A stretch of DNA of 55,403 nt from positions 1 to 55,403 of the forward strand of contig CABYTP010000002.1 of assembly GCA_902521955.1 (NCBI GenBank), in the 5' to 3' direction. Under the pieces are notes generated by a model, which was given only the letters and a program-made list of their open reading frames with translations, was not told the origin of the DNA and did not search any database. Below, piece after piece: positions 1 through 55,403 of the stretch. The position numbers and the translations under genes are program-made. How positions within the stretch are numbered: position 1 is the first letter of the stretch; every line of letters begins with the position of its first letter. Origin of the DNA: an uncultured Candidatus Actinomarina sp. GTDB lineage: Bacteria > Actinomycetota > Acidimicrobiia > Actinomarinales > Actinomarinaceae.

Positions 1-1182
1 AATACCAGCTCTTGTTAAGTCTCCACCTTTAGCCGCAGCTTCTAATACACCTTTTAAGTGGTGTTGTGAAGCCCAACCAGCTACCAAGAATGTATTCGCT
101 GAATCAATTCCCATAGCTTGGAAAGTTCCTCTCATTGTTGCGTGTCCTGGTGTGTCCATTTCATAAGGACCAACGAAGGCCATTAGATACATGGAACCAG
201 AGTTAAACAACGGAGCCAAAGCAAATCCTTCTCTAACAAATGCATCATTAAAAGATGGTGCAGCCATCATAGAAAGAGGTGTTAAACCTTGTTGGAATGC
301 TCCACCAGCAACTTGCGCCATATGACCTGGCCCAACAGCTGGGAAATATGCATCAACAGGTTGTGTGACCATAAGTCCAACTGCTTGAGCAACGTCAAAC
401 TCTGGACTTGGAACTACATATTCCCAAGCAACAGTTAATCCGTTTGCTTCTGCAGCAGCTTTTACACCTTTGGCATAATCGCCACCATAGTCACCTGCAT
501 ATCCCATTATTCCAATTGTCTTTACATCAACTGGATAATTTGCTAAAGCCCAATCAACTGAGTTCATTCCGTCAGCACAGTATGCTGCACCGAACTCAAT
601 TACTAGACCTTTGTCAACAGATTTATATGACCAACCAGAATACCAACTCATTGGAGCTGCAATCAGGTTGTCTTTATCCATTTCGTCAAGAATAAATAAT
701 GTTTGAGGCGTACCAAGTGACATGGCTAAAGCAGCAACGCTATCTTTTTGAGCGTTGTAGCCTTCTAAGTGTTTTTGAGGATTGTATCCTGTGTCATAAC
801 CTTCTACGATTGCAACACTGTAATCTCCAACACCGCCTGATTGGTTAGCCCATAGCCAAAATGCTCTTTGGCCTGTTTCTAACGCAGGTCCTAGTGGTCC
901 ATATGGTCCTGTATAATCATTGAGTAAACCAAGATATATACATCCTTTAGAAGGATCTGCACCTGTTGGTACTCCACCTACTTCTGAAGGACAAGGATCT
1001 GACGTAATTCCAACACCTGTGTCGACTGTAGATGCAGTAGTAACAGCTGGAGAATCAAGAGTTTCCACAACTTCAGGAGTTGCTTCCTCTACTGTTTCCT
1101 CCGCGGTATCTCCACCACAAGCTACTAGGACAAGGGCTAGAACTGTAAAAAGAATGATTCCCTGCTTACGCAATGGTTTCAT
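1..1182 (-). CDS. Branched-chain amino acid-type ABC transporter substrate-binding lipoprotein (partial, C-terminus off window)
   Basis: Reverse-strand reading frame MKPLRKQGIILFTVLALVLVACGGDTAEE... with lipobox LVAC, open to window edge (hence absent from ORF track); last gene of liv operon; periplasmic binding protein-like segments (GLLNDYTGPYGPLG, IGIMGYAGDYGGDYAKG). Confidence 0.85.
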   Translation of the reverse strand, partial: MKPLRKQGIILFTVLALVLVACGGDTAEETVEEATPEVVETLDSPAVTTASTVDTGVGITSDPCPSEVGGVPTGADPSKGCIYLGLLNDYTGPYGPLGPALETGQRAFWLWANQSGGVGDYSVAIVEGYDTGYNPQKHLEGYNAQKDSVAALAMSLGTPQTLFILDEMDKDNLIAAPMSWYSGWSYKSVDKGLVIEFGAAYCADGMNSVDWALANYPVDVKTIGIMGYAGDYGGDYAKGVKAAAEANGLTVAWEYVVPSPEFDVAQAVGLMVTQPVDAYFPAVGPGHMAQVAGGAFQQGLTPLSMMAAPSFNDAFVREGFALAPLFNSGSMYLMAFVGPYEMDTPGHATMRGTFQAMGIDSANTFLVAGWASQHHLKGVLEAAAKGGDLTRAGI

Positions 1183-1241
1183 TTTTTCCCCCTATATTTA
1201 ATTAGTACTAATAAGTATTAGATTACTAGGTTTTTGGAGTC

Positions 1242-2345
1242 CTAGTAGGAAAATGGCCAAGCTTTAAAATAATTGCGTAACCTAAACCAAATACCCCAAA
1301 GCCCTCTGGGTTCAAAAATTAGGAAAGATATGATGAATAAACCAAATAAAATTCTCTCAATCTGACCCAAGTTTAATGGAAGAGATTGTTCACCTATTTC
1401 AAAAACATGTAATAATAACTGAATTACGGCTGGGAACATAGTGTAGAAAAAAGCACCAAATAAAGGTCCTAGAACAGTTCCAGCACCTCCAATAACAACA
1501 ATAGCAACAAAAACAATAGAATAAAGGAGGTTGAAAGTTCCCGGTTCAACTCCTCCTGAAACTGTGAAAAACATAGCACCACTTATGCCACCAAAAAAGC
1601 TAGACAAAGCAAAAGCAGAAGCTTTGTACCTAAATATATTTATACCTATGGCCTCAGCAGCTATATCACCATCTCTGATTGCAGAATATGCTCTTCCTGC
1701 TCTAGATCTAACTAAGTTTTTAATTCCAAGCCCACACAATATGCACAAAGTTAAGGAGAGCAAATAGAGTATTTGATTTTTTTCAAGAAAATAATTGCCA
1801 ATTTGATATCCATTTTCTAAATCTATTCCAAATAATTTTAATCTTGCTACTTTTCTACCCAATCCAGCTCCACCTGTCAAAGATTTAAAATTTGAAAATA
1901 AGTGTGATCCAATAAAAACTAGAGCCAAAGTTACCAATCCTAAATTTAAGCCCTTTAACCTGACAGTAATGGGAGCAATAATTAATCCAACAATTGCTGC
2001 TGTAATACCTGCGACTGGTAACCATATAAGCATATCCAACTCAAAACCAACTACATTTGCTCCTGCGAGCCCTCCAATAACTGCAGATGTATAAGTTCCA
2101 ATACCTACAAAAAACCCATGTGCTAGGTTAATTTGACCAGCAAAACCAGAAACTATATTTAAACCCCATGCTGCAATAGACATTAAAAATGATGAAGTAA
2201 GTAGGTAGATCCAATATTCTGATGCTATAAAACATAAAGAAAAAGAAAAGGCGACCATAATAAAGAACCAACTTTTTTGAGTGTTGTTAGAAAATATTGC
2301 AGATTCTTTATTGTAATCCGTATAAAGATTTGGCCTACCTCTCAT
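1242..2345 (-). CDS. livM: Branched-chain amino acid ABC transporter permease LivM-like
   Basis: ORF 367 aa; multi-TM, 'AAWGLNIVSGFAGQINLAHGFFVGIGTYTSA' and 'VVIGGAGTVLGPLFGAFF' typical of LivM. Confidence 0.9.
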   Translation of the reverse strand: MRGRPNLYTDYNKESAIFSNNTQKSWFFIMVAFSFSLCFIASEYWIYLLTSSFLMSIAAWGLNIVSGFAGQINLAHGFFVGIGTYTSAVIGGLAGANVVGFELDMLIWLPVAGITAAIVGLIIAPITVRLKGLNLGLVTLALVFIGSHLFSNFKSLTGGAGLGRKVARLKLFGIDLENGYQIGNYFLEKNQILYLLSLTLCILCGLGIKNLVRSRAGRAYSAIRDGDIAAEAIGINIFRYKASAFALSSFFGGISGAMFFTVSGGVEPGTFNLLYSIVFVAIVVIGGAGTVLGPLFGAFFYTMFPAVIQLLLHVFEIGEQSLPLNLGQIERILFGLFIISFLIFEPRGLWGIWFRLRNYFKAWPFSY

Positions 2346-3262
2346 ACCCTCTCAACCTCCTCAGTGCCGAACAGGCCATCAGGTCTGAAAATTAAAATTA
2401 CAAACATTATTAAGTAAGGAGCTAAAAGAGAAAAACCACTTCCAAGAGAGAAGCCAATTAGATTTTCAAACGGTATTTGATAGTAAGCAACATAACCTTG
2501 AGTAAGACCAATAATAATTGAGCCAACAACTGCTCCTGGTATTGAATCTAATCCACCAATTACAACAGCTGGCAGAGCTCGTAGTGCTATCAGAAAACTA
2601 AATTGACCTAGTGTATTGAAACCACCAGTGATAAAAAATCCAGCAAATGCAGCCAAAATTCCAGCAATAAACCAGGCAAGGCCAAAAATTCTACCAACAT
2701 TTATACCTTGAGCTAATGCAGCCTCCTGGTCAAATGATGTTGCCCTCATCGCAACACCGTATTTAGATCTTTTAAAGAATACTGACAATATTGCGATTAT
2801 TAATATTGCAGTCACCAAAGCACTTAATTCTAGAAATTTTAAATTTACCCCTCCAACATTTACGGCACCGAAATTTCCAAAAGATGGGAATGGATCACCA
2901 AGATATCTTGGATTTATCCCAATCCAACTATCAAGTACTGTTCTTAGCAAAATGTCAATACCAATAGTTAATATAGCTACTGAAAAAACTGGTTCCCCAA
3001 CCATTGGCCTTAAAAAAGTTCTTTCAATAATTAAACTCAGCACACCAGTAAGAAATATACCTAGGATTAAAGCAAGCCAAAAAGGTATGCCTCTGTCAAC
3101 TGCTAAAGAGCTTATAATTCCAGCACCAACAACTGCAAGTGCAGGTTGAGCGAAACTTAGAACATCCATTGACTTGTAAATCAAAACAAAGCCAATAGCA
3201 ACTAAGGAATATATCGCCGCAAGCGAAAGCCCTTCAACAGTTGCTTGTAAAAATATTGTCAA
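2342..3262 (-). CDS. livH: Branched-chain amino acid ABC transporter permease LivH-like
   Basis: ORF 306 aa; 'GLSLAAIYSLVAIGFVLIYKSMDVLSFAQ', 'ALPAVVIGGLDSIPGAVVGSIIIG'; 4-nt overlap with livM. Confidence 0.9.
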   Translation of the reverse strand: MTIFLQATVEGLSLAAIYSLVAIGFVLIYKSMDVLSFAQPALAVVGAGIISSLAVDRGIPFWLALILGIFLTGVLSLIIERTFLRPMVGEPVFSVAILTIGIDILLRTVLDSWIGINPRYLGDPFPSFGNFGAVNVGGVNLKFLELSALVTAILIIAILSVFFKRSKYGVAMRATSFDQEAALAQGINVGRIFGLAWFIAGILAAFAGFFITGGFNTLGQFSFLIALRALPAVVIGGLDSIPGAVVGSIIIGLTQGYVAYYQIPFENLIGFSLGSGFSLLAPYLIMFVILIFRPDGLFGTEEVERV

Positions 3263-5109
3263 CTATACATTCCTTCAATTAGTTCGCTAAATTGCTCCAT
3301 TAACACATTTCTTTTAATTTTTTGTGTAGCAGTTAACTCTCCATCTTCATGATCAAGCTCTTTTGGTATCATTCTAAATTTTCTAATTTCTAAAGATGAG
3401 GTCTGTTCATTTGCTTTAATAATCTCTCTCCACACTAAGTCTTGGACCTCTTTCTTCTCAGATAAATCCCTGTAGGTTGTATGAGGAATATTCTTTCTTA
3501 ATGCCCAGTTTGAAACTGTATCAAACTCAATCGCTATCAATGCTGATAGAAATTTTCTTTTATCTCCAATAACAATTGCATCTTTTATGAATGGTGAAAT
3601 TTTTATCTTATTTTCAATTTCTTGAGGTGAGACATTTTTTCCTCCACTGGTGATAATGATATCTTTTTTTCTATCAACAATTTTAAGAAACTCACCTTCA
3701 AAAACTCCGACATCTCCTGTGTGGAGCCATCCGTCTTCATCAATGGTTTCTTTTGTTGCCTCTTCATTTTTAAAATACCCTTTAAAAACTGCGCCCCCTT
3801 TTGTTAGAACTTCACCATCTTCCGCAAGCTTGATTTCCATTCCGTGATTAGGGACACCTACTGTACCTAATTTCATTTTTTTATCATTATTTCCAGATGC
3901 ATATCCACAATTCTCTGTCATGCCATATCCTTCAAAAATTGGAACTCCTAATGCTAAAAAGAACTTAAGAATTTCAGGTGCTATTGGTGCAGCACCAGAT
4001 ATAGCTGTTTCTGCTTTGCTTAAACCTAACTTTTTCTTAAGAGCTCTAAATGAAAGAAGCCAACCTATTTTTAATAAAATATTTGCAATAGGGTCATTAA
4101 AATTACGGTTTAATTTGCGTTCAGCTGCAATATTCCCTAAATACATTGACACTTTAAATAGCTGTCTTTTAATAAAAGTAGCATCCTTCATCCTCACTAT
4201 TGCTGCTGAATGCATTCTCTCCAAAATTCTTGGTACTGCCGGAAAGATTGTTGGTTGAATTTCAGCTAAATCCATTTGTACAGTATCAATTGATTCGGCA
4301 AAGTTTATAGTAGCCATCGTATGTGAGGCAATTAATAAATCAGTAAGCCTTCCAAAAATATGACATAGTGGTAGATATGAAAGAAACTGAGGTTCTTTTG
4401 ATTTTACGCTTTCAACTAAAGAAAAATTTGGAATCTGAGATGCAACCCACGAAATGTTTCCATGTGTAATCATAGAGCCTTTTGGCCGACCTGTAGTACC
4501 TGAAGTGTAAACTAAAAATGCTACATCATCATCAACTAATGTTTCAAGCTGTTGGTCAACATAATCTGGAAAAGACTCAAACTCAGACTTTCCAATTTCA
4601 AGAAATTCATCAAAATGCATTAATTTAGGATGATCGTAGTTATATAAACCCCTGTCTTCAAAATATACTATTTTTTCAAGCTCTGGAAGATTATCAATAA
4701 CCTCAAGTGCTTTATCAACTTGTTCTTGATCCTCTGCAAATAAGATTTTAGTTTCTGAGTGCGAAAGGAGATACTCTACTTCTGACGCGGGGTTAGTTGG
4801 ATAAAGACCTACACTAATAGCACCAATAGCCTGAATTCCTATATCAGCAATAAACCATTCAGGCCTATTTTCAGAATGGATTGCAACAGAATTTCCTTTT
4901 TCAATACCAAAAAATTTTAGGCCCATTGATAGATAATTTGATCTCTTCCAAAAATCTTCATAAGTAGTCTCCTGCCAAACTCCAAACTCTTTGTATCTCA
5001 TTGCAATTTTATTAGGAAATCTAATTGATGTATCTTTAATTTTTTTAGATGGAGTCATTCCGCCATCTCTTAAAATCTCTTCATAGATTTCTGTCATTGT
5101 CATAGTCAT
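3259..5109 (-). CDS. Long-chain acyl-CoA synthetase / AMP-dependent synthetase
   Basis: ORF 616 aa; AMP-binding motif 'LVYTSGTTGRPKGSMITHGN', 'EGYGMTENCG', 'DGWLHTGDVG'; overlaps livH. Confidence 0.92.
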   Translation of the reverse strand: MTMTMTEIYEEILRDGGMTPSKKIKDTSIRFPNKIAMRYKEFGVWQETTYEDFWKRSNYLSMGLKFFGIEKGNSVAIHSENRPEWFIADIGIQAIGAISVGLYPTNPASEVEYLLSHSETKILFAEDQEQVDKALEVIDNLPELEKIVYFEDRGLYNYDHPKLMHFDEFLEIGKSEFESFPDYVDQQLETLVDDDVAFLVYTSGTTGRPKGSMITHGNISWVASQIPNFSLVESVKSKEPQFLSYLPLCHIFGRLTDLLIASHTMATINFAESIDTVQMDLAEIQPTIFPAVPRILERMHSAAIVRMKDATFIKRQLFKVSMYLGNIAAERKLNRNFNDPIANILLKIGWLLSFRALKKKLGLSKAETAISGAAPIAPEILKFFLALGVPIFEGYGMTENCGYASGNNDKKMKLGTVGVPNHGMEIKLAEDGEVLTKGGAVFKGYFKNEEATKETIDEDGWLHTGDVGVFEGEFLKIVDRKKDIIITSGGKNVSPQEIENKIKISPFIKDAIVIGDKRKFLSALIAIEFDTVSNWALRKNIPHTTYRDLSEKKEVQDLVWREIIKANEQTSSLEIRKFRMIPKELDHEDGELTATQKIKRNVLMEQFSELIEGMYS

Positions 5110-5111
5110 AG

Positions 5112-5882
5112 TTAACCAACTCCTAAATATGCATCAATTACTTTTGAATCCTTAACAATTTCTTCTGGCCGACCCTCAGCTAATTTTTCACCAAAATTGA
5201 GTACCATTACTTCTTCAGCAATATCCATAACCATATTCATATCATGATCAACTAAAATAATTGTTTTTCCCATCTCCTCATGAATGTCGATTATAAATCG
5301 AGCAATATCTTCAGTTTCTTCATTGTTCATACCAGCAGCTGGTTCGTCTAATAGAAGTACTTCTGGGTTCAATGCTAAAGCCCTTCCAATTTCAACTCTT
5401 TTTTGTACTCCGTATGGTAAAGATAAAATATAGGAATACCTAAATTGTTCTATTTCTAAAAAGTCGATGATTTCTTCAGCAATCTTTCGTGCAGCTAATT
5501 CGCTTTTTCTAGTCTTTTTTGTGTAAAGTAAGCTAGAAATAGGCCCATAGTTAAGATGCCTATGAGCGCCGATTAAAATATTATCAAGTACAGTCATATT
5601 TTCAAATAGTTCTATATTTTGAAAAGTTCTTGCTATTCCTAACTCTGCTACTTGGTCAGGCCTCAAATCTTTAATGTTGCTGTCGCCAAAGCTCACATCA
5701 CCCTCTGTGGGTCTGTATATCCCACTAATGCAATTAAAAATTGATGTTTTCCCTGCGCCATTTGGACCAATAATAGCGTAGAGAGTTTTTGGCTTAACTT
5801 CGAAACTTACGTTATTTAGTGCCGTAATTCCACCAAATTTAAGTGTGACATTGTCAAACTTTAGTGAACTCATGACAACCAC
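5112..5882 (-). CDS. livG: Branched-chain amino acid ABC transporter ATP-binding protein LivG-like
   Basis: Walker A GPNGAGKTS, degenerate signature, Walker B EVLLLDEPAAGMN typical of LivG. Confidence 0.9.
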   Translation of the reverse strand: MVVMSSLKFDNVTLKFGGITALNNVSFEVKPKTLYAIIGPNGAGKTSIFNCISGIYRPTEGDVSFGDSNIKDLRPDQVAELGIARTFQNIELFENMTVLDNILIGAHRHLNYGPISSLLYTKKTRKSELAARKIAEEIIDFLEIEQFRYSYILSLPYGVQKRVEIGRALALNPEVLLLDEPAAGMNNEETEDIARFIIDIHEEMGKTIILVDHDMNMVMDIAEEVMVLNFGEKLAEGRPEEIVKDSKVIDAYLGVG

Positions 5883-6658
5883 CTCTTTTTCCTTTTGTAA
5901 TGCTTAACATCTTTAAATGACTTTCTTTTTGTTCCTTCTGGATTTAGTCCTAAATAAAACTCACGTACATCTTCATCTTTTAGTAAAACTTCACTTGGGT
6001 TATCCATAACAACATTTCCAGTCTCCATAATATATCCATGATCAGAAACGTTTAAAGCCATATTTGCATTTTGTTCAACTAGCAAGACCGTAACGCCTTG
6101 TTCATTAATTTCTTTTATTAAATCTGCTATTTGATCAACTAATTTTGGTGCTAGACCTAAGCTTGGTTCATCTAGTAGGAGATACGATGGATTAGACATT
6201 AAAGCTCTTCCAATTGCTAACATTTGTTGTTCCCCACCAGATAAATAACCAGCTTCACCTTTAGACCTTTGTTTTAATATTGGAAACATATCTAACACTT
6301 TTTCAATATTTGATTGAATATCTTGACTATTCGTATGGCCTCCTAATCTTAAATTTTCAACAACAGTTAACTCAGAAAAAATTCTTCTTCCTTCTAGAAC
6401 TTGGGCTATCCCCTTTTCAACAATTTTTGAAGGATTTAAATTTGTGATATCTTCACCATCGACAGATATTGTACCTTTAGTGATATCTCCATTTTGAATA
6501 TCTAATAAACCAGTTATCGAGCGAATTACAGTTGTTTTACCCGAGCCATTACTTCCTAATAGGGAAACGATTTTTCCCTTAGGTATTTCAAAAGATACTC
6601 CTCTTAGAACTAAGATTACATCCTGGTACACAACTTCTAAATTTTGAACAGATAACAT
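5870..6658 (-). CDS. livF: Branched-chain amino acid ABC transporter ATP-binding protein LivF-like
   Basis: Walker A GSNGSGKTT, 'YLSGGEQQMLAIGRALM', 'LLLDEPSLGLAPKLVDQI'. Confidence 0.9.
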   Translation of the reverse strand: MLSVQNLEVVYQDVILVLRGVSFEIPKGKIVSLLGSNGSGKTTVIRSITGLLDIQNGDITKGTISVDGEDITNLNPSKIVEKGIAQVLEGRRIFSELTVVENLRLGGHTNSQDIQSNIEKVLDMFPILKQRSKGEAGYLSGGEQQMLAIGRALMSNPSYLLLDEPSLGLAPKLVDQIADLIKEINEQGVTVLLVEQNANMALNVSDHGYIMETGNVVMDNPSEVLLKDEDVREFYLGLNPEGTKRKSFKDVKHYKRKKRWLS

Positions 6659-6790
6659 TTACGTATTCACTTTAAGGAATCAGCAAATAATTTTCAACTT
6701 ATAGGAAATTTAATGTAATAAAGTATGAAACCTTTCAAAAAATTTGATTTGTAATATTGGTTACAATTAACCTCTATTTAATATAGAAAC

Positions 6791-7999
6791 ATGGAAAAAG
6801 ATAACTACTCTCAGCAAGAGCTCTTTGAACAGAAAAAATACATATCTGATTTAATTGAAGAGAAGAGTGAAAAGAAAAGGAGTTCATTAAACATAATTCT
6901 TGGCTCATCACTCTTATCGAGTGGCATAATTTTATCTTTCTTATTTTTATTTGGCATATTTGATGAAGAGGAAATTGTCCTTCCAGAACCAATAACGATT
7001 ACCGAAACTGTTAGGGAAAAAGAACTTGTAATGCCAAGAGTTGATTCTACAGAAGTTGTTTCAATTGCAGAGTTGGCTACTAAAACCATAGTGCAAGTTC
7101 AAGTTGGAACCCTTTCGGAAGATGGAGAGTTCTTTTCTGCTGGAGGTGGTTCAGGTGTTGTTATAAGTGACGAAGGTTTAATAATGACTAATCATCATGT
7201 GATTGATAATTCAACAGAAGTTAGAGTTATTTTCGAAGACGGAAGGTTGTATGAAGCAACAATTATTGGATCTGATAAGTTAACTGATATTGGATTAATA
7301 AAAATTAATGCATCCAATCTTATTCCTATTGCAATTGGCAACAGTGACAACATGCTAGTTGGAGATTTAGCAGTTGCGATTGGACACCCTTTGACGCTGG
7401 GTGCAGCTCCAACTGTAACCACAGGAGTAGTTTCTGCACTAGAGAGACGTCTTGATGTTGGTGGTGACACAATGGATTCAGCAGTTACATTATTTGGATT
7501 AATTCAAACAGATGCCCCAATAACAAGAGGCTCAAGTGGTGGGGCTTTAATAAATAAAAATGGTGAACTTATAGGAATTACAACTGCTATTGCAACTGCA
7601 GATGTGGGAGCTGAAGGACTTGGATTTGCCGTACCTGTAAACTTGGCATTAGGTATTGCTGAAGATTTAATTAGTGATGGAAAAATTTTACATGCCTTCC
7701 TAGGAATATTAGGCGCACAACATTTTGAAACTGCTGCTGATGGTGCAAGGGTCTTCTCTGGTGTCTTTATACAAGAACTATATGGTCCAGGAGGAGAAGC
7801 ATTTGCTATTGGTAAAGCTGGGGCTCTTCCTGGTGACGTTATTAAAACAATTAATGGAGAAAATGTAAAAACGCTAGACGGCCTTATAACTATATTGCGT
7901 ACTAAAAGAGCAGGCGATCAAGTTGAAATTCAAATCATGAGAGATTCACAAGCAATTACTTTAGTTTTCCAGCTAGATTTACGACCATCTGATGTTTAA
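6791..7999 (+). CDS. HtrA/DegP-like trypsin-type serine protease with N-terminal TM and C-terminal PDZ domain
   Basis: 402 aa; TM near residue 40; catalytic-type motifs 'TNHHVI', 'TDIGLIKI', 'ITRGSSGGALINKNGELIGI'; PDZ-like C-terminus 'GALPGDVIKTINGENV'. Confidence 0.92.
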   Translation: MEKDNYSQQELFEQKKYISDLIEEKSEKKRSSLNIILGSSLLSSGIILSFLFLFGIFDEEEIVLPEPITITETVREKELVMPRVDSTEVVSIAELATKTIVQVQVGTLSEDGEFFSAGGGSGVVISDEGLIMTNHHVIDNSTEVRVIFEDGRLYEATIIGSDKLTDIGLIKINASNLIPIAIGNSDNMLVGDLAVAIGHPLTLGAAPTVTTGVVSALERRLDVGGDTMDSAVTLFGLIQTDAPITRGSSGGALINKNGELIGITTAIATADVGAEGLGFAVPVNLALGIAEDLISDGKILHAFLGILGAQHFETAADGARVFSGVFIQELYGPGGEAFAIGKAGALPGDVIKTINGENVKTLDGLITILRTKRAGDQVEIQIMRDSQAITLVFQLDLRPSDV

Positions 8000-9039
8000 T
8001 GTCTGACGATATTTTTTCACAACTTTTTAATTTATTTAATAGTGATGATGAGAATGTAAACTGGAAGCTCGCAGAACAAATAAGCAATCATATTAATAAA
8101 GATAGTCAAACTGACTACCTCCTATCAAATCATGACTTAAACTATCAAGAAATTTTTAGAGTCATTCAGCTCAGTAATGAAAATCAGGGAGATTTAAATA
8201 ATTCACCAAAAGAAATCTCAATTCTAGATACAAAAGATTACGGTGTTTGGTTTTTGAACTCAATTAAACATTTTGACTTTAGCGATCTACAGATGATTGA
8301 CAGTAATGCCCTAGGACTAGCTGGAAATCAATCTTCATTAATTGGAATGCAACTAGGAAATATTGCAGGGTTTTTAAGCAAAAATACATGGGGTCTTAGT
8401 CACTTTGGAATTATTCTCCCAAAAAATAATAAGTTAGCAATAAATAAGAAGAACTTTGACCTACGTATAGATCAATTTGAAATTGATGATAAGGAAGCAA
8501 CAATGGCACTAATGCTATTAGAATTTGTAGCACTATCTCTAGGAAAGTATCCAGCTCCTTTCTCGTATGTTGTAACACAAATGAAAAAAAGCAATGAGGA
8601 GCTTCTTGATCAAATAAAGAATATTGAACCAAATTTTGATGCTACAAATTTTTCAAATCCTGAAGAGCTTATGCAAAATATTCCTCAACTTAACAACTTT
8701 GACATGGAAGCAATATTAGATGTAATATTTGCCCCTTTAAGTTTTTATAGATCAGTAATAAAATTTTTAGCAAAAAATATTCTTAATATTATTGATGCAA
8801 GTGTAATTGATCTAGTAATGGATTTGGGTCTAGTTTCTAATCAAGGCCCAACCAGTGATTTTGAATTGAAGATATCAAAATATGATGAGGCTTCAGATGG
8901 TTTTATTGAATTTTTAAATAATTCATCAAATCAATTTTCACTGCTTGATATTATTTCAGATCAAAATTTAATACCATCACTCGATGAGCTTAATGACCCA
9001 ATATCATGGGCTGCCAGAACTTCTTTACCGCCTATTTAA
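7999..9039 (+). CDS. Divergent Zincin_2 (DUF2342)-like protein, apparently lacking the metal-binding motif
   Basis: 346 aa; 'VNWKLAEQIS', 'SLIGMQLGNIAGFLSKNTWGLS', 'WAARTSLPP' resemble the DUF2342 layout; overlaps htrA stop. Confidence 0.5.
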   Translation: MSDDIFSQLFNLFNSDDENVNWKLAEQISNHINKDSQTDYLLSNHDLNYQEIFRVIQLSNENQGDLNNSPKEISILDTKDYGVWFLNSIKHFDFSDLQMIDSNALGLAGNQSSLIGMQLGNIAGFLSKNTWGLSHFGIILPKNNKLAINKKNFDLRIDQFEIDDKEATMALMLLEFVALSLGKYPAPFSYVVTQMKKSNEELLDQIKNIEPNFDATNFSNPEELMQNIPQLNNFDMEAILDVIFAPLSFYRSVIKFLAKNILNIIDASVIDLVMDLGLVSNQGPTSDFELKISKYDEASDGFIEFLNNSSNQFSLLDIISDQNLIPSLDELNDPISWAARTSLPPI

Positions 9040-9082
9040 TTTAAACTTCGCTATCATATATTTATTAAGAAAGGACTAAATT

Positions 9083-9538
9083 ATGTCATTAAATGTTGGA
9101 GATAAAATACCAGAATTTGAATTGTACAATCACGATAAAACTAAACACAGCGATCAGGATTACCTCGGCCAAAAAACAATGTTTGTTTTTATGCCTTTTC
9201 CTTTCAGCAGTGTTTGTGATAAAGAAATTTGCGAACTTAGAGATTACCAAGAATCATTTATTAAAGAACATACCAACACCGTTTTAATTACTGTTGGTGC
9301 TAGTCCTACCAATAGAGCCTGGTCTGAACACTACAAAATTGAATTCCCAATTCTATCTGACTTTTGGCCCCATGGTGAAGTTGCTAAAAAGTTCGGATGC
9401 TTTCATGATGTAGCTGGTATTTCTTTGAGATATACGTATATAACAAATGAAGAAAACGTTATAACTGAAATTATTAAGAGTGATGAAATAGGTGTTGAAA
9501 GAGATTTCAGTGAATATTCAGAAAGTTTCGGTATTTAA
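9083..9538 (+). CDS. Peroxiredoxin (AhpC/TSA family, AhpE-like)
   Basis: 151 aa; 'FMPFPFSSVCDKEICELRDY' peroxidatic Cys context; preceded by AAAGGA RBS. Confidence 0.85.
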   Translation: MSLNVGDKIPEFELYNHDKTKHSDQDYLGQKTMFVFMPFPFSSVCDKEICELRDYQESFIKEHTNTVLITVGASPTNRAWSEHYKIEFPILSDFWPHGEVAKKFGCFHDVAGISLRYTYITNEENVITEIIKSDEIGVERDFSEYSESFGI

Positions 9539-9816
9539 CCAACATCCCTAATATCAAATTCAGCAGCTCTTTGTCTTTTGATGCGTCTTCTTTCTCTTTC
9601 AGAAAGACCGCCCCAAATTCCAAACTTTTCTGAATTCTCTACAGCATATTCAAGACACTGATCTTGTACTGTGCATGCCCTGCATATTGCTTTGGCTTTA
9701 CGAGTAGAAGCTCCTCTTTCGGGAAAGAATAAATCAGCATCTGCACCTTTACAATTTCCCTCTTCTGTCCATGATGGCATTCCGCCTATTAAATCTTCTG
9801 TAATTGATTGTTCCAC
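9535..9816 (-). CDS. WhiB-family transcriptional regulator
   Basis: 93 aa; four Cys arrangement C...CRACTVQDQC, 'GIWGGLSERERRRIKRQ' hallmark; GTG start with AAGGAG RBS. Confidence 0.95.
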   Translation of the reverse strand: MEQSITEDLIGGMPSWTEEGNCKGADADLFFPERGASTRKAKAICRACTVQDQCLEYAVENSEKFGIWGGLSERERRRIKRQRAAEFDIRDVG

Positions 9817-9831
9817 CCGTACTCCTTATTG

Positions 9832-9853
9832 TAAATTACATATGTGTAATTTA
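9832..9853. promoter_or_regulatory. Perfect palindrome in whiB 5' region
   Basis: TAAATTACA-TATG-TGTAATTTA; next to promoter-like TTGACA-N15-TATAAA on the minus strand. Confidence 0.5.
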
Positions 9854-9931
9854 TAACGACTCCCCTCAATTGTCAAGGGGTGAATTATCTATTTAATTCT
9901 GAGTTATTTTTTGAATGTAGGATAATTAATT

Positions 9932-10393
9932 ATGGCTTATGAAGAAATTGTTTCTACTGGTTCTGTATATAAAGGTAGAACTAGTATGTGGTTATATCTG
10001 TTCCATAGGATTACAGGTGTAGCACTTTTTGGTTATTTACTTTTACATATTATTTCTACTGCTTTAATCCTTGCTGGTCCTGAGATTTACGAAGGAGCAG
10101 AAGCTATTTATAAAAACTTTTATTTCAGATTAGGCGAGGTTGGCTTGATGGCAGCTGTCTTAGCTCACGCTATAAATGGTCTCCGTATAATTACTGTAGA
10201 TTTATGGAGTAAGGGTTCTAATTACCAAAAAAGTTTAAACATTGCCGCATTTCTAATATTTATTGGAATTTTTGTTCCTACAACATACCAAATGATTACC
10301 TCTTATTTTGATATTTGTATTGAAAAAAGTTCAGCTGGAACGACCATTGTTGACTGTATGGTTAGACCTTTACCAGATTGGAAATCAAAATGA
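9932..10393 (+). CDS. sdhC: Succinate dehydrogenase cytochrome b556 subunit
   Basis: 'SMWLYLFHRITGVALFGYLLLHI', 'AVLAHAINGLRII'; first gene of sdhCDAB. Confidence 0.92.
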   Translation: MAYEEIVSTGSVYKGRTSMWLYLFHRITGVALFGYLLLHIISTALILAGPEIYEGAEAIYKNFYFRLGEVGLMAAVLAHAINGLRIITVDLWSKGSNYQKSLNIAAFLIFIGIFVPTTYQMITSYFDICIEKSSAGTTIVDCMVRPLPDWKSK

Positions 10394-10788
10394 AAAGTAC
10401 ATCAAGAACTGATTGGGGTAGAAGGCAACCTCCTATTGGTGGTAGTAATTTTGAGTTATATGCTTGGTTTTTCATGAGAGTGAGTGGTCTCTTCCTGGTA
10501 ATTTTAGCTGCAGGTCATATGTTTATAATGCATGTATTTAATGACACTCTTAATTTAGATTATGAATTTGTTGCAGCAAGATGGGATACACCATATTGGA
10601 GAGCTTTCGATTGGCTATTGCTGGCACTAAGTATTCTTCATGGAACCAACGGTTTAAGAATTGTAATGCATGACAATATCGCAAACAAACTCTATAGACA
10701 AGTTGCCCTGTATAGTTTATATTTTATCTCTTCGGCATTTTTCATATTAGGTACATACGTTTTGATAGCATTTGTGAGGGAAGCATGA
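10378..10788 (+). CDS. sdhD: Succinate dehydrogenase membrane anchor subunit
   Basis: 136 aa; 'YAWFFMRVSGLFLVILAAGHM', 'HGTNGLRIV'; probable start at the internal ATG at 10390. Confidence 0.88.
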   Translation: MEIKMKSTSRTDWGRRQPPIGGSNFELYAWFFMRVSGLFLVILAAGHMFIMHVFNDTLNLDYEFVAARWDTPYWRAFDWLLLALSILHGTNGLRIVMHDNIANKLYRQVALYSLYFISSAFFILGTYVLIAFVREA

Positions 10789-12527
10789 AAATTATAAGAC
10801 ATTCTTTTGATGGAGTAATTGTTGGTGCAGGTGGAGCTGGATTGAGAGCAGCTATTGAGGCCGCTCCTCATATGAAACTAGCCGTTATAACAAAGCTTTA
10901 TCCAACCCGATCTCATACAGGAGCAGCTCAAGGTGGCATGAGTGCAGCACTAGCAAATGTGGAAGAAGATAATTGGAATTGGCATGCTTTTGATACTGTA
11001 AAAGGCTCTGACTATCTCGCAGATCAGCCAGCAGTTGATATCCTCTGCAAGGAAGCTATTGACTCAGTAGTTGAGTTGGAACATTGGGGTTTGCCATTCA
11101 GTAGGTTAGAGAATGGAAAGATAGCACAAAGAAGATTTGGTGGCCATACTGTAAAAGAAGGTGAAGCTCCAGCATTTAGGGCCTGCTATGCAGCTGATAG
11201 AACTGGTCATATGATTCTTCAAACTCTATATCAGAAATGTGTTTCTATGGGTGTTACTTTTTTTGATGAGTTTCAAGTATTAGATATAAAAATTGATGAT
11301 GGTGTTTGTAAAGGTGTTGTAGCATATGAAATTGCAACAGGAGATATTCATATATTCGAAGCAAGAGCAGTAACTTTTGCAACTGGCGGATTTGGCAAAA
11401 TTTATAAAGTAAGTTCAAATGCACACTCTTTGACTGGAGATGGTCCAGGAATTTTATATCAAAAAGGTATTCCTCTTGAGGATATGGAGTTTTATCAGTT
11501 TCATCCTACGGGTATTTATAGACTTGGTATTTTGCTTTCTGAGGCTGCAAGAGGAGAAGGTGGAATTCTAAGAAATAAAGACGGAGAAAGGTTTATGGAG
11601 AGATACGCTCCCTCGATCAAAGACTTGGCTCCTAGAGATATGGTTTCAAGAGCCATTGCTACAGAAATTAGTGAAGGAAACGGAGCAGGTCCTAATAATG
11701 ATTTTGTATATTTAGACTTAACTCATCTTGGAGCCGAAACAATTAAGCAAAAACTTCCCGATATAACTGATTTTGTAAGAACCTATGTGAAAATCGAGCC
11801 AATTGATGAGCCAATTCCCGTACAGCCAACCGCACACTATGCCATGGGGGGAATTCCTACTGATGTAGATGCTAGAGTGCTTAGTGACGCTCAGGGTAGT
11901 ATTCTGCCAGGAGTTTATTCTGCTGGTGAGTCAGCTTGTGTCAGCGTACATGGAGCTAATAGGCTTGGAACTAATTCACTGTTAGACATAGTCGTTTTTG
12001 GAAAAAGAGCCGGTCAAAGCATGGTTGATTATGTATCAAGTACTAAACCCTACTCACTATCAGATAATGCAGCTGAGGACCTAAAAAATAAAATTGTTAA
12101 CTTTATGGAAAAAGAACATAATCCTAATTTCTCAGTACCAAAAATAAGAGAAGAACTTCAAGACTCAATGGAGGAAAATGCAAAAATATTTAGAACTGAT
12201 GAAACATTAACTGAACAGACTAAAATTCTTTCTGAGTTAAGAGATCGTTATAAAAATGTAACTATTTCTGATAAAAGTAAAGTTTTCAATACAGAATTAT
12301 TAGAAGCAATTGAACTTGAATATCTGCTTGATATGTCAGATACCACTGTTGCAAGTGCTCTAGCAAGAAAAGAAAGTAGAGGGGCACATTCTAGAGTTGA
12401 CCATGTTGAAAGAGATGACAAGAATTGGCTTAAACATTCCTTTGCTTTCAAAAATGGTGATTCAGTTAAACTAGACTATAAAGATGTTGAACTTGGTAAT
12501 TATGAACCAAAAGAGAGAAAATATTAA
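10785..12527 (+). CDS. sdhA: Succinate dehydrogenase flavoprotein subunit
   Basis: 580 aa; 'GAGGAGLRAAIEAA', 'TRSHTGAAQGGMSAAL', 'QPTAHYAMGGIPTDV', 'HGANRLGTNSLLD'. Confidence 0.97.
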   Translation: MKIIRHSFDGVIVGAGGAGLRAAIEAAPHMKLAVITKLYPTRSHTGAAQGGMSAALANVEEDNWNWHAFDTVKGSDYLADQPAVDILCKEAIDSVVELEHWGLPFSRLENGKIAQRRFGGHTVKEGEAPAFRACYAADRTGHMILQTLYQKCVSMGVTFFDEFQVLDIKIDDGVCKGVVAYEIATGDIHIFEARAVTFATGGFGKIYKVSSNAHSLTGDGPGILYQKGIPLEDMEFYQFHPTGIYRLGILLSEAARGEGGILRNKDGERFMERYAPSIKDLAPRDMVSRAIATEISEGNGAGPNNDFVYLDLTHLGAETIKQKLPDITDFVRTYVKIEPIDEPIPVQPTAHYAMGGIPTDVDARVLSDAQGSILPGVYSAGESACVSVHGANRLGTNSLLDIVVFGKRAGQSMVDYVSSTKPYSLSDNAAEDLKNKIVNFMEKEHNPNFSVPKIREELQDSMEENAKIFRTDETLTEQTKILSELRDRYKNVTISDKSKVFNTELLEAIELEYLLDMSDTTVASALARKESRGAHSRVDHVERDDKNWLKHSFAFKNGDSVKLDYKDVELGNYEPKERKY

Positions 12528-13222
12528 TGAATATTAATCTTAAAATTTTAAGATATAACCCTGAGACTGACAGAAGAGGACATTGGGAAGAGTATTCACT
12601 TGAAGCTGATCCAGATGAAAGAATTTTAGATTTACTACATAAGGTAAAGTGGTTCGATGATGGCAGCTTAGCCTTCAGGAGATCATGTGCTCATGGTGTT
12701 TGCGGTTCTGATGCAATGGTTGTAAATGGAGAAAATATGCTAGCTTGCCAAGTGTTAGTCAAAGAAGTAAGCAATCCTATCAAAATAGAACCGATTAGAG
12801 GATTGCCTGTCATAAAAGACTTAGTAGTAAACATGGACTCATTTTTTGATTCTTACAAAAAAGTTATGCCCTTTCTTATTAATGAAGACGAACCGGGTGA
12901 ACGAGAAAGATTACAATCGCCTGAAGACCGTGACCGTTTTGAAGATACAACAAAGTGCATACTCTGTGCAGCTTGTACTACTAGTTGTCCTGTGTTCTGG
13001 ACTGCTGATACATACGTTGGGCCTGCAGCAATCGTAAATGCACATAGGTTTGTATTTGATTCACGAGATAATGCATCAAAACAAAGATTGGAAATCTTAA
13101 AAGATGTCAACGGTGCATTTAGATGTAGAACTGCATTCAATTGTACAACTGCATGCCCTAGAGGGATACAAGTTACAAAAGCAATTGAAGATGTTAAACG
13201 AGAAACATTAACGATTAATTGA
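12527..13222 (+). CDS. sdhB: Succinate dehydrogenase iron-sulfur subunit
   Basis: 'RRSCAHGVCGSDAM', 'CILCAACTTSCPVFW', 'CTTACPRGIQVTKAI'. Confidence 0.96.
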   Translation: MNINLKILRYNPETDRRGHWEEYSLEADPDERILDLLHKVKWFDDGSLAFRRSCAHGVCGSDAMVVNGENMLACQVLVKEVSNPIKIEPIRGLPVIKDLVVNMDSFFDSYKKVMPFLINEDEPGERERLQSPEDRDRFEDTTKCILCAACTTSCPVFWTADTYVGPAAIVNAHRFVFDSRDNASKQRLEILKDVNGAFRCRTAFNCTTACPRGIQVTKAIEDVKRETLTIN

Positions 13223-13491
13223 TAGAAAATTTACTCAAAAATTTTAAAGAAAAAATAACTGAAACTAACTTTAAAACAAATGATGTATATTTTTACTTTA
13301 CAGATTTAAATGAAACATATTCATTGACCGAAACTAAAAAAATTAAAGAAATAAGAAATAATGATAGATATTTAATTTTTAAAATATCAAGTTTAGATTT
13401 ATTAGAGATCGTAAATGGCAAAATTCATCCAGAAGACCTGCTTTTTAATAAAAAAATTAAAATTTCTGGTGATATTAGTTTACTTTTGTAA
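13219..13491 (+). CDS. Small SCP2-sterol-transfer-domain-like protein
   Basis: 90 aa; TTG start overlapping the sdhB TGA (TTGA); C-terminal 'LLEIVNGKIHPEDLLFNKKIKISGDISLLL' resembles the SCP2 'G.L.P..A...GK.KI.GD..L' motif. Confidence 0.55.
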   Translation: MIENLLKNFKEKITETNFKTNDVYFYFTDLNETYSLTETKKIKEIRNNDRYLIFKISSLDLLEIVNGKIHPEDLLFNKKIKISGDISLLL

Positions 13492-13504
13492 GTGAATTCA
13501 AAAG

Positions 13505-13528
13505 AAAAGACGGCTATTGCCGTCTTTT
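13505..13528. terminator. Bidirectional rho-independent terminator between convergent sdh operon and hup
   Basis: Perfect inverted repeat AAAAGACGGC-TATT-GCCGTCTTTT. Confidence 0.9.
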
Positions 13529-13547
13529 CAAATTAGTTAAAAGAACT

Positions 13548-13820
13548 TTAGTTTAAAGCGTCTTTTAATCCTTTTGCAGCTTTAAAAGCTGGGGCATTTT
13601 TCGCAGCAATTTGGATTGTTTCACCTGTTGCTGGATTTCTACCTTGTCTTGCAGCCCTGTATCTTGACTCAAAGTTACCAAAACCAGCGATACTTACTTT
13701 ATCGCCATTTTTCATACCATTTGTTACGCCATTGAACACGGCTTCTACAGCTTTTTTAGCATCAGTTTGTGACAACCCTACTTCTGCTGCAACAACGCTT
13801 GCTAATTGATCTTTATTCAT
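13548..13820 (-). CDS. hup: HU-family DNA-binding protein
   Basis: 90 aa; 'MNKDQLASVVAAEVGLSQTDAKKAVEAVF', 'GFGNFESRYRAARQGRNPATGE'. Confidence 0.96.
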   Translation of the reverse strand: MNKDQLASVVAAEVGLSQTDAKKAVEAVFNGVTNGMKNGDKVSIAGFGNFESRYRAARQGRNPATGETIQIAAKNAPAFKAAKGLKDALN

Positions 13821-13939
13821 AGCTGTTTAGCCTTTCTGTATTGAGTTTTTTTAAAAACTCCTTATAAGTATTATAGTTTTTTATAACGATTTGTCTTAAA
13901 ATACTAAATTTATTGATTATTTTTTAAAAAAACCTGATT

Positions 13940-14878
13940 TTATTGACTAATTATGCTATTTAGTTCTTTTACTTTACCCTTAACGGCATCTGATGCATTC
14001 TTTAATTCTGTAAGCTCATCACTATTTAATTCAAGTTCAACAACCTCTGTGACTCCATTTTTACCTAATTTAGTTGGCACTCCCAGATATACATCACTTA
14101 TACCATATTCACCTTCTACCCATGAGCAAGCTGGCATTACATCATTAGAATCAGAAATAATTGATTTAACCATGGTCGCAGCCGCAGAGGATGGTGCGAA
14201 ATAGGCACTGCCCGTTTTCAATAAAGCTACAATTTCAGCTCCACCATTTGAAGTTTTTTGAACAAGGTCATCAATTTCATCTTTAGACAATATTTCGGTA
14301 AGAAGCTTTCCACTCACCCTGCACTGTGACGGGACTGGAACCATTGTTTCTCCGTGACTACCCAGTGTGAGAGCCTCAACGTCATTCATGTTGACATTTA
14401 ATTTCTCAGAGATGAAATAAGCAAATCTTGAAGTATCCAATACACCAGCTTGACCAACTACTTTATTTTTTGGTAAACCTGAAATTTGGGATACTAAGGT
14501 AGTCATTTGATCTAAAGGATTTGTAACAACTACTATTGTTGGATTCTCTGAATACTTCATTATATTATTTGTAACATCAGTAACAATTTTTGAATTAACC
14601 TCTAGAAGGTCCATGCGAGACATTCCTGGTTTTCTGGGAAGTCCGGCTGTGATTACTACTACGTCGCTATCATGAGTATCTTCATATTTGTTGGTACCAG
14701 AAATCTTCGTAGAAAACTTTTCAACATGTCTAGATTGGTTCATATCAAGTGCTAAACCTTGTGGTAAGCCATCAACAATATCAGTCATAACTACAGAATC
14801 AACAATATCATACTCTGCAATTCTTAAAGCTGTCATAGAGCCATATTTACCTGAACCAACAACGGTTACTCTCTTCAT
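13940..14878 (-). CDS. mdh: Malate dehydrogenase (LDH-like type)
   Basis: 312 aa; 'VTVVGSGKYG', 'VITAGLPRKPGMSRMDLL', 'LDTSRFAYFISEKL', 'GSHGETMVP'. Confidence 0.93.
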   Translation of the reverse strand: MKRVTVVGSGKYGSMTALRIAEYDIVDSVVMTDIVDGLPQGLALDMNQSRHVEKFSTKISGTNKYEDTHDSDVVVITAGLPRKPGMSRMDLLEVNSKIVTDVTNNIMKYSENPTIVVVTNPLDQMTTLVSQISGLPKNKVVGQAGVLDTSRFAYFISEKLNVNMNDVEALTLGSHGETMVPVPSQCRVSGKLLTEILSKDEIDDLVQKTSNGGAEIVALLKTGSAYFAPSSAAATMVKSIISDSNDVMPACSWVEGEYGISDVYLGVPTKLGKNGVTEVVELELNSDELTELKNASDAVKGKVKELNSIISQ

Positions 14879-14880
14879 TC

Positions 14881-16116
14881 TTAAAAGCTCTCTATATTGT
14901 CAGTCAAAGAGTTTGCAAAATCAGAAGAGGATAATGTTGTAGCATCAGTTCTTCCTCTGGCAAGATCGTAGGTAACATTACCTTCACTTATTGATTTTTC
15001 CATTGATTTTACAATTAAATCAGCAGCTTCATTCCAACCCATATATCTAAACATCATCTCGCCGGATAAAATTAACGAACCAGGGTTAGCTTTGTCTTTT
15101 CCAGCATGTTTAGGTGCCGTACCATGTGTTGCTTCAAAAACTGATTTTCCATTTTCATAATTAATATTTCCACCTGGACTAATTCCTATGCCACCTATTT
15201 GTGCTGCTAATGCATCTGAAGCATAATCGCCATTTAAATTAGTAGTGGCTATAACATCAAACTCTTGCGGCTTTATGAGTATTTGCTGAAGGAATGCATC
15301 AGCGATAACGTCCTGAACTAAAATCTTGTCTCCTGCATCTCCATTACAATCATCCCACGAAACTGCAACATCTGAAAATTCTGATTTTACAAGTTCATAC
15401 CCCCAGGCTCTAAATGCGCCTTCGGTGAACTTCATTATGTTGCCTTTGTGGACTATTGCTAAGTTTTTCTTATTATTTTCAACAGCATAATTAAGTGCAG
15501 CTCTGATTAATCTTTCTGAGGCTGTTTTTGATATTGGTTTAATTCCGATCCCACTATCCTCGCGAATTTCCCAACCAAATTCTGAATTCAAAAATGCGTT
15601 AAGTGACCTTACTTCATCAGAATTCATTTCAAGTTCTTTTCCGGAATAAACATCTTCAGTATTTTCTCTAAATAATGCGATATCTACGTCACCAGGATTT
15701 TTTGTTGGTGATTCTATGCCAGAAAACCACCTTAAAGGTCTTAAGCATGCATAAAGGTCTAATTTTTGCCTAATAGCAACATTTATAGACCTAATTCCAC
15801 CACCAACAGGTGTAGTAAGTGGTCCTTTAATACCAATTCCATAATTATCAAAAAGTTCCAAAGTTTTTGCTGGAAGCCACTCCCCAGTTTCATCAAATGC
15901 TTTTTGACCTGCTAATACTTCTGTCCATTCAATTTTTCTTTGATCAGAATATGCTTTTTTTACAGCTGAATCAAATACATTTTGTGATGCTGGCCAAATA
16001 TCAACACCTATACCATCTCCTTCGATAAATGGAACTACCGGTTTGTCTGTATCAAATGAAGCACGAGTCTCGTCAATGGCAGCTATTAAATCATCTCTTT
16101 TTAAGTTTTCTTTCAA
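14881..16116 (-). CDS. icd: Isocitrate dehydrogenase (NADP-type)
   Basis: 411 aa; '[14 protein letters not shown]', '[17 protein letters not shown]', '[13 protein letters not shown]', '[21 protein letters not shown]'. Confidence 0.95.
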
Positions 16117-16982
16117 ATTACATCCTTAATTGCTTGTCCAATCCTAGTTGGATTTTTTACTACATTAACTCCTGCTTTAGTAAGTGCTTCAATTTTAGCA
16201 GAGGCTGTCCCCTTATTGCCTGAAACTATAGCACCAGCATGACCCATCTTTTTTCCCGGAGGCGCTGTAACACCAGCTATATATGAAACTACGGGTTTAG
16301 TTACATTATTTTTAATGTACTCAGCTGCTTCCTCTTCTGCACTACCGCCAATTTCCCCGATCATAACAATTGCTTCAGTTTGAGAATCTAATTGGAACCC
16401 CTCAAGTACATCTATAAATGACATTCCAGGTACTGGGTCTCCACCTATGCCGATACATGTTGATTGCCCAATGTTGATTCTTGTCAATTCGTGTACGGCT
16501 TGGTATGTCAAGGTTCCTGATCTTGACACAACTCCAACATTACCTTCCTGTGTTATTTCATGAGGCATAATACCAACGTTAGATTTTCCAGGAGAAATTA
16601 AGCCTGGACAGTTTGGACCAAGTAATTTAGCATTTGTACTTGTTGTTAATAAATCATACATTTTGGCTTCGTCTTTTGCTGGTATACCTTCTGTAATGCA
16701 GACAATAAGATCGCAGCCAGCATCTCCAGCCTCTAAAACGGCATCCTTAGCAAAAGCAGGGGGCACGAAAGTGAGAGCAGTATTAGCACCTGTTGCCTCA
16801 ATTGCATCTTTTACAGTATTAAAAATTGGAATTCCCTCTACTTGTTCTCCGCCTTTTCCTGGTCTGGTTCCAGCAACAACTTGAGTTCCGTAATCTCTGT
16901 TTCTTAGAGCGTGAAACTTTCCTTGCTCCCCTGTTAATCCTTGTACGACAACTTTTGTGTCTTCATTAATTAAGATTGACAT
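16113..16982 (-). CDS. sucD: Succinate-CoA ligase alpha subunit
   Basis: 289 aa; '[13 protein letters not shown]', '[19 protein letters not shown]', '[21 protein letters not shown]'. Confidence 0.96.
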
Positions 16983-18115
16983 TATTGACCAGCCTTTACT
17001 GCAATTTGAGCTGCTTCATCCATAGATCCTGAAATTTTTATTTTTTCATTCTTATTTTTTTCAAGTATTTCCAAACCTTCTTTTGAATTTGTTCCATCAA
17101 GGCGAACTGTAATGGGCCATTTAAGTTCTTTACCGCTAGTTGCCTCGACAATACCTTCAGCGACTAAATCACACCTTGTTATTCCTCCGAATATATTGAT
17201 AAGAACACTCTTTACATCATCTTCGGTTTCAAGTACCTCAAGAGCGGCTGTAACAGTTTCGGCTTTAGCCCCTCCACCTATATCAAGAAAATTTGCTGCT
17301 TTTCCGCCATGCTCAACAACAACATCTAATGTAGACATCACAAGCCCTGCACCATTTCCAATGATTCCAACGCTCCCATCTAATTTTATAAAATTTAATC
17401 CTTTACTTTTTGCAAATTTTTCTGAGTCAGGTATTGGAATGTCTTTTTCAAATTTCTGAAATTCTTCATGCCTGTACTCAGCATTCATATCAAGAGATAC
17501 TTTTGAATCTAAAGCAGAAACACCTTTTGACGTTATAGCTAAAGGATTTACTTCTACAAGATCACAATCATTATCTACAAACAAATTATAAAGTTTGGAA
17601 ATTACCTCAATAAGTTGATCTTTATATTCGAAATCTAGCTTAGCATTAGTAACTGCATGTTCGATATCAGGAGGATTTAAGCCGACTGATGGTGAAATAT
17701 AATGCTTTATTAAATCATCTGGAGAGTTTTCTGCAACTTCTTCAATATCCATACCGCCTTTTGAACTCAGCATCATTAAATATTTTTTTTCTGATCTATC
17801 AAGAGTAAATGAAATATAGTACTCGTTGATAATTTCTGAAGCTTCCTCGATAAGTAAGCTTTCAACTAAATGACCTTTAATATCCATTCCTAAAATATCA
17901 TCAATAAACTGATTTAATTCAGCGTCATTATTGGCTACTTTAATTCCGCCAGCTTTTCCTCTACCTCCAACTTGTACTTGAGCCTTAACTACTAATGGAA
18001 AACTTAAACCGTGGTCGGATTGGAGTTCAGATTTAGATTTTATAATTGTTGATTTAGGTGTAGGAATAGAAAATTTCTTATAAAGTTCTTTACCTTGATA
18101 TTCAAATAAGTTCAT
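16982..18115 (-). CDS. sucC: Succinate-CoA ligase beta subunit
   Basis: 377 aa; '[21 protein letters not shown]', '[17 protein letters not shown]', '[14 protein letters not shown]'. Confidence 0.96.
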
Positions 18116-18167
18116 ATTGTTACAACAAGAATATAGATTACAAAAAAATAAAAATTATGCTTGCTAT

Positions 18168-20309
18168 TTATTGAAATTTTATTGGAGCCCATTCAATATC
18201 CAAGTACTTTGTGCCTATATCGTCAGAAAACTCAACTGTTATCTCATTGCCTTGTATTTCCTTAACAATGCCTTCACCATATTTTTCATGAATTACAATT
18301 TGTCCAATTACAATATTGGCTTCAGAAGAATCATTTTTTTCAAATTCTGTTGAAAAGTCAATTGTTTGAAAATGCTCCAAGCCTTCATCTAAAAAACGGC
18401 TTGGAAGATTGTAAACTGTGCCTCCCCAAAGAGTCCTTGACCAAGCATGTGTTAAGTAAAGTTTTTTTTCAGCCCTAGTGATTCCTACATAACATAGCCT
18501 TCTCTCTTCTTCAATTTCAGATGCATCACCCTGTGAACTTCTTTCATGGGGAAATAAATTTTCTTCCATTCCAGTCATGAAAACGTAAGGAAACTCCAAT
18601 CCTTTAGCATTATGTAAAGTCATGAGAAGAACTCTGTCAACATCTTCTAAATTATCTGTTTCTGAAAATAAAGCTATAGACTCTAAATAGTCTCGAAGTT
18701 TTGTATATGGTTCTTCAATCTCTTCTTCATAAGTATTTTCAAAATTGTAAGCAGAATTAAGCAATTCTTCTATATTTTCCATTCTCATTTGAGCCTCTAA
18801 AGTGCCCTCTTTAATCAAATTCATTTTATATCCAGTTAGTTCAATAACTTTTTGAATGGCTACTGAAGGCCCTTGTATAGAATATGATTTAAGTTCAGTA
18901 ATTAAATTTTTAAAATCTATAAGTTTACTTTTAATACGTGGTGAAATATTTTCTATATCATCTAATGAATCTAAAATTTCTGAAATTGATTTATTTGAAG
19001 TATTAATAAATTCTCTAAGTTTTTTAACACTTGATTCACCAATACCCCTCCTTGGCACATTGACAACTCGTTCGAATGAAACTAAATCACTATCATTTAT
19101 TAGAAATTTTAAATATGAAATAATATCTTTTATTTCTTTTCGATCATAGAAGCGAACGCTTCCAATTAGCTTATAATTTATATTTAATTTTCGTAACTCT
19201 TCTTCAAAAAGTCTTGACTGACTATTGGTCCTATAGAATACAGCAACCTCAGCTTTTTTGTCCTCATGTAAAATTCTACTAGTTTCTTCTGCTACCCACC
19301 TTGCCTCGTCTTTTTCAGATCTAAACCTAGTTGAAGAAATATCCGCGCCTTCTTCATTATCTGTCCATAAATTTTTTTCAATTTTTCTTGGATTGTTTGA
19401 GATAACTGTATTTGCTAAATCCAAGATTTTTTTTGAGGATCTATAGTTTTTATCAAGTTGAATAACTTTTGCATCTTTAAAATCTTTTTCAAATTCTATT
19501 ATATTCCTTATATCTGCCCCCCTAAAAGCATATATGCTTTGGTCAGAGTCACCCACAACACAAACATTTTGATTATTTGAGCCAAGGAGTTCAACAAGTT
19601 TATATTGAACATAGTTCGTATCTTGATATTCATCAACCATGATAAATTGAAATTTATTTGACCAAAACTTTAATATGCTCTCATTTGTTTGTAAAAGTTC
19701 AACAGCTTTTATTAAAAGATCATCAAAATCCATTGAATTGGACATAATAAGTTTTCTTTCATAACTGGAGTAAATTTCTGCAACCTTAACATCAAAGAAA
19801 GACTCTGCATTTTGTAAGGCTTCCCCAGGGGGTATCATATTATTTTTTAGATTTGATATATGTGCTTGAAATCTTTTTGGAGAATACTGTTTTAGATCTA
19901 CATTATTTTCAGACATGCAATTTCTAACAACTTTATTGGAATCCGATTGATCATATATTGTAAAGTTATTTTTATATCCAATTTTATCACCATGGATTCT
20001 TAAAATTTTTACACATAAACTGTGAAATGTAGATATCCATTTTGGTGAAATTTTCAAATTCAATAAATCACTTATGCGTATTTTCATTTCCTCTGCTGCT
20101 TTATTTGTAAAAGTTATTGCTAAGATTTGCTCAATATTCACCATATGATTCTGAACTAGATGAGCATAGCGATGTGTAAGTACTCTAGTTTTACCAGAAC
20201 CGGCACCAGCCATAATCAATACGGGTCCATTTATAGTTTCTATTGCCTCTATTTGACTATTGTTTAAAAATTCTTTCCATGATTCAGGAATTTTTGAAGT
20301 TGAAACCAT
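18168..20309 (-). CDS. pcrA: UvrD/PcrA-family DNA helicase
   Basis: 713 aa; 'LNNSQIEAI', 'AGAGSGKTRVLTHR', 'VDEYQDTNYVQ', 'TLHNAKGLEFPYVF', 'EERRLCYVGITRA'. Confidence 0.95.
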   Translation of the reverse strand: MVSTSKIPESWKEFLNNSQIEAIETINGPVLIMAGAGSGKTRVLTHRYAHLVQNHMVNIEQILAITFTNKAAEEMKIRISDLLNLKISPKWISTFHSLCVKILRIHGDKIGYKNNFTIYDQSDSNKVVRNCMSENNVDLKQYSPKRFQAHISNLKNNMIPPGEALQNAESFFDVKVAEIYSSYERKLIMSNSMDFDDLLIKAVELLQTNESILKFWSNKFQFIMVDEYQDTNYVQYKLVELLGSNNQNVCVVGDSDQSIYAFRGADIRNIIEFEKDFKDAKVIQLDKNYRSSKKILDLANTVISNNPRKIEKNLWTDNEEGADISSTRFRSEKDEARWVAEETSRILHEDKKAEVAVFYRTNSQSRLFEEELRKLNINYKLIGSVRFYDRKEIKDIISYLKFLINDSDLVSFERVVNVPRRGIGESSVKKLREFINTSNKSISEILDSLDDIENISPRIKSKLIDFKNLITELKSYSIQGPSVAIQKVIELTGYKMNLIKEGTLEAQMRMENIEELLNSAYNFENTYEEEIEEPYTKLRDYLESIALFSETDNLEDVDRVLLMTLHNAKGLEFPYVFMTGMEENLFPHERSSQGDASEIEEERRLCYVGITRAEKKLYLTHAWSRTLWGGTVYNLPSRFLDEGLEHFQTIDFSTEFEKNDSSEANIVIGQIVIHEKYGEGIVKEIQGNEITVEFSDDIGTKYLDIEWAPIKFQ

Positions 20310-20315
20310 TAATAC

Positions 20316-21290
20316 TTAATCTATCCCTAAAGCGGTTTCGATTTCTGAAATTGTCAATTGCGCTGACACTTTTGCCAATTTTAAATTATTTTCTATTGCT
20401 AAATCAACTTCGCTATCAGTTATTTCTTCAAATTTTTCTGCAATGGGTTCTAAATAATTAATTACAGTTTCTGCGACAGCTAATTTAAAATCTCCATATC
20501 TAAAGTCTTGAAATTGTTTTTCTGTATCTTCTATTTCAGTCGCATTAATTGCAGAATAAATTTCAATTAGATTGCTAATACCTGGTTTTGATTCTAAGTC
20601 GTATTTAATTTCATTTTGAGAATCAGTAACAGACGACTTGAATTTCTTTATTATTGAATCTTTAGAGTCATTAAAGTAGATCGTTCCATTAATATCATCT
20701 GAACTTTTAGACATCTTATTTTCTGGATGCCTCAAAGACATCAGTCTTGCACCAAATTTACCACTTGTTTTTTCAGGAATTGGAAAGATGTCACCATAAT
20801 TACTATTGAATCTCTCAGCAATATTTCTTGTAAGTTCTAAATGCTGTGTTTGGTCGTCCCCTACAGGTACCTCATTTGCTTTATGAATTAATATATCAGC
20901 TGCCATCAATATTGGATAAGTTAAGAGTCCAGAGTGTGTACCAAATGAATTAGATTTCTCCTTGAATTGGGTCATTCTTTGTAGCTCGCCTACCTGGCAA
21001 AAATTTGATAAGATCCAAGACAAATAAGCGTGTTCTTTTAGATCACTCTGAATGTAAATAACAGAATTTTTCATATTAATTCCACTCGCCATCAAAACTT
21101 TTAATGTATCTCGTATACTCGTTTTCAATCTTGTTTTATCTGGCATTGCAGTAAGGGAATGTAAATCTACGATGCAGAAATAATTTTTTGACTTTTCATT
21201 TGAAAGCTTTACCCAATTATTTATTGCACCTAATAGATTGCCTAAGTGAACTAGGCCACTGGGTTGAATTCCGGAAAAAACTGTTTTCAT
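20316..21290 (-). CDS. trpS: Tryptophanyl-tRNA synthetase
   Basis: 324 aa; 'SGIQPSGLVHLGNLLGAI', 'VPVGDDQTQHLELTR', 'KMSKSSDD'. Confidence 0.96.
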   Translation of the reverse strand: MKTVFSGIQPSGLVHLGNLLGAINNWVKLSNEKSKNYFCIVDLHSLTAMPDKTRLKTSIRDTLKVLMASGINMKNSVIYIQSDLKEHAYLSWILSNFCQVGELQRMTQFKEKSNSFGTHSGLLTYPILMAADILIHKANEVPVGDDQTQHLELTRNIAERFNSNYGDIFPIPEKTSGKFGARLMSLRHPENKMSKSSDDINGTIYFNDSKDSIIKKFKSSVTDSQNEIKYDLESKPGISNLIEIYSAINATEIEDTEKQFQDFRYGDFKLAVAETVINYLEPIAEKFEEITDSEVDLAIENNLKLAKVSAQLTISEIETALGID

Positions 21291-22238
21291 ATGTGCTATT
21301 CTAATAAACTAAATCAAATTGGAGAGTTTTTTATCAAATCTGAAAGGCCATTATCTGCTTACTCTGGTTTAAGAAATATTATTTTAATCGGAACACTATT
21401 TGGATTCCATGGCTTGTTAAACCGAAGTCTTTTACTTGATGGAGTAAGTGAGATATTTATTGTAACTGCAAGAATTACTCTGGTTACTTTCTTAATAAGT
21501 TTATATTGTTTCAAAGAGTTTTTTAGTGAACTCAATTTGTCTTTTTTCTTCAAAGGGTGTCTTACAGGATTTTTAGCAATATTTATTCCTGGATGGACTT
21601 TTATTTATGCATTAAAAAATATATCTTCAGGATTGCAAAGTATATTTATATCAACCATCCCACTATTTACTGTTTTTTGGGTATTGCTATTTTTTAAAGA
21701 AGAAAAAATTACCAGAATTAAATTAATTTCTGTATTAATTGGACTTATAGGTTTAGTAATTCTCTTTTTCTCAGGAGAAACTGGGCTTTCGAAAGAAGGA
21801 GATCTAATTACAGGTGGTCTATTAGCTTTAGTTGGAGTTCAAGGGTTAGCACTTAGTAATATTACAAATAAAAAACACCTCAAATATATACCGGGGAAAA
21901 CTTATCTTTTAACTCAATGGTTGTTTGGCGCTGGTCTTTCTATAATTTTATTTTTCACTTTAGGAGGGCAAATTGAAATTCTTTCGTTATCAGAGTCATT
22001 GAAATTAACAGGCTTAGCTTTTATTGATATTTTTAATTATTCACTATTTTTGTATACAATTAAAAGATTTTCAGCAACATTTACCACTTTAGTTGATTAC
22101 ATTGTTCCTATTGTTGGAATATTGATGGGTTATATTTTCTTAAATGAAGTAATAAGTAATGTATTTTTTGTAACTTTATTATTAATTTTTATTTCTTTAT
22201 ATTTAGCAGTAAAAGACGAATCAGATAGTTTGTCTTAA
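21291..22238 (+). CDS. EamA/DMT-family transporter
   Basis: Multi-TM; paired EamA-like repeats; ORF track start 21264 is a TTG inside trpS; first ATG at 21291. Confidence 0.75.
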   Translation: MCYSNKLNQIGEFFIKSERPLSAYSGLRNIILIGTLFGFHGLLNRSLLLDGVSEIFIVTARITLVTFLISLYCFKEFFSELNLSFFFKGCLTGFLAIFIPGWTFIYALKNISSGLQSIFISTIPLFTVFWVLLFFKEEKITRIKLISVLIGLIGLVILFFSGETGLSKEGDLITGGLLALVGVQGLALSNITNKKHLKYIPGKTYLLTQWLFGAGLSIILFFTLGGQIEILSLSESLKLTGLAFIDIFNYSLFLYTIKRFSATFTTLVDYIVPIVGILMGYIFLNEVISNVFFVTLLLIFISLYLAVKDESDSLS

Positions 22239-22751
22239 ATCTAAATTTAATAACCTTCGTGTTATTTTTGCTGTTGCTCCCCATAAAATTTCTGTTCCAA
22301 TCATAAAGATCCAGTCATCAGGATAGGTGCCTCGATAACTCCAATTATTTGGATTTGATAACTTTTTGATTTCAACAAAAAAAATTTTCTGGACTTCACT
22401 CATGTTAAAATTTTTAGGCTTTTCAAGCAATTGACAAACAATGGGGTAGACATCAAATTTATACTCAACAGTATCTATAGAATTTAGACAACCAAAAGGT
22501 TTCATACTTGCTTCAGGCAATAAAAGCTCCTCAGTTGATTCTCTAACTGCAGTACTAACAATATCTATATCTTCATCTTCTCTTTTACCTCCAGGAAATG
22601 CGATTTGGCCTTTGTGTGTTGGCATTTCATTAGATCTTTTTATATATAGGATTTCTTTCTTATCAAAAATCAAAATTGAAACTGCAGCATAATCATTTGT
22701 AGTAGCAATATAGGGAGTTTCTAACTCATAGTAATTTAATCTTATGGTCAA
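22221..22751 (-). CDS. NUDIX hydrolase (CoA pyrophosphatase-like)
   Basis: 176 aa; Nudix box 'GGKREDEDIDIVSTAVRESTEELLL'. Confidence 0.88.
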   Translation of the reverse strand: MTIRLNYYELETPYIATTNDYAAVSILIFDKKEILYIKRSNEMPTHKGQIAFPGGKREDEDIDIVSTAVRESTEELLLPEASMKPFGCLNSIDTVEYKFDVYPIVCQLLEKPKNFNMSEVQKIFFVEIKKLSNPNNWSYRGTYPDDWIFMIGTEILWGATAKITRRLLNLDLRQTI

Positions 22752-23474
22752 TTAATCTTTTATTCCGGCAACTAATTCCACTTTTATACCTATTGGGTTT
22801 AAAACTTCCCAAGCATTAAATCTTGTGGGTGCGTCAAATCCAAACCAAGTTGTGTCAATTTCAGTAAAACCTGATATGTATATATCATCTCCATCTAAAA
22901 AGGCTGTAATAGAAAATGGTGTATCTAGTTCAATTTCTCTAATAGATAACTTTCCAACAATAGTATCTTCCACCTTTGAGTCAAAATCCTTATTAGGTAA
23001 CACCAGTTCATCTATCCTGAATACAGCTTCGGGAAAGAGAGCGGACTGCAACCATTGATTATTTAAAGCTTGATCTCTGATAACACTATTACTTTTCAAT
23101 GTTGAAATATCAGCTCTAATAATTAAGTTAGTGATTAAAAGACAAGAATCTGCTTGGTCGCATTCAGATAAGGAAAGAGTGAACTCCCCAATTATTTCAT
23201 TTGTAATTCCCTCTACAGTTTCTAATCCAGAATTCAAAAACTGTTTTGGAGCAAGGTATCCAACTCTACTCTTTTCCTTAATAATTGAATAGGATATATT
23301 TTCAAAAGAATCTAGTTGAAGAATTTCAATACTTGTTGTTGTTAGCTCATCTTTAACTTCTGTAGTCGAAGTAAGAGCTTCTGGCTCTATGGCGATATTT
23401 TCTATTGGATCTTCTTGACCACAAAAACTCAGAAAGATAAATATTAAAATAGCAAATTTTTTCATTATCAACAT
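22752..23474 (-). CDS. YceI-like lipoprotein
   Basis: Signal peptide with lipobox 'FLSFCGQ'; YceI-like features 'IIRADISTLKSNSVIRDQALNNQWLQSALFPEAVFRID'. Confidence 0.75.
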   Translation of the reverse strand: MLIMKKFAILIFIFLSFCGQEDPIENIAIEPEALTSTTEVKDELTTTSIEILQLDSFENISYSIIKEKSRVGYLAPKQFLNSGLETVEGITNEIIGEFTLSLSECDQADSCLLITNLIIRADISTLKSNSVIRDQALNNQWLQSALFPEAVFRIDELVLPNKDFDSKVEDTIVGKLSIREIELDTPFSITAFLDGDDIYISGFTEIDTTWFGFDAPTRFNAWEVLNPIGIKVELVAGIKD

Positions 23475-23516
23475 TCTACTTGGTTTATATTTTTTTTTTG
23501 CTTGTATCCTTTGTGA

Positions 23517-24104
23517 ATGTCAACAAAGTTTAGACAATTACTACAAGTTTTATCTGGAACATCTTTAATTGGAATTGGAATTTCTTTCAATTATCTAGCT
23601 AATTTAGGTCTCGGTCCATGGGGAGTTTTCCATGATGGACTTTCAAAAACTCTAAATATTACCTATGGAAGAACAATTATAATTACAGGTATTGCTGTGA
23701 TGCTTTTATGGATTCCATTAAAGCAGAAGCCAGGAATAGGAACTATTATTGATATTTTTCTTGTTGGAACAGTTGCTGATTTAATAATTCCTAATTTTCC
23801 TTTATCTGAAAATGTTTTTTTAAGTTTATTACTTATTTTGTGTGGAATCATTCTTATAGGTGCAGGAACTGCAATTTATGTTGGGGCAAACTTAGGAGTT
23901 GGCCCTAGAGATGGAATAATGGTTGGGCTTGAGGCTAAAGGTCTGAAAATTGGCACAGCGAGAAACATTATTGAACTACTCGCATTTTTAACAGGCTGGC
24001 TTCTAGGTGGTCTTGTAGGGTATGTTACTATTCTTTTTGTGATCGGTATCGGTCCAGTGGTTCAAAAAGTTTTACCTTATGTAGACATGCGAAAAAATGA
24101 TTAA
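23517..24104 (+). CDS. YczE/YitT-like integral membrane protein
   Basis: 195 aa; 'LGLGPWGVFHDGLSKTLNITYGRTIIITGIAVM', 'GANLGVGPRDGIMVGL'. Confidence 0.75.
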   Translation: MSTKFRQLLQVLSGTSLIGIGISFNYLANLGLGPWGVFHDGLSKTLNITYGRTIIITGIAVMLLWIPLKQKPGIGTIIDIFLVGTVADLIIPNFPLSENVFLSLLLILCGIILIGAGTAIYVGANLGVGPRDGIMVGLEAKGLKIGTARNIIELLAFLTGWLLGGLVGYVTILFVIGIGPVVQKVLPYVDMRKND

Positions 24105-25227
24105 ATTCATATTTAAAGAGATAGTTACATCCATAAGTTCAATTTTTATTTTTTTATTAATAATGTTCTATGGTATCAATATCCTTATCCCAGGAGACTT
24201 TTTAACCCCACTTAGGCTAATGATGAGCCAAGCAGAATTAGATGCTCTTAGAGAGACCCTAGGGGCCAATGACCCACTTTATCAAAGATATTTTAGATGG
24301 ATTCTTGGTGTGTTTAACGGTGAAATTACTACTGGTGGGTTTAGACAGAGATCTGGTAAAGATATTATGTCTACAGTACTACCTACTCTTCAAGTCCTAA
24401 TTCCATCTTTCACTTTAGCATTTTACTTATCAAGAATTCCCTCAATTAAAACTTCCCTATCAAAACTTCATAAAAATAAAATCTTTTCCGATACCTTAGC
24501 AACTCTTTTTATTAGCTTGTTTCCCCCAATTGTTTTGTTTCTTATAGATGAAAAAATTGAAAATTTTTATACTTTCTTATCTTTGACTTTTGATCTTGAA
24601 AAAACTCCTATAAGTACTCTGACAATTAGCGAAAGTAAGTTTGATATTATTTTACTTTTATTTCTATTCGGAGTGACTCTCTTCATTGTCCAATCTCTAG
24701 ATGTTTTTTTAAACAATAAAACCAGAAAGCATGGATTTGTATTTTCGATCATAGTTCTTTTTTATGTTTTCGTATTACAAAATGACATCTTAATTTCAGA
24801 TATTATTCTAAATTCAAAAAATGCATTTAAGACAATCGCAATATTATCAATATTTTTTGTGGGTGAATATATTCTCATTAATAATGTTATTACACAGAAT
24901 ATAGCTAGAGAACCTCACATTTTGACCGCTCGGGCACTTGGCTACTCTAAACACAAAATTTACAATAAGCATATTTTAAGAAACTCTTTTGGCCCTTTTG
25001 CAACAAGATTGACACTTGGCCTTCCATATACGATTGCGTCCCTAGTAATTGTTGAATCTACTACTGGTTGGGATGGAATGGGAAGTGTATTGTACCAATC
25101 AATTATGAATCAGGACTCCAATGCAGCTATGGGACTATTCTTACTTTTAGCTCTTTTAACGGCATTCTTGAGAATAACAATTTCTGTGGTCCAAGTAATA
25201 ATTGACCCTAGAGTGAGGCTTAAATGA
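24097..25227 (+). CDS. Dipeptide/oligopeptide-type ABC transporter permease (DppB-like)
   Basis: 376 aa; N-terminal 'IPGDFLTPLRLMMSQAELDALRETLGANDPLYQRYFRWI' typical of DppB/OppB. Confidence 0.85.
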   Translation: MIKFIFKEIVTSISSIFIFLLIMFYGINILIPGDFLTPLRLMMSQAELDALRETLGANDPLYQRYFRWILGVFNGEITTGGFRQRSGKDIMSTVLPTLQVLIPSFTLAFYLSRIPSIKTSLSKLHKNKIFSDTLATLFISLFPPIVLFLIDEKIENFYTFLSLTFDLEKTPISTLTISESKFDIILLLFLFGVTLFIVQSLDVFLNNKTRKHGFVFSIIVLFYVFVLQNDILISDIILNSKNAFKTIAILSIFFVGEYILINNVITQNIAREPHILTARALGYSKHKIYNKHILRNSFGPFATRLTLGLPYTIASLVIVESTTGWDGMGSVLYQSIMNQDSNAAMGLFLLLALLTAFLRITISVVQVIIDPRVRLK

Positions 25228-26099
25228 TTTCCTACTTATTAAAAAGTACATATAAAACATATCATGGAAAGATTGGTTATTTCTGTTTAGGTCTTTTAAT
25301 TACTAGTAGCTTGGTTCACACTTGGCTACTTGGAAATATTTGGCCTGAAAATATTTATGATCCTATTGTTGGCTTCGATATAGAAATATTTCCTCATCCG
25401 ACAACACCTTCTTCTTCTCATTTTTTGGGTACAGATCCTCTTGGAAGAGATGTGCTAAGTATGCTGATGGCAGGGTCCAGGCCATTAATTCAGTTATCAG
25501 TCTTTTCATTTTTTATTGGTATTGCAACAAGTCTATTCTTTGGAACAACTATTCCATTTATATTAAAAAATACCGATAAGATTATAAAAGAAGTGTCTTC
25601 AAGCTTGATATTAATATCTCCCCCAATAATTTTATTAATTCTTGGAACTGGAGACTTCACAGATAAGCTCTCTCCCTCTCTTGTTGGAATTATTTATGGT
25701 TTTATGTCTGGTCTAGGAATTTGTTATTTAGTCGTCAGGTCAAAAGTTTTAGAAATCTCCACCCAGGAATTTATTACTGCTTCTAAACTACTAGGTGCAA
25801 GAAACTTTTACATAGCCACAAGACATATAATGCCAATTGTTGTTCCTTATTCTGTTAGCTATATGCTTGCAAGTACAACTTATGGAATACTTGCATATGG
25901 GTTTGCATCCTTCTATGGACAAGTAGGTTGGACGCCAAACTGGGGAATGATGATATATGATGCAATTACATATGGATCTTATCTTGGTGGAATAAATTAT
26001 TGGAATTTATTACCTCCAACGTTTGGATTTATATTATGTGCAAGTTCATTCTACTTTTTGAGTATTAGCGTCAAAAAACAATTTGGTATAAGTATTTGA
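25224..26099 (+). CDS. Dipeptide/oligopeptide-type ABC transporter permease (DppC-like)
   Basis: 'SHFLGTDPLGRDVLSMLMAGSRPLIQLS' DppC/OppC hallmark; overlaps upstream permease. Confidence 0.87.
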   Translation: MISYLLKSTYKTYHGKIGYFCLGLLITSSLVHTWLLGNIWPENIYDPIVGFDIEIFPHPTTPSSSHFLGTDPLGRDVLSMLMAGSRPLIQLSVFSFFIGIATSLFFGTTIPFILKNTDKIIKEVSSSLILISPPIILLILGTGDFTDKLSPSLVGIIYGFMSGLGICYLVVRSKVLEISTQEFITASKLLGARNFYIATRHIMPIVVPYSVSYMLASTTYGILAYGFASFYGQVGWTPNWGMMIYDAITYGSYLGGINYWNLLPPTFGFILCASSFYFLSISVKKQFGISI

Positions 26100-26131
26100 A
26101 AACACGTATGCTTTTTTCTTAGAATACAATT

Positions 26132-26860
26132 ATGTCAGAAAAAATAACACTCAAAATATTTATAAAAACTTTTATTCTGTTTCCTGTTTTTATGGTTTTT
26201 GTCTTTTCTCCACTGATGGTTTCTATAGTCTTAACTTCTTTTTTGCCAAATGGAAGACATCTTGCAACAAAGTTGTATGAATTTTTTGGCTGGGTCGGAT
26301 TAAAGTTTGTTGGTATTAATTTAGTAGTAGAAGGTTCGGAAAAAATAGATACAAATAAAAGTTACGTTGTTGTGTCCAATCATCCTTCAACATTAGATAT
26401 TTTTACACATATAACCGCACTTCCAGTATCTATTCGGTTTTTAACTAAATCTGAATTATTTAGAATACCTGTTTTTGGAAGAGTGCTAAAGGTTTTAGGA
26501 TTGCCAAGAATTGATAGAGAAAATGCTAGTGCAAACTTTGATAAAATAAATTACTCTATCAAAAAAGTATTAGAACATAAAAATTCGATAATGGTTTTCC
26601 CAGAAGGCAAAAGAAGTAATCAAAAAGATTTGCTCCCCTTCAAAAAAGGTGCGGCTTACATTTCTAAAGATTTCAATTTACCAATCATTCCTGTGGTTTC
26701 ACATAATGCTCATAATCTAATGGTTAAAGGAAAGGTCTGGCTTAAAAGTGGAGATGTTCATATAGAAATTATGGATCCAATTTATAATCCTAATGACTAT
26801 ACAGTAGAAGAACTTACTTCTAAATTAGAATCGTTAATTAAAAAAAAATTACTCGTTTAA
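26132..26860 (+). CDS. plsC: 1-acyl-sn-glycerol-3-phosphate acyltransferase (PlsC family)
   Basis: 242 aa; 'VVVSNHPSTLDIF' (NHxxxxD), 'MVFPEGKRSNQ'. Confidence 0.9.
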   Translation: MSEKITLKIFIKTFILFPVFMVFVFSPLMVSIVLTSFLPNGRHLATKLYEFFGWVGLKFVGINLVVEGSEKIDTNKSYVVVSNHPSTLDIFTHITALPVSIRFLTKSELFRIPVFGRVLKVLGLPRIDRENASANFDKINYSIKKVLEHKNSIMVFPEGKRSNQKDLLPFKKGAAYISKDFNLPIIPVVSHNAHNLMVKGKVWLKSGDVHIEIMDPIYNPNDYTVEELTSKLESLIKKKLLV

Positions 26861-27394
26861 AAATTCATTAATAAAAATATGAAGCGATTCTAAAATTTGA
26901 TTATTTTCAGTTATATCATCAAGATTTAAATGGTCTGACTTAGTAATAAGATGAAAGTTTTCAAAAACAACTAACCCGTAATTTGATAGCTGCATACTCA
27001 AAATTTCAAAGGCTTTTTCCGCATTCCCACCCACTCCTTTTACAGTTGTTACAACTGCCACATGTTTATCTTTAAAGAGAGAGTTATATCGTCTTCCATC
27101 GTATGCCAATGAAAGCCAGTCTAAAACATTCTTTAAATGTGCAAGGAAACCTCCGTTGTAAACTGGACTAAAAATAATTAACTTGTCGGATTTCTCAAAA
27201 GATTTTCTCATATCAACTATTTTTTCAGGAACATTGTCATTTGGATCAAGCAAAAATGGAATATCCTCAAAAAGATTTTCATAAATATTATTATCAAGAT
27301 TGTTTTCACTCATGTGATTACTAAGATGCCTTGCTAGTTGGCTATTGTAAGAATCTTTGCTTGTGCCAGCACTTAAAATTAATATTTTTGACAT
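26849..27394 (-). CDS. NAD(P)H-dependent FMN reductase/flavodoxin-like
   Basis: 181 aa; 'ILSAGTSKDSYNSQLARHLSNHM', 'SPVYNGGFLAHLKNVLDWLS'. Confidence 0.8.
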   Translation of the reverse strand: MSKILILSAGTSKDSYNSQLARHLSNHMSENNLDNNIYENLFEDIPFLLDPNDNVPEKIVDMRKSFEKSDKLIIFSPVYNGGFLAHLKNVLDWLSLAYDGRRYNSLFKDKHVAVVTTVKGVGGNAEKAFEILSMQLSNYGLVVFENFHLITKSDHLNLDDITENNQILESLHIFINEFLNE

Positions 27395-27422
27395 GTCATA
27401 AGTATGTAATTATGTTTGTTAT

Positions 27423-27758
27423 ATGGAAAACGAAAATATAAATTTATTTTCAAAACTGGATATTCGAGTTGGAAAGATAGTCTCAGCTGAAGAATTCAAA
27501 GAGGCGATTAAACCAGCATATATATTAACTATAGATTTTGGTTTGAATATTGGTATCAAAAAAACTAGTGCTCAAGTTACAAACTATACATTAAAGGAAC
27601 TAGAAGATAAAAAATGTATTGCTGTTATTAATCTTGGTGATAAACAAATTGGACCAATTATGAGTCAATGTTTAGTTTTAGGTTCTATAACCTCTAACGG
27701 AGAAGTACTACTTTTAAATCCAGATAAAAATGCAAAATTGGGCGATAGGATTTCCTAG
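27423..27758 (+). CDS. csaA: CsaA-like tRNA-binding (EMAP) domain protein
   Basis: 111 aa; 'FSKLDIRVGKIVSAEEF', 'KKTSAQVTNYTLKEL', 'MSQCLVLG'. Confidence 0.88.
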   Translation: MENENINLFSKLDIRVGKIVSAEEFKEAIKPAYILTIDFGLNIGIKKTSAQVTNYTLKELEDKKCIAVINLGDKQIGPIMSQCLVLGSITSNGEVLLLNPDKNAKLGDRIS

Positions 27759-28228
27759 CTTGTTTTATTTAAAAAATAATTAGGGTTAAATGTTCCTACT
27801 CTTCGTCCCAGTTTTTCACCATGATTATTTATTAATACATATGTAGGAGTGTTGTAAAGTTTGTAAGTTTCTATAAATGGATGGTCTTTCTGTTTGCTGG
27901 CATTAATTGAAACAAAATATATTTCTGGATTATTTTTCTTGAATTCATCAACTATGAATTTTGAAGCTGTGCATCCTAGTCAGTAATCTGAATAGAATTC
28001 AATGATTGAATATTCATAATCAGAAAAACTATATGAATCATCCACCATCTTTCTATTTGATGTATAAAAAATTAGAGCATAAAAAATTCCAATAACTCCG
28101 AAGCTTAAAAAATAAAGTGCAGAGATAGGTTCAAAAGCAATAAAAAATAAGGCTAGGCCTATAATCCAAGAAACAGGTAAATATATCAAACTATATCTAT
28201 TTAATATTTTTAAAAATTTTTTTTTCAT
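27755..28228 (-). CDS. Candidate selenoprotein: membrane-anchored thioredoxin-like protein with UGA (Sec) at 27980-27982
   Basis: Frame of the 82-aa ORF continues through TGA: ...YSIIEFYSDY-U-LGCTASKFIVDEFKKNNPEIYFVSINASKQKDHPFIETYKLYNTPTYVLINNHGEKLGRRVGTFNPNYFLNKTS-stop (157 aa). UxxC at the thioredoxin CxxC position; downstream cis-Pro 'NTPTYVLIN'; two N-terminal TM segments. Confidence 0.8.
27942..27960 (-). promoter_or_regulatory. Candidate bacterial SECIS element
   Basis: Minus-strand AAUUCAU-AGUUG-AUGAAUU perfect 7-bp stem, pentaloop with G at position 2, loop 27-31 nt after UGA. Confidence 0.55.
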
Positions 28229-28262
28229 GACTTCGGTACCTTTCCTTATAATATACTTGAAT

Positions 28263-28673
28263 ATGGACTTCGCTAATCATTTGAAAAAAAGAGGGTACAG
28301 AATTACTAATGCTCGAGAAGTAATTTGTACAATCTTGGAAAATTCAGGTCATCAACATTTTACCGTTGAGGAGCTTCATACTGAAGCAGTAAAGAGGGAT
28401 AAAAATATTGATTTAGCCACAGTTTATAGAACTTTAGAGGTATTGGAAGATATTGATATTATTGAACACTCTCATCAAGTACACGGATCTGGTATTTTTT
28501 ATTTAAAAAGTGAGTACTCAAACTTTCATATTATTTGTGAAATTTGCAAAAAGATCGTCGATTTAAAGAAAAGCACTAGTAAAAAAATAAATGATTTATT
28601 AAAAAACGATTCTGATTTTAAAGATGTAAACAACCATTTTATATATTCAGGTCAATGTAAAAACTGTAATTGA
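28263..28673 (+). CDS. Fur-family metalloregulator (Nur/Zur-like)
   Basis: 'MDFANHLKKRGYRITNAREVICTILE', 'DLATVYRTLEVLEDIDII', 'CEICKKI...CKNC'; start trimmed from 28227 to the internal ATG. Confidence 0.88.
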   Translation: MDFANHLKKRGYRITNAREVICTILENSGHQHFTVEELHTEAVKRDKNIDLATVYRTLEVLEDIDIIEHSHQVHGSGIFYLKSEYSNFHIICEICKKIVDLKKSTSKKINDLLKNDSDFKDVNNHFIYSGQCKNCN

Positions 28674-28677
28674 TTCT

Positions 28678-28702
28678 GTTATTGCAAACTATTTGCAGTA
28701 AC
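28678..28702. promoter_or_regulatory. Nur-box-like operator
   Basis: GTTATTGCAAA-CTA-TTTGCAGTAAC inverted repeat (10/11 match); contains TTGCAA-N5-TTGCAG. Confidence 0.7.
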
Positions 28703-28712
28703 ATTATAAATT

Positions 28713-29477
28713 ATGGATACAAGTCATTCGCATCATTTAGAAATACATGGAGATTCCATATTAAGCCAATTAAAGCCAGAGCTTAAAATATTCACAACCT
28801 TTTGTATTGTTTTTTCGATAGCCTTTTTAAGTCTTGAAAACAATCTTTTAATATTTTTACAATTTCTTATAGTTTTATATTTTCTCTATATTTCAAAAAT
28901 TAAAATTATAACCTACTTTAAAAGACTCTCTATTGATATTCCTTTCATACTTTTTGCATTATTTTTGCCATTTATTAGTAAGGGTGATAATAAAGTAATG
29001 TTTGAATTCTTTTCAGTTTCTGTATATGAAACTGGTTTTAATGAGATGATATCGATTTTGATAAAAATTACTCTTTGTGTTTCTTTGGCAATAGTTTTGA
29101 CTGCCACTACATCAAATATTGAGATAATATATGGACTTCAAAAATTAAAATTGTCACCATTATTAATTTCAATTCTTTCGTTTGCAATTAGGTATATTGA
29201 TGTGTTTATTGATGAGTTCAAGCGAGTAAGAGTTGCAATGAAATCCAGAGGATATGATGAAAAAGGTATTAAGGGACTTAAGCCTATTGCTTATGCTTCT
29301 GGAGCACTTCTCATAAGGGGTTATGAAAGAGGTGAAAGAGTTTATAACTCTATGCTTTCTCGAGGGTTTAGTGGTTCGATTGAGCTTAAAGAAAGAGAGT
29401 ATAAATCTTCCAAATTACTACTGCTATTTTCTACAATTTCTATATGTATAACAATTATCGATAGGGTTCTAATATGA
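28713..29477 (+). CDS. cbiQ: ECF/cobalt-nickel transporter T-component (CbiQ-like)
   Basis: 254 aa; 'FIDEFKRVRVAMKSRGYD', 'ERGERVYNSMLSRGFSG'; N-terminal SHSHH. Confidence 0.87.
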   Translation: MDTSHSHHLEIHGDSILSQLKPELKIFTTFCIVFSIAFLSLENNLLIFLQFLIVLYFLYISKIKIITYFKRLSIDIPFILFALFLPFISKGDNKVMFEFFSVSVYETGFNEMISILIKITLCVSLAIVLTATTSNIEIIYGLQKLKLSPLLISILSFAIRYIDVFIDEFKRVRVAMKSRGYDEKGIKGLKPIAYASGALLIRGYERGERVYNSMLSRGFSGSIELKEREYKSSKLLLLFSTISICITIIDRVLI

Positions 29478-30220
29478 AGAAACCATATTTAAGTGTAAAC
29501 AATTTAAGCTTTGAGTATCCTGATGGATTTAAAGCGTTAGAAAACATTACTTTCAAACTTTCAAAAAATGAGCGTGTTGCAGTTCTTGGTCCAAACGGTG
29601 CTGGCAAAACAACATTTATTCTTCACCTAAATGGAATTCTTGGAAATTTAGATGAAAAAATAGAAATAAATAATTTAAAATACTCTCAAGAAAATATTAA
29701 TAAAATTAGAAAAACTGTTGGTTTAGTATTTCAAGATCCAGATGACCAATTATTCATGCCAACAGTGTTAGAGGATGTCATGTTTGGCCCTAAAAATTTT
29801 GGATATTCAATTGAGCAAGCTGAACAAAATGCAGTGGAGGCACTAAAAAAAGTAAAAATGTTAGATTATGCGGAAAAACCCCCTCACCATTTAAGTTTCG
29901 GTCAAAAAAGAAAAGTAGCAATAGCGTCTGTCCTTGCTTCAAAACCAGAACTCTTAGTGCTAGATGAACCAAGTTCAAACTTAGATCCAGCATCACGCAG
30001 GGAACTGGTCGAAATTTTAAAAAATTTAGATATATCTTTAATTCTGGTAACACATGATATACCAATGGCATTAGAAATTTGTAAACGAAGCATAATTCTA
30101 AATGACGGAAAAATTACGACAGATGATGAGACATATGTGATCCTAAAAGATAGAAAGACAATGGAAGATAATAGATTAGAACTTCCGTTTGGGTTTGCCC
30201 TACATCATTTAGATGAGTGA
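29474..30220 (+). CDS. cbiO: ECF/cobalt-nickel transporter ATPase (CbiO-like)
   Basis: Walker A GPNGAGKTT, 'GLVFQDPDDQLFMPTVLEDVMFGPKN', 'HLSFGQKRKVAIASVLASKPELLVLDEPSSNLD'. Confidence 0.92.
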   Translation: MKKPYLSVNNLSFEYPDGFKALENITFKLSKNERVAVLGPNGAGKTTFILHLNGILGNLDEKIEINNLKYSQENINKIRKTVGLVFQDPDDQLFMPTVLEDVMFGPKNFGYSIEQAEQNAVEALKKVKMLDYAEKPPHHLSFGQKRKVAIASVLASKPELLVLDEPSSNLDPASRRELVEILKNLDISLILVTHDIPMALEICKRSIILNDGKITTDDETYVILKDRKTMEDNRLELPFGFALHHLDE

Positions 30221-31218
30221 ACCTCTAGAGATTTAATATAACTAATAATGTTGTCTATTGCTTCATAAGATTCTTTAATAGGGAAAAACTGCCAAGCATG
30301 CCAGACGCCACTCCAAGTTTGTAATTCTACATTGACATTCTTATCTCTTAACTTTTTTGAAAATTCAATTGCATCATTATATAAAAGCTCATCAGTAGAA
30401 ACTTGGATTAAAACATCTGGAAAGCTTTTTATATCAGCATAGATGGGTGAAAGAATTGGATTATTGGTTCCATATTTTCCTGCATAATACTCGCCTACTT
30501 CGTACATGCCTTCAATAATAATTGTCACATCTTTATTTTTTAAATATTTTTTGTCCTCTGCTGAGTCTGATAGGTCCAGCCATGGTGAAAGAAGAATTAA
30601 ATTATTAGGTTTTATGTTATAAGATTCATCAACAGTGACTCCAGTTGCAAGTCCTCCACCAGCGGATTCACCTATCCAAATACTTTGTTGGTTTTTATGA
30701 AGTTCATCAATGTAGCTGACAGCTAGTTTTGCATCATCATGAGCAGCTGGAAAATTATGCTCTGGGCTTAACCTGTACTCAAAAAAATATATTATTAAAT
30801 TGGCACTACTCGAAATCATTGAAATCAAATTTTTATGAGAATTTATACTCCCAGCAAAATAGCCACCACCGTGAAAATAGACACCATATTTTTCTTCATT
30901 AGCATTTGGAGGAGTAAACTTGAATATCCTTACAGGAGCTCCATGAATTTCTTCAAGCGAAACTTCTTCATTAAATTTAAGTAGTTTTTGGCCAGAATTG
31001 TTTAGATTGTTCCTTGAGTCAAGGGCGTAATCCATACGTTCCTGGAATGTTGGATTATTAGATGTCACATCTAGTCTAAGCTTATCTCTAACTTTCCTCA
31101 GCCTTAAAATATTGACATACAGCGGTGTTCTAATGGAAAGTGGTAATTTTGGAATAAATTCAATTGTGAATTTTTCAAGAATTTTTGCTAATAAAGATAT
31201 CACAGTACAATTATACAC
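30205..31218 (-). CDS. Alpha/beta hydrolase (HSL/acetyl-hydrolase family)
   Basis: 337 aa; 'YFHGGGYFAGS', 'IWIGESAGGGLATG', 'SPWLDLS', C-terminal 'GVWHAWQ'. Confidence 0.88.
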   Translation of the reverse strand: MYNCTVISLLAKILEKFTIEFIPKLPLSIRTPLYVNILRLRKVRDKLRLDVTSNNPTFQERMDYALDSRNNLNNSGQKLLKFNEEVSLEEIHGAPVRIFKFTPPNANEEKYGVYFHGGGYFAGSINSHKNLISMISSSANLIIYFFEYRLSPEHNFPAAHDDAKLAVSYIDELHKNQQSIWIGESAGGGLATGVTVDESYNIKPNNLILLSPWLDLSDSAEDKKYLKNKDVTIIIEGMYEVGEYYAGKYGTNNPILSPIYADIKSFPDVLIQVSTDELLYNDAIEFSKKLRDKNVNVELQTWSGVWHAWQFFPIKESYEAIDNIISYIKSLEVHSSK

Positions 31219-31254
31219 CTTTAGATGAATAGAAAAAAAATATATAATAGATAG

Positions 31255-32325
31255 ATGAATAGTGAACTTGGAAAAATAGCTATATTAGGATCAGGTGAGA
31301 CAAGTCCTAATCTAGTCAGTGTACATCGTGAACTTTTAGAGGATGGAGCATCATCTAATTGCTTTATGATTGACTCACCATTTGGATTTCAAGAAAATGC
31401 TGATCAACTTGTAGAGAAAATCCAAGATTTTTATAAAACTAGTTTAAATATTAAGATTAATTTAGCAACATATAGAAAAATTGAAGAACTAAATAGTAAA
31501 TCTTTTTTTAAAACAATTCAATTATTAGAAAGTGCATCATTCATTTTTGCAGGTCCTGGTAGCCCAAGCTATGCAAGCAAACTTTGGTCAGGTAATCAAA
31601 TTCAATCAATATTGTTGAAACATCTTTCAGAAGGTAAAAATGCCTTATTTGCAAGTGCAGCAGCTACAACATTGGGTGAGAATACACTTCCAGTCTATGA
31701 GATATACAAAGTCGGTAAAGACCCTTTCTGGGAAAAGGGATTAAACATATTAAATGCCTATGAATTATCCTGTTCAATTGTTCCACACTTTAATAACAAA
31801 GAGGGAGGTAACCACGATACTAGTTATAGTTATGTTGGGAAAAATAGAATGGAGAAACTCCTCAAGCAATCTTATTCAAACATTCTTGGAATAGATGAGC
31901 ACACTGCGTTAGTTATTTCTGGTAAAGAGGGGTTGTTTAGAGTACAAGGTCTTGGGAAATTAACAGTAATCAATAAAAAAGGAATTCATGAATTTGACAA
32001 TGGTACTACTGAAGACTTATCTATTCTTCAAGGTCTTTTAAAACCGGATAAAAAAAATACGGAAAATCAAAAAGAAATTTTAAAAAATGAAAGCCAAGAT
32101 ACTAATTATTTAAAACAAATAGCAAAATTAGAAATTGAAGTTGAGAAAAATAAATTGAACAACGAACGTTTTTCAAAAATAGTTGAAGAGCTTATTTCTC
32201 TCCGTGGAAAGCTAAGGGAAGAAAAAAATTATGAGCTTTCAGATACTATTAGAAATATATTGGAATCCTGTAATCTGCAAATTGAAGATAGCGGGGAAGA
32301 TATAAAGTGGTCTATTCTTGATTAG
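31255..32325 (+). CDS. Peptidase S51-like protein fused to a CysS C-terminal-like domain
   Basis: N-term 'IAILGSGETSPNL', 'FAGPGSPSYASKLW', 'ALFASAAATTLG'; C-term 'LISLRGKLREEKNYELSDTIRNILESCNLQIEDSGEDIKWSIL' like the end of cysteinyl-tRNA synthetase. Confidence 0.65.
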   Translation: MNSELGKIAILGSGETSPNLVSVHRELLEDGASSNCFMIDSPFGFQENADQLVEKIQDFYKTSLNIKINLATYRKIEELNSKSFFKTIQLLESASFIFAGPGSPSYASKLWSGNQIQSILLKHLSEGKNALFASAAATTLGENTLPVYEIYKVGKDPFWEKGLNILNAYELSCSIVPHFNNKEGGNHDTSYSYVGKNRMEKLLKQSYSNILGIDEHTALVISGKEGLFRVQGLGKLTVINKKGIHEFDNGTTEDLSILQGLLKPDKKNTENQKEILKNESQDTNYLKQIAKLEIEVEKNKLNNERFSKIVEELISLRGKLREEKNYELSDTIRNILESCNLQIEDSGEDIKWSILD

Positions 32326-33139
32326 CTTTTGGATAGTGTCCCAATATTTTAAATTCTTTACTTACTAAATCTATTCTTTCAATCAATTCATGCTGTATGT
32401 TTGAATCACTCAATTCATAATCAATATAAAATTTGTATTCCCAAGGCCTCCCAAGAATTGGTCGTGACTCTAATTTTGTAAGGTTAATATTTAAATCATT
32501 AAATATATTTAAAGATTTAAGTAACGACCCAGGCCTGTCATCAGAAATTAAAACTGAAGAAAATTTGTTGTTAATTAATGAAAGATTAGGAGGTTCTAAA
32601 CCTATAAATAAAAATCTTGTAAAATTTTCTGAGTCATTGGAAATATTTTTTTCTAAGATTTTAAATCTATCGTCACTATCAAAATGTTCTCCAGCTATGG
32701 CAGCCGTTGTATTGTCATTTGTTCTTAATACTTCATAAACACTTCCCGCAGTATCAAAAACAGGTGTAATTTTAAAATTATTTTTTTGTAGGTATTTACT
32801 ACATTGCTGAAGTGCTTGTGGATGAGAAATTACGTTAGATATGAGTTCTAAACTAGATTCAGGAAGTGCAATTAAACTATGTTTAATTCTTTTTATATAT
32901 TCCCCATATATACTTAACTCGCTTTCAATAAGCTCTTCGTAAGCTTCATTTACCGTCCCAGCAATTGAATTTTCTACAGGAAGAAGCCCGAAATTTCCAG
33001 ACTTGCTTGCAAAGTCAATTAATGATGAGAAGGTTTCACAGGGCTGATAAAGTGAATCCGAAAAAATAGTTTTTAGTAATTGCTCGGAATATGATCCAGG
33101 GGTTCCCTGGTATCCTATGTTCATTTTATTCTCCATCAA
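32312..33139 (-). CDS. pheA: Prephenate dehydratase with ACT domain
   Basis: 'GYQGTPGSYSEQ', 'FGLLPVENSIAGTVNEAYEEL', 'NFTRFLFIG', 'ESRPILGRPWEYKFYIDYE'. Confidence 0.93.
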   Translation of the reverse strand: MMENKMNIGYQGTPGSYSEQLLKTIFSDSLYQPCETFSSLIDFASKSGNFGLLPVENSIAGTVNEAYEELIESELSIYGEYIKRIKHSLIALPESSLELISNVISHPQALQQCSKYLQKNNFKITPVFDTAGSVYEVLRTNDNTTAAIAGEHFDSDDRFKILEKNISNDSENFTRFLFIGLEPPNLSLINNKFSSVLISDDRPGSLLKSLNIFNDLNINLTKLESRPILGRPWEYKFYIDYELSDSNIQHELIERIDLVSKEFKILGHYPKANQE

Positions 33140-33569
33140 TATACTCCAATGCTTTCAAATATCCATTTACGCCTTGACCAATAATTGAGTGCTTAGAAAA
33201 TTCTTTTATGAGATTTATTTTCCTAAAATCTTCTCTTTTATTTATGTTTGAAATGTGTACTTCGACAATTTTGTTATTTTGCGAAAATATTGCTATTGCA
33301 TCTCTTATTGAGACACTTGTATGTGTATAGGCTCCTGGATTAAAGATAAGCCAAACATCATTAAATTGACTAATCATTTGAATATAATCTACAATCTCTC
33401 CTTCATTGTTAGATTGAAATAATTCAACTTCTAAATTTAAACTTGATGCTTTACGTTCAATTGTGTGAATTAATTCGGAATAAGTTGTTGAGCCGTACTT
33501 TTCTAATTCTCTTATTCCAAGAAAATTAAGATTAGGACCATTAGCAATAAAAATTTTTTTAATAGTCAA
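33126..33569 (-). CDS. aroQ: 3-dehydroquinate dehydratase type II
   Basis: 'IANGPNLNFLGIRE...YGSTTYSEL', 'FQSNNEGEIVDYIQ', 'FNPGAYTHTSVSIRDAI'. Confidence 0.95.
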   Translation of the reverse strand: MTIKKIFIANGPNLNFLGIRELEKYGSTTYSELIHTIERKASSLNLEVELFQSNNEGEIVDYIQMISQFNDVWLIFNPGAYTHTSVSIRDAIAIFSQNNKIVEVHISNINKREDFRKINLIKEFSKHSIIGQGVNGYLKALEYIDGE

Positions 33570-34554
33570 TCACCTCAAATAATTCATCGAAGCTTAAATT
33601 GATTATATTTGGCATAGATATACCTGAAAGAAGTACTATGTCAACATTGTCTATTAAACTTTTTTTATCATTCTTTAAAGCTTCCATAATGGAATCCCTT
33701 CCTTTAGAAAATTTATAAGTATGGCTATAGTGAATTTTTTCTATATATTTTAAATAGGAGTTGATTACTTCCTGTGGTAATCCCATATGTTTCTTTGAAA
33801 GGAGTAATTCATAATAAATTCCAATTGCTACAGCCTCTCCATGGGAAACTTTGAATTCAGAATCTTTCTCAATGAGGTGTCCAATAGTATGGCCAAAGTT
33901 TAATAATTTTCTTTTATTTAATTCTGTAAAGTCTTCACTTACAATATCCAGCTTTATTTTTATTCCTTTTTTAATTGTGTCAAGACTAACTTTATAATCT
34001 GAACCCAGAGATAATTGTTCATAAATCTCACTACTTCCTATTAGTCCATGTTTAATTAACTCAATTAAGCCATCCTTGTAATCTTTTTCAGAAAGTGAAT
34101 CTAGTAGCTCGTGGCAGACAAAAACTGACTTTGGATAGGTAAAGGTTCCTATTTGATTTTTACCAAAATCATTATTAAAACCATTTTTTCCACCATGTGC
34201 TGCATCAACCATTGCAAGAAGAGTTGTTGGCACTAAATGAAAAGAAATACCTCTTTTATAGGTACTAGCTGCAAATGCACATACATCTAAAAGAACTCCT
34301 CCTCCTATTATTAACAAATTGCTCAACCTATTTAAATTATGCTCAAATAATGCATTCCAAACCCTTTGAACAGATAGTAAATTTTTTGTACTTTCAGAAA
34401 TATCAATATGTAAAACGTCTGTGTTAAGAAGTTTTTCAAAATTATAAAATTGTAAATTAGAATCAACAATTACTAAATCGTGATTGTTATTAGTTTGGTT
34501 TAAATCATTTAAAAGCTCTTCAAGAGTTTCTGAATATTTATTACTATCTGTCAT
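33559..34554 (-). CDS. aroB: 3-dehydroquinate synthase
   Basis: 'GGGVLLDVCAFAASTYKRGISFHLVPTTLLAMVDAAHGGKNGFN', 'LNFGHTIGH'. Confidence 0.95.
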   Translation of the reverse strand: MTDSNKYSETLEELLNDLNQTNNNHDLVIVDSNLQFYNFEKLLNTDVLHIDISESTKNLLSVQRVWNALFEHNLNRLSNLLIIGGGVLLDVCAFAASTYKRGISFHLVPTTLLAMVDAAHGGKNGFNNDFGKNQIGTFTYPKSVFVCHELLDSLSEKDYKDGLIELIKHGLIGSSEIYEQLSLGSDYKVSLDTIKKGIKIKLDIVSEDFTELNKRKLLNFGHTIGHLIEKDSEFKVSHGEAVAIGIYYELLLSKKHMGLPQEVINSYLKYIEKIHYSHTYKFSKGRDSIMEALKNDKKSLIDNVDIVLLSGISMPNIINLSFDELFEVIDY

Positions 34555-35048
34555 TTATTTAATTCCAAAGCATTTAGTAAGGCTGTATAAGAATTTTCTT
34601 CACTTGAAATCGATAACACATGTTGAAGAGATTGATATTTATCTATTCTTTTTTCGAATAAGCCTCTTATTGATTCTTTTCCAAATTTAACTAAAGGTCT
34701 ATTAGAATTTTCAATTCTTTTCCAAAGGATGTTGAAATCAACCTCAAGATAAATTGCTTTACCACTTTTTAATATATGTTGATAGATTTCATTATTTTCA
34801 ACCGCTCCCCCTCCTAGTGCTATTAAGTCAAATTTATCAACTTGTTTAAAAAATTCTTCCTGCTCTATTGATCGAAAATAATTTTCCCCTTTATCTTCAA
34901 AAATTTTATTTATTGGTCCATAAAGATTTTCAATATGAAGATCTAAATCCATACAAGCAATATTTTCTTTAGAGTTAATTTCTTTAATAAGGGTACTCTT
35001 GCCAGCACCCATGAACCCACACAAAAAATTACTTCTATTCGTTTTCAT
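34551..35048 (-). CDS. aroK: Shikimate kinase
   Basis: 'LCGFMGAGKSTLIKEI', 'ALGGGAVEN', 'RPLVK'. Confidence 0.93.
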   Translation of the reverse strand: MKTNRSNFLCGFMGAGKSTLIKEINSKENIACMDLDLHIENLYGPINKIFEDKGENYFRSIEQEEFFKQVDKFDLIALGGGAVENNEIYQHILKSGKAIYLEVDFNILWKRIENSNRPLVKFGKESIRGLFEKRIDKYQSLQHVLSISSEENSYTALLNALELNK

Positions 35049-36216
35049 ATCCCATTGTCCATTTTTTATTACTTAACTCAAAGTCCTCAATATTATAATT
35101 TTGAAGATCATCCACTCTTTTTGCTATCTCACCTTTTGAATCACCACCAGTTTTTTCAATAAGAGAGTTCAGTAAATCTAATGAAAGTACTCCTTCGAAT
35201 ATTGGAACTGCTCTTGGTACTGCACATGTGTCAGATCTTTCATAAATTGTTTCAGTTTCTTTTCCAGAATGAAGATCTACACTTTTGATTGGAGTCAAGG
35301 TTGTGCTAATTGGTTTAAGGTATGACGTTACCATGATCGGATCACCAGTTGACATTCCTCCCTCAAACCCTCCTAGATTGTTAGATATTCGTTTAATTTT
35401 ATTATTGTCAAGTTTCATTTGGTCTTGTACTTCAGTGCCGTATTTCTTTGATGCTTCAAACCCATTACCAATCTCCACTGCTTTAACACTCTGAACTGAA
35501 ATCATTGAAGATGAAATTTTTGCATCAAGCTTTCTATCAAAATGAACATAGCTTCCACATCCTGGTGGATAATTAATTGCTATACACGTTATGGCGCCCC
35601 CTAGAGTATCTTTTTTCTTTCTTGCATCTTTTATCTCTTTAATCATCAAATCTGCAGCATTTTTATCAGGACATGATACATCAGATTGTTCAATTAAATT
35701 TTTAAAAGAAGTGATATCAGTTATATTTGTTGGATTGAAACTTTGACCGCCTATAGATGAAACAAATCCAACTAGTTGAATGTTTAATTGAGAAAGTATC
35801 TGATGAGCAATTGCACCAACAGCACACCTTATAGCGGTTTCACGGGCACTAGCTCTTTCTAATGTAAGGCGTATATCATCATGGTTATATTTCAAGGTTC
35901 CTACTAAGTCTGCATGACCTGGCCTTGGAACAACATAAGGTTCTATTTCCTTATCTTTCCAGTTTTGCCAATCTTGATTTATTATCTTTAATGCAATTGG
36001 ACCGCCAGTAGTAAGTTTGTTTACAACACCGGAAGTAATGAACACTTGATCTTTCTCAATATTCATCCTTCCACCAGATCCTAGGGTTTTTTGTCTTCTC
36101 AAAAGGAATTTATCAATATATTCTTTAGTGACTTCAAAATTAGATGGGATGCCTTCAACGATTGCCGTAAGTTCAGGACCATGACTTTCCCCAGCTGTCA
36201 GGTATTTAATCTTCAT
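35035..36216 (-). CDS. aroC: Chorismate synthase
   Basis: 'TAGESHGPELTAIVEGIPS', 'RRQKTLGSGGRMNIEKD', 'RPGHADLVGTLKY', 'ASARETAIRCAVGA'. Confidence 0.97.
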   Translation of the reverse strand: MKIKYLTAGESHGPELTAIVEGIPSNFEVTKEYIDKFLLRRQKTLGSGGRMNIEKDQVFITSGVVNKLTTGGPIALKIINQDWQNWKDKEIEPYVVPRPGHADLVGTLKYNHDDIRLTLERASARETAIRCAVGAIAHQILSQLNIQLVGFVSSIGGQSFNPTNITDITSFKNLIEQSDVSCPDKNAADLMIKEIKDARKKKDTLGGAITCIAINYPPGCGSYVHFDRKLDAKISSSMISVQSVKAVEIGNGFEASKKYGTEVQDQMKLDNNKIKRISNNLGGFEGGMSTGDPIMVTSYLKPISTTLTPIKSVDLHSGKETETIYERSDTCAVPRAVPIFEGVLSLDLLNSLIEKTGGDSKGEIAKRVDDLQNYNIEDFELSNKKWTMGYENE

Positions 36217-37000
36217 TCTTTAGCCTTTCCAGTATCTCATGGTAAACATGATCAAACTTGATTTCTTGCCCTGTCCAAAAATTAAATGATGAAATAGCTT
36301 GTCCGATTAACATTGTTATTCCATCAATACTTTGAACATTTTGAGAAAATCCTTCTGTAAATTTTGAATTAGTCTTATATCCAAAGTTAAAAAATAGTTC
36401 TAGATTTTTAAATAGTTCATAAGGCACTGGAAGTAGTTCATCTTCAAAAGGAGGCATTCCAATTGGTGTTGTGTTGACTAGGACTTGAATTTCAGGAACT
36501 AAATTTAATATTTCACTATATAATTTTGTGTCTTTATCTTTTTGTCTTGAGGCGATTATGACTTCATTGCTTGAATCACAAAAATAATTGAATGTCTGTG
36601 TACTTCCTCCATTGCCAAGTATTAATATTTTTTTATTTCTTAAATCATAGTTGATAGATTCAAAGGTTTTTTTTATTCCCTCAATATCAGTATTAGTAGC
36701 ATGGATTGTTGAATTTTTAAGGACAACTGTGTTCACCGCCTGAGTTCCCTTAGCTAGCTCTGTTATATTAGAACGATCTTTACTTTTTATTAAATCATAA
36801 ATTTTTCTTTTGTGCGGGATTGTTACATTGTATCCATCATATTCAGTATGAATATCATCTAACTTTTCTGCACTCAAATTTTCTACTGGTAATTTTTCAT
36901 ATACTAGATCTACACTTGAAAACTCCGCAAGCATGTTATGTATGGAAGGTGAAAGAGTTTTAGTGAGTGGCCAACCTAAAATGCCAATTTTAAGAGACAT
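36206..37000 (-). CDS. aroE: Shikimate dehydrogenase
   Basis: 'GILGWPLTKTLSPSIHN', 'YDGYNVTIPHKRKI', 'VNTTPIGMPP'. Confidence 0.93.
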   Translation of the reverse strand: MSLKIGILGWPLTKTLSPSIHNMLAEFSSVDLVYEKLPVENLSAEKLDDIHTEYDGYNVTIPHKRKIYDLIKSKDRSNITELAKGTQAVNTVVLKNSTIHATNTDIEGIKKTFESINYDLRNKKILILGNGGSTQTFNYFCDSSNEVIIASRQKDKDTKLYSEILNLVPEIQVLVNTTPIGMPPFEDELLPVPYELFKNLELFFNFGYKTNSKFTEGFSQNVQSIDGITMLIGQAISSFNFWTGQEIKFDHVYHEILERLKNED

Positions 37001-38261
37001 ATTCTGCTCCTATGTTTTCAAGATCAGAAAAAAAACTTGGATAAGAATCAGAAATACATTCAGTATTATCAATTTTTATTTCTGAATTAATACATAAGCT
37101 AGCAACTACTCCCGTCATAGCAATCCTATGATCTTCTTCTGTTTTAATAAGTCCGCCTTGAAGTTTTTGAATTCCTGAAATCTTATATCCATTACTACTT
37201 GTATTAATTTGACCGCCCAGATTAAGTATGAAGTTTTCCATTGCCATTATTCTGTCCGATTCTTTAAACCTCAACTCTCGTGCTCCTTCAACTACTGTAT
37301 TTCCCTCCGCTTGTGATGCTAAAAGTGTAAAAACTGGAAACTCGTCAACCATATCAGCAACATCTTTACCCTCTACCATTACTCCTTTTAATTTAGATTT
37401 TTTAACAACTATGGTTCCAACATTTTCATTATTTTGAACTTCAACATCTTTAATGGTTATATCTGCGTTCATTTTTCGTAAAATTTTTAAAAATCCTATC
37501 CTACGTTCATTTAATAATACATTTTGAATATTAAGTTCTTTGCTTCTTAGAACTCCAATAGCTATTAAAAATGCTGCGGATGAGGGGTCGCCAGGTACAT
37601 TGTAATCAATATTTTTTAATTTTGATTTAGGTTCAACTGTAACATTGTTGCCCAACCTAACTAAATTAACACCCATGAGACTTAACATTCTTTCTGTGTG
37701 ATCCCGGGTAGGGGTTTCTTCAGTTATAGTTGTTTGAAAACTTTCATGGTAAAGAGATGCTAGGAGTAAACCACTTTTAACTTGCGCACTAGGTTTACTT
37801 GAATTTATATGTTCAAATGTATATTCCGAAGGTGTAAAAAATAAGGGTAATTTACCATTGTTATCTTTTATTTTTGCTCCATTTTCACATAAAGGTTTAA
37901 TGATTCGCTCCATAGGCCTCTTGCTTAATTGAGCGCTACCTTCTAGAGTAGATTCAAATTTTTGTTTGGAAAGTAATCCCGTAAGCAATCTTGCAGTAGT
38001 CCCCGAGTTCATAGCATTTAAGGGTTCTATAGGTTTTTGTAATCCATCTAAACCTACTCCTTCAATTTCAATATAATTTTCTGAAGGGTTATGAATCTTT
38101 ACGCCCATTTGTTTAAAAATTTTTATAGTTGAAAGTGTGTCTCCTGACAATAAAATATTCTTAATTTTTGAAACACCAGTAGCTAGAGAGCCAAGAATTA
38201 CTGTTCTGTGAGAAATGGACTTATCACCAATAATTTTTATTGAGCCCCCTATAGTGTTCAT
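36990..38261 (-). CDS. aroA: 3-phosphoshikimate 1-carboxyvinyltransferase (EPSP synthase)
   Basis: 'GDKSISHRTVILGSLA', 'MNSGTTARLLTGLL', 'RPMERIIKPL', 'LRFKESDRI'. Confidence 0.96.
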   Translation of the reverse strand: MNTIGGSIKIIGDKSISHRTVILGSLATGVSKIKNILLSGDTLSTIKIFKQMGVKIHNPSENYIEIEGVGLDGLQKPIEPLNAMNSGTTARLLTGLLSKQKFESTLEGSAQLSKRPMERIIKPLCENGAKIKDNNGKLPLFFTPSEYTFEHINSSKPSAQVKSGLLLASLYHESFQTTITEETPTRDHTERMLSLMGVNLVRLGNNVTVEPKSKLKNIDYNVPGDPSSAAFLIAIGVLRSKELNIQNVLLNERRIGFLKILRKMNADITIKDVEVQNNENVGTIVVKKSKLKGVMVEGKDVADMVDEFPVFTLLASQAEGNTVVEGARELRFKESDRIMAMENFILNLGGQINTSSNGYKISGIQKLQGGLIKTEEDHRIAMTGVVASLCINSEIKIDNTECISDSYPSFFSDLENIGAEYVS

Positions 38262-39100
38262 TATGACAAATCTCTTTCTCCAAATTTAGTTGCTAAAGCT
38301 CTTCTCCATTCAACAGTCTCAAATAAATACTTGTGCATCACACCTTCATCTTCAATAGCTAAGATTTCTTGAAGTTCTTCAATTAATTTAGTAATTAAAT
38401 TTTTTACATTTTCCATATTTGTTAAATACATATCTGAAATCATATTTGGTGAAGTCCTGGATAGTCGTGTAGCACCATCAAACCCCCCTGATGCTAAATT
38501 AAGCAATTCAGTAAGATTTTGTTCTTTCATTGCAACTGATACTAAAGCTGAACTTAACATATGAGGCAAATGGCTTGTAAGCGAAATCAGTTCGTCATGC
38601 TTTTCTGAGTCAATCCAAATTTCTCTTGAATCAATTAGTGAAACAAAGTATGAAGCAATTTTTATAACTTCATCATTTGATGAATTTGTCTTACAAAGTA
38701 GAAAAGGGGCATTGTTATAAATCTCTGGGTTTGGTTCCCATGTTTCATTATCAGCAACTCCACAAAGTGGATGTCCTCCTACACAAGGTATTGCTGAATC
38801 ATCCATTTTCAGCCTTATCAAATGTTTTGTTCCTCCTAGATCTATAATCAATTTTGTTTTAGTTAAGGTAAAATCATTATCAAAAAAACTAATAATTTCA
38901 TTTATTGGCATAGACAAAATTGTTAAATCGTAATTATCTTCAGAATCAAATTCACTATTTAAAGCGCCATATTCTTTTGCTCTTGCAATATTTTTGTCAA
39001 GAATATCAGTACCGCTAACAAGGATTCCCTTTTCAACTAATTTTATACCTAAATTTGTACCCATTAAACCTAGGCCTATTATGTGAACTTTCTTTATCAT
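38261..39100 (-). CDS. tyrA: Prephenate dehydrogenase
   Basis: 'VHIIGLGLMGTNLGIKL', 'VGGHPLCGV', 'SLTSHLPHMLSSALV'. Confidence 0.9.
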   Translation of the reverse strand: MIKKVHIIGLGLMGTNLGIKLVEKGILVSGTDILDKNIARAKEYGALNSEFDSEDNYDLTILSMPINEIISFFDNDFTLTKTKLIIDLGGTKHLIRLKMDDSAIPCVGGHPLCGVADNETWEPNPEIYNNAPFLLCKTNSSNDEVIKIASYFVSLIDSREIWIDSEKHDELISLTSHLPHMLSSALVSVAMKEQNLTELLNLASGGFDGATRLSRTSPNMISDMYLTNMENVKNLITKLIEELQEILAIEDEGVMHKYLFETVEWRRALATKFGERDLS

Positions 39101-40114
39101 CTATACAGACCTTCCAACCGCCTTTGCAACAATTGAAGTTTTATCAATTAAAGTTTTTAATTCTGTTGGTAGTAATGCTTGTGGACCATCGCATAAAGCC
39201 TCATCAGGTCTTGGGTGAATCTCAATTAAAAGACCGTCTGCTCCAGCAGCTATAGCAGCCAAAGCTACCGGTTCAACTAATTGATTATCACCAGTTGCAT
39301 GACTTGGATCAGCAATGACTGGTAAGTGACTATTTTGTTTTAGAAATGGAATTGCATTGATATCGAAAGTATTTCTAGTTGCTGTTTCATATGTTCTAAT
39401 GCCTCTCTCACACAACATAACGTTTTCATTACCTCTTGACAAAATATATTCACTAGCAAGAAGTAATTCATCTAATGTTGCGGACATTCCTCTTTTCAGT
39501 AAAACAGGGAGTTCAGATTCCCCTACTGCTTCAAGGAGCTTAAAATTTTGCATATTTCTTGCCCCAATTTGTAAAACGTCTACATATTTTTCCATCATAG
39601 ATAAATGCTGTGCATCCATAATCTCGCTAAATAGAGGTAAAGATGTTATTTCTGAGGCTTCTTTTAACATTTTGAGACCGTCCTCACCTAACCCCTGAAA
39701 GCTGTAAGGAGAGGTTCTTGGCTTAAACGCACCGCCTCTTAATCCATTTGAACCAGCTTCTTTTGCAGCTAATGCAGTTTCAATAGTCTGTTCTTGAGTT
39801 TCGGCACTATCTGGCCCTGCAATTATTGCTAACTTATCTCCTCCAATAGACAAATCTTTTATTTTTACAATTGAATTATCTTTTTTATAATTTTTACTTG
39901 CTAACTTATATGGTTTGCCAACAGGTATTACTCGACTTACATTTGGTAATAATTTCATCACAGCTCGGTGATCATCATTAACTTTTCCACTAACAGCTAC
40001 AACATTTCTTTCTACACCATAAATAACCAGAGGTTCATGCCCTTGCTGAATCGCTTTCTCCTTAACCTTTTCTACATCTTCTTCACTTGAAGACTGTTTC
40101 ATTACTACTATCAA
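39101..40114 (-). CDS. aroF: 3-deoxy-7-phosphoheptulonate synthase with N-terminal ferredoxin-like regulatory domain
   Basis: 'AIIAGPDSAETQEQTIETALAAKEAGSNGLRGGAFKPRTSPYSFQGLGEDGLKML', 'PVIADPSHATG'; TTG start after AGGAGG. Confidence 0.95.
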   Translation of the reverse strand: MIVVMKQSSSEEDVEKVKEKAIQQGHEPLVIYGVERNVVAVSGKVNDDHRAVMKLLPNVSRVIPVGKPYKLASKNYKKDNSIVKIKDLSIGGDKLAIIAGPDSAETQEQTIETALAAKEAGSNGLRGGAFKPRTSPYSFQGLGEDGLKMLKEASEITSLPLFSEIMDAQHLSMMEKYVDVLQIGARNMQNFKLLEAVGESELPVLLKRGMSATLDELLLASEYILSRGNENVMLCERGIRTYETATRNTFDINAIPFLKQNSHLPVIADPSHATGDNQLVEPVALAAIAAGADGLLIEIHPRPDEALCDGPQALLPTELKTLIDKTSIVAKAVGRSV

Positions 40115-40126
40115 TTTTCCTCCTAT

Positions 40127-40153
40127 AAAAAAAAATCGGGCTTTTGCCCGATT
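40127..40153 (-). terminator. Attenuator terminator upstream of aroF
   Basis: Minus strand AATCGGGC-AAAA-GCCCGATT followed by T-tract (TTTTTTT), 13 nt before the aroF TTG. Confidence 0.88.
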
Positions 40154-40207
40154 CTACAATACATACTTTAGGGCAACTTATATGTGCTCACTAAAGTAAA
40201 AGTATGT
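40144..40207 (-). promoter_or_regulatory. Alternative RNA structures of the aro attenuator
   Basis: Arm 1 ACATACTTT (40207-40199) pairs perfectly with AAAGTATGT (40169-40161); TTGCCC (40176-40171) pairs with GGGCAA (40149-40144), which disrupts the terminator stem. Confidence 0.75.
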
Positions 40208-40222
40208 GTTGTTTAAATTCAT
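40178..40222 (-). CDS. Attenuation leader peptide MNLNNTYFYFSEHI
   Basis: 15 codons incl. stop; tandem Tyr-Phe-Tyr-Phe codons overlapping arm 1 of competing hairpins; directly upstream of terminator and DAHP synthase. Confidence 0.8.
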   Translation of the reverse strand: MNLNNTYFYFSEHI

Positions 40223-40264
40223 TAGAAATATACTAGCAGGATATTCGTTAATACAAATAAATTT

Positions 40265-40609
40265 TTATCTATCTGGTCTTAAAGTTTTAGCATCATTCAA
40301 ATATACGTGCTTAACATCATTTGTGCTGTTGTTAATTGTTAACAGTATCCTTATGCAACCAGCTAAGTCATCTTTAATATTTGGAGCAACAGCATCAATT
40401 GCAGCAATAGAATTCATACCCAACTCTCTGAAAGCCTTTGCAGGAAAAGCTTGATCTAAGTCCTGCGTTACCGTAAATAACGCAAATACAACATCTTCTT
40501 CTGTGATGTTGTTTTCCTTCATAACTGAAAGAATTAAAGATTTGGCCGAAGAAATAATACTCGACTCATTATTATCAACTACAGCTATTGCACCGCGAAT
40601 ACTTTTCAT
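40265..40609 (-). CDS. aroH: Chorismate mutase (AroH type)
   Basis: 114 aa; 'SIRGAIAVVDN', 'FTVTQDLDQAFPAKAFRELG', 'CIRILLTIN...VKHVYLNDAKTLRPD'. Confidence 0.9.
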   Translation of the reverse strand: MKSIRGAIAVVDNNESSIISSAKSLILSVMKENNITEEDVVFALFTVTQDLDQAFPAKAFRELGMNSIAAIDAVAPNIKDDLAGCIRILLTINNSTNDVKHVYLNDAKTLRPDR

Positions 40610-40628
40610 AATATTTGTTTACTATATA

Positions 40629-40656
40629 AAAAGAGTGGAACAATGTCCACTCTTTT
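40629..40656 (-). terminator. Terminator downstream of groEL
   Basis: AAAAGAGTGGA-ACAATG-TCCACTCTTTT inverted repeat with T-tract. Confidence 0.85.
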
Positions 40657-40679
40657 TTAAAAACTAAGATGCAACTCAG

Positions 40680-42320
<1,641 letters not shown>

Positions 42321-42614
42321 TTATTTACTAACTTTGGCAAGAATATCTCTACTAGATAATATAAGATATTCAGTACCCTCAACTTTAATTTCGGTCCCAC
42401 CATATTTTGAGTAGACAACTTTGTCACCAACCTCAACATCTGGTTTTATATTTTCGCCATTTTCATTAGGCTCCCCAGGACCTACTGCTACTACTTCACC
42501 TTCTTGAGGTTTTTCTTTAGCTGTATCGGGAATATAGATTCCTGATGGGGTTTTATTATCTTCTTCTGACAATGGTTTTACAATTACCCTGTCTCCTAAC
42601 GGTTGAAGATTCAT
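42321..42614 (-). CDS. groES: Co-chaperonin GroES
   Basis: 97 aa; '[13 protein letters not shown]', '[23 protein letters not shown]', '[15 protein letters not shown]'. Confidence 0.98.
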
Positions 42615-42663
42615 ATATATTTACCTCCTAAATAAATATCCACATTGTGAATTTAATACTGTC

Positions 42664-42683
42664 TTGTTTATATATGTAAACAA
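42664..42683. promoter_or_regulatory. Perfect palindrome upstream of groES (candidate operator)
   Basis: TTGTTTA-TATATG-TAAACAA, 49 nt upstream of groES start, no canonical CIRCE seen. Confidence 0.4.
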
Positions 42684-42695
42684 TTTCTCTAAAAA

Positions 42696-43697
42696 TTAGG
42701 TGATTATTGAGTTTAAACGTACATCGTCAATATTCATGTCATTTGTTATTAAGTTATTTTGTGCAGCTACACATATCATCGCAGCATTATCTGTAGACAA
42801 TTTTGGTGTTGGTAAATAGATATTGAGTTCTTTTTCTTCTGCAAAAATATTCATTTTTTCTCTGAGCCTAGAATTAGCCATTACCCCTCCTCCACCAGAT
42901 ATACTTTTTACACCAGTATCTTTCACGGCCTTAACAAAGTTTGATAATAAAGAATCAACTATGGCTTCTTGGTATGAAGCAGCAAAATCAGCTCTAGTTA
43001 CTTTATCATCAATATCTAAATTATTAAGAAAGTTTGTTGCAGCGGTCTTTAAGCCTGAAAATGAATAATTATATGCGTGTTTGGTTTTTGGTCTGGGGAG
43101 CTCTATTTTTGCTGGATCTCCTCCTTCACCAATTTTTTGAATTGCAGGACCTCCTGGAAATCCAAAACCACAAAATCTTGATAGTTTATCAAAAGCTTCA
43201 CCAGCTGCATCATCTATTGTTGTTCCGAGAAGTTGGTAGCTACCCCACTCCTCTACAAAAACAATTTGCGTATGACCCCCAGATACTAGAAGGGTTATAA
43301 ACGGAGGCTTCATTGTGTTATTTTCAATTAAAGGGGCAGCCAAATGACCAACCATATGATCAACAGTAAAAAATGGTTTATTTATTGACCACGCTATTGA
43401 CTTTGCAAAATTATAACCAACAACGAGGCTTCCTACAAGACCGGGTCCGTCTGTAGTGGAAACTATATCAATATCTGAAATTTGTAAATTTGCATTATTT
43501 AAAGACGAATGAAATATATTTCGTATCATCTCAGCATGTGCTCTTGATGCAACTTCAGGAACTACTCCTCCAAATTTCTCATGTATATCTATTTGAGATG
43601 AAATAGTATTTACCAATAGCTCATCACCCTTCATAATTGCAATAGCGGTTTCGTCACAAGATGTTTCAAACCCAAGAATTATTTTGTCATCATGCAT
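42696..43697 (-). CDS. tsaD: tRNA N6-adenosine threonylcarbamoyltransferase
   Basis: 'LGFETSCDETAIAI', 'VPEVASRAHAEMI', 'HMVGHLAAPLI', 'LVSGGHTQIV'. Confidence 0.97.
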   Translation of the reverse strand: MHDDKIILGFETSCDETAIAIMKGDELLVNTISSQIDIHEKFGGVVPEVASRAHAEMIRNIFHSSLNNANLQISDIDIVSTTDGPGLVGSLVVGYNFAKSIAWSINKPFFTVDHMVGHLAAPLIENNTMKPPFITLLVSGGHTQIVFVEEWGSYQLLGTTIDDAAGEAFDKLSRFCGFGFPGGPAIQKIGEGGDPAKIELPRPKTKHAYNYSFSGLKTAATNFLNNLDIDDKVTRADFAASYQEAIVDSLLSNFVKAVKDTGVKSISGGGGVMANSRLREKMNIFAEEKELNIYLPTPKLSTDNAAMICVAAQNNLITNDMNIDDVRLNSIIT

Positions 43698-44133
43698 AAA
43701 TTTTCTCTCTTTGAAATAGCTTTGCGTCTTCGTTTACATAATAATTTTTTCTTACACCATACTGTTTGAATCCAAATGATTGATACAAGTTCATAGCAGG
43801 TTCATTTGATTCCCTTACTTCTAAGAGAATTTTTTCGAATTGAGAAATTTCAAAATATGATATTAATTTCTCTGTAAGGTTTCTTGCAATTGATTGATTC
43901 CTGTAATCCTTAAGGACTCCTATACCCAATATATGCAGATCATTTAAAGTTTTTTGAATTGCTAAATACCCAACAATTTTATCATCTTGTTCATAAACCC
44001 AGTAAAGAAATTCACCTCGATTAATTTTGTCGTTGATTGTGTCCCTATCCCATGCAGTAGAGAATAGAGTCTTTTCTAGTTTTGCTAAGTTTTCAGCAAA
44101 CTCTAAAGTAGAATTTTCGATTATCCTAATCAT
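43690..44133 (-). CDS. rimI: Ribosomal-protein-alanine N-acetyltransferase (GNAT)
   Basis: 147 aa; 'LGIGVLKDYRNQSIARNLTEKLI', 'LLEVRESNEPAMNLYQSFGFKQYGVRKNYY'. Confidence 0.92.
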   Translation of the reverse strand: MIRIIENSTLEFAENLAKLEKTLFSTAWDRDTINDKINRGEFLYWVYEQDDKIVGYLAIQKTLNDLHILGIGVLKDYRNQSIARNLTEKLISYFEISQFEKILLEVRESNEPAMNLYQSFGFKQYGVRKNYYVNEDAKLFQREKIYA

Positions 44134-44830
44134 GAAAATTTATCTCGCCTTCTAAACTCTTTGTTGAAAAAGAAACATCAGGCTCTCTCATGTATTCAAG
44201 CCTGACTTCATTAAAATTTGGATAATCGTCATTCTTAAATATTTCTTTGCCAATACTGTAAATATGCTCAGATGATACATGTTCTGGAGACCCTAGTTTA
44301 ATGTATGTGTTTTCACCAAAGAGATTTTCCTCCAAACTACGCCAATCGCCTACAACAAGCTTCTTATCGTTGTCTTCATTTAATTTGATTTTCAACTTTG
44401 TAGCATCCAAGACTTCCGGTTCTGTATCTTTTACCACGCCTCCAGGAACTGGCTTATATAGACAAAAAGCATACTCATCTCTTTTGATATCAATAATGGT
44501 ACAAATTTTTCTATGGCCAGTGTGTGCGGCAAATGCTAAAGCATCCAACCCGTTAACAGGTACCAATGGAATGCCTAGGCTGCCACATATGCCTTGTGCT
44601 ACTGCTAATCCAATTCTTAAACTTGTATAATAACCAGGGCCAATATCAAGATACACAACACTGATTTCAGATTTATTTATTTTTGACTTAATAGTGATTT
44701 CATCAATTGACCTCATTAAAAGATTGGTAGTTCCATTTTCCGACAAAACCGAACTGGTAGATATTAATTTTTCATCATGTATAGCAACTGAAATATATTT
44801 ACCTGAAGTTGAAATTGACAAGCTATACAT
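44126..44830 (-). CDS. tsaB: tRNA threonylcarbamoyladenosine biosynthesis protein TsaB
   Basis: 'LSISTSGKYISVAI', 'DIGPGYYTSLRIGLAVAQGICGSLGIPLVPVNGLDALA'. Confidence 0.92.
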   Translation of the reverse strand: MYSLSISTSGKYISVAIHDEKLISTSSVLSENGTTNLLMRSIDEITIKSKINKSEISVVYLDIGPGYYTSLRIGLAVAQGICGSLGIPLVPVNGLDALAFAAHTGHRKICTIIDIKRDEYAFCLYKPVPGGVVKDTEPEVLDATKLKIKLNEDNDKKLVVGDWRSLEENLFGENTYIKLGSPEHVSSEHIYSIGKEIFKNDDYPNFNEVRLEYMREPDVSFSTKSLEGEINFHD

Positions 44831-45245
44831 TTATAAAAATCTCTCTTTTTTCATGGTCAACTATTTCAATTTGAATCAAATCCATATGAGGAATATTTGA
44901 TTCCGTCATGAGATTGGCCCACTCAATTAGTACTAATGTGTTTTCCTCTGATAATGGTAAATCTAAATCGATAAATTCAGACCAACTATTTAACCTATAT
45001 AAATCTACATGAAAAATTTTTATTTCTCCCACTTTATAGTTTTTTACAATATTAAAAGTGGGCGAAGTAACGACTTCATTACAGCCAAAGAATTTTATGA
45101 TTTTTTTCGCAATTGTAGTTTTGCCAGCTCCAAGAGGACCGGATAGTCCAATAATCTTTGGGAGAATAATTCCCTTTAGGTACTGATCTAAAAAACTATC
45201 TAAATCTTCTTCTTTTACAAATCTACTCAACTTCGACCCTCTCAA
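44823..45245 (-). CDS. tsaE: tRNA threonylcarbamoyladenosine biosynthesis ATPase TsaE
   Basis: 'GLSGPLGAGKTTIAKKI', 'VTSPTFNIVKNYKV', 'HVDLYRL', 'LIEWAN'. Confidence 0.93.
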   Translation of the reverse strand: MRGSKLSRFVKEEDLDSFLDQYLKGIILPKIIGLSGPLGAGKTTIAKKIIKFFGCNEVVTSPTFNIVKNYKVGEIKIFHVDLYRLNSWSEFIDLDLPLSEENTLVLIEWANLMTESNIPHMDLIQIEIVDHEKREIFINV

Positions 45246-46302
45246 GTCTCTTTGACATATTTGTTAAAATTTCCCATTCAATTGTATTGTTCCATTTGGC
45301 AATATCAGATACTGAAATATTTAATTTTCCATCATCTGATTGTCCTAATATTGTAACTTCATCATCTACTTTTACATCTAACCCTGTTACATCGAATAAT
45401 ATTTGGTCCATAGTGACCCTGCCAATTAATTTACAAAATTGATTTTTTACAATTACTCTTCCCTCTGGAAAAGTATTCCAGGGATACCCATCTCCATAAC
45501 CTATTGGTGAAGTTGCTATTACTGAATCACGTTCTAGGATTTTTGCTTTTCCGTATGAAACCGCTTCGCCTTTTTTTCTATATTGTAAATTAGATATTCT
45601 TGTTTTGATTTCCATAGTTGGTAATAATTTATTTATACTTTCAACTGGTGAGATTTCAATACCATAGGCCGCAATACCAATCCTTACCATATTAAAAGAT
45701 TCATCCAAATTATAAAAAGTTGAAGCTGAGTTATCCACATGACAAAGTAAATTATCTTTATCAACATTTGATATTGTATTCTTAAATAAATCAATTGATT
45801 TTTGAGTATCTCCTTTGTCAGTATCTGCTGATGGAAAATGTGTGCAAATGCCTGCTAGACTCAAATTCGAATCATTAATTTTTTTAAATAAATAATCAAA
45901 TTTATCCGGAGAACATCCTATTCGATGCATTCCAGTATCAATTTTAAGATGAACACTATATTCATTACCCGTATCTAGAAGTGCATCTATAAAACTATCG
46001 CTATATACGGTTAAATCTAAATCGTTCTTTAAAATATTATCAAGCTGACCTACCGAAGGCTCTGCAAGAAGGAGTACTCTTGAATCTTTGAACTCTTGCT
46101 TTACTTGAACTCCTTCATCAATTGATGCAACTGCAAACCATTCCACGCCAGCCTCTCTTGCATTGCGTACACTCCATTTGATTCCATGTCCATAAGCATT
46201 AGCTTTTACAACAAGACATATCTTTTTTTTAGAAATTTGAGATAAATATTTAAGGTTTTTAACAAAGCTCTTTTTGTTAACGTATATGTACCCTCTATCC
46301 AT
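45223..46302 (-). CDS. alr: Alanine racemase
   Basis: 'CLVVKANAYGHG', 'HLKIDTGMHRIGC', 'PIGYGDGYPW', 'IGRVTMDQILFDVT'. Confidence 0.95.
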   Translation of the reverse strand: MDRGYIYVNKKSFVKNLKYLSQISKKKICLVVKANAYGHGIKWSVRNAREAGVEWFAVASIDEGVQVKQEFKDSRVLLLAEPSVGQLDNILKNDLDLTVYSDSFIDALLDTGNEYSVHLKIDTGMHRIGCSPDKFDYLFKKINDSNLSLAGICTHFPSADTDKGDTQKSIDLFKNTISNVDKDNLLCHVDNSASTFYNLDESFNMVRIGIAAYGIEISPVESINKLLPTMEIKTRISNLQYRKKGEAVSYGKAKILERDSVIATSPIGYGDGYPWNTFPEGRVIVKNQFCKLIGRVTMDQILFDVTGLDVKVDDEVTILGQSDDGKLNISVSDIAKWNNTIEWEILTNMSKRLERVEVE

Positions 46303-46344
46303 AACTAATTATTACCTTACAGGAACAGGGTGTCTATAGCAGTA

Positions 46345-46521
46345 TTAATCTTCATTTTGAATTTTTGGTATTTTCCAAGTAAGCGCTGCACTAATTGCAA
46401 AACCTGCTGCTATCCAAGGAGATAAATTTACAAAAAGCCATGCAAAAACTGCAACTCCTATTGCTATGCAAATACCAATCAAATTTCCAGCATTATTAGA
46501 ATTCGTTGATTTATTATTCAT
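46345..46521 (-). CDS. Small glycine-zipper-like membrane protein (58 aa), paralog of neighbour
   Basis: Translated directly: MNNKSTNSNNAGNLIGICIAIGVAVFAWLFVNLSPWIAAGFAISAALTWKIPKIQNED; start overlaps stop of the next small ORF. Confidence 0.7.
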   Translation of the reverse strand: MNNKSTNSNNAGNLIGICIAIGVAVFAWLFVNLSPWIAAGFAISAALTWKIPKIQNED

Positions 46522-46672
46522 TTTTATTTTGTGGTTTTCTCCGACTGAGTGCTGCTCCTAATGCAACACCTACAGCTAACCAGGTAGGTTCGTTTGTAGC
46601 GGCAAAAACTGCTGCTCCTATAGCTGTACCAACACCAATCATACTTCCGGTATTTTTAATTTTTTTATCCAT
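46514..46672 (-). CDS. Small glycine-zipper-like membrane protein (52 aa)
   Basis: Translated directly: MDKKIKNTGSMIGVGTAIGAAVFAATNEPTWLAVGVALGAALSRRKPQNKNE; between glmS and alr, same strand, below ORF-track cutoff. Confidence 0.72.
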   Translation of the reverse strand: MDKKIKNTGSMIGVGTAIGAAVFAATNEPTWLAVGVALGAALSRRKPQNKNE

Positions 46673-46691
46673 GACAAGTAAACTCCTTTAT

Positions 46692-48488
46692 TTATTCGAC
46701 CGTTACAGATTTAGCTAAATTTCTTGGCTGGTCAATTGACTCACCATTCAAATTTGCCACATGATAAGCAATGAACTGAAGTGGGATTATTGATATAACA
46801 GTAGAAAGCATTTCACTTGCCTCGGGAAGTGTAATGTAATCATTTGAAATATCCTGCAACTTCTTTGAGGTGCTATCTCCTACAGCAATTACATAAGCGC
46901 CTCTTGCTTTTACTTCCTGAACATTGCTTGTCGTCTTATCTAATAAGTGATGTTGACTAGCAGTAACTATTACTGGTGTTCCATCTTCTATTAAAGCTAA
47001 AGTACCATGCTTAAGTTCGCCTGCAGCTAGTGCTTCTGCGTGCAAATAAGAAATTTCTTTAAGTTTCAAAGCACCTTCTGCTGCTAATGCATAGTCAAGT
47101 CCTCTTCCTATAAAGTAAATATCATTCTTTTCATTTATAGATTTTGAGATCTTTTTTACTTGATTTTCACATTCAAATGTTTTTTCAATTAATGAAGGTA
47201 ACTGTTTTATTTCATCAAAGGACGTACCAAGTTTTTCTTCAGAGTCCCAATGTTTTGCTAAAAGTAGTTGCCCAACAAGCATCCCCAAATATGCTTTCGT
47301 AGAAGCAACTCCAATTTCTGGACCAACATGTAAATAGAATACACTATCAGCCATTCTTGCTAGTGAGCTTCCTACAACATTAACAAGTGCTAATACATGT
47401 GAACCATTTTCTTTTAATAATTCTGTTGCTGCAATAGTATCCATTGTTTCTCCTGACTGTGAAATAACAATGCCTAAATCATTTTCTCCAACAATAGGTT
47501 CTCTATATCTAAATTCTGAAGCAAGCTCTACACTTACAGGAACTCCGAGGACTTTCTCAAATAAATCTTTTCCAAAAAGCCCAGCATGATAAGCTGTACC
47601 ACAAGCAACTATCCAAATTTTTTCAAATTCTTTAGCTTTACTTAAATCAATTGGAATTTCTTCAGATCCAATCTCAAGTCGTCCAGAGATTGTTCGTTCA
47701 ATTACTTCAGCTTGCTCAAGGATCTCTTTATACATAAAATGGTCATAGCCAGACTTTTCTGCTTCAGATACTTTCCAATCAATTTCTTGAATTTCTCTTG
47801 AAATTTCATTCATATTTTCATCAAATAATTTAAATTTTCCGTTTGTAATTTCTACAAAGTCACCATTCTCAAGAAATATCATCTTATTTGTATGTTCTAA
47901 AATTGCTGCGGAATCAGATGCTAAAAAAGTTTCTCCTTCGCCAACACCTAAAACCAAAGGGCTCATCATTCTTCCTGCAACAATAGTTCCAGGTTCTTTT
48001 GTAGATGTCACCACAAGTGCGTATGTTCCATCTAGTTTCTTAGCTACATTTGTTACTGTTTCAAGAAGTTGTCCAGTCCACTGATTACCCAACTCTACAG
48101 CAACTACCTCTGTATCAGTATCTGATTCAAATTTAAAGCCTTTCTTGAGAAGGTCATCCTTCATTTCAGCATAATTTTCAATTATCCCATTATGGATAAT
48201 TGCAAATTCATTTTGGTTATCTGAATGAGGATGTGCATTAACATCATTTGGAACTCCGTGTGTTGCCCATCTTGTGTGTCCAATGCCAATATTGCCATTA
48301 ATTTTACTATCTGCAAGATGGTCTTTTAAAACCTGGAGCTTTCCTTCCTTTTTTTCAATGGTTAAAGTTTCTCCATCTAAAATTGCTACTCCAGCTGAGT
48401 CATAGCCCCTGTACTCTAATCTAGATAAACCGCCGATTAATATTGGTAAAGGTTCTTTAGGGCCTGAATACCCGATAATTCCGCACAT
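46692..48488 (-). CDS. glmS: Glutamine-fructose-6-phosphate aminotransferase
   Basis: 598 aa; 'MCGIIGYSGP', 'RLEYRGYDSAGVA', 'GHTRWATHGVPND', 'ISQSGETMDT', C-term 'DQPRNLAKSVTVE'. Confidence 0.98.
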   Translation of the reverse strand: MCGIIGYSGPKEPLPILIGGLSRLEYRGYDSAGVAILDGETLTIEKKEGKLQVLKDHLADSKINGNIGIGHTRWATHGVPNDVNAHPHSDNQNEFAIIHNGIIENYAEMKDDLLKKGFKFESDTDTEVVAVELGNQWTGQLLETVTNVAKKLDGTYALVVTSTKEPGTIVAGRMMSPLVLGVGEGETFLASDSAAILEHTNKMIFLENGDFVEITNGKFKLFDENMNEISREIQEIDWKVSEAEKSGYDHFMYKEILEQAEVIERTISGRLEIGSEEIPIDLSKAKEFEKIWIVACGTAYHAGLFGKDLFEKVLGVPVSVELASEFRYREPIVGENDLGIVISQSGETMDTIAATELLKENGSHVLALVNVVGSSLARMADSVFYLHVGPEIGVASTKAYLGMLVGQLLLAKHWDSEEKLGTSFDEIKQLPSLIEKTFECENQVKKISKSINEKNDIYFIGRGLDYALAAEGALKLKEISYLHAEALAAGELKHGTLALIEDGTPVIVTASQHHLLDKTTSNVQEVKARGAYVIAVGDSTSKKLQDISNDYITLPEASEMLSTVISIIPLQFIAYHVANLNGESIDQPRNLAKSVTVE

Positions 48489-48505
48489 ATATGCTCCATT
48501 CCAAC

Positions 48506-48656
48506 GAGCTTGTTGAAATTTTACTGCTTTAAACTACCTCTGTTCAACAATTACTTGCTGTTTTTAATAGCTTATAACGACCGCAGTGCCGAGTATGCAT
48601 CCGCCGAATTTTTCGATAACATACTACCTCGTCACCTTTTTCAAGGCCTGGCGCTT
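48506..48656 (-). ncRNA. glmS ribozyme (GlcN6P-responsive)
   Basis: Minus strand ...TAATAAGCGCCAGGCCTTGAAAAAGGTGACGAGGTAGTATGTTATCGAAAAATTCGGCGGATGCATACTCGGCACTGCGG...; core motifs AGCGCC, GACGAGG, UUAUCGA, UUCGGCGGAUG; directly 5' of glmS; TTGTTGAA...TTCAACAA distal stem. Confidence 0.92.
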
Positions 48657-48673
48657 ATTAGCTCGTTAATTTC

Positions 48674-48679
48674 ATTATA
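48674..48679 (-). promoter_or_regulatory. Probable -10 box for glmS transcript
   Basis: TATAAT on minus strand about 20 nt upstream of the predicted ribozyme cleavage site. Confidence 0.45.
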
Positions 48680-48688
48680 AATTATATT

Positions 48689-49996
48689 TCAGGTAAATAA
48701 ATGATTTTTAATATTGATTATCAATTCTTCACTAAATTTAGCTAGCTCTTCTTCACTTTCTGCCTCAACTAAAACTCTTAAAATAGGTTCTGTGCCAGAT
48801 TTTCTTATTAAGAATCTACCATCTAGACCAATTTCATTATATAAATTCTTGGCAATATCATTCAAGTCTTTAACCTGCTCGTCACTAGGCAAAAGATCTA
48901 GCTCTAAATTAATTAATTTTTGAGGATACTCAGTAATGTTAGACTCTTTAAATTCTGATAATGAAGTGTTAAAAAAAGCTAAGGCTTTTAATGAATAAAT
49001 CAAAGATACTAATCCATCACCAACAGGGAGCTCATCAGATATAATTATGTGACCTGACTGCTCACCTCCTAGCGAAGCGTTGTGCTCATTCATTGCTGAA
49101 GCTACATATTTGTCCCCGACAGACGTTTCTACATTGTGATAATTATTTTTTTCAACAGCTTTTTTAAAACCAAAGTTAGACATAACCGTTGAAACAACAA
49201 TATTGTTGTTTAATTTATTTATTGCTTCTAAATATTTTGCTATTAATAAAATAATTACATCTCCATTACACGGAGAACTATTCTCATCAACAAGAATTAA
49301 TCTATCAGCATCACCATCAAATGCTGCACCTAGTTGATTTTTGCCTAAATTAGAAATGAGGTTATCTAGATGTGTTGCTCCACAATTAGAGTTAATATTT
49401 TGACCATCTGGAGTATTTGAAATTATTTTAAATTTTGACTTCTTTGATTGAAATAGGTCTTCAATGATTTTATAAGAAGACCCATTTGCTGTATCAAAAA
49501 GAATATTGAATGAAGACAAATCAAAATCAATCAAGCTTTCAAGATATTCTAAATATGCATCATAACCTTTTGTTGAGGATTTTGAAATGGATGTTTTTTC
49601 AGGTAAAGAAATTGTTTGAAGATTATTTTCAATATTTATCTCTACATCATCAGAAAGCTTTGAACCAGCATCGTCGATTAACTTAATGCCATTATATTCA
49701 CTTGGATTATGCGAGGCTGAAATTATCACTCCTAGGTCATGTCCAAATTTTTCAAGCAATACAGGCATCGATCCTGAAGGTAATACTCCATAGTTAACAA
49801 CTTCAATCTTTTCAGAAAGTCCGTTACAAATCCAAGTGAGAAGTTCTAATGATGAACTTCTAGTGTCCAAGATAACTGCAACAGAAGCTGGTGATAATTC
49901 TTTTTCTACAGAAGAAAAGATTTTTGAAACTAAATCTTCATTTAGAGTTTTATTTGGAATACCTCGGATTCCATCAGTACCGAAATATTGTTTCAA
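48689..49996 (-). CDS. glmM: Phosphoglucosamine mutase
   Basis: 435 aa; 'YFGTDGIRGIPN', 'GVIISASHNPSEYNGIK', 'AFDGDADRLILVDE', 'FLIRKSGTEPILRVLVEA'. Confidence 0.95.
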   Translation of the reverse strand: MKQYFGTDGIRGIPNKTLNEDLVSKIFSSVEKELSPASVAVILDTRSSSLELLTWICNGLSEKIEVVNYGVLPSGSMPVLLEKFGHDLGVIISASHNPSEYNGIKLIDDAGSKLSDDVEINIENNLQTISLPEKTSISKSSTKGYDAYLEYLESLIDFDLSSFNILFDTANGSSYKIIEDLFQSKKSKFKIISNTPDGQNINSNCGATHLDNLISNLGKNQLGAAFDGDADRLILVDENSSPCNGDVIILLIAKYLEAINKLNNNIVVSTVMSNFGFKKAVEKNNYHNVETSVGDKYVASAMNEHNASLGGEQSGHIIISDELPVGDGLVSLIYSLKALAFFNTSLSEFKESNITEYPQKLINLELDLLPSDEQVKDLNDIAKNLYNEIGLDGRFLIRKSGTEPILRVLVEAESEEELAKFSEELIINIKNHLFT

Positions 49997-50004
49997 TTTT
50001 GAAT

Positions 50005-50394
50005 CTATCTCTTAGTAAATTGTTCAGCTCTTCTTGCTTTTTTAAGACCGTATTTTTTTCTTTCAACTTTTCTAGCATCTCTTGTCAAAAGACCTGCTTT
50101 TTTTAATTTTGGACGTAAGTTTTGGTCTACTTCTAATAAAGCTCTTGAAATTCCAAGTGAGACTGCATCTGATTGAGCTGATAGTCCACTTCCTGACACA
50201 TTCACAATAACATCAAAGTTTCCTTCCATGTTTACGACTTTAAAAGGTTTCTCAATTGTCATCTTCATACTTGGGCTTGGAAAATATTGAGAAATATCTT
50301 TTCCATTAAATGTATACTTTCCAGATCCCTCAACTAAAGTCACTCGGGCAACAGAAGTCTTCCTTCTTCCAGTTCCATAAAATTTATTAGACAT
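50005..50394 (-). CDS. rpsI: Ribosomal protein uS9
   Basis: 'YGTGRRKTSVARV', C-term 'DARKVERKKYGLKKARRAEQFTKR'. Confidence 0.97.
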   Translation of the reverse strand: MSNKFYGTGRRKTSVARVTLVEGSGKYTFNGKDISQYFPSPSMKMTIEKPFKVVNMEGNFDVIVNVSGSGLSAQSDAVSLGISRALLEVDQNLRPKLKKAGLLTRDARKVERKKYGLKKARRAEQFTKR

Positions 50395-50848
50395 TACCTT
50401 CTACTTTCTTTATATTAAAAATTAATTCCTGTGGATTTTGGCTTTCATGAGGGTGTTCGTCAGTTGCGTAAATATGTAATTTTTTTAGTATTGATCTTCC
50501 TAGCCTGTTTTTTGGCAACATTCCCCAAACTGCACGTTCTATTATTCTTTCTGGTTTTCTTTGACGTAAAGAATTAAAACTTTCTGACTTGATACCACCA
50601 GGAAAGCCGGAATGAGAGTGGTACATTTTTTGCTCAGGCTTTTTTGATGTAATAGCTATTTCAGATGCATTTATTACAACAACATGATCTCCAACATCTA
50701 AATGAGGTGCATATTGTGGTTTGTGTTTTCCTCTTAATATTTGAGCAATTTCACTTGCAAGTCTACCAATAGGTAAGCCACTAGCATCAACTAAGTGCCA
50801 ATTACGCTCGGAAGCATCTATTCCTTCAAATGTAGTTTTAATATTCAT
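50387..50848 (-). CDS. rplM: Ribosomal protein uL13
   Basis: 'WHLVDASGLPIGRLASEIAQILRGKHKPQYAPHLDVGDHVVVINA', 'MLPKNRLGR'. Confidence 0.97.
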   Translation of the reverse strand: MNIKTTFEGIDASERNWHLVDASGLPIGRLASEIAQILRGKHKPQYAPHLDVGDHVVVINASEIAITSKKPEQKMYHSHSGFPGGIKSESFNSLRQRKPERIIERAVWGMLPKNRLGRSILKKLHIYATDEHPHESQNPQELIFNIKKVEGNV

Positions 50849-50908
50849 TTATCAATCTTTTGAATTGTAACGAACTACTAGTATAAAGTGCATTGATATT
50901 TATGAAAA

Positions 50909-51634
50909 CTAGTATTTAACTTTCCAAAGTATCAAACCATGTGCTGGTGCAATAAAGTTTAATCGTTCACCTGATGGATTTTTAAGTTCATTTAAGATGT
51001 CTTTAAGAGAAATTTTTTGGTCAAAATAAGCTAACTGTACTCCGACAATATTTCTAACCATATTTCTAAGAAAAGAATTAGCAATTATTGTATATTCATA
51101 AATTTCATTTTTCTTTATCCATTTACTAGAGACTATTCTCCTTTCGGGATTATTAAACTTTTCAACTCTTGAAAAAGATGAGAAGTTATGTTCACCGATA
51201 AATAATTTTGCAACTTTATTAAGGTCTTCCAAATTTAACAACGAATAGTGTTGATAAGTGTTTTGATTTAAGTGTGGGTAATTAGACTTGGAATCTCTAA
51301 CTAAATACTTGTATGTTCTTTCAGTAGCTCCGTATCGTGCATGAAAATTACTAGAAACAACCTTGAAGGAATTTATTGAAATCGAATCACCCAAAATCTT
51401 ATTAAGAGAACTAATCTTTTGACTGTCGAGAATAAGATCTGTTCTAATATTTACAATTTGTGATTTGGCGTGCACTCCGGCATCAGTTCTACCAGAATAA
51501 TTTAATTCATACGAATCCATAAGAAGGTTTAATGCTTCTTCTAGTTTTCCTTGAATTGTTGGCTTGTTCTTTTGTTTTTGAAATCCAAAATAATTAGTTC
51601 CATCATATGCGATGCTGAGCTTATAACTGTTCAT
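50909..51634 (-). CDS. truA: tRNA pseudouridine(38-40) synthase
   Basis: 'IAYDGTNYFGFQKQKNKPTIQGKLEEAL', 'SGRTDAGVHAKSQI', 'SFLRNMVRNIVG'. Confidence 0.95.
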   Translation of the reverse strand: MNSYKLSIAYDGTNYFGFQKQKNKPTIQGKLEEALNLLMDSYELNYSGRTDAGVHAKSQIVNIRTDLILDSQKISSLNKILGDSISINSFKVVSSNFHARYGATERTYKYLVRDSKSNYPHLNQNTYQHYSLLNLEDLNKVAKLFIGEHNFSSFSRVEKFNNPERRIVSSKWIKKNEIYEYTIIANSFLRNMVRNIVGVQLAYFDQKISLKDILNELKNPSGERLNFIAPAHGLILWKVKY

Positions 51635-52180
51635 CTAAACAAAAATGCGAATTGGATCTGAAAACCAAATCAAAATAAATAAAAAAGTTACTGAAGCTAT
51701 ACTTGCGATTCTATTTTCAAAAAGAAATGCGGCTTTCAGTGAGTTTGATAATACAAAATACATCCATCCAAAAATGACAATAACTGAGACCTGTAAAATG
51801 TTTGACATAATTGAAATATATGAATTTGCAATAACTAACAAACCTATAAACCCAATTAATCCATGTGTGTACCCGGTAAAAATTAGTATTGTTGGTAATT
51901 CAATTTGTTGATTAAAAGCTCTTGTCAACAAAAACCATATTCCTAAATTTGCAAAAAGCCATGCAAAGATTCCATCCACTATTCCATAAAAAACAATGTC
52001 AGCAAAGTTTGAAGTTGAAGATGAAATAACTAATGGAATGTATATAGCTAACAAACTAAGAACGACAATTATAAGAGCGTTGCCCGATTCATACCGATCA
52101 TAGCTAATTTTTACGTATAAAGATTTGTCAAATCTAATAAATTTCTGAAATTGAGACCATATATCCTTCAGTGAATTCAA
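51635..52180 (-). CDS. Hypothetical multi-pass membrane protein (Yip1-like topology)
   Basis: 181 aa, several hydrophobic segments; between rplQ and truA. Confidence 0.6.
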   Translation of the reverse strand: MNSLKDIWSQFQKFIRFDKSLYVKISYDRYESGNALIIVVLSLLAIYIPLVISSSTSNFADIVFYGIVDGIFAWLFANLGIWFLLTRAFNQQIELPTILIFTGYTHGLIGFIGLLVIANSYISIMSNILQVSVIVIFGWMYFVLSNSLKAAFLFENRIASIASVTFLFILIWFSDPIRIFV

Positions 52181-52182
52181 TA

Positions 52183-52533
52183 TTAGACTAATTCAAGTAC
52201 AGCTAATTCTGTCCCATCACCCTGTCTGTGAGTTGTTCTGGTAATTCTTGTATATCCACCATTTCGATCTTCGTACTTTGGCCCTATCTCTTCAAAGAGC
52301 TTAGCAACAATGGCTTTATTTTGAATCATCTTTAATACTTGCCTTCTATCATGTAGAGAGCCTTTTTTTGCTTTTGTTATGACTTTCTCTGCATATGGTT
52401 TTACAGTTTTTGCTTTAGTAACTGTAGTTTCAATTTTTTCATGCTCAATCAAAGCGCTTATCAAATTACTGATAATTTGATCTTCGTGAGAGGCTGATCC
52501 ACCTAATCTCTTACCTTTAGTAGGTTTAGGCAT
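52183..52533 (-). CDS. rplQ: Ribosomal protein bL17
   Basis: '[42 protein letters not shown]'; ORF-track start trimmed to the conserved MPKP. Confidence 0.95.
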
Positions 52534-53485
52534 CAGACATATCTCCTGGGTCAAGATCAGAGCTAGTTGGCAAGCTTAAACCCAGTTCATCTAATTTAGC
52601 AACCAATTCATCAAGGCTTTTTTGACCAAAGTTAGTCAAATTGAGAAGATCATCTTCTGTATACTCTAAAATTTGTCCAACAGTAGTAATGTTTTCTCTA
52701 CCCAAACAATTTCTTGGTCTTTCGCTTAAATCTAATGCGTCAACAGAGAGGGAAAGATCAGGTGAGCTACCTTCTGAAATAGTAAGTTCACCAAGTTCAA
52801 GTCCTACACCTTCATCAATATCAGCAAAAAGTTTCCATAATTCACCTAATGTTTTTCCAACAGATGATATTGCCTCACTAGGGTCAATAGAACCATCAGT
52901 CTCAACATCAAGAGTTAGCTTATCATAGTCTGTAACTTGACCAACTTGTGTTGGTGATACACCATAACTAACTTTGACAATTGGAGAAAAAATTGAGTCA
53001 ATAGGAATAAAGCTTGAATCACTAGTTTTATTCTTGTCAGCTAATCTATATCCAACTCCATGAGCAATCGAAACTTCCATATCTAATGTTGAATTATCAG
53101 ATAGTGTACAAATTTTAAGATCTGTATTGACAACCTCTACTCCCGCAGGACATTGGATTTGTGCAGCTAAAACATCTCCAGGACCTTTAGCTTTAACTGT
53201 CAATGTATGATTTTCTTGATCTTCAACTTTTAATACTAGTCTTTTCAAATTTAGCAATAAATCTAGAACATCTTCCACAACACCAGGAATAGAAGTAAAT
53301 TCATGATTGACTCCATCAATTTTAATTCCTGTTACAGCGACACCCGGAACTCTTGAAAGAAGTGCTCTTCTCATAGTATTACCTAATGTGAGACCAAATC
53401 CTGGTTCCAATGGTTCAATAACAAACTTAGTCCTATTTTTTCCCAGATCATCTTGTGTAATCTCAGGCCTTTGTAACATTAACAT
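52526..53485 (-). CDS. rpoA: RNA polymerase alpha subunit
   Basis: '[43 protein letters not shown]', alpha-CTD '[25 protein letters not shown]'. Confidence 0.98.
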
Positions 53486-53509
53486 TTATTCTTTTCTCCT
53501 CTCAAATCT

Positions 53510-54124
53510 TTATTTCGAATAAAGCTCGACTATTAACTGCTCTTCAATTTGTGAACTTGCATCATTTCTAGTTGGAGCAGCAGCAATCTTAACTGCTTTT
53601 TTCTTACTATCTACATCCAACCATGAAGGAATAACATAATCTTGCCCAGTATCAATAGTATGTTGAATGATAATCATATCTTTACTAGCATCTTTAATTT
53701 CGATTACATCTCCTTGATTAACTTGATGTGATGGAACATCAACAAACTTTCCATTTAACTTAAAGTGCCTATGTGATACCAACTGCCTTGCTTGAGGTCG
53801 TGTTGCTGCAAAACCAGCTCTATATATTACATTGTCCAGCCTAGATTCAAGTAAAACTAATAAATTTTCACCAGTAATGCCTTCCATTCTGGTAGCTTCT
53901 TTGTAATAGTTGCGAAACTGTTTTTCCAAGACACCATACATGTATCTAACTTTTTGTTTTTCTTTTAATTGAGTACCATAATCAGTTTCTCGTTTTCTTT
54001 TCCTGCCATTTTCTCCAGGAGGATAAGGTCTATCTTGTAATGCTTTGTCTCCTTTGCGATTTTCAAAGACATTAAATCCGATTCTTCTTGAAACTCTTAC
54101 TCTTGGTCCAGTATATCTTGCCAT
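53510..54124 (-). CDS. rpsD: Ribosomal protein uS4
   Basis: 'LESRLDNVIYRAGFAATRPQARQLVSHRHFKLNGKFVDVPSHQV'. Confidence 0.97.
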   Translation of the reverse strand: MARYTGPRVRVSRRIGFNVFENRKGDKALQDRPYPPGENGRKRKRETDYGTQLKEKQKVRYMYGVLEKQFRNYYKEATRMEGITGENLLVLLESRLDNVIYRAGFAATRPQARQLVSHRHFKLNGKFVDVPSHQVNQGDVIEIKDASKDMIIIQHTIDTGQDYVIPSWLDVDSKKKAVKIAAAPTRNDASSQIEEQLIVELYSK

Positions 54125-54507
54125 TATCCTCTTCTTCTCTTTTTTGGCCTGCAGCCATTGTGTGGAGTTGGGGTAATATCTTTAATTGTTCCAACGTCCA
54201 TACCCATGTTTTGAAGTGTTCTTACTGCAGTTTCTCTACCCGCTCCAGTTCCACTAATAATAATGTCAAGCTTATGCACTCCATATTCAGTTGCTCTTCT
54301 AACTGCTTCCTCGGCAGCAACCTGAGCAGCATATGGTGTTGATTTTCTTGAACCTTTAAAACCTACTGAACCTCCAGAAGTCCAGACAATAGTCTGCCCA
54401 GATGGATCGGAGATATTGATAATTGTATTATTAAAACTAGCTTTTATGTGTGCCACACCTGAAGGTACATTTTTTTTAGTTTTCTTTTTAGTTTTTTGAT
54501 CAACCAT
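54124..54507 (-). CDS. rpsK: Ribosomal protein uS11
   Basis: '[46 protein letters not shown]', '[12 protein letters not shown]'. Confidence 0.98.
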
Positions 54508-54884
54508 TATTTAGTTGCCTTTTTCTTTCCGGCTATAGCAAAACGAGGGCCTTTTCTTGTTCTAGCATTAGTATGAGTTCGTTGGCCTCTTACAGGAAGT
54601 CCCATCCTGTGTCTTAATCCTTGATATGTTCCAATTTCTGTTTTTCTTCTTATGTTTTGAGATACGTCTCGTCTGAGATCTCCTTCAACTCTGAAATTAG
54701 CTTCTATATATTTCCTAATTTGTGCAACTTCATCATTTGTTAAGTTGTTAACACGTGTACTTGGATCTATCTTTAAATCTTTACATATATCGTCGGCTCT
54801 CTTAGAACCAACACCATGAATATATTGAAGAGATGCAATAACTCTTTTTTCCCTTGGAATATCAATACCAGAAATACGTGCCAT
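54507..54884 (-). CDS. rpsM: Ribosomal protein uS13
   Basis: '[30 protein letters not shown]', '[27 protein letters not shown]'. Confidence 0.98.
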
Positions 54885-54890
54885 TAAGTT

Positions 54891-55007
54891 TTAACCTTGC
54901 CTCTGTTTGTTACGAGGATTTCTTTTATTAATTACGTATAGCTTGCCTTTTCTCCTAACGATTTGATCGTTTGGACCTCTCTTCTTAATGCTTGCTTTTA
55001 CTTTCAT
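54891..55007 (-). CDS. rpmJ: Ribosomal protein bL36, Cys-less (C-minus) type
   Basis: Direct translation [38 protein letters not shown] (38 aa), below ORF-track cutoff; between infA and rpsM. Confidence 0.95.
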
Positions 55008-55228
55008 TTATGTCTCCAAATTATCCTACCTCTTGTGGGATCGTATGGTGAAACTTCCATCTCAACAACATCCCCAGGTAAGATTCTTATATACCTCATC
55101 CTCATTTTTCCAGACACATGAGCTAATATTTCTGCTCCACTTTCAAGTTCAACCTTGAAGGATGCGTTTGGTAAAGTCTCCATAACTGTCCCTTGGACCT
55201 TAATTATGTTTTTTTCTTTTTCTACCAA
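55004..55228 (-). CDS. infA: Translation initiation factor IF-1
   Basis: '[67 protein letters not shown]'. Confidence 0.97.
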
Positions 55229-55294
55229 AATTAGCCTTGATTATGTGACCGATTTACTAGATTAGTGCGATTTGAAACTATTACAAACACAAAA

Positions 55295-55403
55295 TTAAAA
55301 TAAGTTTTCTGTAAAAACATGAATTCCTTCCTGTGTCAATCCAATAGTATGCTCCCAATGAGCTGACTTTTTACCATCAATAGTCTTGACAGTCCACCCA
55401 TCA
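55295..55403 (-). CDS. map: Methionine aminopeptidase, C-terminal fragment (gene continues off window)
   Basis: [35 protein letters not shown]-stop; upstream of infA as in many bacteria. Confidence 0.85.

Follow-up and report, generated by a model that had tools for sequence, protein, structure and literature searches.

A glmS ribozyme in Candidatus Actinomarina is enclosed by a conserved helix that may couple self-cleavage to glmS translation

The glmS leader of Candidatus Actinomarina almost certainly carries a genuine glmS ribozyme, another member of the known class, and we found that its two flanks pair with each other. The resulting helix, which we name P0, joins the predicted 5' end of the mRNA to the segment before the glmS Shine-Dalgarno (SD) sequence, and conservation and pairing make it very probably a selected RNA helix. 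As an explanation of the whole arrangement, we give even weight to a model in which a P0-clamped ribozyme would couple cleavage to lower glmS translation. The clamp helix, which is well supported as a helix, and its putative tie to the ribosome-binding site are the new part relative to the literature searched. In the titles and abstracts covered, a scope that does not take in the distribution papers of McCown 2011 and 2012, we found neither a P0 helix described alongside the glmS ribozyme nor an anti-Shine-Dalgarno, sequestration or expression-platform role for it. These paired flanks, which the original prediction did not see, are of more interest than the presence of the ribozyme itself.

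All coordinates refer to the window, that is, the whole 55,403-nt stretch of Candidatus Actinomarina DNA that was analyzed; the glmM-glmS locus lies on its minus strand (Table 1), with an intergenic gap at 48489-48688. The GlmM model is the best family for the upstream product, although the score is below the cut-off. The host had been taken for a low-GC actinobacterium, and this was right: by GlmS similarity and kinship among genomes, on which we base the host taxonomy, it is Ca. Actinomarina (Acidimicrobiia). Its GlmS and that of uncultured Ca. Actinomarina AG-390-B19 share 96% identity, and the close named relatives come from Actinomarina, Actinomarinales, OCS155 and other Acidimicrobiia/Actinomycetota MAGs.

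Table 1. Features of the glmM-glmS locus, in window coordinates
Feature	Position	Strand	Basis
glmS, 598 aa	46692..48488	-	TIGR01135, 756 bits (cut-off 418)
glmM, 435 aa, upstream gene	48689..49996	-	TIGR01455, 354 bits (cut-off 448)
Shine-Dalgarno GGAG of glmS	48494..48497	-	sequence; 5 nt before AUG at 48488
Competing hairpin AUUUCAAC-AAGCUC-GUUGGAAU beside SD	48498..48519	-	MFE of cleaved RNA; paired-cell count
P0 3' strand AGCUCGUU	48503..48510	-	paired with 5' strand in 17 distinct sequences
glmS ribozyme (RF00234), full length	48520..48666	-	Rfam match
GACGAGG core strand; C-G-A pairs with U-C-G in pseudoknot P2.1	48627..48633	-	sequence and published numbering
Predicted cleavage site, A-1 (48655) / G1 (48654)	48654..48655	-	position 5' of GCGCC in family model
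P0 5' strand AACGAGCU, predicted mRNA 5' end, would be released by cleavage	48660..48667	-	conserved; perfect complement of 48510-48503
Predicted transcription start, first A of AACGAGCU	48667	-	7th nt after -10 box, inferred
TATAAT, candidate -10 box of glmS promoter	48674..48679	-	conserved in Actinomarina leaders

The Rfam covariance model RF00234 matched the window over its entire length (positions 1-167 of 167) with 85.9 bits (E 2e-18; gathering score 37 bits), and a genome-wide search detected one copy only (E 7.9e-21). The original prediction of a glmS ribozyme thus holds over the full length of the model; the cleavage site it had placed between A48655 and G48654 coincides with the family-model position, and both the order of the core motifs on the minus strand (GCGCC, GACGAGG, UUAUCGA, UUCGGCGGAUG) and the short P1 (CCUU-GAAA-AAGG) are as it described them; P1 has one G.U pair in addition. 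The match ends 31 nt before the glmS start. All pairs of P2.2 (C2-G56, G3-C55, C4-G54, C5-G53 and G7-C52, with the bulged A6) and of P2.1 (C28-G45, G29-C44 and A30-U43) are present (numbering from PMC7125110), and the last G of GACGAGG (48627) is the counterpart of the active-site G, B. subtilis G42 (numbering from PMC11602151 and PMC7125110). Among 17 distinct Actinomarina sequences these double-pseudoknot core pairs are invariant, while both-sided changes occur in P2, P4 and P4.1; with P0 counted in, 99.3% of the cells of the alignment are paired and eight pairs have double changes, as compared with 33-39% paired in slid-structure controls on the same alignment. The AAAAAC and GAACAGA strands of the purine-rich P4 internal loop are also kept. 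Self-cleavage dependent on glucosamine-6-phosphate (GlcN6P) would be expected from family membership. The Actinomarina element shares with the RF00234 ribozymes of B. subtilis, T. tengcongensis and B. anthracis the common core of P1, P2, P2.1, P2.2, P3, P4 and P4.1, and with known members the cleavage site, the GNRA loop in the P4.1 hairpin and the location before glmS; it differs from them in its shorter P1, in P0, an additional closing helix that the Rfam model does not include, in the position of the P0 3' strand at the ribosome-binding site, and in its occurrence in a genome without RNase J.

The ribozyme is widely distributed among relatives of the window's genome. It was found in 27 of the 35 Actinomarina genomes, this one included, in 106 of 246 sampled Acidimicrobiia genomes (ten or more families) and, in a sample of the phylum, in 67 of 397, several families outside the class included. 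These counts are lower bounds, because a copy with a large insertion scored under the cut-off (L196 of genome G039, with 35.5 bits in the genome search and 62.9 bits over 266 nt when its locus was run through cmscan). At each of the 77 loci of our first set the ribozyme immediately precedes glmS, and in most of them glmM comes before it. The eight Actinomarina assemblies without a match also have no full glmS; as such negatives are uninformative, we dropped the idea of true ribozyme loss inside the genus. In 16 of the 18 ribozyme-free Acidimicrobiia checked, canonical GlmS was likewise absent. Most of those checked encode instead a GlmS-like protein of 1100-1190 aa with GATase_6 and SIS, exemplified by L122:808-4173 of G041 (TIGR01135 225 bits, under the cut-off of 418) and found also at L119-L121, L123, L127, L129, L131 and L132. 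A different gene context was seen in family f74, whose ribozymes scored 54.8 bits (L287, G294:C124:3979-8200) and 50.2 bits (L223, G316): in L287 the ribozyme is followed by a gene for GlnA, a type I glutamine synthetase (TIGR00653 533 bits), and glmS comes after it, so that a glnA-glmS operon is headed by a GlcN6P ribozyme, while no glmS was found in the 700 nt after the ribozyme of L223.

Given this spread through genus and class, the ribozyme in the window's genome is ordinary for its relatives. The original prediction had treated an actinobacterial glmS ribozyme as a surprise and proposed either horizontal transfer or wider distribution; the host is indeed an actinobacterium, but the surprise is weaker than claimed, and it is the wider distribution that the related genomes bear out. 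Recent transfer from Firmicutes might be read from the GlmS tree, in which the Acidimicrobiia clade lies beside Clostridia (94/87, under the starring threshold). We nevertheless consider it very unlikely and dropped it as the explanation: the ribozyme occurs throughout the genus and in ten or more families of the class, Clostridia lack P0, and the GlmS phylogeny that the original prediction had called for unites f2, f7, f27, f29 and Actinomarina in a single clade (100/96) whose members all bear the ribozyme. Over the whole tree, the label for ribozyme presence changes at least five times.

The TATAAT pointed out earlier as a possible promoter gained weight from the comparison of leaders. Each of the 33 named Actinomarina leaders, that of the window among them, has TATAAT or TATACT and after it AACGAGC (with one G substitution each in L055 and L056); the spacing is a strict 6 nt in 32 leaders, with L073 at 5 nt, and from AACGAGC to the cleavage site the linker is 4-8 nt. 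It is plausible from this arrangement that glmS has an internal promoter with the mRNA starting at the first A of AACGAGC, in the window 13 nt 5' of the cut.

Just before the glmS SD stands GCUCGUU, the exact complement of AACGAGC, and the window has one pair more. First, the P0 cells are 100% paired in the 17 distinct Actinomarina sequences; A-U gives way to G.U at two pairs, and at the inner pair the window and L051 have U-A where all other sequences have A-U. Second, the P0 strands are 98-100% conserved, as compared with 64% for the -10 spacer and 86% for the linker. Third, pairing of the upstream flank (UP) with the downstream flank (DOWN), scored by an ungapped stacking score, exceeded that of dinucleotide-shuffled UP in 16 of 16 Actinomarina loci. 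We note also that the P0 5' strand with its flank, mostly AACGAGCAA in L052-L083 (window equivalent 48667-48659), is mirror-symmetric; since it reads the same backwards, a control with reversed DOWN is uninformative in Actinomarina. The 5' strand moreover has ACGAG in common with the core strand GACGAGG, so that the 3' strand could mispair with the core.

Complementary flanks were found in other Acidimicrobiia. UP x DOWN repeatedly beat dinucleotide-shuffled UP in f7, f20, f18, f15 and f29, with the same geometry throughout, in which UP lies about 9-16 nt from the cut and DOWN about 18-30 nt from the start codon, and with strand pairs that differ in sequence (GACCGGAG/CTCCGGTC, CGGAGAT/ATCTCCG, GATCAAGC/GCTTGATC and TGAATGCTGGAG/CTCCAGCATTCG). 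When the windows were fixed on f7, the pairing reached p<=0.05 in 15/16 loci of f1, 4/4 of f20, 2/2 of f29, 2/3 of f18 and 3/10 of f2, against 2/28 in Clostridia. Among the 44 distinct loci of f2, f7, f18, f20 and f29, P0 pairing reached significance in 31, and each of the controls (shifted UP, shifted DOWN, reversed DOWN) in 2. These values are to be read as counts rather than as a probability because the related loci of one family are not independent observations, the families were chosen after a first flank scan, and the f7 share is not out of sample, f7 having set the windows; in this distinct-locus test 3 of 28 Clostridia were significant. P0 is present in f10 farther from the SD, the flank-complementarity tests showed no P0 in f27 and f91, and several family-level tests of flank pairing (f27, f53 and f63) were not significant. 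Outside the class, complementary flanks can be seen in L210-L221 (f53), L090-L111 and L204-L206 (f69) and L096-L109 (f63), such as UAGGGGAU/AUCCCCUA in f69 and GAGAGGA/UCCUCUC in f53; they lie at other positions and are mostly not significant singly. For these reasons, although f53, f63 and f69 show many such flanks by eye, we rejected a P0 claim for all Actinobacteria.

A possible objection is that the flanks are DNA elements, such as an inverted repeat of a promoter or operator, or arose by chance. The P0 5' strand does lie at the predicted transcription start, and we have noted the family-level tests without significance (f27, f63 and f53). We regard this objection as highly improbable, however, in view of the 31/44 loci against 2/44 in shifted controls and of the same geometry recurring with different sequences in different families. 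The A-U to G.U changes point further to RNA pairing over a DNA repeat, because they keep the RNA pair but break a DNA dyad.

We turn to what P0 as an RNA helix may do at the ribosome-binding site. In f7, f2 and f18 its 3' strand overlaps the segment able to pair with the SD by at least 4 nt in 16/25, 6/10 and 3/3 loci (25/38 in total, against 4/27 in Clostridia), and its 5' strand often carries an SD-like GGAG, so the anti-SD segment has two exclusive partners. In f20 the same comparison found a P0 strand without SD complement. We calculated SD accessibility with a simple partition-function model in which the ribozyme was replaced by an unpaired linker. Mean accessibility in f7 was 0.36 for intact RNA, 0.15 for cleaved RNA and 0.17 with a shuffled leader; the corresponding means in Clostridia were 0.49, 0.53 and 0.49. 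In the f7 model, the anti-SD would be held by an intact leader and, once released by cleavage, would close the SD. For f7-like families we lean slightly towards such a P0 translational switch.

In Actinomarina the alternative partner of the P0 3' strand would be the competing hairpin of Table 1, which has GUU in common with P0; 98.5% of its cells are paired in Actinomarina, where covariation is not informative. It abuts the SD, pairing upstream of it, and in some species runs through it. The hairpin and not P0 is the minimum free energy (MFE) structure in many Actinomarina species; P0 outcompetes it only in the window, L051 and the L070/L071/L083 group, or when no cost is charged for the loop, and in the window P0 replaces the hairpin in the predicted MFE. 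When the leader was trimmed to begin at the predicted start, SD accessibility averaged over 32 Actinomarina loci hardly differed (0.219 cleaved, 0.230 intact), and that of the window barely moves (0.72 cleaved, 0.74 intact). We therefore set aside SD opening by minimum free energy in Actinomarina, for which the simple folding model gives no support. P0 and the lower hairpin might coexist as a pseudoknot, which is beyond the reach of the folding programs used. Our confidence in a P0 translational switch in Actinomarina itself is accordingly tentative, below that for f7-like families.

The competing interpretation is an ordinary glmS ribozyme that acts through mRNA decay, with P0 only a structural clamp or 5'-end stabilizer: P0 would guard the intact mRNA from nucleases and aid folding of the core, and after cleavage RNase E/G would finish the message. 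In Bacillus, RNase J1 degrades the 5'-OH cleavage product, and decay is the established route of repression in B. subtilis (PMC10907184). RNase E/G was found both in Actinomarina and in the other genomes of the class. P0 would begin at nucleotide 1 of the mRNA; the SD-opening signal is weak in Actinomarina, and f20 has its P0 without SD complement. RNase J (TIGR00649) is another matter. It had no match in the window's genome and no full gene in any of the 35 Actinomarina genomes; the sole real match among the other 34 was a fragment in G033 with an in-frame stop and a score below the cut-off, and three genomes gave very weak matches of about 17 bits. All 24 other genomes of the class that we searched have RNase J. 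The Actinomarina genomes are 51-94% complete, which keeps the absence from being proven gene by gene, but joint absence over 35 genomes makes assembly gaps unlikely as the explanation. We conclude that the Actinomarina lineage has probably lost RNase J in nearly all genomes, and with it the RNase J1 attack on the 5'-OH product that Bacillus-type repression requires. The 5' sensor of RNase E, for its part, is not known to favor 5'-OH ends. The decay interpretation also gives no reason why, in f7, f2 and f18, P0 mimics the SD and shares bases with the segment that can pair with it. We judge it a serious contender, if rather improbable.

Another alternative is that P0 keeps the 5' product on the ribozyme, making cleavage reversible and tuning the dose response rather than translation. 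The P0 5' strand is indeed a few nt from the cut and forms 7-10 bp with other parts of the molecule. This proposal gives no account of a 3' strand placed at the SD, and pairing the SD in f7, f2 and f18, and product release by the B. subtilis ribozyme has been described as favorable (PMC11602151); we think it unlikely.

The translational model, by comparison, would proceed as follows. A ribozyme in the glmS leader would sense GlcN6P and cut its own mRNA, giving feedback on GlmS. Its starting point, read from the sequence, is a leader with the ribozyme, complementary P0 strands and, at the ribosome-binding site, a competing hairpin. GlcN6P would then, by analogy with the family, trigger a cut in the few nucleotides that link P0 to the core, severing the P0 5' strand covalently. 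Finally, the short leader would dissociate, the freed P0 3' strand would form the hairpin, and glmS translation would drop. In f7, f2 and f18 the freed strand would pair with the SD itself; in Actinomarina it would form the hairpin abutting the SD, or including it in some species, and the switch would stand in for the RNase J step. That the leader strand of Acidimicrobiia, the streamlined marine Actinomarina included, is an anti-anti-SD, which self-cleavage discards so that the SD then closes, we put a little short of an even prospect.

Translational riboswitches that sequester the SD, such as the adenine add, preQ1 and THF riboswitches, set SD access by alternative pairing of an anti-SD segment. 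The same alternative pairing would operate here, but the anti-anti-SD strand would be lost covalently by self-cleavage, with no ligand-induced refolding. In synthetic toehold switches, a strand complementary to loop and stem opens an SD hairpin; the arrangement proposed here differs in being natural and in cis, with the opening strand removed by a ribozyme.

If the model is true, these leaders contain a natural ribozyme-gated, one-way toehold-like switch, and the glmS RNA of these bacteria would be a true riboswitch with an expression platform. A ribozyme kept without RNase J raises the question of how cleavage still represses, to which P0 offers a concrete, testable answer; it would show natural coupling of a self-cleaving RNA to translation in a marine actinobacterium that is among the smallest free-living ones.
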